A stretch of 64,000 bases of DNA from assembly GCF_000310205.1 (NCBI RefSeq), contig NZ_AMXE01000002.1, positions 62,001-126,000 of the forward strand, read 5' to 3'. The DNA comes from Thauera linaloolentis 47Lol = DSM 12138 (GTDB lineage Bacteria > Pseudomonadota > Gammaproteobacteria > Burkholderiales > Rhodocyclaceae). The number at the start of each line of letters is the position of its first letter. The stretch's first letter is position 1. Below, in pieces: positions 1-64,000 of this stretch. The notes under the pieces are model-generated. The model worked only from the letters and a program-made list of their open reading frames with translations. It was not told the DNA's origin and made no database searches. The position numbers were made by a program, and so were the translations under genes.

Positions 1-1190
1 CCGGCGGCCACTACGAGTACGAGAACCAGCAGGATCTGGTCGACCTCAACCTCAGCGGCAACTTCAAGCTGTTCGGCCGCACGCACGAACTGCTGGTGGG
101 CGCGGACTGGCAACGTGTGACGAGCCGCTGGGTGGCTTCCACCTTCCCCGGCCACTGGAGCGATCCGGCGGATGTGCTCGACAGTGGCGGCAACTGGAAT
201 CCGGACCGCGACGTATCCCTGCGCAACCACCTGCGCTACGGCCCCTGGGGCCAGGAACAGGTCGGTGGCTACGCGGTGCTGCGCCTGCATCCCACCGATC
301 GCCTGCACGTGGTCGCCGGCGTACGCGCCAGCCGCTACGACTTCGACCAGCGCGTTTCCTCCGCGTCCTCGGCCTCGGCGCCGTGGACCACCACCTCCGA
401 TCTGCCGTTCACGCTGAAGACCAAGATCACCCCTTACGGCGGGGTGATCTACGATCTGAACGACGCGTGGTCCGCCTACCTGAGCTATGCCGGCATCTAC
501 AAGCCCCAATCGCTGATGCTCGCCGGTCCGCCGCCGGGAAGCGGCTCGCTCGATCCGGTCAAGGGCAAGAGCTACGAGGCCGGCCTGAAAGGCGAACTGT
601 ACGGCGGCCGCCTCAACGCCACGTTCAGCGTGTTCAACGTCGAACGCACCGGCACCGCCCTGCTCGACGCCCGCTATCCCTCCAACTACGACGCCTGGGC
701 CGGCAACTGCTGCTATCTGCCGCAGGGCAAGGTCACCAGCCGCGGCGTGGACGTGGAGATCGGCGGAGAACTGCTACCCGGTTGGCAGATCGCGCTGGGC
801 TATACCTACAACCGCACGCGCGACGAGAACGCCGGCAACACCTTCAGCACCATCACGCCACGCCATCTGCTCAAGCTGTCCACGGCCTACACGCTGCCGG
901 GCGACTGGTCGCGCTGGAAGGTGGGCGGCAGCGCGCACGTGCAGAGCAGGACCCTGGTCAGCGGCAGCGCCACCATCAATGGCGCCGATCGGGCCTACGA
1001 CTTCCGTGAGGGCGGCTACGCGGTGGTCAATGCCATGGTGCAGTACCGCCTGGACCCGCAGTGGACGCTGGCGCTCAACGTCAACAACCTGTTCGACCGC
1101 GAGTACTACGAGCGCATCGGCGATACCACCAACGGCAACTGGTTCGGCACGCCGCGCAGCGCCATGCTGACGCTGACCTGGCGGCAGTAG
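1..1190 (+). CDS. TonB-dependent siderophore receptor, C-terminal part (5' end outside window)
   Basis: This is an outer-membrane ferric-siderophore importer, open at the left edge. About 395 residues of the beta-barrel are visible, read in frame from base 3 to the stop at 1188-1190. Typical receptor elements are present: the barrel segment LSGNFKLFGRTHELLVGADW near the start, the YKPQS motif of siderophore receptors near base 500, and the last-strand signature NVNNLFDREYY near 1078-1110. An adjacent Cys-Cys pair (GNCCYLPQG, near 703-726) sits in what should be an outer loop. The protein ends in ...LTWRQ rather than the usual terminal Phe, so the assembly signal is atypical. The C-terminal 150 residues resemble those of the broken receptor at 17.2-18.1 kb. 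The plug and any signalling domain lie outside the window. Family is certain; the ligand cannot be told. Confidence 0.93.
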   Translation, partial: GGHYEYENQQDLVDLNLSGNFKLFGRTHELLVGADWQRVTSRWVASTFPGHWSDPADVLDSGGNWNPDRDVSLRNHLRYGPWGQEQVGGYAVLRLHPTDRLHVVAGVRASRYDFDQRVSSASSASAPWTTTSDLPFTLKTKITPYGGVIYDLNDAWSAYLSYAGIYKPQSLMLAGPPPGSGSLDPVKGKSYEAGLKGELYGGRLNATFSVFNVERTGTALLDARYPSNYDAWAGNCCYLPQGKVTSRGVDVEIGGELLPGWQIALGYTYNRTRDENAGNTFSTITPRHLLKLSTAYTLPGDWSRWKVGGSAHVQSRTLVSGSATINGADRAYDFREGGYAVVNAMVQYRLDPQWTLALNVNNLFDREYYERIGDTTNGNWFGTPRSAMLTLTWRQ

Positions 1191-1196
1191 GGCACA

Positions 1197-1215
1197 GGCG
1201 GCGGCGCCCGCCGTC
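1197..1215. terminator. weak GC hairpin between convergent genes
   Basis: CGGCGG at 1199-1204 pairs with CCGCCG at 1208-1213, extended by two more pairs. It lies just after the receptor stop and before the end of the convergent repair gene. There is no T tract on either strand, so it may only be a 3'-end stabiliser. Confidence 0.3.
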
Positions 1216-1295
1216 CTCCGCCACGTAGAATGGAAGCGCCCCACATGAGCGCGATCAGCATCCGACGCCGGCATACGAGAGGGGTGCCACGGCCT

Positions 1296-2072
1296 TCACT
1301 TGATGCTGCGCAATGCGCGCTGGCAGATGCGCCGGGTGGCGGCAACCGGTTCGTCCCGCAGCCATTGGCCGCAGAGAGCTTGCACCCAGGCGGGCTGGTC
1401 CTTTGCCGCGTCGTTGAGCCAGTTCGCCACCGAGTCCTGCACATAGGCCGACGGATCGGCGCGTAGCGGCAGAAGAATCGGCAGGCCGCGCTCGGGACGA
1501 AGCTTCAGCGCCGCGATGTGGGCGCACCACACACCGCGCGGGCGCAGTGCCTCGCTGGCGAAGCGGCGCAGGCGCTCGGATGGCGACGCCGTCCACGCCG
1601 CCAAGAGCTCGATGGCACCATCCAGTTCCCGCGCCAGATGCGGGCGCACGGCCATCCAGGCCCACTCGCGCACGCCGAAGTGCGCGTCGTCCGCCAAGGG
1701 CCGGATGGCGGTCAGCCGGGCGGGCAGATCCAGCCCCGGTTGCATGCCGATCATGAAGCAGGCCCAGCCGCGCACGGTGTCCGACCCATGTTCCCGGCAG
1801 CGGTCGATGCCGTTCTCCCCCAAAGCCTGCAGCAGCACTTCGCCGATGCCCGCCATCCGCTTGACGATGCCAAGCCCGCAGGCGGCCTCGGCGACATCCA
1901 GCGCCTGTGCCGGCAGGCCGGGAAAGGCCATGCGCAACAGCCGGCCGTGGTCGAGCGCCAGGCATTCGGCCAAGGTGGCGCTCTGTATTTCACCGCTCGA
2001 CAAGGCATGCAGCACGTCCGCCGGGATGTCCGCCGTCCGGGTCGCGCCCTTGCGTGAAGCCTGTGCGCTCAT
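1296..2072 (-). CDS. HEAT-repeat DNA alkylation repair protein (AlkC/AlkD-like)
   Basis: A 258-residue all-helical protein. The C-terminal half carries features of the AlkC/AlkD family of HEAT-like DNA glycosylases: RFASEALRPRGVW (about residues 170-183) followed by DPSAYVQDSVANWLNDAAKD (about 206-225). These proteins remove N3- or N7-alkylated bases without base flipping. No signal peptide or membrane segment is seen. Its start overlaps the stop of the MarR gene upstream by the four bases ATGA (2069-2072), so the two are translationally coupled and probably induced together. AlkC is somewhat more likely than AlkD from the RPR and NWLND motifs. The exact substrate is inference. Confidence 0.8.
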   Translation of the reverse strand: MSAQASRKGATRTADIPADVLHALSSGEIQSATLAECLALDHGRLLRMAFPGLPAQALDVAEAACGLGIVKRMAGIGEVLLQALGENGIDRCREHGSDTVRGWACFMIGMQPGLDLPARLTAIRPLADDAHFGVREWAWMAVRPHLARELDGAIELLAAWTASPSERLRRFASEALRPRGVWCAHIAALKLRPERGLPILLPLRADPSAYVQDSVANWLNDAAKDQPAWVQALCGQWLRDEPVAATRRICQRALRSIK

Positions 2073-2590
2073 GCCGCTCTCCCTGCGTTGCCCGCATCCA
2101 GGTTATCCGCCACCTTAGCGAGCAGTGCCGCCAGTTGCCCACGCTCGTCTGTCGACAGCTTGCCGAACAGGCCGGCGATCCAGCGGCTGTGCTCGTCGAA
2201 CAGCCGTCTCGCCATCAGGCTGCCCTTCGCCGTCAGCCGGATGCGCAAGGCACGGCGATCGCCGGGGTCTGCATGGCGCTCGACCAGGGCATCGCGCTCC
2301 AGGCCATCGAGCAGCCCCGTGACGGTGGCGCGGGTAACGCCGGCCTGCTCCGCCAGCACGTTCGGAGCCAGTCCACCGCGTGCGGAATCGAGCAGGAACA
2401 GCAGCACGAAGCGGCCTTCCGACAAACCATGAGGCGCCAGTCGCGAGGCGCAGTCGCGGTCGATTGCCGCAGTCAGCGAAAGTGCCTGGAAACACAGGCG
2501 GATGCCGTCCACATCGGGCAGTCCGCGGCGCTGCGCTTCTCCCAGAAGCGCCTGGTATTTCTGTTCAAGATCCATAATTGAGGCCGGCAT
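2069..2590 (-). CDS. MarR-family transcriptional regulator
   Basis: A 173-residue winged-helix regulator. The recognition region reads VLAEQAGVTRATVTGLLDGL, followed by the wing with the conserved D-x-R motif (HADPGDRRALRIRLT), as in MarR/SlyA/EmrR proteins that respond to small phenolic ligands. The longest ATG start is 2590; an in-frame ATG at 2575 (MDLEQKY) is equally possible, and neither has a clear ribosome binding site. A palindrome at 2593-2613 touches the start and is a natural autoregulatory site. It is first in a two-gene unit with the alkylation-repair gene, an unusual pairing for a MarR protein. Confidence 0.9.
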   Translation of the reverse strand: MPASIMDLEQKYQALLGEAQRRGLPDVDGIRLCFQALSLTAAIDRDCASRLAPHGLSEGRFVLLFLLDSARGGLAPNVLAEQAGVTRATVTGLLDGLERDALVERHADPGDRRALRIRLTAKGSLMARRLFDEHSRWIAGLFGKLSTDERGQLAALLAKVADNLDAGNAGRAA

Positions 2591-2592
2591 AT

Positions 2593-2613
2593 AATATGGC
2601 GACTAATCATATT
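2593..2613. promoter_or_regulatory. candidate MarR operator
   Basis: Inverted repeat AATATG-N9-CATATT, AT-rich in a GC-rich background, immediately upstream of the marR-type start. On the minus strand TATTAT (2596-2591) inside it could be a -10 box, in which case the regulator would block its own promoter. Inferred from position and symmetry. Confidence 0.45.
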
Positions 2614-2699
2614 GCGGATACGCTGTGGGGGAAAGGGCCCGCAACACAAGCACGTGCTCTGCGCCGCGCGCCGGCATTGACCCCCGGCACCACACATCG

Positions 2700-2718
2700 G
2701 AGAATGAGAAACATTCTT
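2700..2718 (+). promoter_or_regulatory. Fur-box-like site upstream of the first ECF sigma gene
   Basis: The 19 bases GAGAATGAGAAACATTCTT match 14 of 19 positions of the classical Fur box; the core is TGAGAA-N3-TTCT. It lies 61 bases before the GTG start of the sigma factor, where repression by Fe-Fur would be expected. The same core recurs upstream of the other two sigma genes. Confidence 0.7.
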
Positions 2719-2778
2719 AACGGCCAGCTACGTCCGCCACCAGCGTCCCAGCCAGAGCCCCACTTCCCGGAGCCCCGC

Positions 2779-3300
2779 GTGAGTACCGCTGCCCGTCCCG
2801 ATCCGCTCGACACGCTTTATCGCGACCACCACGGCTGGCTGCAGGGGTGGCTCAAGCGCAAGCTGGGCAATGCCGGCGATGCGGCCGACCTGACGCAGGA
2901 CACCTTCCTGCGCTTGATGTGCTCGCGCGAAGACACGCCAGAGCGCCAGGCCGGCTGGAAGCTTCGCGAGCCGCGTGCCTATCTGTCGGTGGTGGCCAAC
3001 CGATTGGTGGCCAATCTGTACCGCCGCCGAAGCCTCGAAGCCGCCTGGCTGGAAGCCCTGGCGCAGCAGCCCGAAGCCCTGATGCCGTCACCCGAGGAGC
3101 ATCTGCTCATCCTCGAAGCGCTGAACGAACTCGATGCCCTGCTCGACGGTCTGCCGCCCAAGGTCCGCGCGGCCTTCCTGCTGGCCCAGATCGAAGGCCT
3201 GGGCTACGCTGAAATCGCCGTGCGCCTTGAGCTCTCGGAGCGCTCGGTCAAACGCTACATGGTGCAGGCCATGGCACGCTGCATCGTGCTCGCGCCATGA
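2779..3300 (+). CDS. FecI-type ECF RNA polymerase sigma factor (set 1)
   Basis: A 173-residue sigma-70 family extracytoplasmic-function factor. It should direct transcription of the receptor at 4362 once the receptor signals through FecR. Region 2 is visible as YRDHHGWLQGWLKRKLG...DAADLTQDTFLRL (residues about 13-45), and region 4 as LGYAEIAVRLELSERSVKRY with its helix-turn-helix. The reading frame is open much further upstream, but the first residue fitting the family is the GTG at 2779. CGGAG stands 6 bases before it, and the longer frame would run through the Fur box. Its stop overlaps the start of the FecR gene (ATGA). Confidence 0.92.
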   Translation: MSTAARPDPLDTLYRDHHGWLQGWLKRKLGNAGDAADLTQDTFLRLMCSREDTPERQAGWKLREPRAYLSVVANRLVANLYRRRSLEAAWLEALAQQPEALMPSPEEHLLILEALNELDALLDGLPPKVRAAFLLAQIEGLGYAEIAVRLELSERSVKRYMVQAMARCIVLAP

Positions 3301-4274
3301 ATGCCCCGGCACACGTCTCCCCCATGGACGAGCGCATCGCCATTGCCGCAGCGGAGTGGTATTTCCGCCTCCAGGAAGGCGCCTCACCGGACGAGCAGAC
3401 CGCCTGCGCCGCCTGGCGCGCGGCCGACCCACGCCACGAACTGGCCTGGCAGCGCGCCGAACAGCTGGGCAAGACCCTGGCCGGCCTGCCGCCGCAACTC
3501 GCCCTGCCCACCCTCAACCGCAAGCGCGCCAACGGCCGCCGCAACGCCGCCAAGGCCCTGGCGCTGCTGCTGTGCGCCGCGCCGGCCGGCTGGCTGGCGT
3601 GGAACAGCCAACCGGCCCGCGAACGGCTCGCCGAACACCGCACCGCCACCGGCCAGCGGCGCGAGATCACCCTGGCCGACGGCACCCGGCTGCACCTCAA
3701 TACCGCCTCGGCGGTGGACGTGCGCTACGACGCCCACGCCCGCGTGCTGCAACTGCACGCCGGCGAAATCCTGGTCGACACCGCCCTGGACTCCTACAAC
3801 CCGCCCCGCCCGCTGCGCGTGGAAACCCGCCACGGCGCCGCACACGCGCTGGGCACCCGCTTCACGCTCCGCCAGGAAGCCGATCACACCCGGGTGAGCG
3901 TCCTGGCCGGCGCGGTGCGCATCCAGCCCGCCGGCAGCCAGGAACACCTCATCCTGCAACCCGGCCAGCAGGCCCGCTTCACCCAAACCACCCCCGGCAC
4001 CCCGCAGGACGCCGACCCGCAGGGCGCGGAGTGGACGCGCGGCCTGCTGATCGCCCGCAACATGCGCCTCGGCGACTTTGCCGCCGAACTGGCGCGCCAC
4101 CGCGCCGGCCTGCTGCGCTGCGATCCGGCGGTGGCCGACCAGCGCATCTCCGGCGCCTTCCAGTTGGACGACACGGACGCCATCCTGGCCAGCCTGCCCC
4201 GGGCCATCCCGATACAGGTGCACTACCGCAGCCGCTACTGGGTCACGCTGACCCCGGCCGGCACCAGGCACTGA
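3297..4274 (+). CDS. FecR-type anti-sigma/sigma-activating membrane regulator (set 1)
   Basis: A 325-residue single-pass inner-membrane protein. It holds or activates its ECF sigma on the cytoplasmic side and contacts the receptor's N-terminal domain in the periplasm. Order of parts: an N-terminal DUF4880-like region (AAEWYFRLQEGASPDEQTAC, about residues 18-37), a membrane segment at about 84-102 preceded by Arg-Arg (81-82), the FecR domain (ITLADGTRLHLNTASAVDV, about 124-142), and a C-terminal domain ending with RSRYWVTL. The Arg-Arg before the membrane helix fits Tat-dependent insertion, known for E. coli FecR. The start overlaps the sigma stop. The tail overlaps the -35-like part of the receptor promoter (4273-4306). 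Confidence 0.93.
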   Translation: MNAPAHVSPMDERIAIAAAEWYFRLQEGASPDEQTACAAWRAADPRHELAWQRAEQLGKTLAGLPPQLALPTLNRKRANGRRNAAKALALLLCAAPAGWLAWNSQPARERLAEHRTATGQRREITLADGTRLHLNTASAVDVRYDAHARVLQLHAGEILVDTALDSYNPPRPLRVETRHGAAHALGTRFTLRQEADHTRVSVLAGAVRIQPAGSQEHLILQPGQQARFTQTTPGTPQDADPQGAEWTRGLLIARNMRLGDFAAELARHRAGLLRCDPAVADQRISGAFQLDDTDAILASLPRAIPIQVHYRSRYWVTLTPAGTRH

Positions 4275-4306
4275 AAAAAATTTTCTGCGCGCTGTCCCTT
4301 TTCGCG
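4273..4306 (+). promoter_or_regulatory. putative FecI-type promoter of receptor 1
   Basis: GAAAAA (4273-4278), 20 bases, then TTTTCGCG (4299-4306), ending 56 bases before the receptor ATG. The same bipartite element precedes all four receptors whose upstream region is in the window. Its upstream box overlaps the last codon of the FecR gene. Confidence 0.55.
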
Positions 4307-4361
4307 GTGCTCGCGTGTGAATGAACGGAAACCCTTTCATCCACACACAGGAAACACCGCA

Positions 4362-6866
4362 ATGCACCAAGCACACGGGCCCGCCTGCCCCACCCGGCTC
4401 ACCCGCTCCGCACACGCCGTCCGCCACGCTCTGCTGGCGCTGACGTTGCTTACCGCTGGCAGCAGCGTCTTCAGTACCCCGGCCAGCGCCGCCGACACCC
4501 GACCCACGGCCGGCCAGGGCCGCATCGCCTACGACCTCGCCGCCGGACCGCTGGAACAGGTGCTCACCGCATTCGCCGCGCGCGCCGGCATCAGCCTCAC
4601 CATCCCGCCCGCGCTCGTCGCCGGCAAGGCCAGCAACGGCCTGCAAGGCAGCTACGCCATCGAGGACGGACTCGCCCGCATTCTCGCCGGCTCCGGCCTC
4701 GAAGCCAGCGGCAGCGGCCGGGCCTATGTGGTCACCGCCCGCCCCGGCGGCGAGGTGCGGCTGGCGCCGGTGACCGTCACCGCGCAAGGCAACCGCGGCG
4801 GTGCGACGGAAGGCACCGGCCGCTACACCCCGGCCGGCCCCATCGGCACCGCGACCCCGCTGGGTCTGACGGTCAGGGAAACACCGCAGTCGGTCAGCGT
4901 GGTGACCAAGCAGCGCATGGATGATCAGGGGCTGACAACGGTGTCACAGGTCATGGCGCAGGTGCCGGGCATCACCCAGTATTCGCTCGGCACTGAGCGG
5001 GCCGGTTTCAACGCGCGCGGCTACGCGATCGACAACTATCAGTTGGATGGCGTGAACACCGCTTCCCATAACGAAGGGCTGGCATCACAAGCCTCCCAGA
5101 GCGCGGCCGACATGGCCATCTATGATCGCATCGAGGTACTGCGCGGCGCCTCAGGCCTGATGAGCGGCGCCGGCGATCCGTCGGGTACCATCAACATGGT
5201 GCGCAAGAAACCGACCGCCGAATTCCAGGGAGCCATCGAAGGGAGCCTGGGCTCGTGGCGCAACAAACGCGGGATGCTGGACTTGTCCGGCCCGGTCAAC
5301 CAAGGGCGCAGCCTGCGCGGCCGTTTCGTCGCCGCATGGCAGGACGGCGACAGCTTCATCGACCACTACGGCAACGAGAAAAAAGTATTCTACGGTGTGC
5401 TGGAAGCCGATCTGACGGACAGCACTCGCCTCACCGTGGGCGTCGAGCACCAGCGCGGCGAAACGCAGGGTTCTTTCGCCTACCTCGGTTTTCCCTTGTG
5501 GTACAGCAACGGCGCACGGACGGACCTGCCACGCGCCTTCAGTCCCGCCAGCCGCGACAATCGCTTCGACAGCCGGACCACGGCCGCCTTCGCCACGCTG
5601 GACCAGGCACTGGGCGGCAACTGGAGGCTCAAGGTATCCGCCAACCGTCTGCGCTCATCGCAGTTGGAGGAAGCGATCTACCTCAGCAGCAATTCCAGCT
5701 TCGCAGACCCTGTGACTGGCGATGGCCTTTCACTCAACGCAGACCGCCGCAACCACCGTCTGGAGATCGACAGCCTCGACGTGAACGTACGCGGCCCGCT
5801 GTCCCTGTTCGGCCGGCAGCACGATCTGGTGTTTGGCGCCGACTACCAGGATTTCACCAACTACACCAAAGGCAGCTTCGACGAAAGCGGACGATACGGC
5901 GCAGCAAATCTGCACACCTGGGACCGTTCCGGTACGGGACAGTATGAAGAAACTTTCGTTACGTTCGACAACCCGAGGCGGCAGAAGAGCCTGTATGCTG
6001 CGGGCCGCTTCCAGTTGAGCGACCGGCTCAGGCTCATCGCCGGGACCAAGGTCTTCAGCTACGACTCGAACGCCATCACGCAGAACATCGCCGGTTATTA
6101 CAGCGCCACACCGGCCTCCGAAAACAGCGTATGGACGCCCTACGGCGGGCTGGTCTACGACATCGACGGTACGCACACGGCCTACGCGAGCTATTCGACC
6201 ATCTACAAACCCCAGACCGCTCAGGATCGATACGGTGCGCTGCTCGACCCACGCGAGGGCGCAAACCATGAAATTGGCCTCAAGAGCGGCTGGCTCGGCG
6301 GCCGGCTAAACAGCGCCGTGGCGCTGTACGAGATCAGGCAGGACAACCTGTCCGAGTCCGACCCCGGCTACTTCGTCCCCGGTACCACGAACCGAGCCTC
6401 TCGCGCCGTCAAAGGTGCCAAAACCCGAGGTGTCGATGTCGAAGTTTCTGGCGCCCTGACCCATAACTGGAATATCTCGGCCTCGTGGACCTACAGCGAG
6501 ACGGAAAACGCCAAGGGCGAACGCATCCGCACCATCTTCCCGCGCCACCTAGCTAAGCTGTGGACCACCTATCGCCTGCCCGGCGAGCTCAACAGCCTGA
6601 CCGTGGGCGGCGGCGTGAACTGGCAGAGCAAAGTGTATTCGACAGTCAGCGCCTGGCAGATCGGCCGCAATCTGTACTGGGAGCAGAAGCCGTACAGCGT
6701 TGTCAGCCTGATGGCGCGCTACGACTTCGACGACCAGTTGTCGGCCACGCTGAACGTCAACAACGTGTTCGACAAGAAGTACATCGCCTCGGTATCCGAC
6801 TGGTGGTACTCCGGCATGTACGGCGCGCCGCGTAGCGTGGCGCTGAATCTGCGTTACAACTTCTGA
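4362..6866 (+). CDS. TonB-dependent siderophore receptor with signalling domain (set 1)
   Basis: An 834-residue outer-membrane receptor of the FpvA/FoxA type. The ATG at 4362 is chosen because AGGAA precedes it and it begins a signal peptide (hydrophobic ALLALTLLTAGSSVF, cleavage near ASA-A). A GTG 45 bases upstream lacks these. After the signal peptide comes the secretin/TonB N-terminal signalling domain (YDLAAGPLEQVLTAFAARAG...GLARILAGSGLEA), then a TonB box (APVTVTA), the plug (RETPQSVSVVTKQRMDDQGL) and a barrel ending in NLRYNF with the normal terminal Phe. The signalling domain marks it as a transducer that controls its own synthesis through the FecR and sigma genes just upstream. Substrate unknown. 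Confidence 0.95.
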   Translation: MHQAHGPACPTRLTRSAHAVRHALLALTLLTAGSSVFSTPASAADTRPTAGQGRIAYDLAAGPLEQVLTAFAARAGISLTIPPALVAGKASNGLQGSYAIEDGLARILAGSGLEASGSGRAYVVTARPGGEVRLAPVTVTAQGNRGGATEGTGRYTPAGPIGTATPLGLTVRETPQSVSVVTKQRMDDQGLTTVSQVMAQVPGITQYSLGTERAGFNARGYAIDNYQLDGVNTASHNEGLASQASQSAADMAIYDRIEVLRGASGLMSGAGDPSGTINMVRKKPTAEFQGAIEGSLGSWRNKRGMLDLSGPVNQGRSLRGRFVAAWQDGDSFIDHYGNEKKVFYGVLEADLTDSTRLTVGVEHQRGETQGSFAYLGFPLWYSNGARTDLPRAFSPASRDNRFDSRTTAAFATLDQALGGNWRLKVSANRLRSSQLEEAIYLSSNSSFADPVTGDGLSLNADRRNHRLEIDSLDVNVRGPLSLFGRQHDLVFGADYQDFTNYTKGSFDESGRYGAANLHTWDRSGTGQYEETFVTFDNPRRQKSLYAAGRFQLSDRLRLIAGTKVFSYDSNAITQNIAGYYSATPASENSVWTPYGGLVYDIDGTHTAYASYSTIYKPQTAQDRYGALLDPREGANHEIGLKSGWLGGRLNSAVALYEIRQDNLSESDPGYFVPGTTNRASRAVKGAKTRGVDVEVSGALTHNWNISASWTYSETENAKGERIRTIFPRHLAKLWTTYRLPGELNSLTVGGGVNWQSKVYSTVSAWQIGRNLYWEQKPYSVVSLMARYDFDDQLSATLNVNNVFDKKYIASVSDWWYSGMYGAPRSVALNLRYNF

Positions 6867-6883
6867 CCGACATACGCGGCACT

Positions 6884-6923
6884 CCCTTGACGGGTTTCTC
6901 ACCAACGTGAAGCCCGTCAAGGG
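6884..6923 (+). terminator. hairpin after receptor 1
   Basis: CCCTTGACGGG (6884-6894) pairs perfectly with CCCGTCAAGGG (6913-6923) across an 18-base loop, 17 bases after the receptor stop. There is no T run, so it may act as an mRNA 3' stabiliser or a non-canonical terminator. Confidence 0.5.
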
Positions 6924-7002
6924 TCACACTGCCGCACTTACAAATCCGCACCCGCCCCCCTGCAGACGCCCGCGCCGGCTCCGGCGCCACATCCCGGCAC
7001 TA

Positions 7003-7425
7003 CTACGGCCCCGGCGCTTTCTCCATCCGCTCCAGCGTATACAGCTCCCCCACCGGGCAACTCACCGGGCGCCCCGCGTCGCGCGCCAGGATGCGCTCCA
7101 TGCGGCTGAAGGTGCCCGCCGTGGTGGTGTAGCCGATGCGGTCCGCCCAGGCCAGTTCCGGGCATGGCGACGTGAACTTCACCAGGTAGACGCGTCCGGG
7201 GCCGTCGTCGATCTGGATGTGATGCTCGTCGATGTAGCTCCAGCCGGACAAGGCGAACGACGGCAGCGAGCGAAGCGTCTCGCCCAGCCGATAGCCGCGC
7301 TGCTGCAGCGCCTGGGCGAGATCGACGGGCCCGTCGGCCTTCTCCATCGACGTGCAGGCAGACGACAGCACCAGCAGGACCGCGGCGGCGGCCCTGCCGG
7401 CGCGGATCGGGAAGCTCGTACGCAT
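7003..7425 (-). CDS. small lipoprotein, DUF6491-like
   Basis: A 140-residue protein starting at MRTSFPIRAG, with a signal peptide and lipobox LSSAC, so probably an exported lipid-anchored protein. The mature part holds a compact domain (GWSYIDEHHIQIDD...VYLVKFTSPCPELAWADRIGY...PVSCPVGELYTLERM) resembling DUF6491 proteins, with two cysteines that could form a disulfide. Function is unknown. The frame is open further upstream to 7530, but only the start at 7425 gives a sensible leader. It lies between two receptor sets, convergent with receptor 1 and divergent from sigma gene 2, sharing the intergenic Fur-like palindrome. An iron link is inference from position only. Confidence 0.7.
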   Translation of the reverse strand: MRTSFPIRAGRAAAAVLLVLSSACTSMEKADGPVDLAQALQQRGYRLGETLRSLPSFALSGWSYIDEHHIQIDDGPGRVYLVKFTSPCPELAWADRIGYTTTAGTFSRMERILARDAGRPVSCPVGELYTLERMEKAPGP

Positions 7426-7496
7426 TTCCGCGCTCCTTTGCGTCGGCCGCCCGGTGTTCGACCTGGCAGCCGTTTGACGCTTCTGTTCAAAACATG

Positions 7497-7517
7497 AAAA
7501 ATGAGAAGCTTTCTCAA
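7497..7517. promoter_or_regulatory. Fur-box-like palindrome upstream of the second ECF sigma gene
   Basis: The core TGAGAA-GCT-TTCTCA (7502-7516) matches 10 of 14 informative positions of the 7-1-7 Fur consensus and is almost perfectly symmetric. It lies 54 bases before the TTG start of the sigma gene and about 75 bases upstream of the divergent lipoprotein, so it could serve both. Confidence 0.7.
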
Positions 7518-7570
7518 TTATAGCCAGCAATGCCTAGACGGCTCAGCCAGCGCCTGCCCGGAGCCTCCGT

Positions 7571-8080
7571 TTGAGCACCGCCATTCCACCTTCGGACCGC
7601 CTCTTCGCCGAACTCTATGCCGACCACCACGGCTGGCTCAACGGCTGGCTGCGACGCAAGCTGGGCAATCAGTTCGACGCCGCCGACCTGGCCCAGGATA
7701 CCTTCCTGCGCGTGCTGGCCTCCCGCAACGCGGCAGCGATCGAAGAACCGCGCAAGTACCTGGCCACCATCGCGAACGGCTTGGTCGTCGACCGCTTCCG
7801 CCGCCTGAGCATCGAAGAGGCCTGGCTGGAAACCCTCGCTGCCCGGCCCGAACCGCTGGCGGTGTCGCCGGAAACCCGCGCCCTGATCCTCGAAACCCTG
7901 GTCGCCATCGACCGCATGCTCGACCAGCTCGACACGCGCGCGCGGGAGATCTTCCTGCTCGCGAAGTTCGAGGGCTTGACGTATGCGGCAATCGGCAAGC
8001 AGCTCGGAGTCTCGGTAACCACCGTCAAGAAGCACCTGGCCCGCGCCCTGGCGCAATGCCTGATCCTGAGCGAGAGCTGA
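7571..8080 (+). CDS. FecI-type ECF RNA polymerase sigma factor (set 2)
   Basis: A 169-residue ECF sigma. Region 2 is seen in LYADHHGWLNGWLRRKLG...DAADLAQDTFLRVL and region 4 in LTYAAIGKQLGVSVTTVKKH. The best start is the TTG at 7571: CCGGAG ends 7-8 bases before it, and the residues that follow (MSTAIPPSDRLFAELY) fit the family. No in-frame ATG fits. The FecR gene begins one base after the stop, so the two should be co-translated. Non-ATG starts (GTG, TTG) on two of the three sigma genes may hold their synthesis low. It presumably recognises the shared promoter element found before the receptors. Confidence 0.92.
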   Translation: MSTAIPPSDRLFAELYADHHGWLNGWLRRKLGNQFDAADLAQDTFLRVLASRNAAAIEEPRKYLATIANGLVVDRFRRLSIEEAWLETLAARPEPLAVSPETRALILETLVAIDRMLDQLDTRAREIFLLAKFEGLTYAAIGKQLGVSVTTVKKHLARALAQCLILSES

Positions 8081-8081
8081 G

Positions 8082-9047
8082 ATGAGCCGCTGCGCGCTGC
8101 CGCGCGACGTACTCGAAGCCGCCGCCCATTGGTACGTCCAGTTGAACGATGAAGCAGCGCGGCCGGACGAGCACGCCGCCTGGGAACGCTGGCTGGCCGC
8201 CGACGCCACCCATCGCGAAGCCTGGGAACGCATGCAGGCGCTGGAGCAGCGGCTGAACAGCCTGCCCGGCGACGTCGCGCAAGCCACCCTTGGCACGGCC
8301 TCGGCCGCCCGCGCCAAGCGCCGGCGCACGGTCAAGCTGCTGACGCTGCTGCTGTCGGCCGGCACCGTCGGCGCCTTGCTGCCGGACATCGAAACCGGTT
8401 GGCGCATCGCCCGTGCCGACCAGCGCACCGGCACCGGCGAGCGGCGGCGCATCGAGCTGGCCGACGGCGGCACACTGGACATCAATACCGCCTCCGCGGT
8501 CGACATCGACTACGGCCCCGATCTGCGCCTGCTGCGCCTGCTGAGCGGGGAAATCATGGTGCAGACGGCCAATGACCCGCGCCCCTTCGAAGTGCATATC
8601 GAACACGGCGCGATCCGCGCCCTCCGCACGCGCTTCAGCGTCCGCCGCGACGATGGGCAAACCCACATCGCCGTATTCGAACACGCGGTCGAAATCCGCC
8701 CCCATACCGGTCCCGTCGTACGCATCGACCACGGGCAACAGACGGCTTTTTCCGCACACGGCGTATCCGCCCCGGCACCGCTCGAACCCGGCGCAGGCGC
8801 CTGGCGCGACGGCAAGCTCATCGCCCTTGACCGCCGGCTCGACGACTTCCTGGCCGAACTCGAACGCCATCGCCCCGGCCGCATCGCCTGTGCGCCCGAA
8901 GTCGCCGGCCTGCGCCTGTCCGGCACCTTCCGCCTGCACGACACCGATGCCGTGCTCGAAACCATCGCAGAATCGCTACCCGTCAGACTGCGCCACCTGA
9001 CCCGCTATTGGGTCAAGGTCGAAGCGGCGCGAGAAAAAACGGGATAA
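8082..9047 (+). CDS. FecR-type membrane regulator (set 2)
   Basis: A 321-residue FecR-family regulator. An N-terminal cytoplasmic region (AAAHWYVQLNDEAARPDEHAA) is followed by a membrane segment at about residues 84-100 directly after a KRRR cluster (79-82), the periplasmic FecR domain (ELADGGTLDINTASAVDIDY) and a C-terminal domain ending LTRYWVKVE. Role: relays the state of the receptor at 9161 to the sigma factor encoded immediately upstream. The arginines before the helix fit Tat-type export. The end of the gene contains the GAAAAA box of the receptor promoter (9033-9065), so the promoter is partly inside the coding sequence. Confidence 0.93.
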   Translation: MSRCALPRDVLEAAAHWYVQLNDEAARPDEHAAWERWLAADATHREAWERMQALEQRLNSLPGDVAQATLGTASAARAKRRRTVKLLTLLLSAGTVGALLPDIETGWRIARADQRTGTGERRRIELADGGTLDINTASAVDIDYGPDLRLLRLLSGEIMVQTANDPRPFEVHIEHGAIRALRTRFSVRRDDGQTHIAVFEHAVEIRPHTGPVVRIDHGQQTAFSAHGVSAPAPLEPGAGAWRDGKLIALDRRLDDFLAELERHRPGRIACAPEVAGLRLSGTFRLHDTDAVLETIAESLPVRLRHLTRYWVKVEAAREKTG

Positions 9048-9065
9048 GCACTATTTCTTTTCGAG
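9033..9065 (+). promoter_or_regulatory. putative FecI-type promoter of receptor 2
   Basis: GAAAAA (9033-9038), 19 bases, TTTTCGAG (9058-9065). It begins within the last five codons of the FecR gene and ends 95 bases before the receptor ATG, a longer leader than for the other receptors. Confidence 0.5.
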
Positions 9066-9160
9066 GGGGTTGCTCTTTTTCCATCTCGAACGGCCAACCA
9101 GATGGAGGCGCTTTCCGCGCCTTTTTCTATGGCCAATCCGGAAAAGAGGAAATTCTCGTC

Positions 9161-11575
9161 ATGGCACATCCTTTCCCGTCCCACCCGCGTCCGCTGGTCC
9201 ATGCCCTGCGCGCCGCGCTGCTGGGCCTCGCTCTCGCCGGCCCCACGGCGGCACTGATGAGCACATCGGCCCAGGCACAAACGGCGCCGCGCAACTACCA
9301 CATTCCAGCCGGCCCGCTCGACCGCGCGCTCACCACCTTTGCCGCCCAGGCCAACATCACCCTCTCCTTCGACGCGTCGCAGACGCGAAACCTGCACGCC
9401 CCCGCGCTGAATGGCGGCTATACGCCGGACGCCGGCCTGGCCCGCCTGCTCGCCGGCAGCGGGTTGGAAGCGATTCACCGCGGCGAAGGCAACTACGTGC
9501 TACGCAAAGCGACAAGCCCCGCCGCCGCGCCTCCCGATACGCAACTGTCAGCCGTCGTCATCTCCGGCAAGGCGCCGGGCGCCATCACCGAGGGCACCGG
9601 CCTCTACACCACCTACTCTTCGAGCAGTTCCACCCGCCTGAACCTCGCGCCGCAGGAGACGCCGCAGTCGCTGACGGTCGTGACGCGCCAGCAGATCGAG
9701 GACCGCAACGTGACCACACTGACCGAACTGCTGGACACGGTGCCCGGCGTCCATGTGGCCAAGGAAGGCGTGGGCGACGAGATCTACGGCTACTACGCAC
9801 GCGGCTTCGAGATCCGCAACTTCGAGATCGATGGTGTGCCGACAAACGACGGGCTGCAGCTCTTCAGCCAGAACCTGGCGATCTATGACCGCGTGGAGAT
9901 CGTGCGCGGCGCCACCGGCCTGATCAGCGGCATGGGCAACCCGGCCGCCACCATCAACCTGATCCGCAAGCGCCCGACGCTCAAGCCGCAGGCCAGCCTC
10001 AGCGTGGAGGCCGGCAACTGGAGCCGCCGCGGCGCAGCTTTCGATGTCTCGGGCAAGCTCAACGACAGCGGCAGCGTGCGCGGCCGGCTGGTGGGCGACG
10101 CCAAACGCAGCGGCAACTGGCTGGACCGCTACAAGGAGGAGTCGGGCACGCTCTACGGCATCGCCGAGGCCGATCTGGACGACGCCACGCTGCTGACCGC
10201 GGGCTTCAGCCACCAGCGCACTGACATCGACTCCCCGCTGCGCTCCGGCCTGCCAGGCTTCTATGCCGACGGCGGCAGAACCCGCCTTTCCCGCTCCACG
10301 AACGCCGCGCCGGGCTGGTCCTACAACGATCAGAAGACGACCAGCGCTTTCGTCTCCGTGGAGCGGGAATGGAGCAATGGTTGGAGCGGCAAGGCCGAGT
10401 ACACCTACACCGAGGTCGACTACGACTTCGTCGCCACCTACCTCAATGGCGCACTGCAGCGCGACGGCAGCGGCCTCAGCCTGCTGCCCACGCGCTGGAA
10501 GGGCAAACCCACGCAGCACAACCTCGATCTGTACCTGACCGGCGCCTTCCGGCTGTTCGGCCGCGAGCATGAGTTGATCGGCGGCCTCACGCTCTCGCGC
10601 TACAAAACGAGCGGGCCATCCTACGGCGGCTGGCAGTACGACTACGCCAGTTCGCCCGCCGGCGCCATCGACAACCTGTTCACCTGGGACGGCAGCAATG
10701 CCGCGCCGGCCTTCACCGCCAGCGGTGGCTCGTCCACCAAGACCCGCAACAACGCCGCTTACCTGAGCAGCCGCCTCCACCTGTCCGACGACCTCAAGCT
10801 CATCCTCGGCACCCGCGTCGTGCGCTGGGAGCAGGACGAACGCAATTGGGGCGACGACGGCAGCGCGAGCCTGGAGTCGTTGCGCGAAAATGTCGTCGTG
10901 CCCTACGTGGGCGCCGTGTATGCCCTGAACAAGGAATGGTCGGCCTATGCCAGTGCCACCAAGATTTTCAACCCACAAAGCTCCTGGGTGAAGGACGAGA
11001 GCGACAGCACGCTGGACCCGCTCGAAGGCACGGGCTACGAAATCGGCATCAAGGGCGGCCACTTCGGCGGCCGGCTGCAGTCCAGCGCGGCGCTGTTCCA
11101 CACCAGGCAGGACAACCTCCCCGTGTGGACGGGCGTGGGACTCATCTACTCCGCCGAGCAGGACACCACCTCCAAGGGCATCGAACTCGAAGTCAACGGC
11201 GAACTGACCGAGGGCTGGCAACTCGCCGCCGGCTATGCGCATACACGTACCACCGACGCGGACGGCGAGCGCCTCAACACCTTCCTGCCGCGCAACAGCC
11301 TGAAGCTGTACACCCGCTACCGCCTGCCCGGCGCCCTCCGGGGCCTGACCGTGGGCGGCGGCCTGCGCTGGCAAAGCAAAACCGGCAGCTACGATGTCTG
11401 GCAGGGCAGCCAGACCATCGCCAGCCTGATGGCACGCTACCAGATCGACCGCCACCTCAGCGTCTCGCTCAACGTGGATAACCTGTTCGACCGCACTTAC
11501 TACAGCTGGCCCGGCAGCTACAGCAACTATGCGGCGCCGCGCAGCACCATGCTTTCCATGAAATACGCCTTCTGA
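9161..11575 (+). CDS. TonB-dependent siderophore receptor with signalling domain (set 2)
   Basis: An 804-residue outer-membrane receptor. The ATG at 9161 (MAHPFPSHPRP) has AGAGGA upstream and starts a signal peptide cleaved near AQA-QTAPRN. The open frame before it, back to 9008, overlaps the FecR gene and is not convincing. Then come the secretin/TonB signalling domain (YHIPAGPLDRALTTFAAQAN...GLARLLAGSGLEAI), a TonB-box-like SAVVISG, the plug (PQETPQSLTVVTRQQIEDRN) and a barrel ending NLFDRTYYSWPGSYS...MKYAF with terminal Phe. It should import a ferric siderophore and trigger its own transcription through the FecR and sigma genes upstream. Ligand not predictable. Confidence 0.95.
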   Translation: MAHPFPSHPRPLVHALRAALLGLALAGPTAALMSTSAQAQTAPRNYHIPAGPLDRALTTFAAQANITLSFDASQTRNLHAPALNGGYTPDAGLARLLAGSGLEAIHRGEGNYVLRKATSPAAAPPDTQLSAVVISGKAPGAITEGTGLYTTYSSSSSTRLNLAPQETPQSLTVVTRQQIEDRNVTTLTELLDTVPGVHVAKEGVGDEIYGYYARGFEIRNFEIDGVPTNDGLQLFSQNLAIYDRVEIVRGATGLISGMGNPAATINLIRKRPTLKPQASLSVEAGNWSRRGAAFDVSGKLNDSGSVRGRLVGDAKRSGNWLDRYKEESGTLYGIAEADLDDATLLTAGFSHQRTDIDSPLRSGLPGFYADGGRTRLSRSTNAAPGWSYNDQKTTSAFVSVEREWSNGWSGKAEYTYTEVDYDFVATYLNGALQRDGSGLSLLPTRWKGKPTQHNLDLYLTGAFRLFGREHELIGGLTLSRYKTSGPSYGGWQYDYASSPAGAIDNLFTWDGSNAAPAFTASGGSSTKTRNNAAYLSSRLHLSDDLKLILGTRVVRWEQDERNWGDDGSASLESLRENVVVPYVGAVYALNKEWSAYASATKIFNPQSSWVKDESDSTLDPLEGTGYEIGIKGGHFGGRLQSSAALFHTRQDNLPVWTGVGLIYSAEQDTTSKGIELEVNGELTEGWQLAAGYAHTRTTDADGERLNTFLPRNSLKLYTRYRLPGALRGLTVGGGLRWQSKTGSYDVWQGSQTIASLMARYQIDRHLSVSLNVDNLFDRTYYSWPGSYSNYAAPRSTMLSMKYAF

Positions 11576-11580
11576 TGCGC

Positions 11581-11615
11581 CGCAGGGGACCGCGCCGAGG
11601 GCGGCACCCCCTGCG
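11581..11615 (+). terminator. nested hairpin after receptor 2
   Basis: CGCAGGGG (11581-11588) pairs with CCCCTGCG (11608-11615), with an inner CCGC/GCGG pair. It starts 6 bases after the receptor stop. No T tract. The rest of 11616-11780 shows nothing recognisable. Confidence 0.45.
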
Positions 11616-11784
11616 TCGACACGGTGCATGAACCGCGCAGTGCCAAGCCGGCGGCACCTTCGTCCGTCACTGGATGCAGAGCGAGGGGAAGTGAGCTTCC
11701 GGGCAAGAGCGCTTGGTCTAGCTGCTGGGCTGGGAGCCAAGGTCATCCCCGAAACCGTGAAGGTCCGGTGGAACAGCACGAATA

Positions 11785-11813
11785 TTGACTATATCATTAC
11801 ATTTAATGACAAT
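11785..11813 (+). promoter_or_regulatory. sigma-70-like promoter of the Rpn-type gene
   Basis: TTGACT (11785-11790), 17 bases, GACAAT (11808-11813), in an AT-rich patch of about 40 bases unlike its surroundings. Transcription would start near 11820, about 23 bases before the chosen ATG. Confidence 0.45.
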
Positions 11814-11842
11814 TGGCTTGCGATCCCACGCACGGCCCGTCC

Positions 11843-12787
11843 ATGTCCCCCGTCAGCCACGACCAGAACTTCAAGAACCTGATCCTCGACTACCCGCGCC
11901 AGGCACTCGAACTGTTTGCCCCCGAGGAAGCCCGGCATCTCGACGATTCGGTCATCATCACCCCCATCCGCCAGGAACAGCTGAAGGAACGCCTGGGCGA
12001 CCGCTTCCACGAACTCGACGTGCCGCTGCTCGTCGAATGGCCCGACGGCCGGCGTGAGGCGCTGCTGTTCATCGTCGAGGAAGAAAGCGACCCGGCCCGC
12101 TTCTCCATCCACCGCCTGGTCATCTACTGCGCCAGCCTGGCCGAACTGTACGCCACCGACCGCATCATCCCGGTGGTCGTCTTCCTGCGCGGCAGCAAAC
12201 GTATCTGCCGCCGGCTCGAACTGGGCAGCGAAGAGTTCTCTTTCCTGTCCTTTACCTATCTCAGCTGCATCCTCGGCGACCTGCCGGCCGAAGCGCACCT
12301 GCACAGCACCAACCTCGTCGCCCGCCTCAACCTGCCCAACATGCGCCACCCCAGGCGCCTGCGCGTCGAGGTCCACGCCCAGGCCGTGCGCGGCCTGCTC
12401 GACCTCGAACCGGACACCGAAAAACGCCTCAAATACATCGACTTCGTCGACATCTACGGAGTGCTCGACGATAATGAAAAACGGATTTACGCGGAACGTT
12501 ACGCGCAGGAGGATCACACCATGGCCGGATTGACACAACGACTGAGCGAGCGGTTTCTTACCGAAGGCCGGCAGCAAGGGATTCAGCAGGGCATCCTGCA
12601 AGGCATGCAGATGGGACGCAGCGAAGGCGAGCTCATCGTGCTGACCCGCCAGCTCACCCGCCGCTTCGGCCCACTCGATGCCGCCGTCAGCGAACGCCTG
12701 CAAAAAGCCACGTCCGCCGAACTGGAACAGTGGGCCGACAACTTTGTGGACGCCCGCACGCTGAACGAGGTGTTCGACCAGGGCTGA
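11843..12787 (+). CDS. Rpn/PD-(D/E)XK nuclease-like protein with C-terminal DUF4351
   Basis: A 314-residue protein of the group often labelled 'transposase' or 'recombination-promoting nuclease'. Residues about 1-110 carry the nuclease-like part (DQNFKNLILDYPRQALELFAPEE...LDVPLLVEWPDGRREALLFIVEEESD), with acidic residues after a hydrophobic strand and E-E-E where the PD-(D/E)XK core is expected. The extreme C terminus (LTRRFGPLDAAVSERLQKAT...EQWADNFVDARTLNEVF) matches DUF4351. Between them lies a Gln/Gly repeat (QQGIQQGILQGMQMG) of variable type. ATG 11843 is preferred over a TTG at 11813 that overlaps the promoter. It stands alone between two receptor sets. Rpn proteins promote RecA-independent DNA exchange; whether this one does is unknown. 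Confidence 0.8.
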   Translation: MSPVSHDQNFKNLILDYPRQALELFAPEEARHLDDSVIITPIRQEQLKERLGDRFHELDVPLLVEWPDGRREALLFIVEEESDPARFSIHRLVIYCASLAELYATDRIIPVVVFLRGSKRICRRLELGSEEFSFLSFTYLSCILGDLPAEAHLHSTNLVARLNLPNMRHPRRLRVEVHAQAVRGLLDLEPDTEKRLKYIDFVDIYGVLDDNEKRIYAERYAQEDHTMAGLTQRLSERFLTEGRQQGIQQGILQGMQMGRSEGELIVLTRQLTRRFGPLDAAVSERLQKATSAELEQWADNFVDARTLNEVFDQG

Positions 12788-12840
12788 GCGCCGGTCCAGG
12801 CATCGCGGCGCCCTGTGTCTGGCTGCGGGACGCTGCGCAA

Positions 12841-12875
12841 GAAACGGCCCCGGCGGGTTTTCCGTCCGGGGCCGT
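12841..12875 (-). terminator. terminator of receptor set 3
   Basis: ACGGCCCCGG (12844-12853) pairs with CCGGGGCCGT (12866-12875) over a 12-base loop. Read on the minus strand it is followed by TTTCTT and sits 24 bases after the stop of the receptor, so it fits a Rho-independent terminator. It also separates that gene from the convergent Rpn-type gene. Confidence 0.7.
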
Positions 12876-12898
12876 TGCGTTCCGGCTCTGGCGTGCCG

Positions 12899-15361
12899 TC
12901 AGAAGTCGTAGCGCAGGCTCACGCTGTAGCTACGCGGTGCGCCCCACATGTAGGTGTTGTACGCAGGGAAGAGCGTGTAGTACTTCTTGTCGAACAGGTT
13001 GCGGATGTTGAGCGAAGCCGTCACCTTGTCGTTCACGCGGTAGCTGGCCATGGCATCGAACAGCCAGTAGGCCGGCATGGTGTGTTTGACCGTGCCCTGC
13101 ACCGGGTTGCGGACGTTATCCCAGGTCTTTGCCTGCCACCGCGCCCCGCCGCCAACGGTCAGACGGTTGAGCACACCGCTGGGCTGGTAGCTGGCAAAGA
13201 ACGAGAACTGGTCTTCCGGGCTGGTCGTACCGACCTTCTCGTCATGCCTGCGCGAGACGCGGTGCGTGAACCCGCCCTGGAGGCGCCACTGCGGCGTCAG
13301 TTCGCCTGACAACTCCAGTTCGTATCCCTTGGTGACGACGCCATCGATGGCGCGGTAGGCGCGCCCGCCGCTGGGGGTGAGCCCACCCGAAAGCTGGGCG
13401 TAGTTGTCCTGCTTGAGCCTGAAGATGGCAGCACTGGCGTTCAAGCGCCCGCCAAAGAACTCGCCCTTCAGCCCCGCCTCGTAGTTTTTGCCGACGAGTG
13501 GATCGAGCGTCTTTCCCTGCTCGTCCTGAACGGACTGCGGCTTGAAGATATCCGTGTAGCTGGCGTAGGCGGAGAAGGTGTCGTTGATGTCGTACACGAC
13601 GCCCAGGTACGGGGTGGTCACGCCGCGCTCGCGCATGGTCGTGTCTCCACTTCTGCTGTAGTTGGACACGCGCAGGCCGGTGATGAGCTTGAGGTCATCG
13701 CGCAGGTTCCAGCGTGCGGTGGTGTAGAGGCCGTTGTCGCGGGTGGTTTCCTGACGGTAGTCGTAAGGCACCCGTTGCGTCAATTCGGGCACGTCACCGT
13801 CCCAGTCGTAATAGTTTGGGAGATTGGTGTAGCCAGCAGGGTCGTAGCTACCCGTGTCTGACCAGCGCCGCTTATTGATACTGGCCCCAAGGACCAGTTC
13901 GTGCCGCCGGCCAAGTAGTTGAAATGGCCCGCTTGCGTAGATATCCGCTGCATTGCTGCGTGTTTTTCCAACGTGACTCTCATCCAGAAAATTCGCGCCA
14001 GAACCGTCGGCAGGATTCGGATTACCGAAACTGTAAGTGCCCAGGTGAGCCTCTTGGCTGTTGATCTGGTGGTTCAAATGCAGCCTGGCTGACCATTCGT
14101 TGTCGAATTGGTGCTCCAGTTTGACGAATGCGGAGCGCGTTTCCTGGATCCACCGGCTCCAGCGCGTGGCTGGATTGAATGAACGCGGCCGGTCGTTGAA
14201 ATCGCCATTGCTGTCGAAAATTTGGATGCCGGACCAGGTGGAGCCGCGCGGGTCGGTATCCTGATAGTCCGCACCAACGGTCAACAGGGTGCTGGGTGTG
14301 AGATCGGCTTCCAGAACGCCATAGAAAACCGGCACCTTGCGCCGGTGGTGGTCAAGGTGCGATTCCGTGTCCTGGTAGGCCGCCACGGCCCGACCGCGCA
14401 GACTGCCTGCCTCATTGAGCGGGCCGGACACATCGAGCTCACCCCGGTAGTTGTTCCAGCGCCCGACACTCAGCGCCGCATGGCCCTGAAAGTCGCGCGT
14501 GGGCCGCTTGCGTATCAGGTTGATCGTGGCACCGGGTTCGCCGCTGCCATTCACTAGCCCGGTAGAGCCCTTGACCACCTCCACCCGGTCATAAATCGCC
14601 ATATCGCTGAGCGTATTGCCTGCCGCGTAGGCCGAGTTATAGGGAACAGAAATGCCGTCGTACTGGAAGTTCGCGGAAAAGCCGCGTACGGAATAATCGG
14701 GACGCTCGCTGTCGAGTGTGTGAATGGTCAAGCCCGGCGTGTGCTCGATCACCTGGTTGATCGAGTTCAAGCCGAAATCGTCCATTTTCTGCCGGGTGAC
14801 CACGCTGATGGATTGCGGCGTCTCGCGCAGCGTCAAGCCCAGCTTGGTGGCGCTGCTGCTGGGGCCGGTCTGGGCGTAGCTGCCGGTGCCTTCTGTCGCG
14901 CCGTCCCGTGCGGCGGTCACCGTCACCGCCGCCAAGGCCGACTCCTGTCCGGTAACAGTCGAAATCCGGCGCAGCACGAAACCGCCGCCCGGCTGGCGCT
15001 CGGCGGCCAGGTCGGTGCCGCGCAGCAGGGTGGCGAAGCCGGTTTCGGCCGAATGGCTGCCTTGCAGTCCCCGCGATTGCAGGCTGGCCGTCCACGCCGG
15101 GTCGAACGACAGGGCGACACCGGCCTCGGCGGCGAAGCGGCCAAGCGCGTCGGTCAGCGGGCCGGGGGGAATCCGGTAGCTGCGGGGGGTGCCGGCCGCT
15201 TCGGCAGCCGCCGCCGTATCGGCGGCCAGTGCCGCATCCGGCGTCATGGCGCTGATGGCCAGCGCCGCCGTGGCAAGCTGCACGGCCAGCACCAGGGGGC
15301 ACAGTCCGGGGCGGGCGGGATGGGCCGGGTGGACGGAAAGGGAGGAACGGCATACTGACAT
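12899..15361 (-). CDS. TonB-dependent siderophore receptor with signalling domain (set 3)
   Basis: An 820-residue outer-membrane receptor. It has a long leader with a hydrophobic stretch (LVLAVQLATAALAISA) and likely cleavage near ALA-AD. The secretin/TonB signalling domain follows (YRIPPGPLTDALGRFAAEAG...GFATLLRGTDLAAE), then TonB box AAVTVTA, the plug (RETPQSISVVTRQKMDDFGL) and a barrel ending NLFDKKYYTLFPAYNTY...SLRYDF. GAGGG stands 5 bases before the ATG. It is last in the unit sigma-FecR-receptor on the minus strand, but separated from FecR by 190 bases that hold both a FecI-type promoter and a Fur-like site, so it has its own promoter. Confidence 0.95.
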   Translation of the reverse strand: MSVCRSSLSVHPAHPARPGLCPLVLAVQLATAALAISAMTPDAALAADTAAAAEAAGTPRSYRIPPGPLTDALGRFAAEAGVALSFDPAWTASLQSRGLQGSHSAETGFATLLRGTDLAAERQPGGGFVLRRISTVTGQESALAAVTVTAARDGATEGTGSYAQTGPSSSATKLGLTLRETPQSISVVTRQKMDDFGLNSINQVIEHTPGLTIHTLDSERPDYSVRGFSANFQYDGISVPYNSAYAAGNTLSDMAIYDRVEVVKGSTGLVNGSGEPGATINLIRKRPTRDFQGHAALSVGRWNNYRGELDVSGPLNEAGSLRGRAVAAYQDTESHLDHHRRKVPVFYGVLEADLTPSTLLTVGADYQDTDPRGSTWSGIQIFDSNGDFNDRPRSFNPATRWSRWIQETRSAFVKLEHQFDNEWSARLHLNHQINSQEAHLGTYSFGNPNPADGSGANFLDESHVGKTRSNAADIYASGPFQLLGRRHELVLGASINKRRWSDTGSYDPAGYTNLPNYYDWDGDVPELTQRVPYDYRQETTRDNGLYTTARWNLRDDLKLITGLRVSNYSRSGDTTMRERGVTTPYLGVVYDINDTFSAYASYTDIFKPQSVQDEQGKTLDPLVGKNYEAGLKGEFFGGRLNASAAIFRLKQDNYAQLSGGLTPSGGRAYRAIDGVVTKGYELELSGELTPQWRLQGGFTHRVSRRHDEKVGTTSPEDQFSFFASYQPSGVLNRLTVGGGARWQAKTWDNVRNPVQGTVKHTMPAYWLFDAMASYRVNDKVTASLNIRNLFDKKYYTLFPAYNTYMWGAPRSYSVSLRYDF

Positions 15362-15417
15362 GGGAGCCCTCGATGGAACGTTGAACGGGATGCTTCTGTC
15401 AGGTAGGCCGAACGAAA

Positions 15418-15448
15418 CGCGAAAAGATGAAAATGATTCTTGTCTTTC
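15418..15448 (-). promoter_or_regulatory. putative FecI-type promoter of receptor 3
   Basis: On the minus strand GAAAGA (15448-15443), 17 bases, TTTTCGCG (15425-15418), ending 56 bases before the ATG at 15361. Same element as before the other receptors, with the shortest spacing. Confidence 0.5.
15428..15442. promoter_or_regulatory. Fur-box-like site inside the receptor 3 promoter
   Basis: TGAAAATGATTCTTG (read on the plus strand) matches 10 of 14 positions of the 7-1-7 Fur consensus in the minus orientation. It occupies exactly the spacer between the two promoter boxes, so Fe-Fur could block this receptor directly as well as its sigma gene. Confidence 0.5.
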
Positions 15449-15551
15449 TGCGGAGCGCGGGTTGCTGGCCGGGTGGAAGGCGATGGCCGCGCGGCTTTCT
15501 TTTGCGCCCTGCCCCCTCTCCGCGAGGGGCGAGGGGCGGATGCGGATGGAC

Positions 15552-16577
15552 TCAGGCCGGCCCGATCCGGACCCAGTAGCGCGTGATGCGGGTCATGCGC
15601 AGCGGGAAGGATTGCAGCAGCACACGCAGGGCCTGGTCGGTGTCGTCGATGGGGTAGGCGCCGGAGACGCGGAGGTCGGCTACGGCGGGGTCGCAGACGA
15701 GGCGGCCGGGGCGGTAGCGGGCCAGTTCGGCGATGAGGTCGCCGAGGCGTGCGTTGCCGACCACCAGGCTGCCGTGCTCCCACTGTGCGGCGGCGTTGCC
15801 GGCGCTTTGCGGCGGCGAGATGGCGGTGGCGGTGAAATGGGCGGATTCGCCGGCCCGCAGTACCTGGGCCTGTTGCCCGTCCCGCGGGCGCAGCTCGACC
15901 GCGTGTTCGAGTACCGAAACCTGCGTGCGCTCACCGTGGTGGCGCACGACGAAGCGGGTGCCCAGCGCGCGTACGGTGCCGTGCGCGGTGTGGACGAGGA
16001 AGGGCCGCGGATCGTTGGCGGCCTGCAGGTGGGCGGCGGTTTCGACGAGGATTTCGCCGGCCCACAGGGTGATCGTCCGCGCCGCGTCGGTGAAGGCGAC
16101 GTCCGCCGCGCTGTCGGTGTTGAGGACGATGCGCGAGCCGTCGGCCAGCGCCACGCTGCGCCGTTCACCCACGCCGGTGCGGTAGTCGGCCAGCCAGGGC
16201 TGGAGCAGGGCCTGGTCTTCCGCCGCGCGGTACGAGAGCCAGCCGGCGGAGCCGGTGGTGGCGAGCAGGAGGATGCCGCGCAGTATCGTGCGGCGGCCGC
16301 GCCCGGCTGCCTGCAGGGTGGGCAGCGCGATGTTGCCAGGCACCCGCTGCATGGCCTGGCGGATGGCGCCGATGCGTTCCCAGGCGCGCTGGTGGTCGGG
16401 ATGTTGCTGCAGCCAGTCGCGCAGGCCCTGGTGGTCGGCCTCGGTGGCTTCGCCGGAGCATAGCCGCGCGTACCAGGCCACGGCTTGCTTGCGCAGGGTT
16501 TGTTCGTCGCGCTGGGAAAGGCCGTTGCCGCTGGTGGCGGGCCCCGCCGTGGCCGGATCGGAAGAGGATTGCGTCAT
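15552..16577 (-). CDS. FecR-type membrane regulator (set 3)
   Basis: A 341-residue FecR-family protein. An N-terminal cytoplasmic domain (QAVAWYARLCSGEATEADHQ) is followed by a membrane helix at about residues 97-115, preceded by Arg-Arg (95-96), then the periplasmic FecR domain (VALADGSRIVLNTDSAADVA) and a C-terminal receptor-contact domain ending ITRYWVRIGPA. Its ATG at 16577 overlaps the sigma stop (ATGA). The frame is open to 17222, but that extension only overlaps the sigma gene. It should couple the receptor at 12899-15361 to the sigma at 16574-17080. Confidence 0.93.
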   Translation of the reverse strand: MTQSSSDPATAGPATSGNGLSQRDEQTLRKQAVAWYARLCSGEATEADHQGLRDWLQQHPDHQRAWERIGAIRQAMQRVPGNIALPTLQAAGRGRRTILRGILLLATTGSAGWLSYRAAEDQALLQPWLADYRTGVGERRSVALADGSRIVLNTDSAADVAFTDAARTITLWAGEILVETAAHLQAANDPRPFLVHTAHGTVRALGTRFVVRHHGERTQVSVLEHAVELRPRDGQQAQVLRAGESAHFTATAISPPQSAGNAAAQWEHGSLVVGNARLGDLIAELARYRPGRLVCDPAVADLRVSGAYPIDDTDQALRVLLQSFPLRMTRITRYWVRIGPA

Positions 16578-17080
16578 GGCGCCAGCAGGTAGCATTGTTC
16601 GATGGCCTGGCACATGTAGTTGCTGACAGTGCGCTTGGTGACGCCGAGCTGGGTGGCGATCTCGGCGTAGGTCAGCCCTTCGAGCTGCGACAGCAGGAAG
16701 GCCTGGCGCACCGCCGGCTTCATGCCGTCGAGCATGGTGTCGATGGCGATCAGCGCCTCCAGCATGATGCTGCGTGTTTCCGGGCTGGGTGCCTCCGGTT
16801 CCGGCAACGTGGCCAGCACGTCGAGATAGGCTTGCTCCAGGCGCTGCCGGCGGAAGAAATCGGCAACCAGCCCGCGCGCGATCGTGCTCAGGTAGGCGCG
16901 CGGCTCCCGCAGCGTTTCGGCTTCGCGCCTCTGCAACACCCGCATGAAGGTGTCCTGCGCCAGATCGGCCGCGTCGCAGGCATTCCCCAGCTTGCCGCGC
17001 AGCCAGCCCTGCAGCCAGCCGTGATGGTCTCGATAAAGGGTCTGCAAGTCCTGTGGCGGAGAGGCGTCGACGGGAAGCAT
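16574..17080 (-). CDS. FecI-type ECF RNA polymerase sigma factor (set 3)
   Basis: A 168-residue ECF sigma. Region 2 is seen in LYRDHHGWLQGWLRGKLG...DAADLAQDTFMRVL and region 4 in LTYAEIATQLGVTKRTVSNY. The ATG at 17080 (MLPVDASPPQ) is chosen because the alternative ATG at 17116 lies inside the Fur palindrome. First gene of the sigma-FecR pair, with a four-base overlap. The Fur-like site 20 bases upstream would limit expression to iron starvation. It may also drive the divergent broken receptor, which carries the same promoter element but has no sigma gene of its own. Confidence 0.92.
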   Translation of the reverse strand: MLPVDASPPQDLQTLYRDHHGWLQGWLRGKLGNACDAADLAQDTFMRVLQRREAETLREPRAYLSTIARGLVADFFRRQRLEQAYLDVLATLPEPEAPSPETRSIMLEALIAIDTMLDGMKPAVRQAFLLSQLEGLTYAEIATQLGVTKRTVSNYMCQAIEQCYLLAP

Positions 17081-17099
17081 GGTTGTGAATGAGCACAAA

Positions 17100-17116
17100 A
17101 TGAGAACTGTTCTCAT
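17100..17116. promoter_or_regulatory. perfect Fur-box-like palindrome between sigma 3 and the broken receptor
   Basis: ATGAGAAC-T-GTTCTCAT is a perfect 8-1-8 palindrome; the core TGAGAAC-N-GTTCTCA matches 10 of 14 positions of the 7-1-7 Fur consensus. It sits in the divergent region and can serve both directions. Confidence 0.7.
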
Positions 17117-17157
17117 GGTATAGGATGGGCGCCATAAGGCGAAACAGCGCAGCGCGG

Positions 17158-17189
17158 GAAAAAACCGCCGGGCATTGTCCTTTTTCGAG
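17158..17189 (+). promoter_or_regulatory. putative FecI-type promoter of the broken receptor
   Basis: GAAAAA (17158-17163), 18 bases, TTTTCGAG (17182-17189), ending 53 bases before the ATG at 17243. The promoter is intact although the gene is not. Confidence 0.5.
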
Positions 17190-17242
17190 TCTCGTTCGAC
17201 CCCCAAGGGAAAACCTGCCCATCGAACGAAAAGGAAAAGCCC

Positions 17243-18056
17243 ATGCAGCACTCGAACCGCCCTCCTCGCCATCACGGCCAGGCCCTCACCCCGCTCCTTG
17301 CCGCCTTGCGCCGGACCTGCGTCGGCCTCGCCCTGGCCATGCCTGCTGCACTGCCCGTCCCCGGCCATGCCCAGACGCCGCCGCAGGCCACCAAACGGGC
17401 ATACGACATCCCCGCCGGCCCGCTCGGCACGGTGTTGAGCCGCTTCGCCGGCGCCGCCGGTGTCGTCCTGTCCTTCGACGCCGGCTTGACGGCAGGCCGC
17501 TTGACGGCAGGCCAGGAGAGCCGCGGGCTGCAAGGCAGCTATGGCGTAGCCGAGGGTTTTGCGCGGCTGCTGGGCGGCAGCCGCCTGGAAGGGGTTCGAT
17601 GTCGAAGTTTCCGGCGAGGTGCTGCCCGACGTGCAACTGACGGCGGGCTACACTTTCAACAGCAACCGGAACGACGTCACCAGCGTGCGCTACCATTCGG
17701 TCACGCCCAAGCACCTGTTCAAGCTATGGGGCAACTGGAAGCCGCTGGCCGGCCCCTGGAGCGTGGGCGGCGGGGTGACGGCGCAAAGCAGGCACTACGT
17801 CAGCGGCACCGTCAATGCCCTCGACACGGCAACGGGCGAATTCGACGGGCCGAGCCAGGCATTTGCGTTCACGCAAAGCGGATACGCCATATGGAGCGTG
17901 CGCATCGGGTATCAGCTCCACCAGAACGCCAGCCTCGCGGTCAACATCAACAACGTATTCGACAAGACATACTACAAGCACGTCGGCAACACGATCGGCG
18001 GGAACTGGTATGGCGAGCCGCGCAACGCCATCGTGTCGCTGAGGCTCAAGTACTGA
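17243..18056 (+). pseudogene. TonB-dependent siderophore receptor with internal deletion and frameshift
   Basis: The first 115 codons are a normal receptor start: signal peptide ending GHAQT, then the signalling domain (YDIPAGPLGTVLSRFAGAAG...GLQGSYGVAEGFARLLGG). At about 17590 the sequence jumps straight into the C-terminal barrel (FDVEVSGEVLPDVQLTAGYT...NINNVFDKTYYKHVGNTIGG...SLRLKY), now one frame over (+1). Compared with intact receptors about 1.6-1.7 kb is missing: TonB box, plug and most of the barrel. A 15-base tandem duplication at 17486-17513 (two copies of TTGACGGCAGGCC) inserts five residues (RLTAG). The remaining barrel part resembles the partial receptor at the left edge. No functional product is expected, although a truncated signalling domain could still be made. 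Confidence 0.9.
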
Positions 18057-18074
18057 GCCGTCCACAGCGCGACG

Positions 18075-18096
18075 GGCCTGGCGGAAAAGCCAGGCC
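18075..18096. terminator. hairpin between convergent broken receptor and bfr
   Basis: GGCCTGGC (18075-18082) pairs with GCCAGGCC (18089-18096) over a GGAAAA loop, 18 bases after one stop and 8 bases before the other. No T run on either side, but placed as a shared 3'-end structure. Confidence 0.5.
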
Positions 18097-18104
18097 ACAC
18101 CGGA

Positions 18105-18590
18105 TCAGCCTGCCGTTCCCGGCTTCATCTGGCTCTGCAGGTAGTTTTGCAGGCCGACCATGCCGATCAGCCGCAGTTGCTGTTCGAGCCAATGGATGTG
18201 GTCCTGCTCGGTGTCGAGCAGCAAGGGCATGAGCCTGTCGCGCGTGACGAAATCCTGCTCCTGCTCGCACAGCACGACGATCTCGCGCAACTGCCGGATC
18301 ACCGCCATCTCCGTGTCCAGGTCGTGCTGCAGCATCTGGGGAACGTCGCGGCTGGTGTTAGCCGGCAGGCGCTGGCCGAGGTCGGGCGTTCCTTCCAGGA
18401 ACAGAATCCGCTCGATCAACACCTTGGCATGGGTGAGCTCTTCCTGGTGCTCGTGATAGATGCGGTCATAGAGATACAGCAAGCCCATGTCCTGATAGAC
18501 GTGGGCATGCACGAAATACTGGTCGGATGCCGTCATCTCGTAAGCCAGCATCGTGTTGAGCGCATCGATGATCTTGGTATTGCCTTTCAT
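18105..18590 (-). CDS. bfr: bacterioferritin, haem-ligand-less subunit type
   Basis: A 161-residue iron-storage protein of the 24-mer bacterioferritin family. The ATG at 18590 has GGAGAG upstream. Di-iron ferroxidase ligands are present: Glu18, Glu51, His54, Glu94, Glu128 and His131, plus Tyr25. The position that in E. coli Bfr is Met52, the axial ligand of the inter-subunit haem, is Leu52 here (EELTHA instead of the E/D-E-M-K-H-A pattern). Subunits like this occur in species with two Bfr types that co-assemble, so a haem-binding partner may be encoded elsewhere. It lies next to the iron-uptake island, convergent with the broken receptor. A hairpin (18627-18646) lies in its upstream region; no clear Fur site is seen there. 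Confidence 0.93.
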   Translation of the reverse strand: MKGNTKIIDALNTMLAYEMTASDQYFVHAHVYQDMGLLYLYDRIYHEHQEELTHAKVLIERILFLEGTPDLGQRLPANTSRDVPQMLQHDLDTEMAVIRQLREIVVLCEQEQDFVTRDRLMPLLLDTEQDHIHWLEQQLRLIGMVGLQNYLQSQMKPGTAG

Positions 18591-19027
18591 GGACTCTCCG
18601 CCTTGCGTTGTGGCCGGACGCATCGCCCGCACCTTTCCGGGTGCGGAGTTTGAAGCAGAGCAATGCCGTGATCAAGGCAAATTTTCCTTATCCAGCAATG
18701 CCTTATGGCGATTTATCGAGATTGCCTCTCATTCCTCGGTCGCGCCTTGGGGAACGCTTATCATTGCCCTCGCCTTCAGCCACCGGTCCTTGCCCTCATC
18801 GGGGTGCCAGCCCGCCTGCCTCATGATTGGGCAACACCGTCGAATCCTTTGCCATCATGGGCAGCAGCCACTTATCCACAGTCCCGCTCACAAGTCTGTC
18901 CCCATCGGCTGGGGAAAACCCGCACTTCCACCCTGAAGCCGCACGGCATCCGTGCCTGACCGCTTCATTCCCTCCGCTGGCCAAAAAGCGCCATCTCAGG
19001 CGATAAAAAAATTTGCTCATGGAATTG

Positions 19028-19056
19028 TTGCGTTGCACAACAAAGATCGCTATTAT
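19028..19056 (+). promoter_or_regulatory. promoter of the candidate small RNA
   Basis: TTGCGT (19028-19033), 17 bases, TATTAT (19051-19056; 5 of 6 matches to the -10 consensus). Start expected near 19063. Confidence 0.4.
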
Positions 19057-19062
19057 TCGAAC

Positions 19063-19134
19063 CGTCTCCTCCACCCTCCTCCTTTGGTGTGGATTTAGGC
19101 CCGGACCCTCACGGCGTCCGGGCTTTTTTCTTTT
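19063..19134 (+). ncRNA. candidate small RNA with anti-Shine-Dalgarno motifs
   Basis: A plus-strand transcript of about 70 nt is implied by the promoter upstream and a strong intrinsic terminator at its end. No open reading frame fits between them. It contains CTCCTCC (19066-19072) and CCTCCTCC (19075-19082), both complementary to Shine-Dalgarno sequences. The second is displayed in the loop of a small stem CACC/GGTG (19072-19075/19086-19089). The single-stranded C-rich 5' end, C-rich loop and U-rich terminator together resemble anti-SD regulatory RNAs. No known family was recognised; existence and extent are inference. Confidence 0.4.
19099..19134 (+). terminator. intrinsic terminator on the plus strand
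   Basis: GCCCGGAC (19099-19106) pairs with GTCCGGGC (19116-19123), followed by TTTTTTCTTTT. Read on the minus strand there is no T run, so it does not serve yejK; it must end a plus-strand transcript. Confidence 0.85.
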
Positions 19135-19158
19135 GCGCGTCGCAGCATCCGCTGCATC

Positions 19159-20166
19159 TCACTCTTCCAGCAGCATCTGCTTCAGATAATCCGGCAGGCC
19201 GGACAGCACGAGGGAATCGGTCTCGCGGTCATAATGCACCGCCCCCGAATGCAGCCCGCTGCGATCGAACTCCACCTTCCACTGCTCGCCGCTCGCGCTG
19301 AAACGGACCAGCGGGCGAATGGCACGCCTGTTGGGCACAAAGCCGCTCGACAGCCTGGTTTCCGCCGCGTTCAGTACGGCATCCAGGCGCTCGGGCCGCT
19401 CGGGGAAGACCTCCTGCGCGAGTTCGCCGAACACCACCGGCTCACCGTTCTCGCCCAACGCGTCGAGATGGGCGTGGGCGCGTTCGAGCAAGGCATCGCG
19501 CCGCGCCGGTTCGAGTTCCTGGCGGTCGGCGAACTGGCTCAGCGCCAGTACCAGCTTCTTCGTTTCCTGAACCGCCACCACGACGTCGCTGCAGCCCAGG
19601 AAGCGCTTGAAATAGCTGCCGGCCTTGCCCCGCCCGCGCAGGAAGCTCAGGTAGCGCCCATCGCCGCGCTGCCAGGCGCTCAGGTCGATGCGCCCTGCCG
19701 CCTGCAGGGACGACAGGTCGAGATGGAGGCTGTCGACGACATCGAGCGATCCCGACACCATACTGCCTTCGGCCTCGCCGATCAGCGCAACCCACAGGCA
19801 GTCGGCCTGCGGCTCCTGTACTTGGGCGACCACGATCACGCCGCTCTCTTCCGCCTCTTCCTCGTCGGCGACCGCCTGCAGCCGCTGCGCCAGTTGGTGC
19901 GACAAGGCAACGAAATCCGGGCTTTGCCCCAGCAGGTGTTCCCGCAGCCATCGCGGCAAGGGAAAGCGCTCCTCGTCTTCCTCGAAGCAGCCGAAGCCCT
20001 TGGCGGAACGGTTCGAGTACTGGCGGCTCAGGCTTTCGACCAGGCGCAGGCCCGCATCGTCGAGCGGGCACGCCACGGCGCGCAGGCCCAGCATGGCGGG
20101 GGCGCCCGACGCCTTGCGCAGACGATGGACGATGAGATGGCGAAGCGTGTGTTCGACGGAGGACAT
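19159..20166 (-). CDS. yejK: nucleoid-associated protein YejK/NdpA
   Basis: A 335-residue protein, the same length as E. coli YejK, of the 37-kDa nucleoid-associated family. The start at 20166 (MSSVEHTLRHLIVHRL) is chosen because the family begins this way and GGAGG precedes it; the frame is open to 20259 without support. Family features include GCSDVVVAVQETKKLV in the middle and a C terminus RPLVRFSASGEQWKVEFDRS. It binds DNA in the nucleoid; its exact role is not well defined even in E. coli. Single gene, divergent from dksA. Confidence 0.92.
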   Translation of the reverse strand: MSSVEHTLRHLIVHRLRKASGAPAMLGLRAVACPLDDAGLRLVESLSRQYSNRSAKGFGCFEEDEERFPLPRWLREHLLGQSPDFVALSHQLAQRLQAVADEEEAEESGVIVVAQVQEPQADCLWVALIGEAEGSMVSGSLDVVDSLHLDLSSLQAAGRIDLSAWQRGDGRYLSFLRGRGKAGSYFKRFLGCSDVVVAVQETKKLVLALSQFADRQELEPARRDALLERAHAHLDALGENGEPVVFGELAQEVFPERPERLDAVLNAAETRLSSGFVPNRRAIRPLVRFSASGEQWKVEFDRSGLHSGAVHYDRETDSLVLSGLPDYLKQMLLEE

Positions 20167-20370
20167 GGAGGTGGCTCGCTGCAATCGGGGGCCGCGATTC
20201 TCGCATGCCTGCGGCGCTTTCACCGCCCCGGCAGGCCACCTGCCCCGATGTGCCGACATCGCCGGGCATGTGCCGCGCGCACCGGCAGCGCAGGCCGCTC
20301 GGCTTGCTGCCTCCCCCCGATTCTGCTATTAAGACGCCTCCACTATTCACCAACCTACGGAAGTTGATTC

Positions 20371-20796
20371 ATGGCTGACGATACACTGCACAAACAATTC
20401 CCGCCCTACGTTCCCGCCGCTGGCGAGGAATACATGAGCGAGAAGCAGATCGCCCACTTCCGCGAGATCCTGGGCTCGCTGAAGGGTGAGCTGATGGAAG
20501 ACATCGAGCGCACCGTGCACACGATGCAGGACGAGGCCACCGTGTTCGCCGACCCCAACGACCGCGCCAGCCAGGAGTCCGACATCGCGCTCGAACTGCG
20601 CAACCGCGACCGCGAGCGCAAGCTCATCAAGAAGATCGACGAAGCGCTCGGTCGCCTCAATGGAGGCGAGTATGGCTACTGTGACAGCTGCGGCGTCGAG
20701 ATCGGCCTGAAGCGCCTGGAAGCCCGTCCGACGGCCACCATGTGCATCGATTGCAAAACGCTGGAAGAAATGCGCGAGCGCCAGGTCGCCAAGTAA
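20371..20796 (+). CDS. dksA: RNA polymerase-binding transcription factor DksA
   Basis: A 141-residue DksA. It binds the secondary channel of RNA polymerase and, with ppGpp, represses rRNA promoters and activates amino-acid promoters. The coiled-coil tip motif D-P-N-D-R-A-S carries the two critical Asp and the Ala. The zinc finger is complete: CDSC...CIDC (YGYCDSCGVEI...MCIDCKTLEE). Upstream CGGAAG suits the ATG at 20371. A monocistronic gene ending in a strong bidirectional terminator shared with pnp. Confidence 0.97.
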   Translation: MADDTLHKQFPPYVPAAGEEYMSEKQIAHFREILGSLKGELMEDIERTVHTMQDEATVFADPNDRASQESDIALELRNRDRERKLIKKIDEALGRLNGGEYGYCDSCGVEIGLKRLEARPTATMCIDCKTLEEMRERQVAK

Positions 20797-20814
20797 GGCC
20801 AGCGCCGCAGCACA

Positions 20815-20850
20815 CGACAAAAAAGGACGCCTGGGCGTCCTTTTTTGTCG
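20815..20850. terminator. bidirectional terminator between dksA and pnp
   Basis: A 16-bp perfect stem: CGACAAAAAAGGACGC (20815-20830) and GCGTCCTTTTTTGTCG (20835-20850) around a CTGG loop. A-rich and T-rich arms give a T run in both directions. Confidence 0.95.
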
Positions 20851-20887
20851 TTGCCGCTCAAGGCGGGCCGAAGCCCGCCACCAGGCA

Positions 20888-22987
20888 TCAGCCGGCGTTC
20901 TCGTTGAGCAGCGCCTTCATGCTCAGGCGGATCTTGCCGCGCTCGTCGGTCTCGAGCACCTTCACGCGCACGACCTGGCCTTCCTTCACATAGTCGGCCA
21001 CGTTGTTGACGCGCTCGTTGGCGATCTGCGACACGTGCAGCAGCCCGTCACGGCCCGGCATGATGTTCACGATGGCGCCGAAGTCGAGCAGGCGCACGAC
21101 CGGCCCTTCGTAGACCTTGCCGACTTCGACTTCGGCGGTGATCGCCTCGATCTTCGCCTTCGCGGCCTGGGCGCCCTCGGAGCTGACCGAGGAAATCGTG
21201 ATCTGGCCGTCGTCCTCGATCTCGATCACGGTACCGGTCTCTTCCTGCAGGCCACGGATCACCGCACCGCCCTTGCCGATCACATCGCGGATCTTCTCGG
21301 GGTTGATCTTCATGTTGATCATGCGCGGCGCATACTCGGACACTTCGCCGCGCGAGGTCCCCAGCGATTCCTTCATGATGCTGAGGATGTGCAGCCGGCC
21401 GGTCTTGGCCTGCTCCAGCGCAGCCTGCATGATGTCCTTGGTGATGCCCTGGATCTTGATGTCCATCTGCAGGCCGGTGACGCCGTTCTCGGTACCCGCG
21501 ACCTTGAAGTCCATGTCGCCGAGGTGGTCCTCGTCACCGAGGATGTCGGTCAGCACGGCGAAGCGGTTGCCGTCCTTGATCAGACCCATCGCGATGCCCG
21601 CGACGTGGTCCTTCAGCGGAACGCCGGCATCCATCATCGCCAGCGAACCGCCGCAGACGGAAGCCATCGACGACGAACCGTTGGACTCGGTGATCTCGGA
21701 CACGACACGCACGGTGTACGAAAACTCCTCGGCCTTGGGCAGCATCGCCACCAGCGAGCGCTTGGCCAGGCGGCCATGGCCCACTTCGCGGCGCTTGGTA
21801 ACGCCGAAGCGACCGGTTTCGCCGGTGCAGAAGGGCGGGAAGTTGTAGTGGAGCAGGAAGCGCTCCTTGTACTCGCCGGCGATGGCGTCGATGATCTGCT
21901 CGTCACGGCCGGTGCCCAGCGTGGCGACGACCAGCGCCTGGGTTTCGCCACGCGTGAACAGTGCCGAGCCGTGGGTGCGCGGCAGCACGCCGGTGCGGAT
22001 CGTGATGGGGCGCACGGTCCGGGTGTCGCGGCCGTCGATGCGCGGCTCGCCGTTCAGGATGCGGCTGCGGACAATGCCCGACTCGATGTTGAAGAAGATA
22101 TCCTTCACTTCGGTGGACGACAGCGGGGTTTCGCTCTCCTCGGCCAGCGTGGCCGCCACGCGCCTGCGGATCTCGGCCAGGCGGGTCGAGCGCTCCTGCT
22201 TGCTGGTGATGCGGAAGGCTTCTTCCATGTCGGCCTTGGCCAGTTCGGTGACGCGGGCGATCAGCGTCTCGTTGGCCGGCGGCGCCTGCCAGTCCCACTC
22301 GGGCTTGCCGGCGACTTCGACCAGCTCATTGATGGCCTTGATCGCGACCTGCATCTGCTCGTGGCCGAACACGACCGCGCCCAGCATGACCTGCTCGGGC
22401 AGTTCCTGCGCTTCGGATTCGACCATCAGCACCGCGGCCTGCGTGCCGGCGACCACCAGGTTCATCTGGCTGGCCTGCAGTTCGGTCACGGTCGGGTTGA
22501 GGATGTACTGGCCGTCGGCATAGCCGACGCGGGCGGCACCGATCGGGCCGTCGAACGGAATGCCGGAGATCGCCAGGGCGGCGGAAGCGCCGATCATCGC
22601 CGGGATGTCGGCATCGACTTCCGGATTCAGCGACAGCACGGTCACGATCACCTGGACTTCGTTCATGAAGCCTTCGGGGAAGAGCGGGCGGATCGGACGG
22701 TCGATCAGACGCGAAGTCAGGATTTCCTTCTCGGTCGGACGGCCCTCACGCTTGAAGAAGCCCCCGGGGATGCGGCCCGCGGCATAGAACTTCTCGACGT
22801 AATCGACGGTGAGCGGGAAGAAATCCTGGCCCGGACGCGCCTCCTTGGCGCCAACCACCGTGGCCAGCACCACGGTCTCGTCCATGTTCACGATGACGGC
22901 ACCGCCGGCCTGGCGGGCGACTTCCCCGGTTTCGAGGGTGACGGTATGCGCGCCGTAGGCGAAAGTTTTCTTGATAGCGTTCAGCAA
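20888..22987 (-). CDS. pnp: polyribonucleotide nucleotidyltransferase (PNPase)
   Basis: A 699-residue phosphorolytic 3'-5' exoribonuclease, RNA-degradosome component. Domains in order: RNase PH-like 1, helical linker, RNase PH-like 2 with the phosphate-site region ([20 protein letters not shown]), KH ([10 protein letters not shown], about residues 550-600) and S1 ([20 protein letters not shown], about 610-680). The start is the TTG at 22987 (then [11 protein letters not shown]): AAAGGAA lies 5 bases before it and homologues begin at this point, while the ATG at 23023 adds an unrelated leader. The last gene of the rimP-to-pnp unit. A large stem-loop in the rpsO-pnp gap is a likely processing or autoregulation site. 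Confidence 0.97.
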
Positions 22988-23094
22988 GGGAATTCCTTTA
23001 ACGATGAATGCAGCGAACGACAACTGCGGGCGGCTGCGGATCGAATCATCCCGCCGCAGAACGACCAGCCAGCCCTGGAGGCTTCAAACGACAC

Positions 23095-23130
23095 GAAGCC
23101 GGCCGTGCCGCAGGGGCACGCACCGGCTTC
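23095..23130 (-). promoter_or_regulatory. large stem-loop in the rpsO-pnp intergenic region
   Basis: Outer stem GAAGCCGG/CCGGCTTC (23095-23102/23123-23130) and inner stem CGTGCC/GGCACG (23104-23109/23115-23120). No T tract. In E. coli the pnp leader holds an RNase III-cut stem used for autoregulation; this is the matching position. Confidence 0.6.
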
Positions 23131-23180
23131 GATCGATTACTTCGCCCTGATCGGCGCTGTCGGGCTGGTCATGGACGCAA

Positions 23181-23450
23181 TTACTTGCGCAGGCCCAGAC
23201 GCTCGATCAGATTGCGATAGCTTTCGGCGTTGCGGCCCTTCAGGTAGTCCAGCAGCTTGCGGCGCTGGCTGACCATCTTCAGCAGGCCGCGGCGGGAGTG
23301 GTGATCCTTGCCGTGGGCCTTGAAGTGCGGAGCGAGCCCGTTGATGCGGGCGGTCAGGAGCGCAACCTGGACTTCCGGCGAACCGGTGTCGCCTTGGGCG
23401 CGCTGGAAGTCGGAGACGATCTGCGACTTGGATGCGGTGTCAAGAGCCAT
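23181..23450 (-). CDS. rpsO: 30S ribosomal protein S15
   Basis: An 89-residue S15, the usual length. It binds the central domain of 16S rRNA and starts platform assembly. Typical sequence: ...[19 protein letters not shown]...[20 protein letters not shown]...RLGLRK. The ATG at 23450 is the family start; the frame upstream to 23522 is not part of it. It lies between truB and pnp, as in most proteobacteria. Confidence 0.98.
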
Positions 23451-23528
23451 GTGTGTCTTTACTCGTGTTTTTCTGCCAATCAGAAGCGGCGGATTATACC
23501 CAAAGCCGCACCAAAAACTCAATCGATA

Positions 23529-24521
23529 TCATGCGGATGCGCCAAACGCACCCCCGTCGGTGGCAATCAGCCGGCGCGCGGCAAGTCTGCCGCCCTCCTG
23601 CCACTGCCCCAGGCCGAGGAAGCCCCGCGGCCCATAGACGCGCACCAGCCCTTCGACGCCCGTCCGGTCCAGCGTCAGGACCCTGCCCTGCAACAGCCCC
23701 CGCGCCTGCTCGGCATCGAGACGACACTCGGGGTAGACCGCCACCAGCGCATCGGCCGGCGCCAGCATGCCGTCACGGGCCTCGGGCGCACAGCCTTCCA
23801 GTGCATCGAGCGTGACGGCGCCGTCGAGGCCGAACGGCCCGATGCGCGTACGGCGCAAGGCGCACAGATGCGCGCCACAGCCCAGCGCCGAACCGATGTC
23901 CATCGCCAGGCTGCGGATGTAGGTGCCCTTGCTGCAGGCCACCCGGATGGTGAAGCGCGTGTCGGCGAAAGCGAGCAGGTCCAGCGCATGGATGCTCACC
24001 CTGCGCGCCTCGCGCTCGATCTCGACGCCCGCACGCGCGTATTCGTACAAAGCCTTGCCGTCGCGTTTCAGCGCCGAATACATCGGCGGCACCTGTTCGA
24101 TGTCGCCGCGAAACCGTCCGAGCACGGCGTCGAGCCGGGCGCGGTCGACGTCGACCGGATGCGTGGCCAGCACCGTGCCGTCCGCATCGCCGCTATCGGT
24201 TTCGATACCCAGTTGCACGACCGCCTCGTAGGTCTTGTCGGCATCGAGCAGCATCTGCGAAAACTTGGTCGCCTCGCCGAAGGTCAGCGGCAGCAGCCCG
24301 CTGGCCATCGGATCGAGCGTGCCGGTATGCCCCGCCTTGGCGGCATTGAACAGGCGGCGCGCCGCCTGCAGCGCACCGTTCGAACTCATGCCCTGCGGCT
24401 TGTCGAGCAGCAGCACACCATCCACGGCACGCCGGACGATCTTGCGCTGCACCTGCTTCGGCCGGCGCGGACGCGCACCGGGCGCGGCGCCCTGTGCCTC
24501 AGCGCCTTGCGTTGCCGTCAT
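23529..24521 (-). CDS. truB: tRNA pseudouridine(55) synthase TruB
   Basis: A 330-residue pseudouridine synthase making psi55 in the T loop of tRNAs. The catalytic Asp is Asp70 in GHTGTLDPMASG; the KTY motif (DADKTYEAVVQLG) and the RIG motif (RRTRIGPFG) are present. An N-terminal extension of about 30 basic residues (GARPRRPKQVQRKIVRR) precedes the usual start of the fold. A C-terminal PUA-like region follows. It overlaps the end of rbfA by 23 bases, so the start may be slightly downstream in reality, but translation is clearly coupled. Confidence 0.96.
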   Translation of the reverse strand: MTATQGAEAQGAAPGARPRRPKQVQRKIVRRAVDGVLLLDKPQGMSSNGALQAARRLFNAAKAGHTGTLDPMASGLLPLTFGEATKFSQMLLDADKTYEAVVQLGIETDSGDADGTVLATHPVDVDRARLDAVLGRFRGDIEQVPPMYSALKRDGKALYEYARAGVEIEREARRVSIHALDLLAFADTRFTIRVACSKGTYIRSLAMDIGSALGCGAHLCALRRTRIGPFGLDGAVTLDALEGCAPEARDGMLAPADALVAVYPECRLDAEQARGLLQGRVLTLDRTGVEGLVRVYGPRGFLGLGQWQEGGRLAARRLIATDGGAFGASA

Positions 24522-24930
24522 CGTCCGCCGACCCGGCGGTGTCCTGCCCGGGCTCGTCCCCGTCCTGATGGCGCGCTTCGTCCTCCCGCACCACTTCGTC
24601 GATCAGGCGGGACAGGCGCGACCCCTCTTCCACCGAGCGGTCGTAATTGAAATGCAGTTCGGGAATCGTATGGATGCGGATGCGGCGGCCGAGCTCGCGG
24701 CGCAAGAAGCCGCTGGCCCGGCGCAAGCCCTTCAGTATCTCGGGCACGTCGCCTTCGCCCGTCATCGAGGTGAAGAACACCTTCGCATGGGCATAGTCGG
24801 GGGTGATCTCGACGTCGGTGAGCGTGATGAAGCCGACCCGAGGGTCCTTGACCTCGAGCCGGATCAGCTCGGCCAGCTCGCGGCGGATCTGCTCCACCAC
24901 GCGCTGGCTGCGGGAGTACTCCTTTGGCAT
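24499..24930 (-). CDS. rbfA: 30S ribosome-binding factor RbfA
   Basis: A 143-residue KH-fold ribosome maturation factor needed for 16S 5'-end processing and cold growth. Typical segments: RVVEQIRRELAELIRLEVKD near the N terminus, VGFITLTDVEITPDYAHAKV and RRIRIHTIPELHFNYDRSVE. The C-terminal tail of about 25 residues is acidic and poorly conserved. It starts 3 bases after the infB stop and overlaps truB by 23 bases. Confidence 0.96.
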   Translation of the reverse strand: MPKEYSRSQRVVEQIRRELAELIRLEVKDPRVGFITLTDVEITPDYAHAKVFFTSMTGEGDVPEILKGLRRASGFLRRELGRRIRIHTIPELHFNYDRSVEEGSRLSRLIDEVVREDEARHQDGDEPGQDTAGSADDDGNARR

Positions 24931-24933
24931 CGC

Positions 24934-27813
24934 TTACAGAGTCCTCGCCACTTCCTTGATCTCGAACACCTCGAGCTGGTCGCCTTCCTGGATGTCGTTG
25001 TAGTTGCGGAGCTGCAGGCCGCACTCGTAACCGAACTTGACTTCCTTGACGTCGTCCTTGAAACGCTTGAGCGATTCGAGCTCGCCGGTCCACAGCACCG
25101 TGTGGTTGCGCAGCAGGCGGACGTGGGAACCGCGCTTGACCATGCCTTCGAGCACGTAGCAGCCGGCGATCGAGCCCACCTTGGAGATGGTGAACACCTG
25201 GCGGATCTCGACCATGCCGATGACTTCTTCGCGCTTCTCGGGCGCCAGCATGCCGGACAGCGCCGCCTTAACCTCATCCACGGCGTCGTAAATGATGTTG
25301 TAGTAGCGGATGTCCACACCGAAGGTTTCGGCCAGCTTGCGCGCACCAGCATCGGCACGGATGCTGAAGCCGAGGATGACCGCCCCCGATGCCTGCGCCA
25401 GGTTGACGTCGGATTCGGAAATCGCGCCCACCGCGGCATGGATGACGTTGACCCGGACCTCGTCGGTAGACAGCTTCTGCAGCGACTGCACGAGCGCTTC
25501 CTGCGAACCTTGCACGTCGGCCTTGATGATCAGCGGCAGGCTCTTGACCTCGCCCTCGGCCATCTGCTCCATCAGCGTCTCGAGCTTGGCGGCCTGCTGC
25601 TTCGCCAGCTTGACGTCGCGGAACTTGCCCTGGCGGAACAGGGCGATTTCGCGCGCCTTGCGCTCATCTGCGAGCGCGATCGCCTCGTCGCCCGCGGCCG
25701 GTACGTCCGACAGGCCGAGGATCTCGACCGGAATGGACGGCCCCGCCTCGTCGATCTGCTTGCCGTTCTCGTCGAGCATCGCGCGGATGCGGCCGAAGGT
25801 GGCGCCGGCGAGCACCACGTCGCCCTTGCGCAGGGTGCCGGACTGCACCAGCAGCGAGGCCACCGGACCACGCCCCTTGTCGAGGCGCGCTTCGATGATC
25901 AGGCCCTTGGCCGGGGCCTCGACCGGCGCGGTGAGCTCCAGCACTTCGGCTTGCAGCAGGATGGCTTCGAGCAGTTCGTCGACGCCCGTGCCCTTCTTCG
26001 CCGACACCGGCACGAACATGACGTCGCCGCCGTATTCTTCCGGCACCACGCTTTCGGCGATCAGTTCCTGCTTCACGCGCTCGGGGTTCGCCTCGGGCTT
26101 GTCGATCTTGTTGATCGCCACTACCAGCGGCACGCCGGCCGCCTTGGCGTGGTGGATGGCTTCACGCGTCTGCGGCATCACGCCGTCGTCCGCCGCCACC
26201 ACAAGGATGACGATGTCCGTCGCCTTGGCGCCACGCGCGCGCATCGCCGTGAAGGCTTCGTGGCCCGGGGTATCGAGGAAGGTGACCACGCCGCGCGAGG
26301 TCTCGACGTGATACGCGCCGATGTGCTGGGTAATGCCGCCGAATTCGCCCGACGCCACCTTGGCGCGGCGAATGTAGTCGAGCAGCGAGGTCTTGCCGTG
26401 GTCGACGTGGCCCATGACGGTGACCACCGGCGCGCGCGGCAGGACTTCGACGTCCTTGTGCTCGTCGCTTTCATCGAGGAAGGCATCCGGATCGTCCAGC
26501 TTGGCCGCAAGCGCGGTGTGCCCCATTTCCTCGACGATGATCATCGCCGTATCCTGGTCCAGCACCTGGTTGATCGTGACCATCGTGCCCATCTTCATCA
26601 GGGCCTTGATGACCTCGGTGGCCTTCACCGCCATCTTGTGGGCGAGATCCGCCACAGTGATGGTCTCGGGCACGTGCACTTCGCGCACGATCGGTTCGCT
26701 CGGCGCCTGGAAGTTGCTGCGGTCGTCCTGCTGGTGGCGGCCATGACGGCCGCCGCCCTTGCCCGCACCGCGCCAGTTGTTGCCGTTCGCGCCCACTTCG
26801 CCACGGGTCTTGAGACCGCCGCGGCGCTTGCCGCCGTCCGCATCGCGCGCGGGCGCAGCCGCACCCCGCTTGGCATCCTTGGCCCCCGACTTGTCCTCGG
26901 TCTTGGCCGGACGGTGCAGCGTGCCGCTACCGGGCTTGGCCGCAGCCGGTTTGGCGGGCTCTTCCTGCTTCTTCAGCGCCGCGGCGACGCGCGCTTCTTC
27001 TTCGGCGCGGCGGGCATCGGCCGCGGCACGCGCCGCTGCCTCGCGCTCCTGGCGAGCGCGGAGGTCGGCCGCCTGGCGCTCTCTGAGCGCGCGCAGGCGA
27101 TCCTCGTCGCGCTTGCGCGCGGCGACTTCTTCGTCGCTCAGGATTTCGCTGATGGGCAGGGGCTTGGAACGCACGAGCGTGGTTGTGATCTTTGCCGGCG
27201 GCGCAGGTACGGCCGCGGCCGCCGGGGCGGATGCTTCGGATTTCGGCTCCGGTTCGGCGGCCTGGACGGGCGCCTGCTCCGGTTCGGGTTCGGGCGCCGG
27301 CTGTTCGGCCACCGGCGGCGGAGCGGGCTGCTCCACAGCAGCCGGCTCGGCTTCCTCGGCAGCGGCCTGCTCCACCACTTCGGGCTCGGCCGGCGCAGGT
27401 GCCGCGGCGACTTCAGCCACGGGTTCGAGCAGCGGCACTTCGATCTGTTCAGGCAGCTCGGCCGCTTCTTCCACACTTTCTGCGGCATCGAGAACCGGAA
27501 TGTCGGCAACGGCCTCGTCACGCTTGACGAAAGTGCGCTTCTTGCGCACTTCGACCTGCACCGTACGCGCGCGGCCGGTCGAATCGGTCGCGCGGATTTC
27601 CGTCGTCTGCTTGCGGGTCAGGGTGATCTTGCCCTTGGGCTCGGTATCGCCGTGCGAACGGCGCAGGTATTCCAGCAGTCTCGCCTTGTCCTGTTCTGTC
27701 AGCAGATCGGTCGGGCCGGATTTGTCGACGCCGGCACGCTTCAACTGCTCGAGCAGCGCCGCGGCCGGCATCTTCAGTTCGCCGGCAAACTGGGTCACGC
27801 TCATGTTTTCCAT
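24934..27813 (-). CDS. infB: translation initiation factor IF-2
   Basis: A 959-residue GTPase that delivers fMet-tRNA to the 30S subunit and promotes subunit joining. The ATG at 27813 ([15 protein letters not shown]) has GGGAGGG upstream. Parts: an N-terminal IF2_N fold (1-55), a long Glu/Ala/Pro-rich linker (to about residue 370), a second small N domain ([20 protein letters not shown]), then the G domain with [17 protein letters not shown] and NKID, and domains II-IV to the end. The linker is the usual variable region. It follows nusA by 13 bases. Confidence 0.97.
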
Positions 27814-27826
27814 TACTGCCCTCCCA

Positions 27827-29302
27827 TCATTCCTGGAACCAATGGGCGCGCGCAACGGAAATCAGCGCCTTGGCTCTTTCTTCGTCGATCCCGGCCATCT
27901 CGACCAGTTCGTCGACCGCGAGGTCGGCGAGGTCGTCGCGGGTGCGGACACCCTGCTGGGCCAGTTTGGCGGCAAGGGACTTCTCCATGCCGTCGAGATT
28001 GAGCAGATCGTCGGAGACGTTCTCCAACTGCTCTTCGGTCACGATCGCCTCGGTCAGCAACACGTTGCGTGCGCGGTTGCGCAACTCGTTGACCGTCTCT
28101 TCGTCGAAGGCTTCGATCTCGAGCATTTCGGCCAGCGGCACGTAGGCGATTTCTTCCAGGGAGGAGAACCCCTCCTCGATCAGGATGTCGGCGATTTCCT
28201 CGTCGACATCCAGTTTTTCCATGAACAGCGCGCGCAGGCCCTGCTGTTCCTGAGCGGTCTTCTCGGCCGACTCCTGCTCGCTCATCAGGTTGATCGTCCA
28301 GGCGGTGAGCTCGGAAGCGAGCTTGACGTTCTGGCCGTTGCGGCCTATGGCGATGGCGAGGTTGTTCTCGTCCACCACCACGTCCATCGCATGGGCTTCT
28401 TCATCGACCACGATCGACACGACTTCGGCCGGCTGCAGCGCGGCGACGACGAACTGCGCCGGATCGGCGGCCCACACGATGATGTCGATCTGCTCGCCGC
28501 CGATCTCGTTGCGCACCGCGGTCACGCGCGAACCGCGCAGGCCGACGCAGGTGCCGATCGGGTCGATGCGCGGGTCGTTCGACTTGACCGCGATCTTGGC
28601 GCGCAGGCCGGGATCGCGGGCGCAGGCCTTGATTTCGAGCAGGCCGTCCTCGATCTCGGGCACTTCGAGCTCGAACAGCTTCATCAGGAACTCGGGCGCG
28701 GTGCGCGACAGGATCAGTTGCGGGCCACGGGCGCCGCGGTCGATGCGCACCAGGAAGGCCTTGACGCGGTCGCCGACGCGCAGGTTTTCGCGCGGGATCT
28801 GCTGGTCGCGCGGCAGCACGGCCTCCATGCGGCCGACCTCGATGATGGCGTTGCCGCGCTCCATGCGCTTGATGGCGCCGGAGACGAGGAATTCCTTGCG
28901 CTCGAGGAAGTCGTTCAGGACCTGTTCGCGCTCCGCGTCGCGGATCTTCTGCAGGATGACCTGCTTGGCGGCCTGGGCGCCGATGCGGCCGAAATCGATC
29001 GGTTCGAGCGGTTCGGTGACGTACTCGCCGAGCTGGATGCCGGCGTCGATGTCACGCGCATCGATGATGCCCATCTCGGCCTCGTCGTTCGTGACCTCCT
29101 CGTCGAGCATGACGATCCAGCGCCGGCACGAGGTGTAGTCGCCCGTCTCGCGGTCGATCGAAACCACCACGTCGGCGTCGTCATGGATGCGCTTCTTGGT
29201 TGCGGAGGCCAGCGCGGACTCCAGCGCGGCAAAAACGATGTCCTTGGCGACGTTCTTCTCACGCGCCAACGCATCAACAAGCAGCAGGATCTCGCGGCTC
29301 AT
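27827..29302 (-). CDS. nusA: transcription termination/antitermination factor NusA
   Basis: A 491-residue elongation factor. It has an N-terminal RNA polymerase-binding domain (1-125), an S1 domain (about 135-200), KH1 and KH2 (about 230-345, with [15 protein letters not shown] and [19 protein letters not shown]), and two C-terminal acidic repeats ([20 protein letters not shown] and [20 protein letters not shown]), as in E. coli NusA. It pauses polymerase, aids hairpin termination and takes part in rRNA antitermination. Between rimP (27 bases upstream) and infB (13 bases downstream). Confidence 0.97.
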
Positions 29303-29329
29303 TTCAGGAAAACCTCCACATCCACAGTC

Positions 29330-29764
29330 TCAGAATTTAGGTACAAGGCGTGCCTTCTCGATGTCCTCGAAAGGCAGCAGGCGCTCGCCCTTCTCGGTCG
29401 TGAGCACCACGGCGCCATCGCGCACACCGCCCAGCACACCGGCAAAATTACGTTGGTTGTCGACCGGCAGCGACAGCCGGATCTGAGCCTCTTCGCCGGC
29501 AAAGCGCTCGAAATCCGCCAGTTTTTTCAGCGGACGATCCAGCCCGGGAGAAGACACTTCGAGACGGTCGTAGTCGATGTTCTCGACTTCGAACACGCGC
29601 TGCAGCTGGTTGCTCACCGTGGCGCAGTCATCGACGGTGATGCCCCGCTCGATATCGAGGAAGACACGCAACAGACGCCCGCGCGGCGAAAACTCGATGT
29701 CCACGAGTTCGTAGCCGAGGCCGGTCACCACCTGTTCGATCAGATTCTCGATTCCTGCTCGCAT
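29330..29764 (-). CDS. rimP: ribosome maturation factor RimP
   Basis: A 144-residue 30S assembly factor. The N-terminal domain has LGYELVDIEFSPRGRLLRVF and the VSSPGLDRPLKK motif; the C-terminal SH3-like domain ends ...LPFEDIEKARLVPKF. First gene of the rimP-nusA-infB-rbfA-truB-rpsO-pnp unit. An intrinsic terminator ends only about 40 bases upstream of its ATG (29801-29825), so its promoter either lies in that short gap or reads through the terminator. Confidence 0.96.
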   Translation of the reverse strand: MRAGIENLIEQVVTGLGYELVDIEFSPRGRLLRVFLDIERGITVDDCATVSNQLQRVFEVENIDYDRLEVSSPGLDRPLKKLADFERFAGEEAQIRLSLPVDNQRNFAGVLGGVRDGAVVLTTEKGERLLPFEDIEKARLVPKF

Positions 29765-29800
29765 GCCTTTCTTCCACCCTGCGCGCGATCGCCGCGCACA

Positions 29801-29825
29801 AATAAAAAATGGGCCTAACGCCCAT
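29801..29825 (-). terminator. intrinsic terminator upstream of rimP
   Basis: On the minus strand ATGGGC-GTTAG-GCCCAT followed by a T-rich tract (TTTTTTATTT). It probably ends the scpA-scpB-rluB transcript. Its closeness to rimP allows an attenuator role. Confidence 0.8.
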
Positions 29826-30029
29826 CAACCCATCGCCCCTGTCCGGAACATGCCGCTGGTCACAACCGAATGGCGGCGCTCGCCCGGCACACCGCCGAAA
29901 GACGCGAACGGGCAGAAGCCATCCACCAAAGCCGCAGGATTATAGCGCCAAAACCGACAGCCGGGCAAACCGCCGCAATGCGGCGATCCGGCCCGGCCTG
30001 TCACTGAATGTGACGAATCCGCGGCGAAA

Positions 30030-31175
30030 TCAGCGCGCCACGGGCGTGGTGCGATGCATCTTGGGCGGGCGTTTCGCGCGCTCGTCCTTCTGCACCTGCC
30101 GCTGCGGTACCGGCAGACCGGCGAGCCGACAGGCGTCGTCCTCGGGCATTTCCATCCACATGCCGCGCTTGAGGCGGGTCGGCAGCTCCACCGCGCCATA
30201 GCGCACGCGCATCAGGCGGCTCACGGTCAGCCCGACCGCCTCGAACATGCGCCGCACCTCGCGGTTCCGCCCTTCCGAAATCGTCACCCGATACCAGTGA
30301 TTGGCCCCCTCGCCGCCTTCGTCCCGCAAGGTATTGAAGCGGGCCGGGCCGTCGGCGAGCTGGATACCCTCGGTCAGGGATGTCGTCTGCTCCTCGCTCA
30401 ATTCGCCAAGCAGCCGTACCGCGTACTCGCGCTCCAACTCGTAGCGCGGATGCATCAGGCGGTTGGCGAGGTCGCCGTCATTGGTGAACAGCAGCAAGCC
30501 GGACGTATTGAAGTCCAGCCGCCCGACCGCCAGCCAGCGCCCCTTGCGCAGCACCGGCAGGCGCTCGAACACGGTCGGACGCCCCTCGGGGTCGTCGCGC
30601 GACACGATCTCGCCTTCGGGCTTATGGTAGATGAGCACGCGTGGCGAGCGCTGGGTAAAGCGCAGCGGCACCAGCTTGCCATTGACCTTGACGCGGTCGC
30701 CCGGCCCGATCTTCTGCCCGAGCGAGGCCGGCAGGCCATTGACCGAGATACGGCCGGCGATCACCCAGTCCTCGATTTCCCGCCGCGAGGCGACACCGGC
30801 CTGGGCCAGCACCTTCTGCAGGCGCTCGGGCTCGGTCAGCGTCGTCGGTGCGTTGCGTCCGCCGCCCTGCCCCTGAGGCCGGGGCCTCGGCGCGCGCTCG
30901 CCGCGTTCGGGCTGCCCCAGCGCGGACTTGTGCGCATCCGGCCTGCGCGCGGGATCGCCGCCGCCCGGCCGCCCTCCCGGCTTTCCGCCCCGCGGCGCAC
31001 GCGGACCGCGCGGATCGGCATTGAGGTGGGCATCGGGATCACGCGGCTGGGCATCCTCGTCGCGTGCATCGCCGTCTCGCGCGGCGCGCGGCCGACGTCC
31101 GGGACGGTCGAGAATCTCGATCGCGTCAGATTTCTTCTGCGGGGGGCGGAACGGGCTGTTCGGTTTGCGAGGCAT
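30030..31175 (-). CDS. rluB: 23S rRNA pseudouridine synthase, RluB family
   Basis: A 381-residue pseudouridine synthase, probably acting on U2605 of 23S rRNA. About 110 N-terminal residues are a low-complexity Arg/Gly/Pro/Asp-rich extension ([18 protein letters not shown]), followed by an S4 RNA-binding domain ([20 protein letters not shown]) and the catalytic domain with the Asp in [12 protein letters not shown] and the [13 protein letters not shown] motif. The basic tail ([13 protein letters not shown]) may also bind RNA. Its ATG lies inside scpB (50-base overlap); starts further in would lose only the extension. The scpA-scpB-rluB order is common. Confidence 0.94.
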
Positions 31176-31725
31176 CGACGAGGTCCATGATTTTTTCGAT
31201 CTCGGTCAGCGCAGGCAGCTCGGTGAGGCTGCGCAGACCCATGTCATCGAGAAAGCGCCGGGTGGTGGCGAATAATGCCGGGCGGCCCGGCGTGTCGCGG
31301 TGGCCGACCACATCGACCCAGCCGCGCGATTCCAGCGTCTTCAGTATGTTGGGCGACACCGCCACGCCGCGCACATCCTCGATGTCGCCGCGCGTGACGG
31401 GTTGCCGGTAGGCGATGATCGCCAGCGTTTCCATGACCGCCCGCGAGTAGCGCGGCGGCTTTTCTTCCTTCAGCCGGTCCAGATAGACCTGATATCCGGC
31501 GCGCGTCTGGAAGCGCCAGCCACTGGCCAGTTGCACGAGCTCGACGCCCCGATCGGCAGCCATCCATTCGGCGCGCAGCTCTTCCAACAGCTTGCGCACC
31601 AGTTCCGGCCCCGGATCCTCGTCGAACAGGCGACGCAGCTCCGACACCGGCAACGGTGCCGGCGCGGCAAGCAGAGCGGCCTCGATGACCCTCGACCAGG
31701 CCTCAGGCGTCGTCGCGTGCTGCAT
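31126..31725 (-). CDS. scpB: segregation and condensation protein B
   Basis: A 199-residue winged-helix protein that with ScpA regulates the SMC condensin complex. Family features: [20 protein letters not shown] near the start and the highly conserved [20 protein letters not shown], followed by [20 protein letters not shown] with the G-R-P-A pattern. It overlaps scpA upstream by 23 bases and rluB downstream by 50 bases, indicating tight translational coupling. Confidence 0.95.
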
Positions 31726-32533
31726 CGGCCAACTTTACGTAGATCGGCGCAAAGGCCTCGTTCTGGCTCACGTCCACCAGCCTTTCCTTGACCAACTCGA
31801 GCACCGCCAGAAAACTCACGACGAGCCCCGCCGCGCCGAGCTTCGCGTCGAACAGCGTATCGAACACGATGAAATTACCACTGCCCAATTTGCGCAGGAT
31901 AGCCGTCATGTGCTCTCGTACCGAAAGCTGTTCGCGCCCGACACGGTGATGCTGCGTCAGGCGGGCGTTCTTCATGATCCGCAGCCATGCGAGCTGCAAG
32001 TCGTGCAGGCTGACCTCGGGCAGGCGCTCGACCACCTTCTCGGCGACGAACACGCCGACCCACTCGAAATCGCGTTCCACGCGCGGCAACATGTCGAGCC
32101 GCGCCGCGGCGAGCTTCATACGCTCGTATTCCAGCAGGCGGCGGACCAGTTCGGCGCGCGGGTCTTCCTCTTCCGCATTTTCGCGCGGCGGCCGCGGCAA
32201 CAGCATGCGCGACTTGATCTCGAGCAGCATCGCCGCCATCAGCAGATACTCGGCCGCGAGTTCCAGATTCGTCGCCCGCATCGCGTCGACATACTCGAGA
32301 TACTGCGCCGTGAGCGGCGCCATCGGAATGTCGAGCACATCGAGGTTGGCCTTGCGGATCAGGTACAGCAGCAGATCGAGCGGCCCCTCGAAGGCGTCGA
32401 GGAACACCTCGAGCGCATCGGGCGGAATATACAGGTCTTTCGGCAGTTCGAGCAGGGGTTCGCCATAGATGCGCACCACGTGCTCGAGCACCCCGGGCGC
32501 TTCGACCGGCGCCAGATCCAGCGTCAGGCTCAT
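31703..32533 (-). CDS. scpA: segregation and condensation protein A
   Basis: A 276-residue kleisin subunit of the SMC-ScpAB complex that bridges SMC heads. Typical N-terminal part: [20 protein letters not shown] and [20 protein letters not shown], then [20 protein letters not shown]. The C-terminal winged helix includes [20 protein letters not shown]. It follows the site-2 protease gene by 13 bases. Confidence 0.95.
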
Positions 32534-32546
32534 GGAAACATGCGCC

Positions 32547-33206
32547 TCAGATACCGACCAGCACGCCGATCAGATACCGGAACCCCGCGATCAGCGGCCA
32601 CAGGATGGTACCGAGCACCCCTGTGACCAACAGGACGAGCAGGATCGGAAAGCCATAAGGCTCGAGCCGCGCAAAGCCCCAGGCCAGGCGACTCGGCAGC
32701 AGGCTGACGGCGATGCGCCCGCCATCCAGTGGCGGAATCGGCAACAGGTTCAGCACCATCAGCACGGCATTGATCTGCATTCCGGCATCGGCCATTTTCA
32801 TCATCGGCAAGGTGTAAGCGCCGGCCTCGCCCGCCATCGCGATCCGGAACAGGATCGCCCAGCCCAGCGCCATCAGCAGATTCATGAACGGCCCGGCAGC
32901 GGCGACCCACAGCATGTCCGCCTTCGGGTTGCGCAGGCGGCCGAAGTTGACCGGTACCGGCTTCGCCCAGCCGAACAGAATGCCACCCGCGCCGAACAGC
33001 GCGCTCAGGGCCAGAATGCCCGCCGGCACCAGCACCGTGCCCACCGGATCGATATGGCGCAGCGGATTGAGCGTGATGCGCCCGGCCAGGTCCGCCGTAG
33101 GGTCGCCGAAATGGCGGGCGACATAGCCGTGCGCAGCCTCGTGCAGGGTAATGGCGAGCACCACCGGCAGCGCCCAGATCGCCAGCGTCGAAATCAGAGA
33201 ATCCAT
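32547..33206 (-). CDS. site-2 protease family membrane metalloprotease (M50)
   Basis: A 219-residue multi-pass membrane protein of the short site-2 protease group without PDZ domain. The zinc motif is H22-E-A-A-H26 in the first membrane segment (AITLHEAAHGYVA). The second metal-site motif is NLLPIPPLDGGR near residue 155, with the Asp ligand. About five to six hydrophobic segments are seen. Substrates of this group are mostly unknown. It sits just upstream of scpA, a common arrangement in proteobacteria. Confidence 0.93.
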   Translation of the reverse strand: MDSLISTLAIWALPVVLAITLHEAAHGYVARHFGDPTADLAGRITLNPLRHIDPVGTVLVPAGILALSALFGAGGILFGWAKPVPVNFGRLRNPKADMLWVAAAGPFMNLLMALGWAILFRIAMAGEAGAYTLPMMKMADAGMQINAVLMVLNLLPIPPLDGGRIAVSLLPSRLAWGFARLEPYGFPILLVLLVTGVLGTILWPLIAGFRYLIGVLVGI

Positions 33207-33273
33207 GGAAGCATCGGCAGCAAAGCGCGCATTCTAGCAGAGCGCCATCCTGGCACCGTGCTTGCCGGGGCGC

Positions 33274-33906
33274 TCAATCCGCCTCCAGCCCGAAGGGGCC
33301 GAGCGCGCCACAGCCCGCACGCACCAGTTGCGGCGTGCCCGTGGTCAGGTCGATCACCGTCGTCGCCTCGGGGCCGCAATAGCCGGCTTCGATCACGAGA
33401 TCGACCAGCTTTTCGAGACGCTCGCGGATTTCGTCGGGATCGGTCAGCGGCAGCGCCTCGTCCGGCAGCAGCAGCGTCGAGGTCAGCATCGGACCGTCCA
33501 GTTCGGCGAGCAGTGCCGACACCACCGCATGCTCGGGGATGCGCAGGCCGATCGTCTTGCGCTTGGGGTGCAGCACGCGCCGCGGCAGTTCCTTCGTGCC
33601 TTCGAGAATGAAGGTATACGCGCCGGGTGTGGTCGCCTTGAGCAAGCGGTACTGGCTGTTGTCCACCCTCGCATAGGTGGCGATCTCGGACAGATCCCGG
33701 CACATCAACGTGAAATGATGCCGCTCATCGACGCCGCGAATTCGGCGGATGCGGTCGAGCAGGCTGGCGTCGCCGACCATGCACACCAAGGCGTAGGCCG
33801 AATCGGTCGGCAGCACGACCAGCCCGCCACCGCGGATGATCTCGGCGGCCTGGCGGACGAGCCGCGGCTGGGGCTGCTCGGGATGGAGGGAAAAGAACTG
33901 GGCCAT
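33274..33906 (-). CDS. YciO-type protein of the Sua5/YrdC fold
   Basis: A 210-residue protein similar in length and sequence to E. coli YciO: start MAQFFSLHPEQPQPR, GGGLVVLPTDSAYAL, HFTLMCRDLSEIATYA, PGAYTFILEGTKELPRR, KRKTIGLRIPEH. The Sua5/YrdC fold binds ATP and RNA. True TsaC makes threonylcarbamoyl-AMP for tRNA t6A; YciO is a paralogue whose activity is much weaker and not well established, so tRNA modification should not be assumed. It follows the PHP-domain gene by 15 bases. Confidence 0.9.
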   Translation of the reverse strand: MAQFFSLHPEQPQPRLVRQAAEIIRGGGLVVLPTDSAYALVCMVGDASLLDRIRRIRGVDERHHFTLMCRDLSEIATYARVDNSQYRLLKATTPGAYTFILEGTKELPRRVLHPKRKTIGLRIPEHAVVSALLAELDGPMLTSTLLLPDEALPLTDPDEIRERLEKLVDLVIEAGYCGPEATTVIDLTTGTPQLVRAGCGALGPFGLEAD

Positions 33907-33921
33907 GGCGATCGTTTTTTC

Positions 33922-34776
33922 TCAGATGAAGCGCGACCACACTGGCGTGAGGTCGGGCGGAAGGGGATTGCAGCGCCCGACGTCGACCGGGCTTTCTTTT
34001 TCGCCGTGGAAATCGGACGCGCGCGATGCGAGCAGACCGCGCTGCCGGGCAACAGTGGCGAAGCGGCGCATCTCGTCTTCGCTGTGCGCACCCGACACGA
34101 CTTCGATGGCCTCGCCGCCGGCCGCGACGAAGCGGTCGAGCAGGCGGCCCATGTCGGCATTGGACAACCGGTAGCGCGCGGGATGGGCAACAACGGCGAT
34201 GCCGCCCGCGCCGACGATCCAGCCCACTGCATCCTCGAGCGACGCCCATTCATGCTCGACGAAGCCGGGCTTGCCCCGCACCAGATAGTGATCGAACACC
34301 GTCCTGACATCCGGCATCACGCCGCTGGCGACGAGGTGGCGCGCGAAATGGGCGCGGCTGACGAGTGCGGGATTGCGCGCAAACCGGCGCGCGCCTTCGA
34401 GCGCGCCGCCGATGCCGGCCGCGGCCAGCGCCTCGCCGATGCGTACAGCGCGCGCGTCGCGCCCCGAGCGGATCTGCCGCAGGCCGGCGACAATGCCGGA
34501 GTTCTGCGGATCGATGCCAAGGCCCACGATATGGATCGTTTCATCGGCGAAGGACACCGAGACCTCGACGCCGGGGATGAAGCGCAGCCCGAGCTCGGAC
34601 GCGGTCGCCGCGGCAACGGCGAGCCCGCCGAGTTCGTCGTGATCGGTCAGCGCGAGCAGTTCGACGCCGTTCGCCTTGGCCCGCCTGACCACATCGGCGG
34701 GCTCGAGCCAGCCGTCCGACACGGTGGAATGGCAGTGAAGGTCGGCGTTGAGCGCATGCAACTCGGCGAGTTCCAT
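33922..34776 (-). CDS. PHP-domain phosphoesterase (RNase AM/YciV-like)
   Basis: A 284-residue PHP-domain protein. Metal-binding motifs: ADLHCHSTVSDG (H-x-H near residue 12), ALTDHDELGG, PGVEVS, AHFARH, VVAHPARY, and D-F-H near the C terminus (RASDFHGEKE). This resembles E. coli YciV (RNase AM), a 5'-3' exoribonuclease and 3',5'-nucleotide bisphosphatase that matures 5' ends of rRNAs. The ATG at 34776 has CGGAG upstream; an ATG at 34803 overlaps the preceding hydrolase stop (ATGA) and would add nine residues. Pairing with a yciO-type gene is also seen in E. coli relatives. Confidence 0.9.
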   Translation of the reverse strand: MELAELHALNADLHCHSTVSDGWLEPADVVRRAKANGVELLALTDHDELGGLAVAAATASELGLRFIPGVEVSVSFADETIHIVGLGIDPQNSGIVAGLRQIRSGRDARAVRIGEALAAAGIGGALEGARRFARNPALVSRAHFARHLVASGVMPDVRTVFDHYLVRGKPGFVEHEWASLEDAVGWIVGAGGIAVVAHPARYRLSNADMGRLLDRFVAAGGEAIEVVSGAHSEDEMRRFATVARQRGLLASRASDFHGEKESPVDVGRCNPLPPDLTPVWSRFI

Positions 34777-34799
34777 CTGAAGGCTCCGGAGAAAAGATG

Positions 34800-35681
34800 T
34801 CATGCCCTGTCAGACAGGAAGAACGCCTCGACGATCCCGGCGATCCGCCGGGGCTGGTCGTGGTGCAGATTGTGGCCGGCATCCGCGACCGTGCGCACCT
34901 CGATCGAAGCGAAGCAGGCCAATGCCGCCGCATGGTCGTCGTCACTGACGCCGATGCGCTCGCGCAGGCCGGCGTCCTGAGGCTCAATGGCGAGCACCGG
35001 TGCCGTCACTCGCCGCCAGCAGGCCTGTGCTTCGGCGCGGCGATAGAGCACCGGATTCACCCGACGGTGCCCGGGGTCGCCGGCAATCCGCCAGCCCTCG
35101 CCGTCGGGCTGCGACAGTTCGCCTGCCAGCCAGGCCGAACGGGCATCGTCGAGGCGCGGGTTATCGCGCCGCAGGCGTTCGGCCAGCGCTTCCCGGCTTG
35201 GGTAGATGCGCGGCCGTGGTACTTCGGTCAACTCTTCCAGCCATTGCTGATAGCGTCCGGGCGCCTCGGCCGCCTGCCGGTCCGGCAAGCCGAATGCGTC
35301 GAGCACCGCCACGCGCTCGACGCGCGAAGGGCGGATGCCCGCATACATCAGCGCGACATTGCCCCCCATGCTGTGCCCGACGAGGCGCACCGGCGCTTCA
35401 TTCTCCCCTTCGGTGATGCGCAGGATCGCATCGAGGTCGGCGAAGTAATCCGGGTACCAGTAGCCGTCGGCGCCACTCCACGCGCTGCGGCCGAAACCAC
35501 GCCAGTCGGGCGCGATCACGTGCCAGTCGCCGGCCAATGCATCGACCATGAACTGGAACGAGGCCGACGCATCCATCCAGCCATGCAGCATGTAAAGCCG
35601 TGGCGCGCCGTCGCGGCCCCATTCGCGCAGATGCAGACGCACACCACGGATAGACAGGAAACGGGAACGGGAAATCTTCAT
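34800..35681 (-). CDS. alpha/beta hydrolase
   Basis: A 293-residue cytoplasmic hydrolase. Oxyanion-hole region YMLHGWMDASAS, nucleophile elbow GHSMGGN (Ser), later acid region and catalytic His in DAGHNLHHDQP near residue 275. A lid of about 70 residues separates the elbow from the C-terminal part. The family covers esterases and haloalkane dehalogenases, so the substrate cannot be stated. First gene of the run PHP, YciO, protease, scpA, scpB, rluB. A strong GC hairpin (35706-35725) sits just upstream. Confidence 0.9.
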   Translation of the reverse strand: MKISRSRFLSIRGVRLHLREWGRDGAPRLYMLHGWMDASASFQFMVDALAGDWHVIAPDWRGFGRSAWSGADGYWYPDYFADLDAILRITEGENEAPVRLVGHSMGGNVALMYAGIRPSRVERVAVLDAFGLPDRQAAEAPGRYQQWLEELTEVPRPRIYPSREALAERLRRDNPRLDDARSAWLAGELSQPDGEGWRIAGDPGHRRVNPVLYRRAEAQACWRRVTAPVLAIEPQDAGLRERIGVSDDDHAAALACFASIEVRTVADAGHNLHHDQPRRIAGIVEAFFLSDRA

Positions 35682-35705
35682 GGACGAATCATAGCAAAGC
35701 CCCCT

Positions 35706-35725
35706 GGCGCCCCGCCCGGGGCGCC
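35706..35725. repeat. perfect 8-4-8 GC hairpin upstream of the hydrolase gene
   Basis: GGCGCCCC-GCCC-GGGGCGCC, 25 bases before the hydrolase ATG and 70 bases before the small plus-strand gene. Without a T run it could be a leader structure or a weak terminator for read-through from the YlqF gene. Confidence 0.5.
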
Positions 35726-35794
35726 ACGATTCGCGACGGCTTGATTATCATTGCCGGACACCCCCTTTTCCGGTCCGACAGGCCTGCCCGATCG

Positions 35795-36022
35795 ATGACT
35801 TCTCCGCCGCTTGCCGCCACCCCGATTGCCGAATTTCGCCGCTGCCCCACCTGCAACCGCTGGAGTGGAAAGCGCACGCTCGACGACGACGGCAGCACCG
35901 TCCGCCTCGACCCGGCGAACAGCCGCGGCGCGTGCAACGAAGGCCCGTGGCATGGCTCGCTGCGCGGGCCGCGCAACGCTTGCGGACAGTGGCTGCGCTG
36001 GATCGAGATCACGCCGAAGTAA
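35795..36022 (+). CDS. small conserved Cys-rich protein of unknown function
   Basis: A 75-residue protein beginning MTSPPLAATPIAEFRR. It has four cysteines, CPTC-x24-C-x15-C (RRCPTCNRWSG, SRGACNEGPWHGS, RNACGQWLRW), in a zinc-ribbon-like arrangement, with several tryptophans. No family name was recognised. Frame and composition fit a real gene: the third position is GC-rich and no overlapping frame is better. An upstream in-frame ATG at 35741 is less likely. It stands alone, convergent with the YlqF GTPase gene. Function unknown; RNA or metal binding is only a guess from the cysteines. Confidence 0.65.
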   Translation: MTSPPLAATPIAEFRRCPTCNRWSGKRTLDDDGSTVRLDPANSRGACNEGPWHGSLRGPRNACGQWLRWIEITPK

Positions 36023-36058
36023 GAACGGCTCGCCCCCGCCTCCGCGCAACGTTGCCCT

Positions 36059-36967
36059 CTAGGCTTCTTCGCTTCCTGCGCTCGCCCCGGCCTCTGCCCG
36101 GGCGGCCTCGACCTGGGCGATCATGCGCGCCCGCGATTCCGGTGTTTCCAGGCTGACGCGCCCGAGCGCACCGTCGCGATAATCCTGCAACAGGATCAGA
36201 GAAGCCTTTTCCAGATCCAACCCGCCGCCTTTCACGAGGCAGCCTCGTCTGCGCCCGATCGCCTCCACCAGGGCCGGGGCATCCAGCGTCGCGGGGTCGA
36301 TTCGGTAACGGGCGGCGAGGAGGCTCGGGTAGCGTTCCAGCAGGATGCCGCCGAGAAAGGCCGCGACCTCTTCGTCGATGACCGCGTTGCGGCCAATCGC
36401 GTGGCTCGCCGCCAGCATGTAGCCGTCCAGATCGTAGTCGATCTTCGGCCACATCATGCCCGGCGTATCCGTGAGCGTCATGCCCGGCCCCAGGTCCAGC
36501 GTCTGCTGGTGCTTGGTGACGGCCGGCTCGTCTCCAACCTTGGCCACCTTGCGCTTGAGCAAGGCATTCATCAGCGTCGACTTGCCCACGTTGGGAATGC
36601 CCATGATCATCATGCGCAAAGGCTTTGTGCCATCGTCGCGGTGCGGCGCGAGCTGCCGGCAGAGCGCCGGCACGCGCGCGGCCTCGGACGGATTCCTGGC
36701 CGAGATGGAGACCGCCCTCACGCCCGGTTGCCGATTGTAGAAATCCATCCATGCTTGGGTCGCCGCCGGGTCGGCCAGGTCGGACTTGTTCAGCAGTTTC
36801 AGGCAAGGGCGGTTACGAAAGCGCCGCAATTCGGCAATCATCGGGTTGCTGCTCGCCTCGGGCAGGCGCGCGTCGGTCACCTCTATGACGACATCGATGG
36901 CCGCCATGGCCTCGGCGGCCTTCTTTCGCGCCGAGGCCATATGGCCGGGAAACCACTGAATGGGCAT
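36059..36967 (-). CDS. ylqF: ribosome biogenesis GTPase YlqF (RbgA-type)
   Basis: A 302-residue circularly permuted GTPase. The G motifs occur in the permuted order: NKSD (G4, about residue 60) first, SISA (G5-like), then GIPNVGKST (G1, about 123-131) and DTPG (G3). The N terminus WFPGHMASARKKAAEAM and the C-terminal helical domain fit YlqF, which in B. subtilis is needed for late 50S assembly. It ends 36 bases from the convergent small Cys-rich gene. Confidence 0.95.
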   Translation of the reverse strand: MPIQWFPGHMASARKKAAEAMAAIDVVIEVTDARLPEASSNPMIAELRRFRNRPCLKLLNKSDLADPAATQAWMDFYNRQPGVRAVSISARNPSEAARVPALCRQLAPHRDDGTKPLRMMIMGIPNVGKSTLMNALLKRKVAKVGDEPAVTKHQQTLDLGPGMTLTDTPGMMWPKIDYDLDGYMLAASHAIGRNAVIDEEVAAFLGGILLERYPSLLAARYRIDPATLDAPALVEAIGRRRGCLVKGGGLDLEKASLILLQDYRDGALGRVSLETPESRARMIAQVEAARAEAGASAGSEEA

Positions 36968-37320
36968 GCTGGAACCACCATGTTTGAAGTGCTCGCATTA
37001 TCCCACCGCCCGCCCCTTTTCACCGCCTTCCCGCGGCACGGATCCGAGCGATGGAATATTGTGCAACGCACCACGCTTTCCCGCGCCCGTCCTGGCAATC
37101 GGCGGCAAGGATTTTTTTCATCTTTCACGCGAAATAAATTCCCCACGCTTCGGAAACCGTGTATCGTGCGGCTTGCAGTCGATTCAAGCAGTGGTTGTTC
37201 TGGTGGTTGTCCAGCGTGTTCTACGAGAACGCGTGCCGGTCTGATTCCTCTGGATTACGTTTCTTGATCGTTCCTGCATTTTGGGGCACTACGCCCAGTC
37301 ATTTTTTATATGGAACGCAA
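36968..37320 (+). promoter_or_regulatory. intergenic region with the long leader of the cold-shock gene
   Basis: No protein gene is supported. The 150 bases before the cold-shock ATG are less GC-rich than the flanks and hold a short stem GTTCT-ACG-AGAAC (37218-37230), a tandem TGGTTGT and a T-rich stretch (CATTTTTTATATGG) before the weak Shine-Dalgarno sequence GGAACG. Long structured leaders act as thermosensors in E. coli cspA; the same is plausible here. No clear -35/-10 pair was found. Confidence 0.4.
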
Positions 37321-37530
37321 ATGAGCACTCAAACCGGTACCGTCAAGTGGTTCAACGACGCCAAGGGCTTCGGCTTCATCACTCCGGAAAACGGTGGCGA
37401 CGATCTGTTCGCGCACTTCTCTGAAATCCAAAGCAAGGGTTTCAAGAGCCTGGCCGAAAACCAGCGCGTCGAGTTCGAAGTCAAGACCGGCCCGAAGGGC
37501 CTGCAGGCGGCCAACATCCGCCCGCTGTAA
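37321..37530 (+). CDS. cold-shock domain protein (CspA family)
   Basis: A 69-residue single cold-shock domain protein, an RNA chaperone that melts mRNA structure. RNP1 is KGFGFI and RNP2 is DLFAHF; the N terminus is [15 protein letters not shown] as in the family. The frame is open upstream to 37159, but the ATG at 37321 is the conserved start. A terminator follows at 37569. The DEAD-box helicase gene 240 bases downstream on the same strand fits a cold-response neighbourhood. Confidence 0.95.
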
Positions 37531-37568
37531 TCGATCCGGCGCCATCGGCGCCGATTGATTCGAATCAG

Positions 37569-37600
37569 AAACGCGGCCTTGCGCCGCGTTTTTTGCTTTT
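37569..37600 (+). terminator. terminator of the cold-shock gene
   Basis: AAACGCGGC (37569-37577) pairs with GCCGCGTTT (37583-37591), then TTTTGCTTTTT. A preceding GGCGCC-ATC-GGCGCC palindrome adds a second hairpin. Confidence 0.85.
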
Positions 37601-37769
37601 TCTCTGCGGCTTCTTGTGCCGCCTTCCGCCTGCCCGGCTCCCCCGCCGCTTCCATTCCGCTTCCCTCCCCGCGGCCACGAGCCGCTTTATTCGTTTGCTG
37701 CGCCGGAATCGCCGATAATCGCGACTTCGCAGCGCTGCTGCACATCGCCGCCTCCGCGGCCCGACCGCC

Positions 37770-39815
37770 ATGACCGAATCCGCCCGTAACGAACCCGCCA
37801 GCCCCGAAGCTGCCCTGCGCTTCGCCGACCTCGACCTGCCCGCCCCTCTTCTGTCCGCACTGGCCGAAGTCGGCTACGAAACGCCGTCGCCGATCCAGGC
37901 CGCCTGCATCCCGCAATTGCTGGCCGGGCGCGACATTCTGGGCGAAGCCCAGACCGGCACCGGCAAGACGGCGGCCTTCGCCTTACCCATGCTGGCGCGC
38001 CTCGATCTGTCCGACACGCGGCCGCAAGTGCTGGTACTGACGCCCACGCGCGAGTTGGCCATCCAGGTCGCCGAAGCCTTCGCCAAATACGCCCACCACC
38101 TGAAGAACTTCCACGTGCTGCCGATCTATGGCGGCCAGAGCATGGTGGTGCAACTGCGCCAGTTGTCGCGCGGCGCCCAGGTCATCGTCGGCACGCCCGG
38201 CCGCGTCATGGACCACCTCGAGCGCGAAAGCCTGAAGCTCGACGCCTTGAAGGCGATCGTGCTCGACGAGGCCGACGAAATGCTGCGCATGGGTTTCATC
38301 GACGACGTCGAATGGATTCTCGAGCACACGCCGGCAGAGCGCCAAACCGCGCTGTTCTCGGCAACGATGCCGCACGCGATCCGCGACGTCGCCCGCCGCC
38401 ATTTGCGCGAGCCGGAAGAAATCAGGATCCGCGCCGCCACCGCCACGGTGTCGAAGATCAGCCAGCGCTACTGGCTGGTTCGCGGCGTCGACAAACTCGA
38501 CGCGCTGACCCGCATCCTCGACGCCGAAGAGAGCTTCGACGCCGCGATCGTCTTTGTGCGCACCAAGATCGCCACCGAGGAACTCGCCGACAAGCTCGCG
38601 GCTCGCGGCTATGCGGCGGCGGCGCTCAACGGCGACATGACCCAGGGCCTGCGCGAGCGCGTGATCGAGCAGTTGAAGACCGGCGCGCTCGACATCGTGA
38701 TCGCCACCGACGTCGCCGCCCGCGGCATCGACGTGCCGCGCGTCAGCCACGTCATCAACTACGACATTCCCTACGATACTGAGGCCTATGTGCACCGGAT
38801 CGGCCGGACAGGCCGTGCCGGCCGCGAAGGCGTCGCGATCCTCTTCGTCGCACCGCGCGAGACGCGCATGTTGAAGATGATCGAGCGTGCCACGCGCCAG
38901 CCGATCACGCCGATCGCCCTTCCGAGCAGCGAGGAAGTCACCAACCTGCGCGTGGCACAGTTCAAGCGCCAGGTGGTCGAGACCGTCGCCGAACAGGAGC
39001 TCGGCTTCTACATGGACGTGGTCAATAACCTTGCCGAGGAAAACGAACTCGACGTTCACGAGATCGCTGCCGCGCTTGCCTACCTCGCCCAGCGCGAACG
39101 TCCGCTGCAGATCGAGCAATCCGGCCGCGGCTGGGATCTGGCCACCGCCCAACCCGGCAGCGGCGGCCGCGCACCGCGCGAAGAGCACTTCACCACCGGC
39201 GCGCCACGGGAGCGCACGCCGCGCCCCAACCGCGACGAAATCCTCGCACGGCGCCGCTCGTTCGCCGACGGAGCGCTGGTACGCTATCGCATCGAGGTCG
39301 GTCGCAACCAGGGCGCCAGCCCGAAGGAAATCGTCGGCGCAATTGCGAACGAAGGCGGGATCGAGGGCAAGTTCATCGGCCAGATCCACCTGTTCGACGA
39401 TTTCTCCACGGTGGAACTCCCCGCCAACCTGCCCGCCGATCTGATGGAAATCCTGAAGCGCACCCGGGTACGGCAGATGCAGTTGAACATCCGCGCGCTC
39501 TCGGCAGCGGAAGCCGCGGCAACCCCAGAACGCCGCCGCCCGCCGCGCGACGATGCGCGCGGCAGCGAACACCGCGACGGCGGCTGGCAGAAGAAGCCCG
39601 GATCGAAGCCCGCCGAGCCGAAATCTGGTTTCGATCGCCGCCCGGGCCGTCCGGATGGTGGCAGCAGCTACGGCGGCTGGGAACGCGACAGGCCGAAACC
39701 GGGCGGCAGCGCGCGCCGCGACGATCGTAGCGGCGCAACTGCGGGCAAGCCTTTTCCACGCTCGCCGGGCGCCTCTTACTCCGCCGGCAAGCCGCGCAAG
39801 CGCAGGGACGACTGA
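37770..39815 (+). CDS. deaD: ATP-dependent RNA helicase DeaD/CsdA
   Basis: A 681-residue DEAD-box helicase. Motifs: AQTGTGKTA (I), PTRELA (Ia), DEAD in VLDEADEML, SAT in FSATMP, and HRIGRTGRAGR (VI). After the helicase core comes a dimerisation region and the DbpA/CsdA-type RNA-binding domain (about residues 485-555, YRIEVGRNQGASPKEIVGAI and IHLFDDFSTVELP). Last is a basic Arg/Gly/Lys-rich tail of about 100 residues. It acts in ribosome assembly and mRNA unwinding at low temperature. Length slightly above E. coli DeaD (629). Confidence 0.95.
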   Translation: MTESARNEPASPEAALRFADLDLPAPLLSALAEVGYETPSPIQAACIPQLLAGRDILGEAQTGTGKTAAFALPMLARLDLSDTRPQVLVLTPTRELAIQVAEAFAKYAHHLKNFHVLPIYGGQSMVVQLRQLSRGAQVIVGTPGRVMDHLERESLKLDALKAIVLDEADEMLRMGFIDDVEWILEHTPAERQTALFSATMPHAIRDVARRHLREPEEIRIRAATATVSKISQRYWLVRGVDKLDALTRILDAEESFDAAIVFVRTKIATEELADKLAARGYAAAALNGDMTQGLRERVIEQLKTGALDIVIATDVAARGIDVPRVSHVINYDIPYDTEAYVHRIGRTGRAGREGVAILFVAPRETRMLKMIERATRQPITPIALPSSEEVTNLRVAQFKRQVVETVAEQELGFYMDVVNNLAEENELDVHEIAAALAYLAQRERPLQIEQSGRGWDLATAQPGSGGRAPREEHFTTGAPRERTPRPNRDEILARRRSFADGALVRYRIEVGRNQGASPKEIVGAIANEGGIEGKFIGQIHLFDDFSTVELPANLPADLMEILKRTRVRQMQLNIRALSAAEAAATPERRRPPRDDARGSEHRDGGWQKKPGSKPAEPKSGFDRRPGRPDGGSSYGGWERDRPKPGGSARRDDRSGATAGKPFPRSPGASYSAGKPRKRRDD

Positions 39816-39831
39816 AGCCCCGCCCCCGGGC

Positions 39832-39854
39832 CGTGACCGGCCATGCCGGTCACG
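39832..39854 (+). terminator. hairpin after deaD
   Basis: CGTGACCGG-CCATG-CCGGTCACG, 9 perfect pairs, 17 bases after the stop, with only two T's following. Confidence 0.5.
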
Positions 39855-39913
39855 TTGCCATATCCGCTGACTGCTTCGCCCTTGCCAATGGCAAGAGGCG
39901 CGTGGAGAAACAC

Positions 39914-40462
39914 TCAGGCGCGATCTGCGCCCTGCAGCCACCCCGGCTGGATCTGCACCGTATCCTGGCCGTTGGTCACCCAGACATGGCCATCCTGGAT
40001 ACTGAACTGCAGACGCATCGTGCGCTCGGCCAGTCTGGCCAGCTCGCTGCTCGATTCACGCGCCAATTCGATCACCTGCAGCGAGGACTGGCGTGCCAGC
40101 TTCTCCCGCACGCCGTTCCACCACACATCCAGCGCCCGGCCATAGGCCAGCACGACCACCTTGCCGGCACGGCCGCAGGCTTTGCGCACCCATTTTTCGT
40201 CGGGCTGGCCGACATCGATCCAACGCTCGATCGCGCCGGTAAGGTCCTTCTGCCACAGGTCCGGCTCATCATCGGCACATAGTCCCTTGCCGAAACCCAG
40301 CGCAGGATCCGCGAACAGCGCGAAGGCCAGCAGGCGCACCATCATGCGCTCGTCGGTTTCGGACGGATGGCGGGCAAGCGTCAGGCTGTAGTCGGCGTAG
40401 TGGCCGCGGTCCATGTCCGCGATCTGGATCTCCGCCTTGAAAATCGTTGCTTTCAGCGCCAT
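39914..40462 (-). CDS. YaeQ family protein
   Basis: A 182-residue YaeQ protein: MALKATIFKAEIQIADMDRG, LTLARHPSETDERMMVRLLA, WIDVGQPDEKWVRKACGRAG and a conserved C terminus DGHVWVTNGQDTVQI. The fold is PD-(D/E)XK-like, with acidic and lysine residues at the expected places (DEPDLW, WIDVGQPDEKWV), but no nuclease activity is established. E. coli YaeQ was linked to RfaH-independent effects only indirectly. It starts within the stop of the preceding 257-residue unknown gene (TGATG, one-base overlap), so the two are coupled. Confidence 0.92.
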   Translation of the reverse strand: MALKATIFKAEIQIADMDRGHYADYSLTLARHPSETDERMMVRLLAFALFADPALGFGKGLCADDEPDLWQKDLTGAIERWIDVGQPDEKWVRKACGRAGKVVVLAYGRALDVWWNGVREKLARQSSLQVIELARESSSELARLAERTMRLQFSIQDGHVWVTNGQDTVQIQPGWLQGADRA

Positions 40463-41235
40463 CAGTGCACCTGCCCCTGCGAACGGCTGGCCTGCTGCCA
40501 GGCGATGACGGCACGTGCGGCATGCGCCATCACCCTGTCACGCTGCGCCTGTGGGAGTTCACGCGCCAATGCCCCGAACAGGGCCTGGGTCGCCTCCTGC
40601 CCCACGCCTTCGGAGGCAAGGCCGTCGGCAAGGCAGCGGATCTGGATGAATGCAAGCGCGTCGGCCACCAGCCGCCAGCCAATCACCGGCATCTCGCGGG
40701 TCATCAGGCCGAGCAGGCGCCCGCCGAGTTGGGAAGCCAGACGCAGGGCTTCGTCCCGATCCTGGGTGGCGATGGACGAGTGCCAGAGCGCGAGGTGAAC
40801 ACCCCGCCGCAGCTCGACCTTGAAGTCGATGGCGTTCTCCTCGGCCTGGCCGATGGCCTCGAACTGGCGCAGGAAACGCGCTTCGTCAGGCGCATCCAGC
40901 CCGGTTCGCAAGGCACCGATGAGTTCGGTCAGCCCCGGGATGGCAAGAAGGCCGAAAGCCTGGCTCCATGCCACGCCCCACTGATCCATGCCGGACAGCA
41001 GCAGCGCGCGGCGCAAGGCTCGAGCCTCGTCATCCGCGCCTGCACAGGCCCAGTCATCGAGTTCGCGGTGCAATTGCGCCACGCCCCGCAGGCGCGCTTC
41101 GTCGGCCTCGCCGACACTGAGGCGGAAGACGCGGGCAAAAGCCTCCTGCGCCATGTGCGCGGCCTGGCGCTGGGTCTGGCTGTCGGCATGGACAGCAAGC
41201 GGGTCGGGAGAGATCGCGGTATCGTGCGCGCTCAT
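40462..41235 (-). CDS. hypothetical protein, translationally coupled to YaeQ gene
   Basis: A 257-residue protein I cannot assign. It is almost wholly helical, rich in Ala, Leu, Arg and Glu, without signal peptide, membrane segment or Cys pattern. Recognisable stretches: ELDDWACAGADDEARALRRA, DEARFLRQFEAIGQAEENAI and EMPVIGWRLVADALAFIQIR. Base composition and frame are typical of the neighbours. Its stop overlaps the YaeQ start by one base, so a joint role is likely, but nothing shows what it is. Confidence 0.75.
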   Translation of the reverse strand: MSAHDTAISPDPLAVHADSQTQRQAAHMAQEAFARVFRLSVGEADEARLRGVAQLHRELDDWACAGADDEARALRRALLLSGMDQWGVAWSQAFGLLAIPGLTELIGALRTGLDAPDEARFLRQFEAIGQAEENAIDFKVELRRGVHLALWHSSIATQDRDEALRLASQLGGRLLGLMTREMPVIGWRLVADALAFIQIRCLADGLASEGVGQEATQALFGALARELPQAQRDRVMAHAARAVIAWQQASRSQGQVH

Positions 41236-41332
41236 GGTGGCACCGTCGTCGGAAATGGGCGCCCATTGTGCACAGCGACACCGCTCGAATCAATGCGGGC
41301 CCGGTCATCGGGCCAGCGCGCCTCAGGCGCGT

Positions 41333-41845
41333 TCAGGCAATGCTGCGCGCCCACAGAGAGGCCGCCGCGGCGGCCTCCGGACGGGACTCCGCCCCTTCAC
41401 GGAAGCCATGCAGCATGCGGCGCAAGGCCACGGCATCCTCATCGGTGAAGCCGCGCTTGAAATCGGTCAACAGCAGGCGCGAACGCGTCATCCAGTTGCC
41501 CGGCGCATCATCAAGCGCACACCATGCGGCATTGCGATGGTCCGCCTCATGCTGGGCGAGCCACAGCATGGCCTCACGCTCGCGCAGGCCATGCAGCTCC
41601 GCGCCATGCTTGGGCAGCATGTGCGGCGTGGCACCGACGATCCGGTGGCGGACATCCTCGGAGAAACGGGCAACCAGTTTCTGCATCGAGAACAGCATGC
41701 GCCAGTCCGAGGCGATCACGACGCGGGCCTCTTCGAACTCTCGCACCACTGCCTCGATCAGCGGCAGACAGCGAAAATCTTCGACCTCGCCCCACGGGTG
41801 GGTGACGCCGTCGAAATCCATGAAGATGTATGCGTTGTGTGTCAT
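41333..41845 (-). CDS. HAD-like protein (HAD_SAK_2 type)
   Basis: A 170-residue HAD-superfamily protein. Motif I is FMDFDGVTHPWG (the usual D-x-D is D-F-D here), motif II Ser is in VIASDWRMLF, and the acidic end motif is WCALDDAPGNW. The pattern (FDGV.HP, FRCLPLIEAVVREF, ASDWR, ALDD) is that of the HAD domain found in 'Swiss-army-knife' RNA-repair proteins, here as a stand-alone gene. A phosphatase acting on nucleic-acid ends is possible; the substrate is unknown. Monocistronic, upstream of and divergent from fabI. Confidence 0.8.
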   Translation of the reverse strand: MTHNAYIFMDFDGVTHPWGEVEDFRCLPLIEAVVREFEEARVVIASDWRMLFSMQKLVARFSEDVRHRIVGATPHMLPKHGAELHGLREREAMLWLAQHEADHRNAAWCALDDAPGNWMTRSRLLLTDFKRGFTDEDAVALRRMLHGFREGAESRPEAAAAASLWARSIA

Positions 41846-41882
41846 GTTGCACTCTCTATGCCGGTCAGGCGAACGACAGCGG

Positions 41883-41911
41883 TTCTGAAATGCTGCATTG
41901 CAGAATATACT
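41883..41911 (+). promoter_or_regulatory. candidate promoter of fabI
   Basis: TTCTGA (41883-41888), 17 bases, TATACT (41906-41911, 5 of 6 matches). It would give a leader of about 110 bases. Confidence 0.35.
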
Positions 41912-41961
41912 CTAATCCAACAGATCGGCACCTGTCGCTTTCGTCACGAATTGTCGAAAGA

Positions 41962-41976
41962 ATGTTGTCGCAACAT
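41962..41976. promoter_or_regulatory. palindrome in the fabI leader
   Basis: ATGTTG-TCG-CAACAT, perfect, 54 bases before the fabI ATG. It could be an operator or a small hairpin; no known regulator matched. Confidence 0.35.
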
Positions 41977-42029
41977 GCGCTGACGGATGCGCACGCACCG
42001 CACAAAAACCCAACTGCGAGGACTACAGC

Positions 42030-42809
42030 ATGGCCCCCATCATCAATCTGGAAGGCAAGGTCGGCCTGATCACCGGCATCGCCAACGAAAAATCCATTTC
42101 CACCGGCGTGGCCGAAGCCTGCGCCCAGGCCGGCGCCAAGCTGATCATCACCTACCAGAACGAAAAGACCCGCGCGTTCATCGAACCGGTGATCCACCGC
42201 CTCGGCGTCGAGGATGTGTTCCTGCTCGACGTCACCCAGCCCGAGACCATGGATACGGCCTTCGCGCAGATCGAGGCGCGCCATGGCAAGCTCGATTTCG
42301 CCGTGCACAGCATGGCTTTTGCCAAGCGCGACGATCTGCACGGCCGCGTGGTGGATACCTCGGCCGACGGCTTCGCGCTGGCGATGGACGTGTCGACCCA
42401 CTCCTTCGTACGCCTAGCCAAGAAAGCCGAGCCTCTGCTCGAAAAGGCCGGCGGCGGCGCCCTGGTGACGATGACCTACCTCGGTTCCGAGAAGGTCATC
42501 CCCAACTACGGCGTGATGGGCCTGTGCAAGGCCGCGCTCGAGGCCGCCACGCGCTACATGGCGGCGGAGCTCGGCTCCAAGGGCATCCGCGTCAATGCCG
42601 TCTCGCCCGGCCCGCTGATGACGCGCGCCGCCTCTGGCATCGCCGGCTTCGACGGCCTGATGGCAGCCGCCGTCGAGCGCTCGCCGATGCACGCCCTCGT
42701 CACCCCCGAGGACATCGGCGCACTGACGGCCTTCCTCGTCTCCGATGCCGGCCGGCTGATCAGCGGTGGGGTGCATTTCGTGGATGCCGGGTATAACATC
42801 ATGGCGTAA
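42030..42809 (+). CDS. fabI: enoyl-[acyl-carrier-protein] reductase (NADH) FabI
   Basis: A 259-residue short-chain dehydrogenase that reduces enoyl-ACP in fatty-acid synthesis and is the triclosan target. The modified nucleotide motif GIANEKSI is at residues 16-23. The active site is Y150 (TYLGSEKVIPNYGVMGLCK), Tyr160 and Lys167, corresponding to E. coli Tyr146, Tyr156 and Lys163. Quaternary-contact segment RYMAAELGSKGIRVNAVSPG is conserved. It is followed after 15 bases by a kinase-like gene. Confidence 0.96.
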   Translation: MAPIINLEGKVGLITGIANEKSISTGVAEACAQAGAKLIITYQNEKTRAFIEPVIHRLGVEDVFLLDVTQPETMDTAFAQIEARHGKLDFAVHSMAFAKRDDLHGRVVDTSADGFALAMDVSTHSFVRLAKKAEPLLEKAGGGALVTMTYLGSEKVIPNYGVMGLCKAALEAATRYMAAELGSKGIRVNAVSPGPLMTRAASGIAGFDGLMAAAVERSPMHALVTPEDIGALTAFLVSDAGRLISGGVHFVDAGYNIMA

Positions 42810-42824
42810 GCACGGAGCACGCAC

Positions 42825-43421
42825 ATGATCGATCTCGCCGCCGCCAGATCCCAGGTAGGCCGGGCCAGTATCCTGCTGCCGGACCCGGTTCCGGCGCATC
42901 CACTGCTCGACGGCAAGCAGGAAATCGGCCGCGGCGAGTATTCGATCGTGCTCGACAAGGGCGACGGCGAGCGGGTCTACAAGATCGTCAGCTCGCCGGC
43001 CGACTACTTTCTCTATACGGCGGACGACCGTCCGTGCGGCGAGCATTTTCCGGTCATCCATGCCGATCATGGCATCGTCGGACGTGCGCAGTCGGGCTAC
43101 CCTCTGCACCTGATCGAAATGGAAAAACTCTACCCGCTGGCCGACGGCTCGCCGGCGGAAGAGCTCGCCCTGCGCCTCATCGACACCTACTGGTCGGCAT
43201 GCCAGCAGTGGAGCAGGCTCGGCATGGACATGGGGCGAATCGCCCTGTACGACATGGCGATGAACCCCCTGGCCGCGAGCGACAACCTGCAGAAGGCGCT
43301 CAAGGCCTTGTCGGACTTCGTCGAGGACTACCAGGTCCTGCCCGACATCCTCAATGCCAACAACCTGATGATGCGAAAGGACGGCACGCTGGTGTTCTCG
43401 GACCCCGTCTTCATCGCCTGA
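42825..43421 (+). CDS. minimal protein-kinase-fold protein of unknown substrate
   Basis: A 198-residue protein with the landmarks of a kinase core in order: a Gly-rich loop IGRGEYSIV (34-42), a lysine in VYKIV (Lys53), possible Glu in HLIEMEKL, a catalytic-loop-like LPDILNANNLMM with Asp174 and Asn179 in the D-x4-N spacing, and Asp193 in FSDPVF at the place of DFG. The His of HRD is Leu172 and DFG reads SDP. At under 200 residues with the last Asp five residues from the end, it lacks the C-lobe after the activation segment. Together with fabI it may form one transcript. Function not known; similarity to aminoglycoside or phage-type kinases is general only. Confidence 0.75.
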   Translation: MIDLAAARSQVGRASILLPDPVPAHPLLDGKQEIGRGEYSIVLDKGDGERVYKIVSSPADYFLYTADDRPCGEHFPVIHADHGIVGRAQSGYPLHLIEMEKLYPLADGSPAEELALRLIDTYWSACQQWSRLGMDMGRIALYDMAMNPLAASDNLQKALKALSDFVEDYQVLPDILNANNLMMRKDGTLVFSDPVFIA

Positions 43422-43503
43422 AGTCCTGCCGGCACGGGGACGGACCGGCGCGATCCGCGTATCATGGCGCCCCAGCCAGCGCCGACGCGCATGGAGCACG
43501 GCC

Positions 43504-44136
43504 ATGCCCCGACACGATCACGACACACATCCTGCCCAACCGCAACCAAGCACGATCGGCATTGCGCGGACGGGCAGTTTCGACGCCCCAGCTTTCGAAC
43601 GCGCCATCGGCGACCTGCTGCGTGCCAGCGGCATCGATGCGGACTCCTCTCACACCGGCCGCACGGCGCAACGGGTGCGCGAACTGTGGCAGAAACGGCT
43701 GCTGGGCGGCTACGATCTGGACCCCGCCGAAGTCCTTGGCGACGGCTTCGCCGATGAGCGCCGCGACATGGTCGTGGTGCGCGGCATCGCCGTGCATGGC
43801 GTCTGCCCCCACCACCTCGTGCCCTTCCGCGGCGTCGCCCACGTCGCCTACATCCCGGGCGGGCGCCTGCACGGCTTCGGCCGCATCGCGCGTCTCGTGG
43901 ATGCGATCGGCCATCGCTTCACCTATCAGGAGTGGATGACGCGCGACATCGCGGATGCGCTGATGCAGCACGGCAAGGCTGCCGGCGCAGCCTGCGTGAT
44001 CGAAGCCGAACAGCTCTGCCTGCTGCTGGGCGAAGACAGGCGCGGGGATGAACGCGTGGTGACGCAGGCCTTCAGCGGTGAATTCGAGCGTTCCGCCCAG
44101 GCACGCAACGAATTCATGCGCGCGATCTCGGGCTGA
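43504..44136 (+). CDS. folE: GTP cyclohydrolase I family protein, divergent
   Basis: A 210-residue FolE-type protein. Zinc ligands are kept: Cys101 and His104 in VCPHHLVPF, and Cys172 in EAEQLCLLL. His103 corresponds to catalytic His112 of E. coli. But His179 of E. coli is Gln170 here (E-Q-L-C instead of V-H-Y-C), and the following R-G-I-R segment is replaced by G-E-D-R-R-G. The rest aligns well (AHVAYIPGGRLHGFGRIARL, SGEFERSAQARNEFMRAI). It may be a true dihydroneopterin-triphosphate-forming enzyme with altered kinetics, or a paralogue doing a related ring opening. Confidence 0.85.
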   Translation: MPRHDHDTHPAQPQPSTIGIARTGSFDAPAFERAIGDLLRASGIDADSSHTGRTAQRVRELWQKRLLGGYDLDPAEVLGDGFADERRDMVVVRGIAVHGVCPHHLVPFRGVAHVAYIPGGRLHGFGRIARLVDAIGHRFTYQEWMTRDIADALMQHGKAAGAACVIEAEQLCLLLGEDRRGDERVVTQAFSGEFERSAQARNEFMRAISG

Positions 44137-44154
44137 AGCCGGCAGGCGCCGCCT

Positions 44155-44484
44155 TCAGAGCGGGCGCAGATCGCGGATACGATGCTGCGCGGTGTCGACC
44201 AGCACGACATCGCGCCCTTCGATGACCACCGCGCCACGATAGCGGTCGTCCCCCGACAATGAGTACTCGAAGTCGAAGCCACGGCGAAACACCACATGGC
44301 CCAGATCGTCGCGGGCGAGCCGGAGCCCATGCCCGACGACGGTTTCGTCGAGAAACTGCAGGCCCTCGCGCTGACAGGCGCGCCGCGCCGCTTCCAGCCC
44401 GGCCTCGCGCGCCTTGAGGCTGTCGAACCAGAACCAGACAATACCGCCCAGCCCCAGCACCGCGATCAGTTCGACGAAAGTCAT
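44155..44484 (-). CDS. DUF3301 protein
   Basis: A 109-residue protein starting MTFVELIAVLGLGGIV, one N-terminal membrane helix (about 3-20), then a cytoplasmic domain (REAGLEAARRACQREGLQFL and GFDFEYSLSGDDRYRGAVVI) matching DUF3301. Function unknown. It follows the phosphate-transporter gene by 17 bases and is convergent with folE. Confidence 0.88.
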   Translation of the reverse strand: MTFVELIAVLGLGGIVWFWFDSLKAREAGLEAARRACQREGLQFLDETVVGHGLRLARDDLGHVVFRRGFDFEYSLSGDDRYRGAVVIEGRDVVLVDTAQHRIRDLRPL

Positions 44485-44501
44485 GTGGCACCTGCCCCGG
44501 A

Positions 44502-46085
44502 TCAGGGCAGCATCATGCCACGGATCATGAAGAACAGCATTGCCGCCATCAGCGCCGAAGCCGGCACCGTGACCACCCACGCCGCCGCGATGCGCATCAG
44601 CTGCGAGCGCTTCACCAGTTCGCGGCGATACACCTTGCGCAGCCCCTTGCGCTCGACCTTCGAGAAATGCGCCGGGTCCTCGGCCTTTTTCGCGCGCTCC
44701 TTCAGGTCGCGCAGCATCTCCCCCTTCTCCTCGATCGAGGCTTTCTCGAAACGGGCGACGAAAGCCTCGATCGCGGCGAGATCCCCTTCGGGGTGATGCG
44801 CCTTGATCTCGGCCAGCATGCGGTCGTAGTTGCTCTTCAGGTATTCGCGCAGGAAGCCCACCCCGAGCACACCCCCGACCGCGATATGCGTCGAGCTGAC
44901 GGGCAGGCCGAACTGGCTCGCCACGATCACGGTCAGCGTGGCCGCCATGGCGATGCAATACGCCCTCATCTGATCGAGCTCGGTGATCTCGGAGCCCACG
45001 GTGCGAATCAGCTTGGGGCCGAACAGCGCAAGCCCGAGCGCGATGCCGAGCGCCCCCACCATCATCACCCAGGTCGGGATGAGCGCCGACTTGTGCACCA
45101 TGCCGTCACTGGTGATGACGTCGACGATCGCGGCAAGCGGCCCGACCGCATTCGACACGTCGTTGGAACCATGCGCAAAACTCAGCAGCGCCGCCGCGGA
45201 GATCAGCGGCACGGTGAACAGGCGATTGACGCTCTGCTTGGTATTCGCAAGCTGAGCGCCGCGCGCATTCATCGAACGCCTGGTCAGCATGAATACCGGG
45301 ATCGCGATCAACGCCCCGTAGATTGCCGCCGCCCCGAAACCGACCGTCCAGACGCGGCTCAGGCCCTTCAGGATCAGGTAGGTACCGAAGGTCCACGCCA
45401 TCAACCCGACCAGCATCGGCACCGTCTTGCGCGCGGCGGCGGCCATGTCGGGCTGGTAGGTGATGCTGCGCTTGACCAGGTACAGGAAAGCGGCAGCGAA
45501 GATGCCGCCCAACACCGGAGAAACGATCCAGCTGGCGACGATGCCCGTCATCGTCGACCAATCGACAATGCGCGTGCCTTCCGCGGCAATGCCGGCGCCG
45601 AGCACGGCACCGACGATCGAGTGCGTCGTCGACACCGGCGCACCGACCGCAGTGGCGATATTCAGCCACAGCGCCCCCGCGAGCAGCGCCGCCAGCATGA
45701 TCCACACGAAAGTATCGGCGTCCGAGATGAGATCGGGATCGATGATGCCGCTGCGGATGGTGCCGACCACCTCGCCGCCGGCGATGAGCGCGCCCGCCGC
45801 CTCGAAGATGGCGGCGATGACCAATGCGCCTGCCAGGGTCATCGCCTTGGAACCGACCGCGGGACCGACATTGTTGGCAACGTCGTTGGCCCCGATGTTC
45901 ATTGCCATGTAGCCGCCCACCATGGCGGCCATGACGAGGATCAGGCTGCCCTCACCGCCGCCGCCACGCACGGCGGCATAGAACATGACCCCGACGATGA
46001 AGAGGAGACCGATGCCGAGGCGGAGCACTTCCCCCCGGCCCCGGTGCGTTGCACGTTCGATCTCGCTGATGTGCTGCAGGTCCAC
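44502..46085 (-). CDS. inorganic phosphate transporter, Pit family
   Basis: A 527-residue membrane permease (PiT, phosphate:H+ or metal-phosphate symport). It carries the duplicated signature: NIGANDVANNVGPAVGS in the first half and FAHGSNDVSNAVGPLAA in the second, with about ten to twelve membrane segments. A hydrophilic stretch rich in Lys and Glu (about residues 430-500, KASIEEKGEMLRDLKERAKK) lies near the C terminus, followed by a final helix pair. Leader codons suggest the ATG at 46085 (MDLQHISEIER). Upstream region 46086-46205 has an AT-rich patch but no clear promoter. Confidence 0.95.
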   Translation of the reverse strand: MDLQHISEIERATHRGRGEVLRLGIGLLFIVGVMFYAAVRGGGGEGSLILVMAAMVGGYMAMNIGANDVANNVGPAVGSKAMTLAGALVIAAIFEAAGALIAGGEVVGTIRSGIIDPDLISDADTFVWIMLAALLAGALWLNIATAVGAPVSTTHSIVGAVLGAGIAAEGTRIVDWSTMTGIVASWIVSPVLGGIFAAAFLYLVKRSITYQPDMAAAARKTVPMLVGLMAWTFGTYLILKGLSRVWTVGFGAAAIYGALIAIPVFMLTRRSMNARGAQLANTKQSVNRLFTVPLISAAALLSFAHGSNDVSNAVGPLAAIVDVITSDGMVHKSALIPTWVMMVGALGIALGLALFGPKLIRTVGSEITELDQMRAYCIAMAATLTVIVASQFGLPVSSTHIAVGGVLGVGFLREYLKSNYDRMLAEIKAHHPEGDLAAIEAFVARFEKASIEEKGEMLRDLKERAKKAEDPAHFSKVERKGLRKVYRRELVKRSQLMRIAAAWVVTVPASALMAAMLFFMIRGMMLP

Positions 46086-46205
46086 GTCGAGTGTTCCGGA
46101 ATTTGGAAAGGCGCTATTGTTTCAGAAAATTGACAAGCCCCCAAATTCGTATGCTGCGCTGCACATCGGGTTGCGCACTGCAGCGGAACAGCAATCCCGG
46201 ACCGG

Positions 46206-46559
46206 CTACAGGCGGTCATACTTGTCCGCCCGGCCACGGGCCAGATCGGCCGGATAGCGTTCAGCGTTGATCGCCATCTTGCGCTGCGCGGCCTCGGCGA
46301 GATCCACCTCCAGCACGTCGGCCAGGCGGACGAGATAGAGCAGGACATCCGCCAGTTCCAGCGCCACCGCGTCGCGCACCTCGGGGCTCAGCGCGGCGGA
46401 CTGCTCGGCCGTCAGCCACTGGAAATGCTCGATCACCTCGCCGGCCTCGCCAGCAAGCGCCATTGCAAGGTTCTTCGGCGTATGGAAGCCGCCCCAGTCA
46501 CGTTCGGCCGCGAAACGGCGCAGATGATCGCGCAGGACCACGAGCGAATCCGGCTTCAT
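46206..46559 (-). CDS. MazG-like nucleotide pyrophosphohydrolase
   Basis: A 117-residue all-alpha NTP pyrophosphatase of the MazG/RS21-C6 group that clears dCTP or modified nucleotides. Metal-binding motifs: GEAGEVIEHFQWL (E-x-x-E type helix) and LELADVLLYLVRLADVL (E-x-x-D). The N-terminal segment WGGFHTPKNLAMAL is typical of the single-domain group. It overlaps the end of rlmJ by four bases (ATGA), so it is co-translated with it. Confidence 0.92.
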   Translation of the reverse strand: MKPDSLVVLRDHLRRFAAERDWGGFHTPKNLAMALAGEAGEVIEHFQWLTAEQSAALSPEVRDAVALELADVLLYLVRLADVLEVDLAEAAQRKMAINAERYPADLARGRADKYDRL

Positions 46560-47401
46560 TCGATGCGATGCTCCAGGTCGAAGCCGGCCCCGTCATCGGT
46601 GCCGAGCACCTCCACCAGCCACGGCAGCACAGCTTCCAGGCGCTCGGGAAGCACCCAGGGCGGGTTGACGATGAACATGCCGCTGCCGAACATGCCAAAG
46701 CCGTCGCGCGGCGGCCGGCGCACGGCCAGGCGCACGTCGAGCCAGCTTTCGGCGCCCAGGTCCGCAAGCCGCGCCGGCAGGCTACGCGCTTCCGGGCGCG
46801 CAAGCATGGGATACCACACCGCATAGGTCCCGGTCGGAAAACGCCGAATCGCATCCTTCAGGCAATCGACGACATGGCGGTAGTCATCCTTGACCTCGTA
46901 CGGCGGATCGATCAGCACCACGGCACGGCGCGACGGCGGCGGCAGCAGCCCCTTCAGCGCGCCGAAGCCGTCCGCCTTGCGGCACTGCACGCGCTCGGAT
47001 TCGGTGGCGAAAGTACGCACGAGTGACTCGAAATCGGCCGGATGAAGCTCGAACAAGCGCAGGCGGTCCTGGGGCCGGGCCTGCGTCATCGCCAGCGCAG
47101 GCGAACCCGGATAGAACAGCAGCCGCCCATGTGGGTTGAACTGGGCGAGCGCCGCACGGTAGGCCGCCAGCGGCTCTGGCAATTCCGTCCGATCCCAGAT
47201 GCGCGCAGCGCCGGACGCGTACTCGGCAGTCTTGCCGGCCTGCTCGCTATCGAGCGCATAACAGCCGCTCCCCGCGTGGGTATCGATGTAATGCCAGGGC
47301 TTGTCCTTGCGGTTGAAGTACGACAGCAGCTCGAGCAGGACGGTATGTTTCAGGACGTCGGCATGATTGCCGGCATGGAAGGCGTGGCGGTAGCTGAGCA
47401 T
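46556..47401 (-). CDS. rlmJ: 23S rRNA (adenine(2030)-N6)-methyltransferase RlmJ
   Basis: A 281-residue SAM-dependent methyltransferase. The start MLSYRHAFHAGNHADVLKHT is the family signature; DTHAGSGCY is the SAM site, and DPPYE (VVLIDPPYEVK) is the catalytic N6-adenine motif IV. It methylates A2030 of 23S rRNA. Upstream gene of a pair with the MazG-like gene; divergent from the gamma-carbonic anhydrase gene. Confidence 0.96.
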   Translation of the reverse strand: MLSYRHAFHAGNHADVLKHTVLLELLSYFNRKDKPWHYIDTHAGSGCYALDSEQAGKTAEYASGAARIWDRTELPEPLAAYRAALAQFNPHGRLLFYPGSPALAMTQARPQDRLRLFELHPADFESLVRTFATESERVQCRKADGFGALKGLLPPPSRRAVVLIDPPYEVKDDYRHVVDCLKDAIRRFPTGTYAVWYPMLARPEARSLPARLADLGAESWLDVRLAVRRPPRDGFGMFGSGMFIVNPPWVLPERLEAVLPWLVEVLGTDDGAGFDLEHRIE

Positions 47402-47518
47402 GAAGGATATCCGGTTGCGGCACGCATGCTAGCACCGCCCTCGGCAAACCGCTAAACCCAACGGCGAATTCCCCGCCAGATCAGCGACATCGCCGCCTCC
47501 AAATGGGTTTGCCCGTGG

Positions 47519-47547
47519 TTTGCAGGGCATGTCGCACTTGCTATGAT
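47519..47547 (+). promoter_or_regulatory. candidate promoter of the gamma-carbonic anhydrase gene
   Basis: TTTGCA (47519-47524), 17 bases, TATGAT (47542-47547, 5 of 6 matches). Start near 47554, about 46 bases before the ATG. Confidence 0.4.
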
Positions 47548-47599
47548 GCGCCCCCCAAGCACCGGCGCGCGCCGGCAGGCAGAGACAGCGAGAACACAC

Positions 47600-48154
47600 A
47601 TGAGCATCTACGCCCTGGGCGATCGCACGCCCCGTTTCGGCGAAGGATCCTGGGTCGCCCACAACGCGACGGTCATCGGCGCGGTAAACGCCGGCCGCGA
47701 CGTCAGCATCTGGTACAACGTCGTCATCCGCGGCGACAACGATCCGATCACGATCGGCGACGGCAGCAACATCCAGGACGGTTCGGTGCTGCACACCGAC
47801 ACCGGCGTCCCATTGACCATCGGCGCGGGCGTAACCATCGGCCACATGGCGATGCTTCATGGCTGTTCGATCGGCGACGGCAGCCTCATCGGCATCAATG
47901 CGGTGATCCTGAACAAAGCGGTGATCGGCAAGAATTGCATCATCGGTGCCAACGCGCTGATCCCCGAAGGCAAGGCCATCCCCGACCGCTCGCTGGTCGT
48001 CGGCTCGCCCGGCCGGGTGATCCGCCAATTGTCGGACGCCGAGATCGAGCACCTGAAGTGGAACGCCGGCCACTACGTCGAGAATGCGCGCCTCTACGAA
48101 ACCGAACTGCGGGCGATCGATCCCGCAACGGTACTCGACAAGCCGTCTCCCTGA
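47600..48154 (+). CDS. gamma-carbonic anhydrase family protein
   Basis: A 184-residue left-handed beta-helix protein of hexapeptide repeats. Metal-ligand histidines are in place: His65 (GSVLHTD), His82 and His87 (GHMAMLHG). [20 protein letters not shown] and the C-terminal helix ([17 protein letters not shown]) are typical of YrdA/CaiE-like bacterial homologues. These bind Zn or Fe; CO2 hydration is proven for only some members. The ATG at 47600 is preferred over an upstream frame from 47543. Confidence 0.93.
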
Positions 48155-48290
48155 TCATCGGTGCCGACAAGTAATCCCCGCTTACAGCCCACCGAACCGC
48201 GGGCGCGCGAATTGCGGTATATCTGGCGTCCTTTCGAACACGGTCCGGCACTTCCGGGCCGTGCCGCAAACCTGCTCCGGGAGTTCGTCC

Positions 48291-49016
48291 ATGTCGATTC
48301 GCCTCTGGCCCTGCATCGCCCTCAGCACCGCCCTCGCCTCGCCCCTCGCGACGTTCCCTGCCCTTGCTGCCGCGCCACAGAACAGCGACACGCAGCAGAC
48401 GATCGAGTTTTCCGCCAATGCCAGCCAGGCCGCGCCGAACGATCTCGGCGTCGCAACGCTGTATGCCGAGAGCAACGGCAAGAATGCCGCCGCGCTGTCG
48501 AAGGAAATCAACCAGCGTATCGGCAAGGCGCTCGACCTTGCACGCGGCTTTGCCAGCGTGAAGGCCCAATCGGGCGGAGTATCGACCTGGCCGGTCTATA
48601 CGAAAAACGGCCAGGGCCGCATCGACTCGTGGCGCATGCGCTCGGAAATCCGCATCGAGAGCCAGGATCTCGGCGCCTTGTCGGAACTGATCGGCAAGCT
48701 GCAATCGGATCTGGCGCTGTCCGGGGTCGCGATGCAGCCTTCGCCGGAAACCCGGCGCAAGATCGTCGACGAAGCCACAGTGAGCGCAATCCAGGCTTTC
48801 GACCAGCGCGCGGCACTGATCGCAAAAACGCTGGGCAAGCGCTACCGCATCGTGAACATGTCGATCGGCGATAGCGGCTTCCATCCGCCCATGAAAGTCC
48901 GCATGCAGGCGGCGCCCGCGATGATGGCCGATTCCGCCTATGCTCCAGCGCCGCTCGAAGGCGGAGAAAGCGAGCTGGCGGTCAACATCAGTGGCCGCAT
49001 CGAACTGCTCGACTGA
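48291..49016 (+). CDS. SIMPL-domain (DUF541) periplasmic protein
   Basis: A 241-residue exported protein: signal peptide MSIRLWPCIALSTALASPLA with cleavage near ALA-AA, then a SIMPL domain (IEFSANASQAAPNDLGVATL, AAALSKEINQRIGKALDLAR, NGQGRIDSWRMRSEIRIESQ, ELAVNISGRIELLD). GGGAG before the ATG supports this start; the longer frame from 48084 overlaps the upstream gene. Proteins of this family form oligomers in the envelope and have been linked to stress tolerance; the function here is unknown. Confidence 0.9.
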   Translation: MSIRLWPCIALSTALASPLATFPALAAAPQNSDTQQTIEFSANASQAAPNDLGVATLYAESNGKNAAALSKEINQRIGKALDLARGFASVKAQSGGVSTWPVYTKNGQGRIDSWRMRSEIRIESQDLGALSELIGKLQSDLALSGVAMQPSPETRRKIVDEATVSAIQAFDQRAALIAKTLGKRYRIVNMSIGDSGFHPPMKVRMQAAPAMMADSAYAPAPLEGGESELAVNISGRIELLD

Positions 49017-49104
49017 ACATCGCCGGCAAAAGCGCGTCGCAATCCAGCCACGAAAGAGGGTCGCAGGCCCTCCGCCGGGCTGGACTCGCCGCACATGCTG
49101 AACT

Positions 49105-49713
49105 ATGTTTGCACGCATGACGAAATCGCCGACCCCCAGCATGCGCATGGCCGCCCGTACGGCCAACGGCCGCATGCCGCTGCGGCGCCAATGCGGCGCA
49201 CTCGCCATCGCCGCATTGGCGGCCGCCATTCTCGCCGGCTGCGGCTCGACGCCGGCACCCCGCTCCCCGGCCGACACGCCGCCGGGCCAGGCACGCAGCA
49301 GCACCCCGTATTTCGCTCTCGACGATGAGGCCCATGCACGCGAGATGGTGTTGTTCGCCCTCGGCCTGCTCGACACCGGCTACCGCTTCGGCGGGCGCAA
49401 TCCCGAAGCAGGCCTGGACTGCAGCGGCATGGTGGCGTGGATCGTGGAGAACATCAGCGGCAAGCGCCTGCCGCACAATGCCGCGCAGATCGCCGACCGC
49501 ACGCGCCCGATAAAAGTCAGCCAGCTCCAGCCCGGCGACCTGGTGTTCTTCAATACCCTCAAGCGCCGCCACTCGCACATGGGTATCTACATCGGCGAGG
49601 GGCGCTTCGTCCATGCGCCGTCCAGCCGTGGCAGCGTCCGCGTGGAGCGGCTGGACAACCGCTACTTCGCGCCGCGCATCGACGGCGCGAGAACGCTGGT
49701 CGCATCGAACTGA
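49105..49713 (+). CDS. NlpC/P60 family lipoprotein peptidase
   Basis: A 202-residue cell-wall hydrolase. A lipobox LAGC puts the lipidated cysteine at 46 when read from the ATG at 49105; later in-frame ATGs (49117, 49141, 49147) would give shorter, more usual leaders. The peptidase domain has Cys106 (GLDCSGMV), His158 (HSHMGIYIG) and His170 (FVHAPSS), the Cys-His-His triad of gamma-D-Glu-diamino acid endopeptidases such as Spr. It probably trims peptidoglycan cross-links at the outer membrane. Confidence 0.92.
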   Translation: MFARMTKSPTPSMRMAARTANGRMPLRRQCGALAIAALAAAILAGCGSTPAPRSPADTPPGQARSSTPYFALDDEAHAREMVLFALGLLDTGYRFGGRNPEAGLDCSGMVAWIVENISGKRLPHNAAQIADRTRPIKVSQLQPGDLVFFNTLKRRHSHMGIYIGEGRFVHAPSSRGSVRVERLDNRYFAPRIDGARTLVASN

Positions 49714-49816
49714 GATCCGGCGGGGGCCGATACGGCGCCCCCAATCGCATCGTTTTCGTCCTGGCACGCACGGCGGAATGTGTCCGGCGCCGTTCGGACG
49801 GGCGCCGAAACACGGC

Positions 49817-50089
49817 TTACTTCTGCGGCACCTGCACGTAGATTTCTTCCGGCCGCGTCAGGCCGAGCTCGAAACGCGCCCGTTCCTCGATCGCTTCGTT
49901 GCCCGACTTGAGATCGCGCACCTCGGCGTCCAGGCCGGCGTTGCGTTGCTCGAGCCGCAGGTTCTCCGCGCGCTGCGCCTGCAGCAGGCGGTCGACCTCC
50001 CACACCCGCAGCCAGCCGCCCTTCCCCAGCCAGAGCGGGTACTGCAGCACGACGACGAGGGCGAGAAGAATCAGGATGGGCCAACGCAT
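49817..50089 (-). CDS. ftsB: cell division protein FtsB
   Basis: A 90-residue bitopic protein: one membrane helix (about 4-20, ILILLALVVVLQYPLWL), then a coiled coil (about 28-68, VDRLLQAQRAENLRLEQRNA) and a tail with ERARFELGLTRPEEIYVQ. It forms the FtsQBL complex of the divisome. It lies directly downstream of eno, the usual place in proteobacteria, but a strong terminator separates them. Confidence 0.95.
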   Translation of the reverse strand: MRWPILILLALVVVLQYPLWLGKGGWLRVWEVDRLLQAQRAENLRLEQRNAGLDAEVRDLKSGNEAIEERARFELGLTRPEEIYVQVPQK

Positions 50090-50119
50090 GATCGGAAAAC
50101 GGTCTGTGCATGCACGACA

Positions 50120-50146
50120 AAGGCCGGCGGATCGTCCGCCGGCCTT
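50120..50146 (-). terminator. terminator between eno and ftsB
   Basis: A 12-bp perfect stem AAGGCCGGCGGA/TCCGCCGGCCTT with a three-base loop, 31 bases after the eno stop. On the minus strand it is followed by a short TTTGT. Partial read-through into ftsB is likely. Confidence 0.7.
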
Positions 50147-50177
50147 GCACGTGTCTCAGGTCGGATCGGAACCCGGC

Positions 50178-51500
<1,323 letters not shown>

Positions 51501-51618
51501 TCACGCGGGGACGTGAACCGGGAGGAAGAATGCTCGCGCCCGATGACCGCCTTGTGAGCGGCGCCAGGCGATAGCGCTTATCAGTCCGTCCGGTACCACC
51601 TCCCCTCAAAAGCAGCTC

Positions 51619-52458
51619 TCAGAGCGTCGCCTCGAGGAAACCTGCGCGCTTCACCAGCGCGTCGATGTCCTTCAGCGTCGCCAGCAAGGCCTTCATCTTC
51701 GGCAGCGGCCAGGCGTTAGGGCCGTCGGACAGCGCCTTGGCGGGGTCGGGGTGCGTTTCCATGAACAGGCCCGCCACACCGACCGCGACCGCGGCACGCG
51801 CCAGCACCGGCACAAATTCGCGCTGGCCGCCGGAGGCCGTGCCTTGCCCGCCCGGCAATTGCACCGAATGGGTGGCATCGAACACCACCGGACAGCCGGT
51901 GTCGCGCATGATCGCCAGCGAACGCATGTCGGAGACGAGGTTGTTGTAGCCGAAGGAGGCGCCGCGCTCGCACACCATGATGGTGTCGGCGCCGCCGTTC
52001 GCTTCGCGTGCCTTGTCGGCGACGTTCTTCATGTCGCCCGGGGCGAGGAACTGGCCCTTCTTGATGTTGACCGGCCTGCCGCTGGCGGCCACGGCATGGA
52101 TGAAATCGGTCTGGCGGCACAGGAAGGCCGGCGTCTGCAATACGTCGGCCACCGCCGCCACCGCCGGGATTTCCTCGATGGTATGCACGTCGGTCAGCAC
52201 CGGCAGGCCGAGCTGCTGCTTCACCGCTTCGAGCATCTTCAGCCCGGCATCCATGCCATGGCCGCGGAAGCTCTTGCCCGAGCTGCGGTTGGCCTTGTCG
52301 TAGGAAGCCTTGAAGATGTACGGGATGCCCAGCTCGCCACAGATCTCCTTCATCTGCCCGGCGATATCCAGGCACATCTGCTCGGACTCGGCCACGCACG
52401 GGCCGGCGATAAGGAAAAGGGGCTTGTCGAGACCGGCTTCGAAGCCACACAGGTTCAT
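51619..52458 (-). CDS. kdsA: 2-dehydro-3-deoxyphosphooctonate aldolase (KDO-8-phosphate synthase)
   Basis: A 279-residue enzyme joining PEP and arabinose-5-phosphate for lipopolysaccharide. [60 protein letters not shown]-like core and [13 protein letters not shown] are seen. The Cys of the metal-dependent class (GPC region) and the Asn of the metal-independent class cannot be distinguished with certainty here. It follows pyrG by 11 bases and precedes eno by 157 bases. Confidence 0.97.
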
Positions 52459-52469
52459 GCTTCGCTCCT

Positions 52470-54158
<1,689 letters not shown>

Positions 54159-54197
54159 TCAGCAGGCCATGCCAACACGGGCCCCACGCAACCGGCG

Positions 54198-57100
54198 TCA
54201 GCCCATGCCGCGCAGCTCCCTCAGCAGCACCGACACCATCGCCATGTCGATCGACTGCCCGGCGCGGATGTCCGCCAGCAGCTGGCGATAGCGCTCCAGC
54301 CTCGTACCCTGCCGCGCGAGCCAGGACGACAGCACGCTCGCGGCATCCTCTTCGTCCGGCGCCGATTGCAGCGCGTTCGCGGCCAGGGTCCGCGCCAGGC
54401 CGGACAAGTCGCCGCGCAGGGCGCCGCGTGCCAGCCCCTGCCAGCGGCTGTCCGCCGGCAGCGCCGAAACCTGGCGCCCGAGCCAGTGCAGTTCCAGCTC
54501 CCCGCCCAGGCCGAAATACACCTGCGCCGCCAGCGGCTCGGCTCGCCGCGTCTCCGCGGCTACCTCGACCAGGTCGAGCGCCGAGTACAGCTCGTCCAGG
54601 GCCGCCACCCGCTCGGCGAGCGCCTGCGGCACGCCCTGCTCCAGCCGCCGGACGATCGCTGCGTCGAATTCGGCGCGATAAGCCGGTGCGACGAATTCGG
54701 CCAGGCCTTCAGCCAGCGTCGCCACGCCGGGCGAAAAATACGCCAGCGTCGCCTGCAGATCCTCCAGCCATGCCGGATGATGCAGGAACCACAAGGTGCC
54801 GCGCTGCACCAGCCGATCGCACTCGCCGATCAGTTCGATCTGCACCGCGTTGTCCACCCGATTGTCCAGCACTTCGATCTGTGCCCACACGTCCACCAGC
54901 CCGAATACTTCGCGCGTCGCCATGTAGGCCCGCACCACGTCCGGCGCAGGCACGCCGAGCTCGGACTTGAGCCGGCCGACGAATGTCGGGCCGACGCGGT
55001 TGATCATGCTGTTGATCACGTGCGTGGAGATGATTTCGCGCCGCAGCGCATGCTGCTGGATCTGCGCCCCGAAGCGTTCGCGCAGCGGCGCGGGAAAATA
55101 GCGTTCGAGCGCAGTGCGAATGTAGGGATCTTCGGGCACGTCGGACGCCAGCACCTCGTCGTACAGCTCGATCTTGCCGTAGGCCAGCAATACCGCCAGT
55201 TCGGGGTTGGTCAGGCCGATGCGGGCGGCCTGGCGCTCGGCCAGTTCCTCGTCCAGCGGCAGGAACTCGAGCTTGCGGTTAAGCCGTCCGGCATGGCTCA
55301 GGCGGCGCATGAACTCCGCCTGCTCGTCGAGCAGCGCCACGCCGCGCGAACGCGTCACCGACAGTATCTGCGTCTGCGCGTAGTTGTCGCGCAGCACCAG
55401 CGCCGCCACCTCGTCCGTCATGTCGGCCAGCAACTGATTGCGCTGCTTGAGCGTCAGTTCGCCGTCCGCCACGACCCCGTTGAGCAGGATCTTGATGTTG
55501 ACCTCGTGATCGGAGCAATCGACGCCGCCCGAATTGTCGATGGCATCGGTGTTGACCCGCCCGCCCTTGAGCGCGAACTCGATGCGGCCAAGCTGGGTCG
55601 CGCCGAGGTTGCCGCCCTCGCCCAGCACCCTGCAGCGCAATGCGCCGCCGTTGACCCGCACCGGGTCGTTGGCACGATCGCCAACGCTGGCATCGGCCTC
55701 GCTGGCGGCCTTGATGTAGGTGCCGATGCCGCCGTTGTAAAGCAGGTCGACGGGCGCGGTGAGGATGGCCCGGATCAGTTCGGCCGGCGCCAGCGCCCCG
55801 GCCTCGATGCCAAGCACCGCGCGCACCTGGGGCGACAGGCTGATCGACTTGGCCGTACGCGGCCACACGCCCCCGCCCTCGGAAATCAACGATCTGTCGT
55901 AGTCGTCCCAGCTCGAGCGCGGCAAGGCGAAGAGCCGTGCCCGTTCTTCCCACGATGCCGCCGGGTCGGGAGCGGGGTCGATGAAGACGTGGCGATGGTC
56001 GAAGGCCGCCACCAGCCGGATCTGCTTCGACAGCAGCATGCCATTGCCGAACACGTCGCCGGACATGTCGCCGATGCCTGCGACGGTGAAAGGCTCATTC
56101 TGGATGTCTGTGCCCAGTTCGCGGAAGTGGCGCTTGACCGCCTCCCACGCCCCGCGCGCGGTGATTCCCATCTTCTTGTGGTCGTAGCCCACGGATCCGC
56201 CCGATGCGAAGGCATCGCCCAGCCAGAAGCCGTATTCGGCCGAGATCGCGTTCGCGTGGTCGGAGAAGGTGGCCGTGCCCTTGTCGGCCGCCACCACCAG
56301 ATAGGGGTCGTCCTCGTCATGCCGCACCACATCGGGCGGCGCGACCACCCGGCCCTGCACCAGGTTGTCGGTGAGGTCGAGCAAGCCACGCAGGAAAATC
56401 TGGTAGCACGCCACGCCCTCGGCCAGCAGCGCTTCGCGGCCGCCCTCTGCCGGCGGGTTCTTGACCACGAATCCGCCTTTGGAGCCGACCGGCACGATCA
56501 CCGCATTCTTGACGATCTGCGCCTTCACCAGTCCCAGCACCTCGGTGCGGAAATCCTCCATCCGGTCCGACCAGCGCAGGCCGCCGCGCGCCACCTTGCC
56601 GCCGCGCAGGTGGACGCCCTCGATGCGTGGCGAATAGACGAATATCTCGAACATCGGCAAGGGCTGCGGCAGATTCGGGATACGCGACGGTGCGAACTTG
56701 AACGACAGCCACGACTTTGGCCGGCCATCTGCAGCGCGCTGGAAGGCATTGGTACGCAGGGTTGCCAGGATCATCGCCAGGAACTGGCGCAGGATGCGAT
56801 CCTCGTCCAGGTTGGCGACGGTGTTGAGCCCGCTCTCGATCTCGGCCACCAGTTGGGCGCAACGCGCCTCGCGCCCCGTCTCCAGCGCCGGATCGAAGCG
56901 CGCGCGGAACAGTTCGTACAACTGGCGCGCCAGTTGCGGATAGCTCGCCAGGGTTTGTTCCATGTAGGCCTGGCTGAAGGTGAAGGCTGCCTGGCGCATG
57001 TGTTTCGCATAAGCGCGCAGCACGCTGACCTCGCGCCACGACAAACCTGCCAGCAGCACCAGGCGGTTGAAGTCGTCGTTCTCGATCTCGCCACGCCACA

Positions 57101-59015
57101 CGCGCTGGAAGGCATCCTGGAACAAGGGCCGGACGTCGTGTATGTCCAGCGCTTCCGCGCCGCCGAAACCCAGGCCGAAATCATGCAGCCAGACGGTGCT
57201 GCCGTCATGCCGCATGATGTCCGACGAACGCTCGTCCATCACCCTGACGCCCATCCGCTCCAGCATCGGCAGGCTCTGCGACAGCGGCACCGGCGCGCCG
57301 AGACGATAGATGCGGAAATTCAGGCGCCCCACCGGCGCCTCCAGCGACCGGTAAAGATTCATGCCGAGATCGTCGCCCCCGGCCAGCGCCTCCATCTGCT
57401 CGATGTCGAACACGGCCATGCGCGCCGGATAGTCTTCCCTGTAGCCAGCCGGGAAACCGCCGCCGTATCGCCGCAGCAGCGCAAGCCCGCGCTCCTCCCC
57501 GCACTGCTCGACCAGGATTTGCTGGAGATCGTCCTCCCAGCGCCGCGTGGCGCGGATCAGACGCTGCTCCAGATCCTTGACGTCGAAGGGTGGGATCACG
57601 GAATCGCGGGTGCGCACGATGATCAGGATGCGGGCCAGCGCCGAATCGGAGAACTGCACATCGAACTCGGACGACGCACCGTCGAAGGCCTCGACCAGCA
57701 CCGCCTGCATGCACTTGCGCTGGTCGGTGTTGTAGTGTTCGCGGGGGACGTAGATGAGGCACGAGACAAAGCGCGCGAAGGGATCGCAGCGTACGAAAAG
57801 CCGGGTGCGCAGGCGCCCGCCGAGGCGCAGGATGCCCATCGCCTGCGTGTAGAGCTCGTCGGTGCCGATCTGGAACAGCTCATCGCGCGGATACTGCTCG
57901 ATGATGGTCTGCAGCGTTTTCGCGGCATGTCCGCCAGGCAGCAGTCCGGCACGTTCGATCACCGCCGCCACCTTGCGCCGCAGCAGGGGAATCCGGGCCG
58001 GCGAGGTGCCGTACGCGGTGGACGCGAGCAGGCCGAGGACGCGCCGTTCGCCGGTCACGCGCCCGTCGTCGCCGAAGGTCTTGATACCGAGGAAATCGAG
58101 ATAGCCCGGACGATGCACGGTGGAACGCGTGTTCGACTTGGTCACCGTCAGCACGCCCGGAAGATGGGCCTGCGCCCGGAGCTGGGGCGGCAACGCGGCA
58201 AACGAGCGCGAACGGCCGTCCTCGCCATCGCTGCGCAGCAGGCCGAGCCCGGAGTCCGGTACGATGCGCAGTTCGTCACCTTCCTCGCCGCGTACCAGCG
58301 CATAGTCGCGGCAGCCGAGCAGGACGAAGTTGTCGGATGCCAGCCATTCGAGGAAATCCCTGGCCTCGGCTGCTTCATCGGCACCGACCGTCTGGGGAAG
58401 ATTTTCCAGGCCGGCAATGATGTCGTGCATGCGTTCGCGCATCCTCGGCCAGTCGCCGACTGCCGCGCGGACATCGGACAACACCTGCTCCAGCCCCTGC
58501 TGCAGGGAGAGCAGATCCGCCGGATCGGTGCGGCGATCGACTTCGAGGTGCATCACCGATTCATGGCCCGCGCCGTCATCGCCCTCGTCGGCCAGCCGCA
58601 GCAGGACGCCGCCGGCATCCCGCAGCACCTTCAAGACGGGATGGATGATCAGGTGCAGCGTCAGGCCCTGGCGATTGACCTCCATCGTCACAGAGTCGAC
58701 CAGGAAAGGCATGTCGTCGCCGACGATTTCGATCACGGTATGGGCGGATTCCCAGCCATGCTCATCAAGACGCGGATTGAACACGCGGACGGCGCTGACA
58801 GGCCCGCGGCGCGAGATGAAGTGCCACTGGCTGAGCACGGCGCCGTAGAGATCGGCGACGGACAGTGGCTCGAGGTCTTCGGGATCGACCTGTGCAAAAA
58901 AGCGCAGCGCGAATCCGGCAACCGCTTTTGCCTGCTCCGCCGGCAGGCGCCCGGCGATCTGCTCGACGACCGCGTCGATCTGTGCGGCCAGCCGCTTCTG
59001 TTCCGTCTTCTCCAT
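54198..59015 (-). CDS. NAD-specific glutamate dehydrogenase, large (about 180 kDa) type
   Basis: A 1605-residue catabolic glutamate dehydrogenase of the GDH-180 class (glutamate to 2-oxoglutarate plus ammonia). The central catalytic part lies at about residues 780-1200: GGLRWSDRMEDFRTEVLGL, with the following substrate lysine region VPVGSKGGFVVKNPP, and VAAFDHRHVFIDPAPDPAAS. N-terminal ACT-like regulatory region and a long C-terminal helical region flank it. GDH-180 enzymes are allosteric, often activated by aspartate. Single gene; a long frame on the opposite strand is only a shadow. Confidence 0.96.
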   Translation of the reverse strand: MEKTEQKRLAAQIDAVVEQIAGRLPAEQAKAVAGFALRFFAQVDPEDLEPLSVADLYGAVLSQWHFISRRGPVSAVRVFNPRLDEHGWESAHTVIEIVGDDMPFLVDSVTMEVNRQGLTLHLIIHPVLKVLRDAGGVLLRLADEGDDGAGHESVMHLEVDRRTDPADLLSLQQGLEQVLSDVRAAVGDWPRMRERMHDIIAGLENLPQTVGADEAAEARDFLEWLASDNFVLLGCRDYALVRGEEGDELRIVPDSGLGLLRSDGEDGRSRSFAALPPQLRAQAHLPGVLTVTKSNTRSTVHRPGYLDFLGIKTFGDDGRVTGERRVLGLLASTAYGTSPARIPLLRRKVAAVIERAGLLPGGHAAKTLQTIIEQYPRDELFQIGTDELYTQAMGILRLGGRLRTRLFVRCDPFARFVSCLIYVPREHYNTDQRKCMQAVLVEAFDGASSEFDVQFSDSALARILIIVRTRDSVIPPFDVKDLEQRLIRATRRWEDDLQQILVEQCGEERGLALLRRYGGGFPAGYREDYPARMAVFDIEQMEALAGGDDLGMNLYRSLEAPVGRLNFRIYRLGAPVPLSQSLPMLERMGVRVMDERSSDIMRHDGSTVWLHDFGLGFGGAEALDIHDVRPLFQDAFQRVWRGEIENDDFNRLVLLAGLSWREVSVLRAYAKHMRQAAFTFSQAYMEQTLASYPQLARQLYELFRARFDPALETGREARCAQLVAEIESGLNTVANLDEDRILRQFLAMILATLRTNAFQRAADGRPKSWLSFKFAPSRIPNLPQPLPMFEIFVYSPRIEGVHLRGGKVARGGLRWSDRMEDFRTEVLGLVKAQIVKNAVIVPVGSKGGFVVKNPPAEGGREALLAEGVACYQIFLRGLLDLTDNLVQGRVVAPPDVVRHDEDDPYLVVAADKGTATFSDHANAISAEYGFWLGDAFASGGSVGYDHKKMGITARGAWEAVKRHFRELGTDIQNEPFTVAGIGDMSGDVFGNGMLLSKQIRLVAAFDHRHVFIDPAPDPAASWEERARLFALPRSSWDDYDRSLISEGGGVWPRTAKSISLSPQVRAVLGIEAGALAPAELIRAILTAPVDLLYNGGIGTYIKAASEADASVGDRANDPVRVNGGALRCRVLGEGGNLGATQLGRIEFALKGGRVNTDAIDNSGGVDCSDHEVNIKILLNGVVADGELTLKQRNQLLADMTDEVAALVLRDNYAQTQILSVTRSRGVALLDEQAEFMRRLSHAGRLNRKLEFLPLDEELAERQAARIGLTNPELAVLLAYGKIELYDEVLASDVPEDPYIRTALERYFPAPLRERFGAQIQQHALRREIISTHVINSMINRVGPTFVGRLKSELGVPAPDVVRAYMATREVFGLVDVWAQIEVLDNRVDNAVQIELIGECDRLVQRGTLWFLHHPAWLEDLQATLAYFSPGVATLAEGLAEFVAPAYRAEFDAAIVRRLEQGVPQALAERVAALDELYSALDLVEVAAETRRAEPLAAQVYFGLGGELELHWLGRQVSALPADSRWQGLARGALRGDLSGLARTLAANALQSAPDEEDAASVLSSWLARQGTRLERYRQLLADIRAGQSIDMAMVSVLLRELRGMG

Positions 59016-59272
59016 CTCACCCCCCGCTGTTGATCAGGTCACGGCGGGAACACGGCAGACTCCGACGGACCGCGTGTCGGAAACCCGTGTCGCATCGCCG
59101 TGGAACAAGCTTCAAGCTTAGGCGACGGCGCGGAAAAGCGGAAGCCGCGTTTTCCCTAGGAAACGACGGGCAGGCGCCCGGACGGGGCCAGTTGCGTGGC
59201 CGACAGTCCGGGCGCGCAGCGGAGCGGCCATGCAGCCGCCTCCGCTGGTACATCACGACCGGGACTTCCCGA

Positions 59273-59962
59273 TCAGTTCTCTTCGCTGCCGATGAAACGA
59301 TAGACCACGGCGCCGAGGATGGCACCGACGATCGGGGCCAGCCAGAAAAGCCACAGTTGCGAAACCGCCCAGTCGCCGACGAAAACGGCCACGCCCGTGC
59401 TGCGTGCGGGGTTCACCGAGGTATTCGTCACCGGGATGCTGATCAGGTGGATGAGCGTCAGGCACAGGCCGATGGCAATCGGTGCGAAACCTTGCGGCGC
59501 CCGCTTGTCGGTCGCACCGAGGATGACGATGAGGAACATCATGGTCATGACCACTTCGGTGATCAGGGCCGCCTGCAGGCCGTAGCCACCCGGCGAGTGG
59601 TCCCCGTAGCCGTTCGAAGCGAAGCCGGCGGAGACGTCGAAGCCCGCCTTACCGGTGGCGATAAGATACAGGATGCCACCCGCGGCTATCCCGCCCAGGA
59701 CCTGCGCAACGATGTAGGGAAGCAGTTCCTTTGCCGGGAAACGGCCGCCGGCCCAAAGGCCGATCGACACCGCGGGGTTGAGATGGCAACCCGATATGTG
59801 GCCGATGGCGAAGGCCATGGTCAGCACGGTCAGGCCGAATGCGAGCGACACACCCAGCAGTCCGATGCCGACATCCGGGAACGCGGCGGCCAGCACCGCG
59901 CTGCCGCATCCGCCAAGAACCAGCCAGAAGGTTCCAAAAAACTCTGCACCATACTTCTTCAT
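59273..59962 (-). CDS. aqpZ: aquaporin Z
   Basis: A 229-residue water channel with six membrane helices. The two pore motifs are [11 protein letters not shown] and [11 protein letters not shown]. The selectivity-filter positions (His in [11 protein letters not shown], Arg in NPARS, Phe in the first helix) are those of a water-specific rather than glycerol channel. The ATG at 59962 has GGAGAGACG upstream; the frame from 60322 has no support. No operon partner. Confidence 0.95.
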
Positions 59963-60325
59963 ACGTCTCTCCGTTGCTTTGTTGGCGATACTGCCGAACG
60001 ACCATAAAGGAAATCCCTTCCCGCCGGCGACCTGTCCGGCCCCGGATTGGAATACCACGACTGCATTACCCGATATCAATCCGGACGGGCGGAAATGGAA
60101 ATCCCGATGAATACTACGACGATCGGCGGGCGTCTGGCAAAGCGCGCTCCCCGGCTTGCGCGGGGGCGGAAAGGCATGGGGCAGCGGATGCGGCGACATC
60201 CCAAAACAACTTCGATCCGGCAATCGAACCTGCTGATGCCGCCCGATTGAATCTTTCGTTCGCAGCATTCGGCCGGCCGGAAACAGGGTTTTCCGGCCGG
60301 CCGCGCTGAATCGATCCGCCAAGCC
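59963..60325. other. intergenic region between aqpZ and the isochorismatase gene
   Basis: No gene is supported. It holds the aqpZ leader on the minus strand and the hairpin at 60270-60303. A short plus-strand frame at 60047-60250 has atypical composition and no motif. Confidence 0.6.
60270..60303 (-). terminator. strong hairpin after the isochorismatase gene
   Basis: A 14-bp perfect stem CGGCCGGCCGGAAA/TTTCCGGCCGGCCG with a six-base loop, 23 bases after the stop. No T tract follows, so termination may need Rho, or it may only protect the 3' end. Confidence 0.6.
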
Positions 60326-60868
60326 TCAGCGGATGAAGTCCCGATTCACCTCGCGAAAGAGTTCCGTGCCGCCACGCTGCAGCCACTCGAAGGCGACCAT
60401 TTCGCGCGAAACGATTTCGATGCCATGGCCACGCATACGTGCAAAGGCAAGATCACGGTTGGCAGGATCGCGCGACCCCGCCGCCTCGGCAACGATGAAC
60501 ACTTCCTTCCCCGCCCAACGCAGGTCGAGCGCGGTCTGCTGGACGCAGACATGCGCCTCCGTGCCGCACATGATGACCTGCCGGTGCTGGTCCACCGCCG
60601 TGCCAGCCAGGCAGCCGTCGGCCTGTGCGGAGAAGCACTGCTTGCCGACGTAGCGGGCCCCTGCCGTCGCGGCGCGCACGGAATCCAGCGTGCCGCCGAT
60701 CTTGTCGGGGAAATGCTCGGTGACGACGACCGGCACCCCCATGCGTTCGGCCACCCGGGCCAGCCACACGCAGTTGGCCTCGACCTTCTCGTTGTCGTGG
60801 ATGAAGGGTGCGAGCTTGGCCTGCACATCGATGATCAGCAGTACGGATTTTTCGCGGTTCATCAGCAT
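60326..60868 (-). CDS. isochorismatase-family hydrolase (YcaC-like)
   Basis: A 180-residue cysteine hydrolase. The triad is visible: Asp in LLIIDVQAKL, Lys in GKQCFSA, Cys in TEAHVCVQQTALDL. The sequence is closer to YcaC-type hydrolases of unknown amide substrates than to true isochorismatase. GGGAG precedes the ATG. It follows the acetoacetyl-CoA synthetase gene by 15 bases, probably the last gene of a thioesterase-synthetase-hydrolase unit. Confidence 0.9.
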   Translation of the reverse strand: MLMNREKSVLLIIDVQAKLAPFIHDNEKVEANCVWLARVAERMGVPVVVTEHFPDKIGGTLDSVRAATAGARYVGKQCFSAQADGCLAGTAVDQHRQVIMCGTEAHVCVQQTALDLRWAGKEVFIVAEAAGSRDPANRDLAFARMRGHGIEIVSREMVAFEWLQRGGTELFREVNRDFIR

Positions 60869-60883
60869 GTCGCTCTCCCGATA

Positions 60884-62872
<1,989 letters not shown>

Positions 62873-62962
62873 GATGTCTCCTCACCATCCAAAGGTTCAT
62901 ACAATCGGCGCGGCCTTGCTTGTTATTGGTATGCCGCCTGCAAACACGCCGCCGCTGCGCGA

Positions 62963-63382
62963 TCAGCCGGCGGCGTTGTCGAACAGCGCCCGGAGCTCGT
63001 CGGGCAGCGGCGCGGATTTTCCGGTGGCGTTGTCCATCCACACCGTCTTGGCCGCGCCTTCCGCATAGAGCTTGTCCTGCCCTTCCACGAAGAGTTCGTA
63101 CCATGTCATCACGCTCGTGCGCCCCGGCTCGCCGGCATACATCTTGATGACAAGGCTGGCAGGATAATTGACCGGCGCAAAAAAGGTGCAACTCGCGTTG
63201 ATGATCACCGGCCCAGCCTCTTCCTTCGGGCTGACAGGGAAACCCATCTGCTCGATCCACTCGCAACGAGTCTGCTCGAAGTAGCGGAAATAGACCGTGT
63301 TGTTGACATGGCCGTAGGCATCCATGTCCCCCCAGCGCACGGGCATGCGGGCGGTGTAAATGAGCCTCGCTCCTTCCCTCAT
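62963..63382 (-). CDS. acyl-CoA thioesterase (4HBT hotdog family)
   Basis: A 139-residue hotdog-fold thioesterase. The active-site segment is RWGDMDAYGHVNNTVYFRYF with the catalytic Asp, followed by GPVIINASCTFFAPVNYPAS. This is the YbgC/4-hydroxybenzoyl-CoA thioesterase type; the chain specificity is unknown. AGGAGA stands before the ATG. First gene of the unit with the ligase (90 bases downstream); the promoter region is shared with the divergent ETF:quinone oxidoreductase gene and holds a perfect palindrome. Confidence 0.92.
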   Translation of the reverse strand: MREGARLIYTARMPVRWGDMDAYGHVNNTVYFRYFEQTRCEWIEQMGFPVSPKEEAGPVIINASCTFFAPVNYPASLVIKMYAGEPGRTSVMTWYELFVEGQDKLYAEGAAKTVWMDNATGKSAPLPDELRALFDNAAG

Positions 63383-63424
63383 GTCTTTGTCTCCTATTAT
63401 TTGTTTGACTTGACCGGGTAATGT

Positions 63425-63444
63425 AACATACGCACCCGTATGTT
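63425..63444. promoter_or_regulatory. perfect 8-4-8 operator-like palindrome
   Basis: AACATACG-CACC-CGTATGTT, centred between the divergent thioesterase and ETF:quinone oxidoreductase genes. TTGACT/TTGACC hexamers lie just to its left. Size and symmetry suit a TetR-type repressor of acyl-CoA metabolism; no such regulator is in the window. Confidence 0.6.
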
Positions 63445-63544
63445 GCGCGCGACGGGCGCCCAGCCGTGCGCGAGCGTTTAAACTAAGCCCGGGCCGTTTC
63501 AGAATTCAGAAAAGAACCACACCTTCGGGAACAGGAGAACAGTA

Positions 63545-64000
63545 ATGGAACGCGAATCGATGGAATTCGACGTGCTGGTCGTCGGCGGCGGCCCCGCCGG
63601 GCTGTCGGCGGCGATCAAGCTCAAGCAGCTGGCCGAGGCCAAGGGCCAGGACCTGTCGGTATGCCTGATCGAGAAGGCCGCCGAGATCGGCGCCCACATC
63701 CTGTCGGGCGCGGTGATGGACCCGCAGGCGCTGACCGAGCTTTTCCCTGACTGGCGGGAAAGGGGCGCGCCGCTCAAGACCGCCGTCACCGAAGACAAGG
63801 TGTTGTTCCTGAACGAGACCGGGGCGCGCCAGATCCCCAATGGCATGCTGCCGGACTGTTTCGTGAACCACGGCAACTACATCGTGCGCCTGGGCAACGT
63901 GGTGAAGTGGCTCGGCGAGCAGGCAGAAGCACTGGGCGTGGAAGTCTACCCGGGCTTTGCCGGAGCCGAGATCCTGTACGACGACGCAGGCGGGGTGAAA
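63545..64000 (+). CDS. electron transfer flavoprotein-ubiquinone oxidoreductase (3' end outside window)
   Basis: The first 152 codons of ETF:quinone oxidoreductase, the membrane enzyme that passes electrons from acyl-CoA dehydrogenases via ETF to ubiquinone. The FAD-binding motif is [20 protein letters not shown] (residues 12-31), followed by [34 protein letters not shown] and [15 protein letters not shown], all characteristic. The ATG at 63545 has a weak GGAGAA upstream; MEFDV at residue 6 is an alternative. It runs off the right edge. Confidence 0.93.

Follow-up and report, generated by a model that had tools for sequence, protein, structure and literature searches.

The window, that is, the whole 64-kb stretch of DNA analysed here, carries a small RNA locus flanked by the genes for a ferritin-like protein (PF00210) and the 37-kD nucleoid-associated protein YejK (PF04245), in agreement with the original prediction, which had placed an RNA between iron-storage and nucleoid genes. 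The candidate promoter consists of a −35 hexamer TTGCGT (19028–19033, + strand), proposed from the sequence and an alignment of 14 copies, and a −10 hexamer TATTAT (19051–19056, +), the TA of which is invariant in that alignment; both boxes are present with the predicted spacing of 17 nt, and their match to the sigma-70 consensus is mediocre (3/6 and 5/6, respectively). The predicted 5′ end of the RNA falls at about 19062–19064, and the 69-nt strand 19063–19131 (+) is predicted to fold into two hairpins (−30.4 kcal/mol, z −4.38), with 0 of 200 shuffled sequences equally stable. In this fold, an unpaired anti-Shine-Dalgarno box, GUCUCCUCC, occupies 19064–19072 (+), at the 5′ end where a CU-rich box had been predicted, and the motif TCTCCTCC is conserved near the 5′ end. 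Hairpin 1 (19070–19093, +), delineated by the predicted fold and the Rfam alignment, exposes a second anti-Shine-Dalgarno box, UCCUCCUUU, in its loop (19077–19085). The second CU box as a whole (19074–19085) lies partly inside the stem. The terminator, also as predicted, spans 19097–19134 (+) and comprises a hairpin (19097–19125) and a U-rich tail, with T at 19124–19129 and 19131–19134; the hairpin is kept, with altered stem sequences, in the 14 aligned copies. A simple promoter and terminator scan called no promoter in 17000–21000 and also missed the sRNA terminator, probably because the loop was read as 9 bases and the limit of the scan is 8.

Three mechanical ORFs overlap the stretch (19013–19189, +, 58 aa, TTG start; 19089–19301, +, 70 aa, GTG start; and 18796–19074, −, 92 aa), so that the description of the region as being without an ORF is not literally correct; nothing observed here supports any of the three as a gene. 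Elsewhere in the window, a FecR-type gene (−) lies near a TonB-dependent receptor frame (15552–18056), of which only the C-terminal part gives a match (17559–18056, +, 165 aa), and the receptor may be truncated.

The only Rfam match above the gathering cut-off within the window is RF02278, “Betaproteobacteria toxic small RNA,” at 19063–19131 (+), with 57.3 bits against a cut-off of 50 (E 6.9e-09) and over the full length of the model (positions 1–64 of 64). The predicted fold contains the two hairpins of this family, the second being a terminator with a U tail, and the sequence and fold place unpaired CU-rich boxes complementary to the Shine-Dalgarno sequence at sites 1 and 2. The family was reportedly named by Kimelman in 2012. 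The covariance match independently confirms the two-hairpin sRNA; judged by this match, the window locus is a member of RF02278 and encodes an RNA of a type already known. The label “undescribed” in the original prediction is therefore wrong, because the locus scores above the gathering cut-off of a described family. Membership in anti-hemB (RF02837; 27.1 bits, cut-off 49.5), NmsRb (RF02877; 23.6 bits, cut-off 52), and suhB/MmgR (RF00519; 16.9 bits, cut-off 41) was considered and rejected.

The double-hairpin RNAs ncS03, ncS05, ncS27, and ncS62 of Burkholderia cenocepacia carry the RF02278 label (PMC5688073), as do four Herbaspirillum RNAs (PMC7011215); S17 of Bordetella pertussis was likened to RF02278 by its authors (PMC11722255), and a review touches on RNAs of this type (PMC10987360). 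The published mechanism of the family is complementarity to ribosome-binding sites, with targets predicted among functions for the uptake of carbon and amino acids (PMC5688073, PMC11722255, PMC7011215, PMC10987360), so that an anti-Shine-Dalgarno sRNA blocking ribosome binding was the right class of mechanism to predict, albeit one already published. Expression of ncS27 attenuates growth (PMC5688073), and S17S represses one gene directly; S17 was not notably toxic in E. coli during exponential growth (PMC11722255).

Copies of the sRNA in the genus and order

The source genome contains two RF02278 copies, the window copy and a second one (L001) located between what we take to be coq7 and rplM. 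Neighbours of these two types recur in the genus when searched with these proteins, and the coq7 neighbour agrees with that reported for S17 (PMC11722255). The family is present in all of the genus genomes searched (29/29). Among 300 genomes drawn from the order, 188 yielded an RF02278 match, 114 of them above the cut-off, and none of 14 control genomes did; a class-wide search gave matches at E 0.001 in 51 of 185 genomes, only two of which, the source genome included, exceeded the cut-off.

The genus analysis comprises the 56 copies above the cut-off, with 16 weaker ones left out; the latter are RF02278-like matches of 30–47 bits (15 of them at loci L086–L100) and possibly represent third and diverged copies. 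Thirty of the 56 are of the coq7/rplM type, including one (L071) counted by sequence, the short locus of which showed neither coq7 nor rplM, and these have a leader before the mature RNA, estimated at 45–60 nt from −10-like boxes. The remaining 26 are, like the window copy, of a direct type, with the promoter directly before the mature 5′ end. In L001 (1380–1500) and other coq7-type genus loci, the leader is conserved, and the stretch from the −10-like box to the mature RNA holds an inverted repeat (CGGATCG ... CGCCGATCC), possibly an element for processing, as in S17.

For the direct-type copies, no conserved neighbour beyond yejK in three loci was found among the 26 genus loci, most of which had 500 nt of flank. 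A functional tie to the ferritin and nucleoid-associated neighbours was rejected as unsupported: with the same flank at most other loci, yejK was detected at only 3 of 26 direct-type copies (L002, L078, and L082) and ferritin at L002 only. The Burkholderia members showed no significant response to low iron (PMC5688073).

The order analysis covers 150 listed copies (E 4.2e-9 or better, all above the cut-off) from 106 of the 114 genomes, and further matches exist; one of these copies (L236) ends at a contig end, leaving n = 149 beyond 150 nt. Loss of the C-rich boxes, which the original prediction had named as a refutation, is not seen for the 5′ box, TCTCCTCC being found in 142 of the 150 order copies listed; for the second box, a narrow pattern recovers 93 of 150.

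A PhaR-type palindrome upstream of the sRNA

Overlapping the −35 box of the window copy, at 19025–19041 (no strand assigned), is a candidate PhaR-type operator, TTGTTGCGTTGCACAAC, which agrees at 16 of 17 positions with YTKNTGCRNYGCANMAR, the PhaR site of R. eutropha (PMC12849132). The site of PhbF of H. seropedicae, established by footprint and accompanied by reporter repression, is TG[N]TGC[N]3GCAA (PMC3206438). The sRNA promoter has the only exact occurrence of TTGTTGCNNYGCACAA in the source genome, where four further sites differ from it at one position. Upstream of the 14 aligned direct-type copies, TTGC-N3-GCA is kept, as are a few flanking T/A positions and the −10 TA. The strict motif TGCRNYGCA is found in 51 of the 56 genus copies above the cut-off, at −33/−34 in 25 of 26 direct-type copies and at −100 to −120 in 26 of 30 coq7-type copies.

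The source genome also encodes phaR (PF07879, E 1.3e-31; L110), and three of its four phasin genes (L106, L107, and L108) have a similar palindrome 151–271 nt upstream of the phasin match; none was present within 1,000 nt upstream of the weak phasin L109. Two palindromes precede the phaR match by ~1,040–1,060 nt, and the frame that follows them is presumably phaB. Other PhaR-like palindromes were noticed in passing. Within the window, TGCTGCATTGCA at 41891–41902 is located ~130 nt upstream of fabI (42030–42809, +; enoyl-ACP reductase, NF005717), a possible further member of the PhaR regulon as judged from this site, and a palindrome with two mismatches to TTGTTGCNNYGCACAA (37059–37074) lies upstream of a CspE-type cold-shock gene (37321, +). 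At another locus (L102:1447–1520; G000:C10), two such palindromes precede a 108-aa ORF (1691–2017, +), a candidate PHB-linked gene.

Across the order, TGC-N3-GCA occurs within 150 nt upstream of 82 of the 150 copies listed; the remaining five palindromes composed of T, G, and C occur at 2 to 6 of the 150, and the best other palindrome among all 64 triplets, AAA-N3-TTT, at 26. The strict motif is found within the same distance in 75 of the 150 copies listed; 100 dinucleotide shuffles average 4.0 and never exceed 9. The PhaR DNA-binding domain (PF07879) is encoded in 203 of the 300 order genomes. Among the copies listed, the strict motif accompanies 74 of 112 in genomes with phaR vs 1 of 38 in genomes lacking it (Fisher p 9.5e-13), the single exception (L196) coming from a genome rated 85% complete. 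The loose motif within 300 nt gives 88 of 112 vs 7 of 38 of the copies listed. By genus, again for the strict motif and the copies listed, the motif is present in 48 of 52 genera with phaR throughout and in 0 of 11 without it, with four mixed genera (three with the motif, one without). The p-values overstate certainty, because common descent links the copies and the genera. Counting against the link to PhaR, 24 of the 112 listed copies in phaR-containing genomes lack TGC-N3-GCA over the 300 nt upstream, 7 of the 38 in genomes without phaR have it, and the weak phasin L109 has no site nearby. Overall, the comparison across copies and genomes supports the putative operator well.

Predicted targets in the window

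Duplexes of the 5′ part of the sRNA with the stretch from −25 to +5 were scored for the 111 window ORFs that start with ATG and encode 150 aa or more, a set that certainly includes many spurious frames. The best duplex, at 62872 (−), has an energy of −25.1 kcal/mol, which is reached by 0 of 1000 shuffled sites and by 0.17% of 3000 random 30-mers. It involves the acetoacetate-CoA ligase gene (60884–62872, −; TIGR01217, 960.1 bits), with the ribosome-binding site GAGGAGAC at 62876–62883. This ligase returns acetoacetate, formed from the PHB breakdown product 3-hydroxybutyrate, to metabolism. The octamer GAGGAGAC is kept before the start in 18 of 30 genus homologues, a set that includes guessed start codons and paralogues; taken alone, it is weak evidence, because its frequency in the window is near that expected by chance (3 found, one being the antisense of the sRNA itself, vs 1.99 expected). 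The ligase gene is thus a target by prediction only, on the duplex model. A second candidate, at 59015 (−), is a 1605-aa protein without an NCBIfam match, which, from its sequence, we take to be NAD-glutamate dehydrogenase. Its modelled duplex is weaker than that of the ligase between −25 and +5 (−23.3 vs −25.1) and stronger but less specific in the longer stretch from −40 to +20 (−28.5 vs −25.5); because shuffled sites reach −23.3 in 116 of 1000 cases, vs 0 of 1000 for the ligase energy, we do not put it forward.

Proposed control by PhaR

From these sequence features, we infer that the window sRNA belongs to the regulon of PhaR, a sensor of stored carbon that also binds PHB granules. When PHB is absent, PhaR would occupy the −35 region and prevent transcription of the sRNA; once PHB granules form, PhaR would be titrated onto them and the sRNA would be made. 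Its CU-rich boxes would then cover Shine-Dalgarno regions and repress the translation of uptake and catabolic genes, and carbon uptake and the use of 3-hydroxybutyrate would be lowered while the cell stores carbon. To this reading, an RF02278 sRNA with a PhaR operator that is derepressed by PHB and lowers carbon uptake and 3-hydroxybutyrate use, we assign a probability of about 0.7; within it, we likewise infer the binding of PhaR at the sRNA promoter and the direction of control and, for the window copy, expression, targets, and Hfq involvement. Titration of PhaR by PHB granules has been described in R. eutropha for phaP1 (PMC12849132). Published expression of the Burkholderia members agrees with PHB derepression in part: ncS03 and ncS05 are up 8.0- and 6.9-fold in glucose medium, and also 2.6- and 3.9-fold in starvation, and Burkholderia members are up in biofilm as well (PMC5688073). 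An increase under these last two conditions does not fit carbon excess alone and counts against the model, as does the lack of notable toxicity of S17 in E. coli.

Alternatively, TGCRNYGCA could be the site of another factor, with the sRNA under a different regulator and the co-occurrence with phaR resulting from lifestyle or ancestry. Because the genomes with and without phaR fall in clades, the association of motif and phaR is indeed not fully independent; however, the palindrome equals sites that footprint and gel-shift experiments have assigned to PhaR in Herbaspirillum and R. eutropha (PMC3206438, PMC12849132) and precedes three phasin genes of the source genome, and we regard control by another regulator as improbable. 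We consider it somewhat less probable still that PhaR acts as an activator, so that the sRNA would be made when PHB is absent. We keep activation among the alternatives because R. eutropha PhaR can activate, as in the case of phaP3 (PMC12849132), and it would accommodate both the increase of Burkholderia members in starvation (PMC5688073) and the coq7-type copies, where the sequence suggests a site immediately 5′ of the probable −35 box. Against it, the window site overlaps the −35 box, which is the position of a repressor; the largest increases of ncS03 and ncS05 are those in glucose medium (PMC5688073); and MmgR is repressed by AniA/PhaR (PMC8401924). The poor sigma-70 matches of the promoter boxes might also point to a functionless copy, silent or decayed, but this appears highly improbable given the conservation of the promoter core, boxes, and hairpins in the 14 aligned copies and the presence of the family throughout the genus genomes searched.

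If repression by PhaR and derepression by PHB extend beyond the window, the RF02278 sRNAs across the order would form the RNA branch of the PhaR regulon and the betaproteobacterial counterpart of AniA–MmgR, with PhaR as a candidate for the S17 repressor; we consider this broader proposal probable as well, if slightly less so than that for the window copy. The S17 authors postulate that an unnamed factor represses the S17 promoter; BvgA was without effect in vitro (PMC11722255). In our search, no literature was found that joins PhaR to the RF02278 family; two sources outside that search, the 2019 article by Sass on NcS27 and Fig. S3 of PMC5688073, could already contain it. PhaR has zero occurrences in the S17 preprint, the string “phar” occurs once in PMC5688073, and the passages searched in PMC11332829 and PMC13044030 do not raise the link. 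A putative PhaR-type operator at the promoter of an RF02278 sRNA may be new. Riboregulation of PHB in the model producer Cupriavidus necator was called undeciphered by a 2021 review (PMC8401924). If true, the link to PhaR would explain when and why a widespread family of “toxic” sRNAs is produced and would join carbon storage to the post-transcriptional control of uptake genes in betaproteobacteria.

Among known systems, ncS03, ncS05, ncS27, and ncS62 of Burkholderia have the same two hairpins and CU-rich boxes as the window RNA in a different organism, and an upstream motif common to three of these four RNAs has been reported (PMC5688073). S17 of Bordetella pertussis shares the conserved 5′ part and, with the second copy of the source genome, the coq7 neighbour; however, RNase E releases S17S from a precursor of 190 nt (PMC11722255), whereas the window copy has its promoter directly before the mature 5′ end. 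NmsRb of Neisseria has CU-rich boxes complementary to the ribosome-binding sites of metabolic genes, as in RF02278, a likeness to the double-hairpin RNAs remarked on by Sass 2017 (PMC5688073), but, unlike the window RNA, is a member of a tandem pair. The Burkholderia sRNA anti-hemB has a CU-rich region in common with the window RNA and scores under the cut-off of its family. The nearest precedent for the proposed control is MmgR of Sinorhizobium meliloti, likewise an sRNA tied to PHB and repressed by AniA/PhaR (PMC8401924, PMC12542648), which, unlike the window RNA, is alphaproteobacterial, belongs to another Rfam family (RF00519), and acts on phasins.
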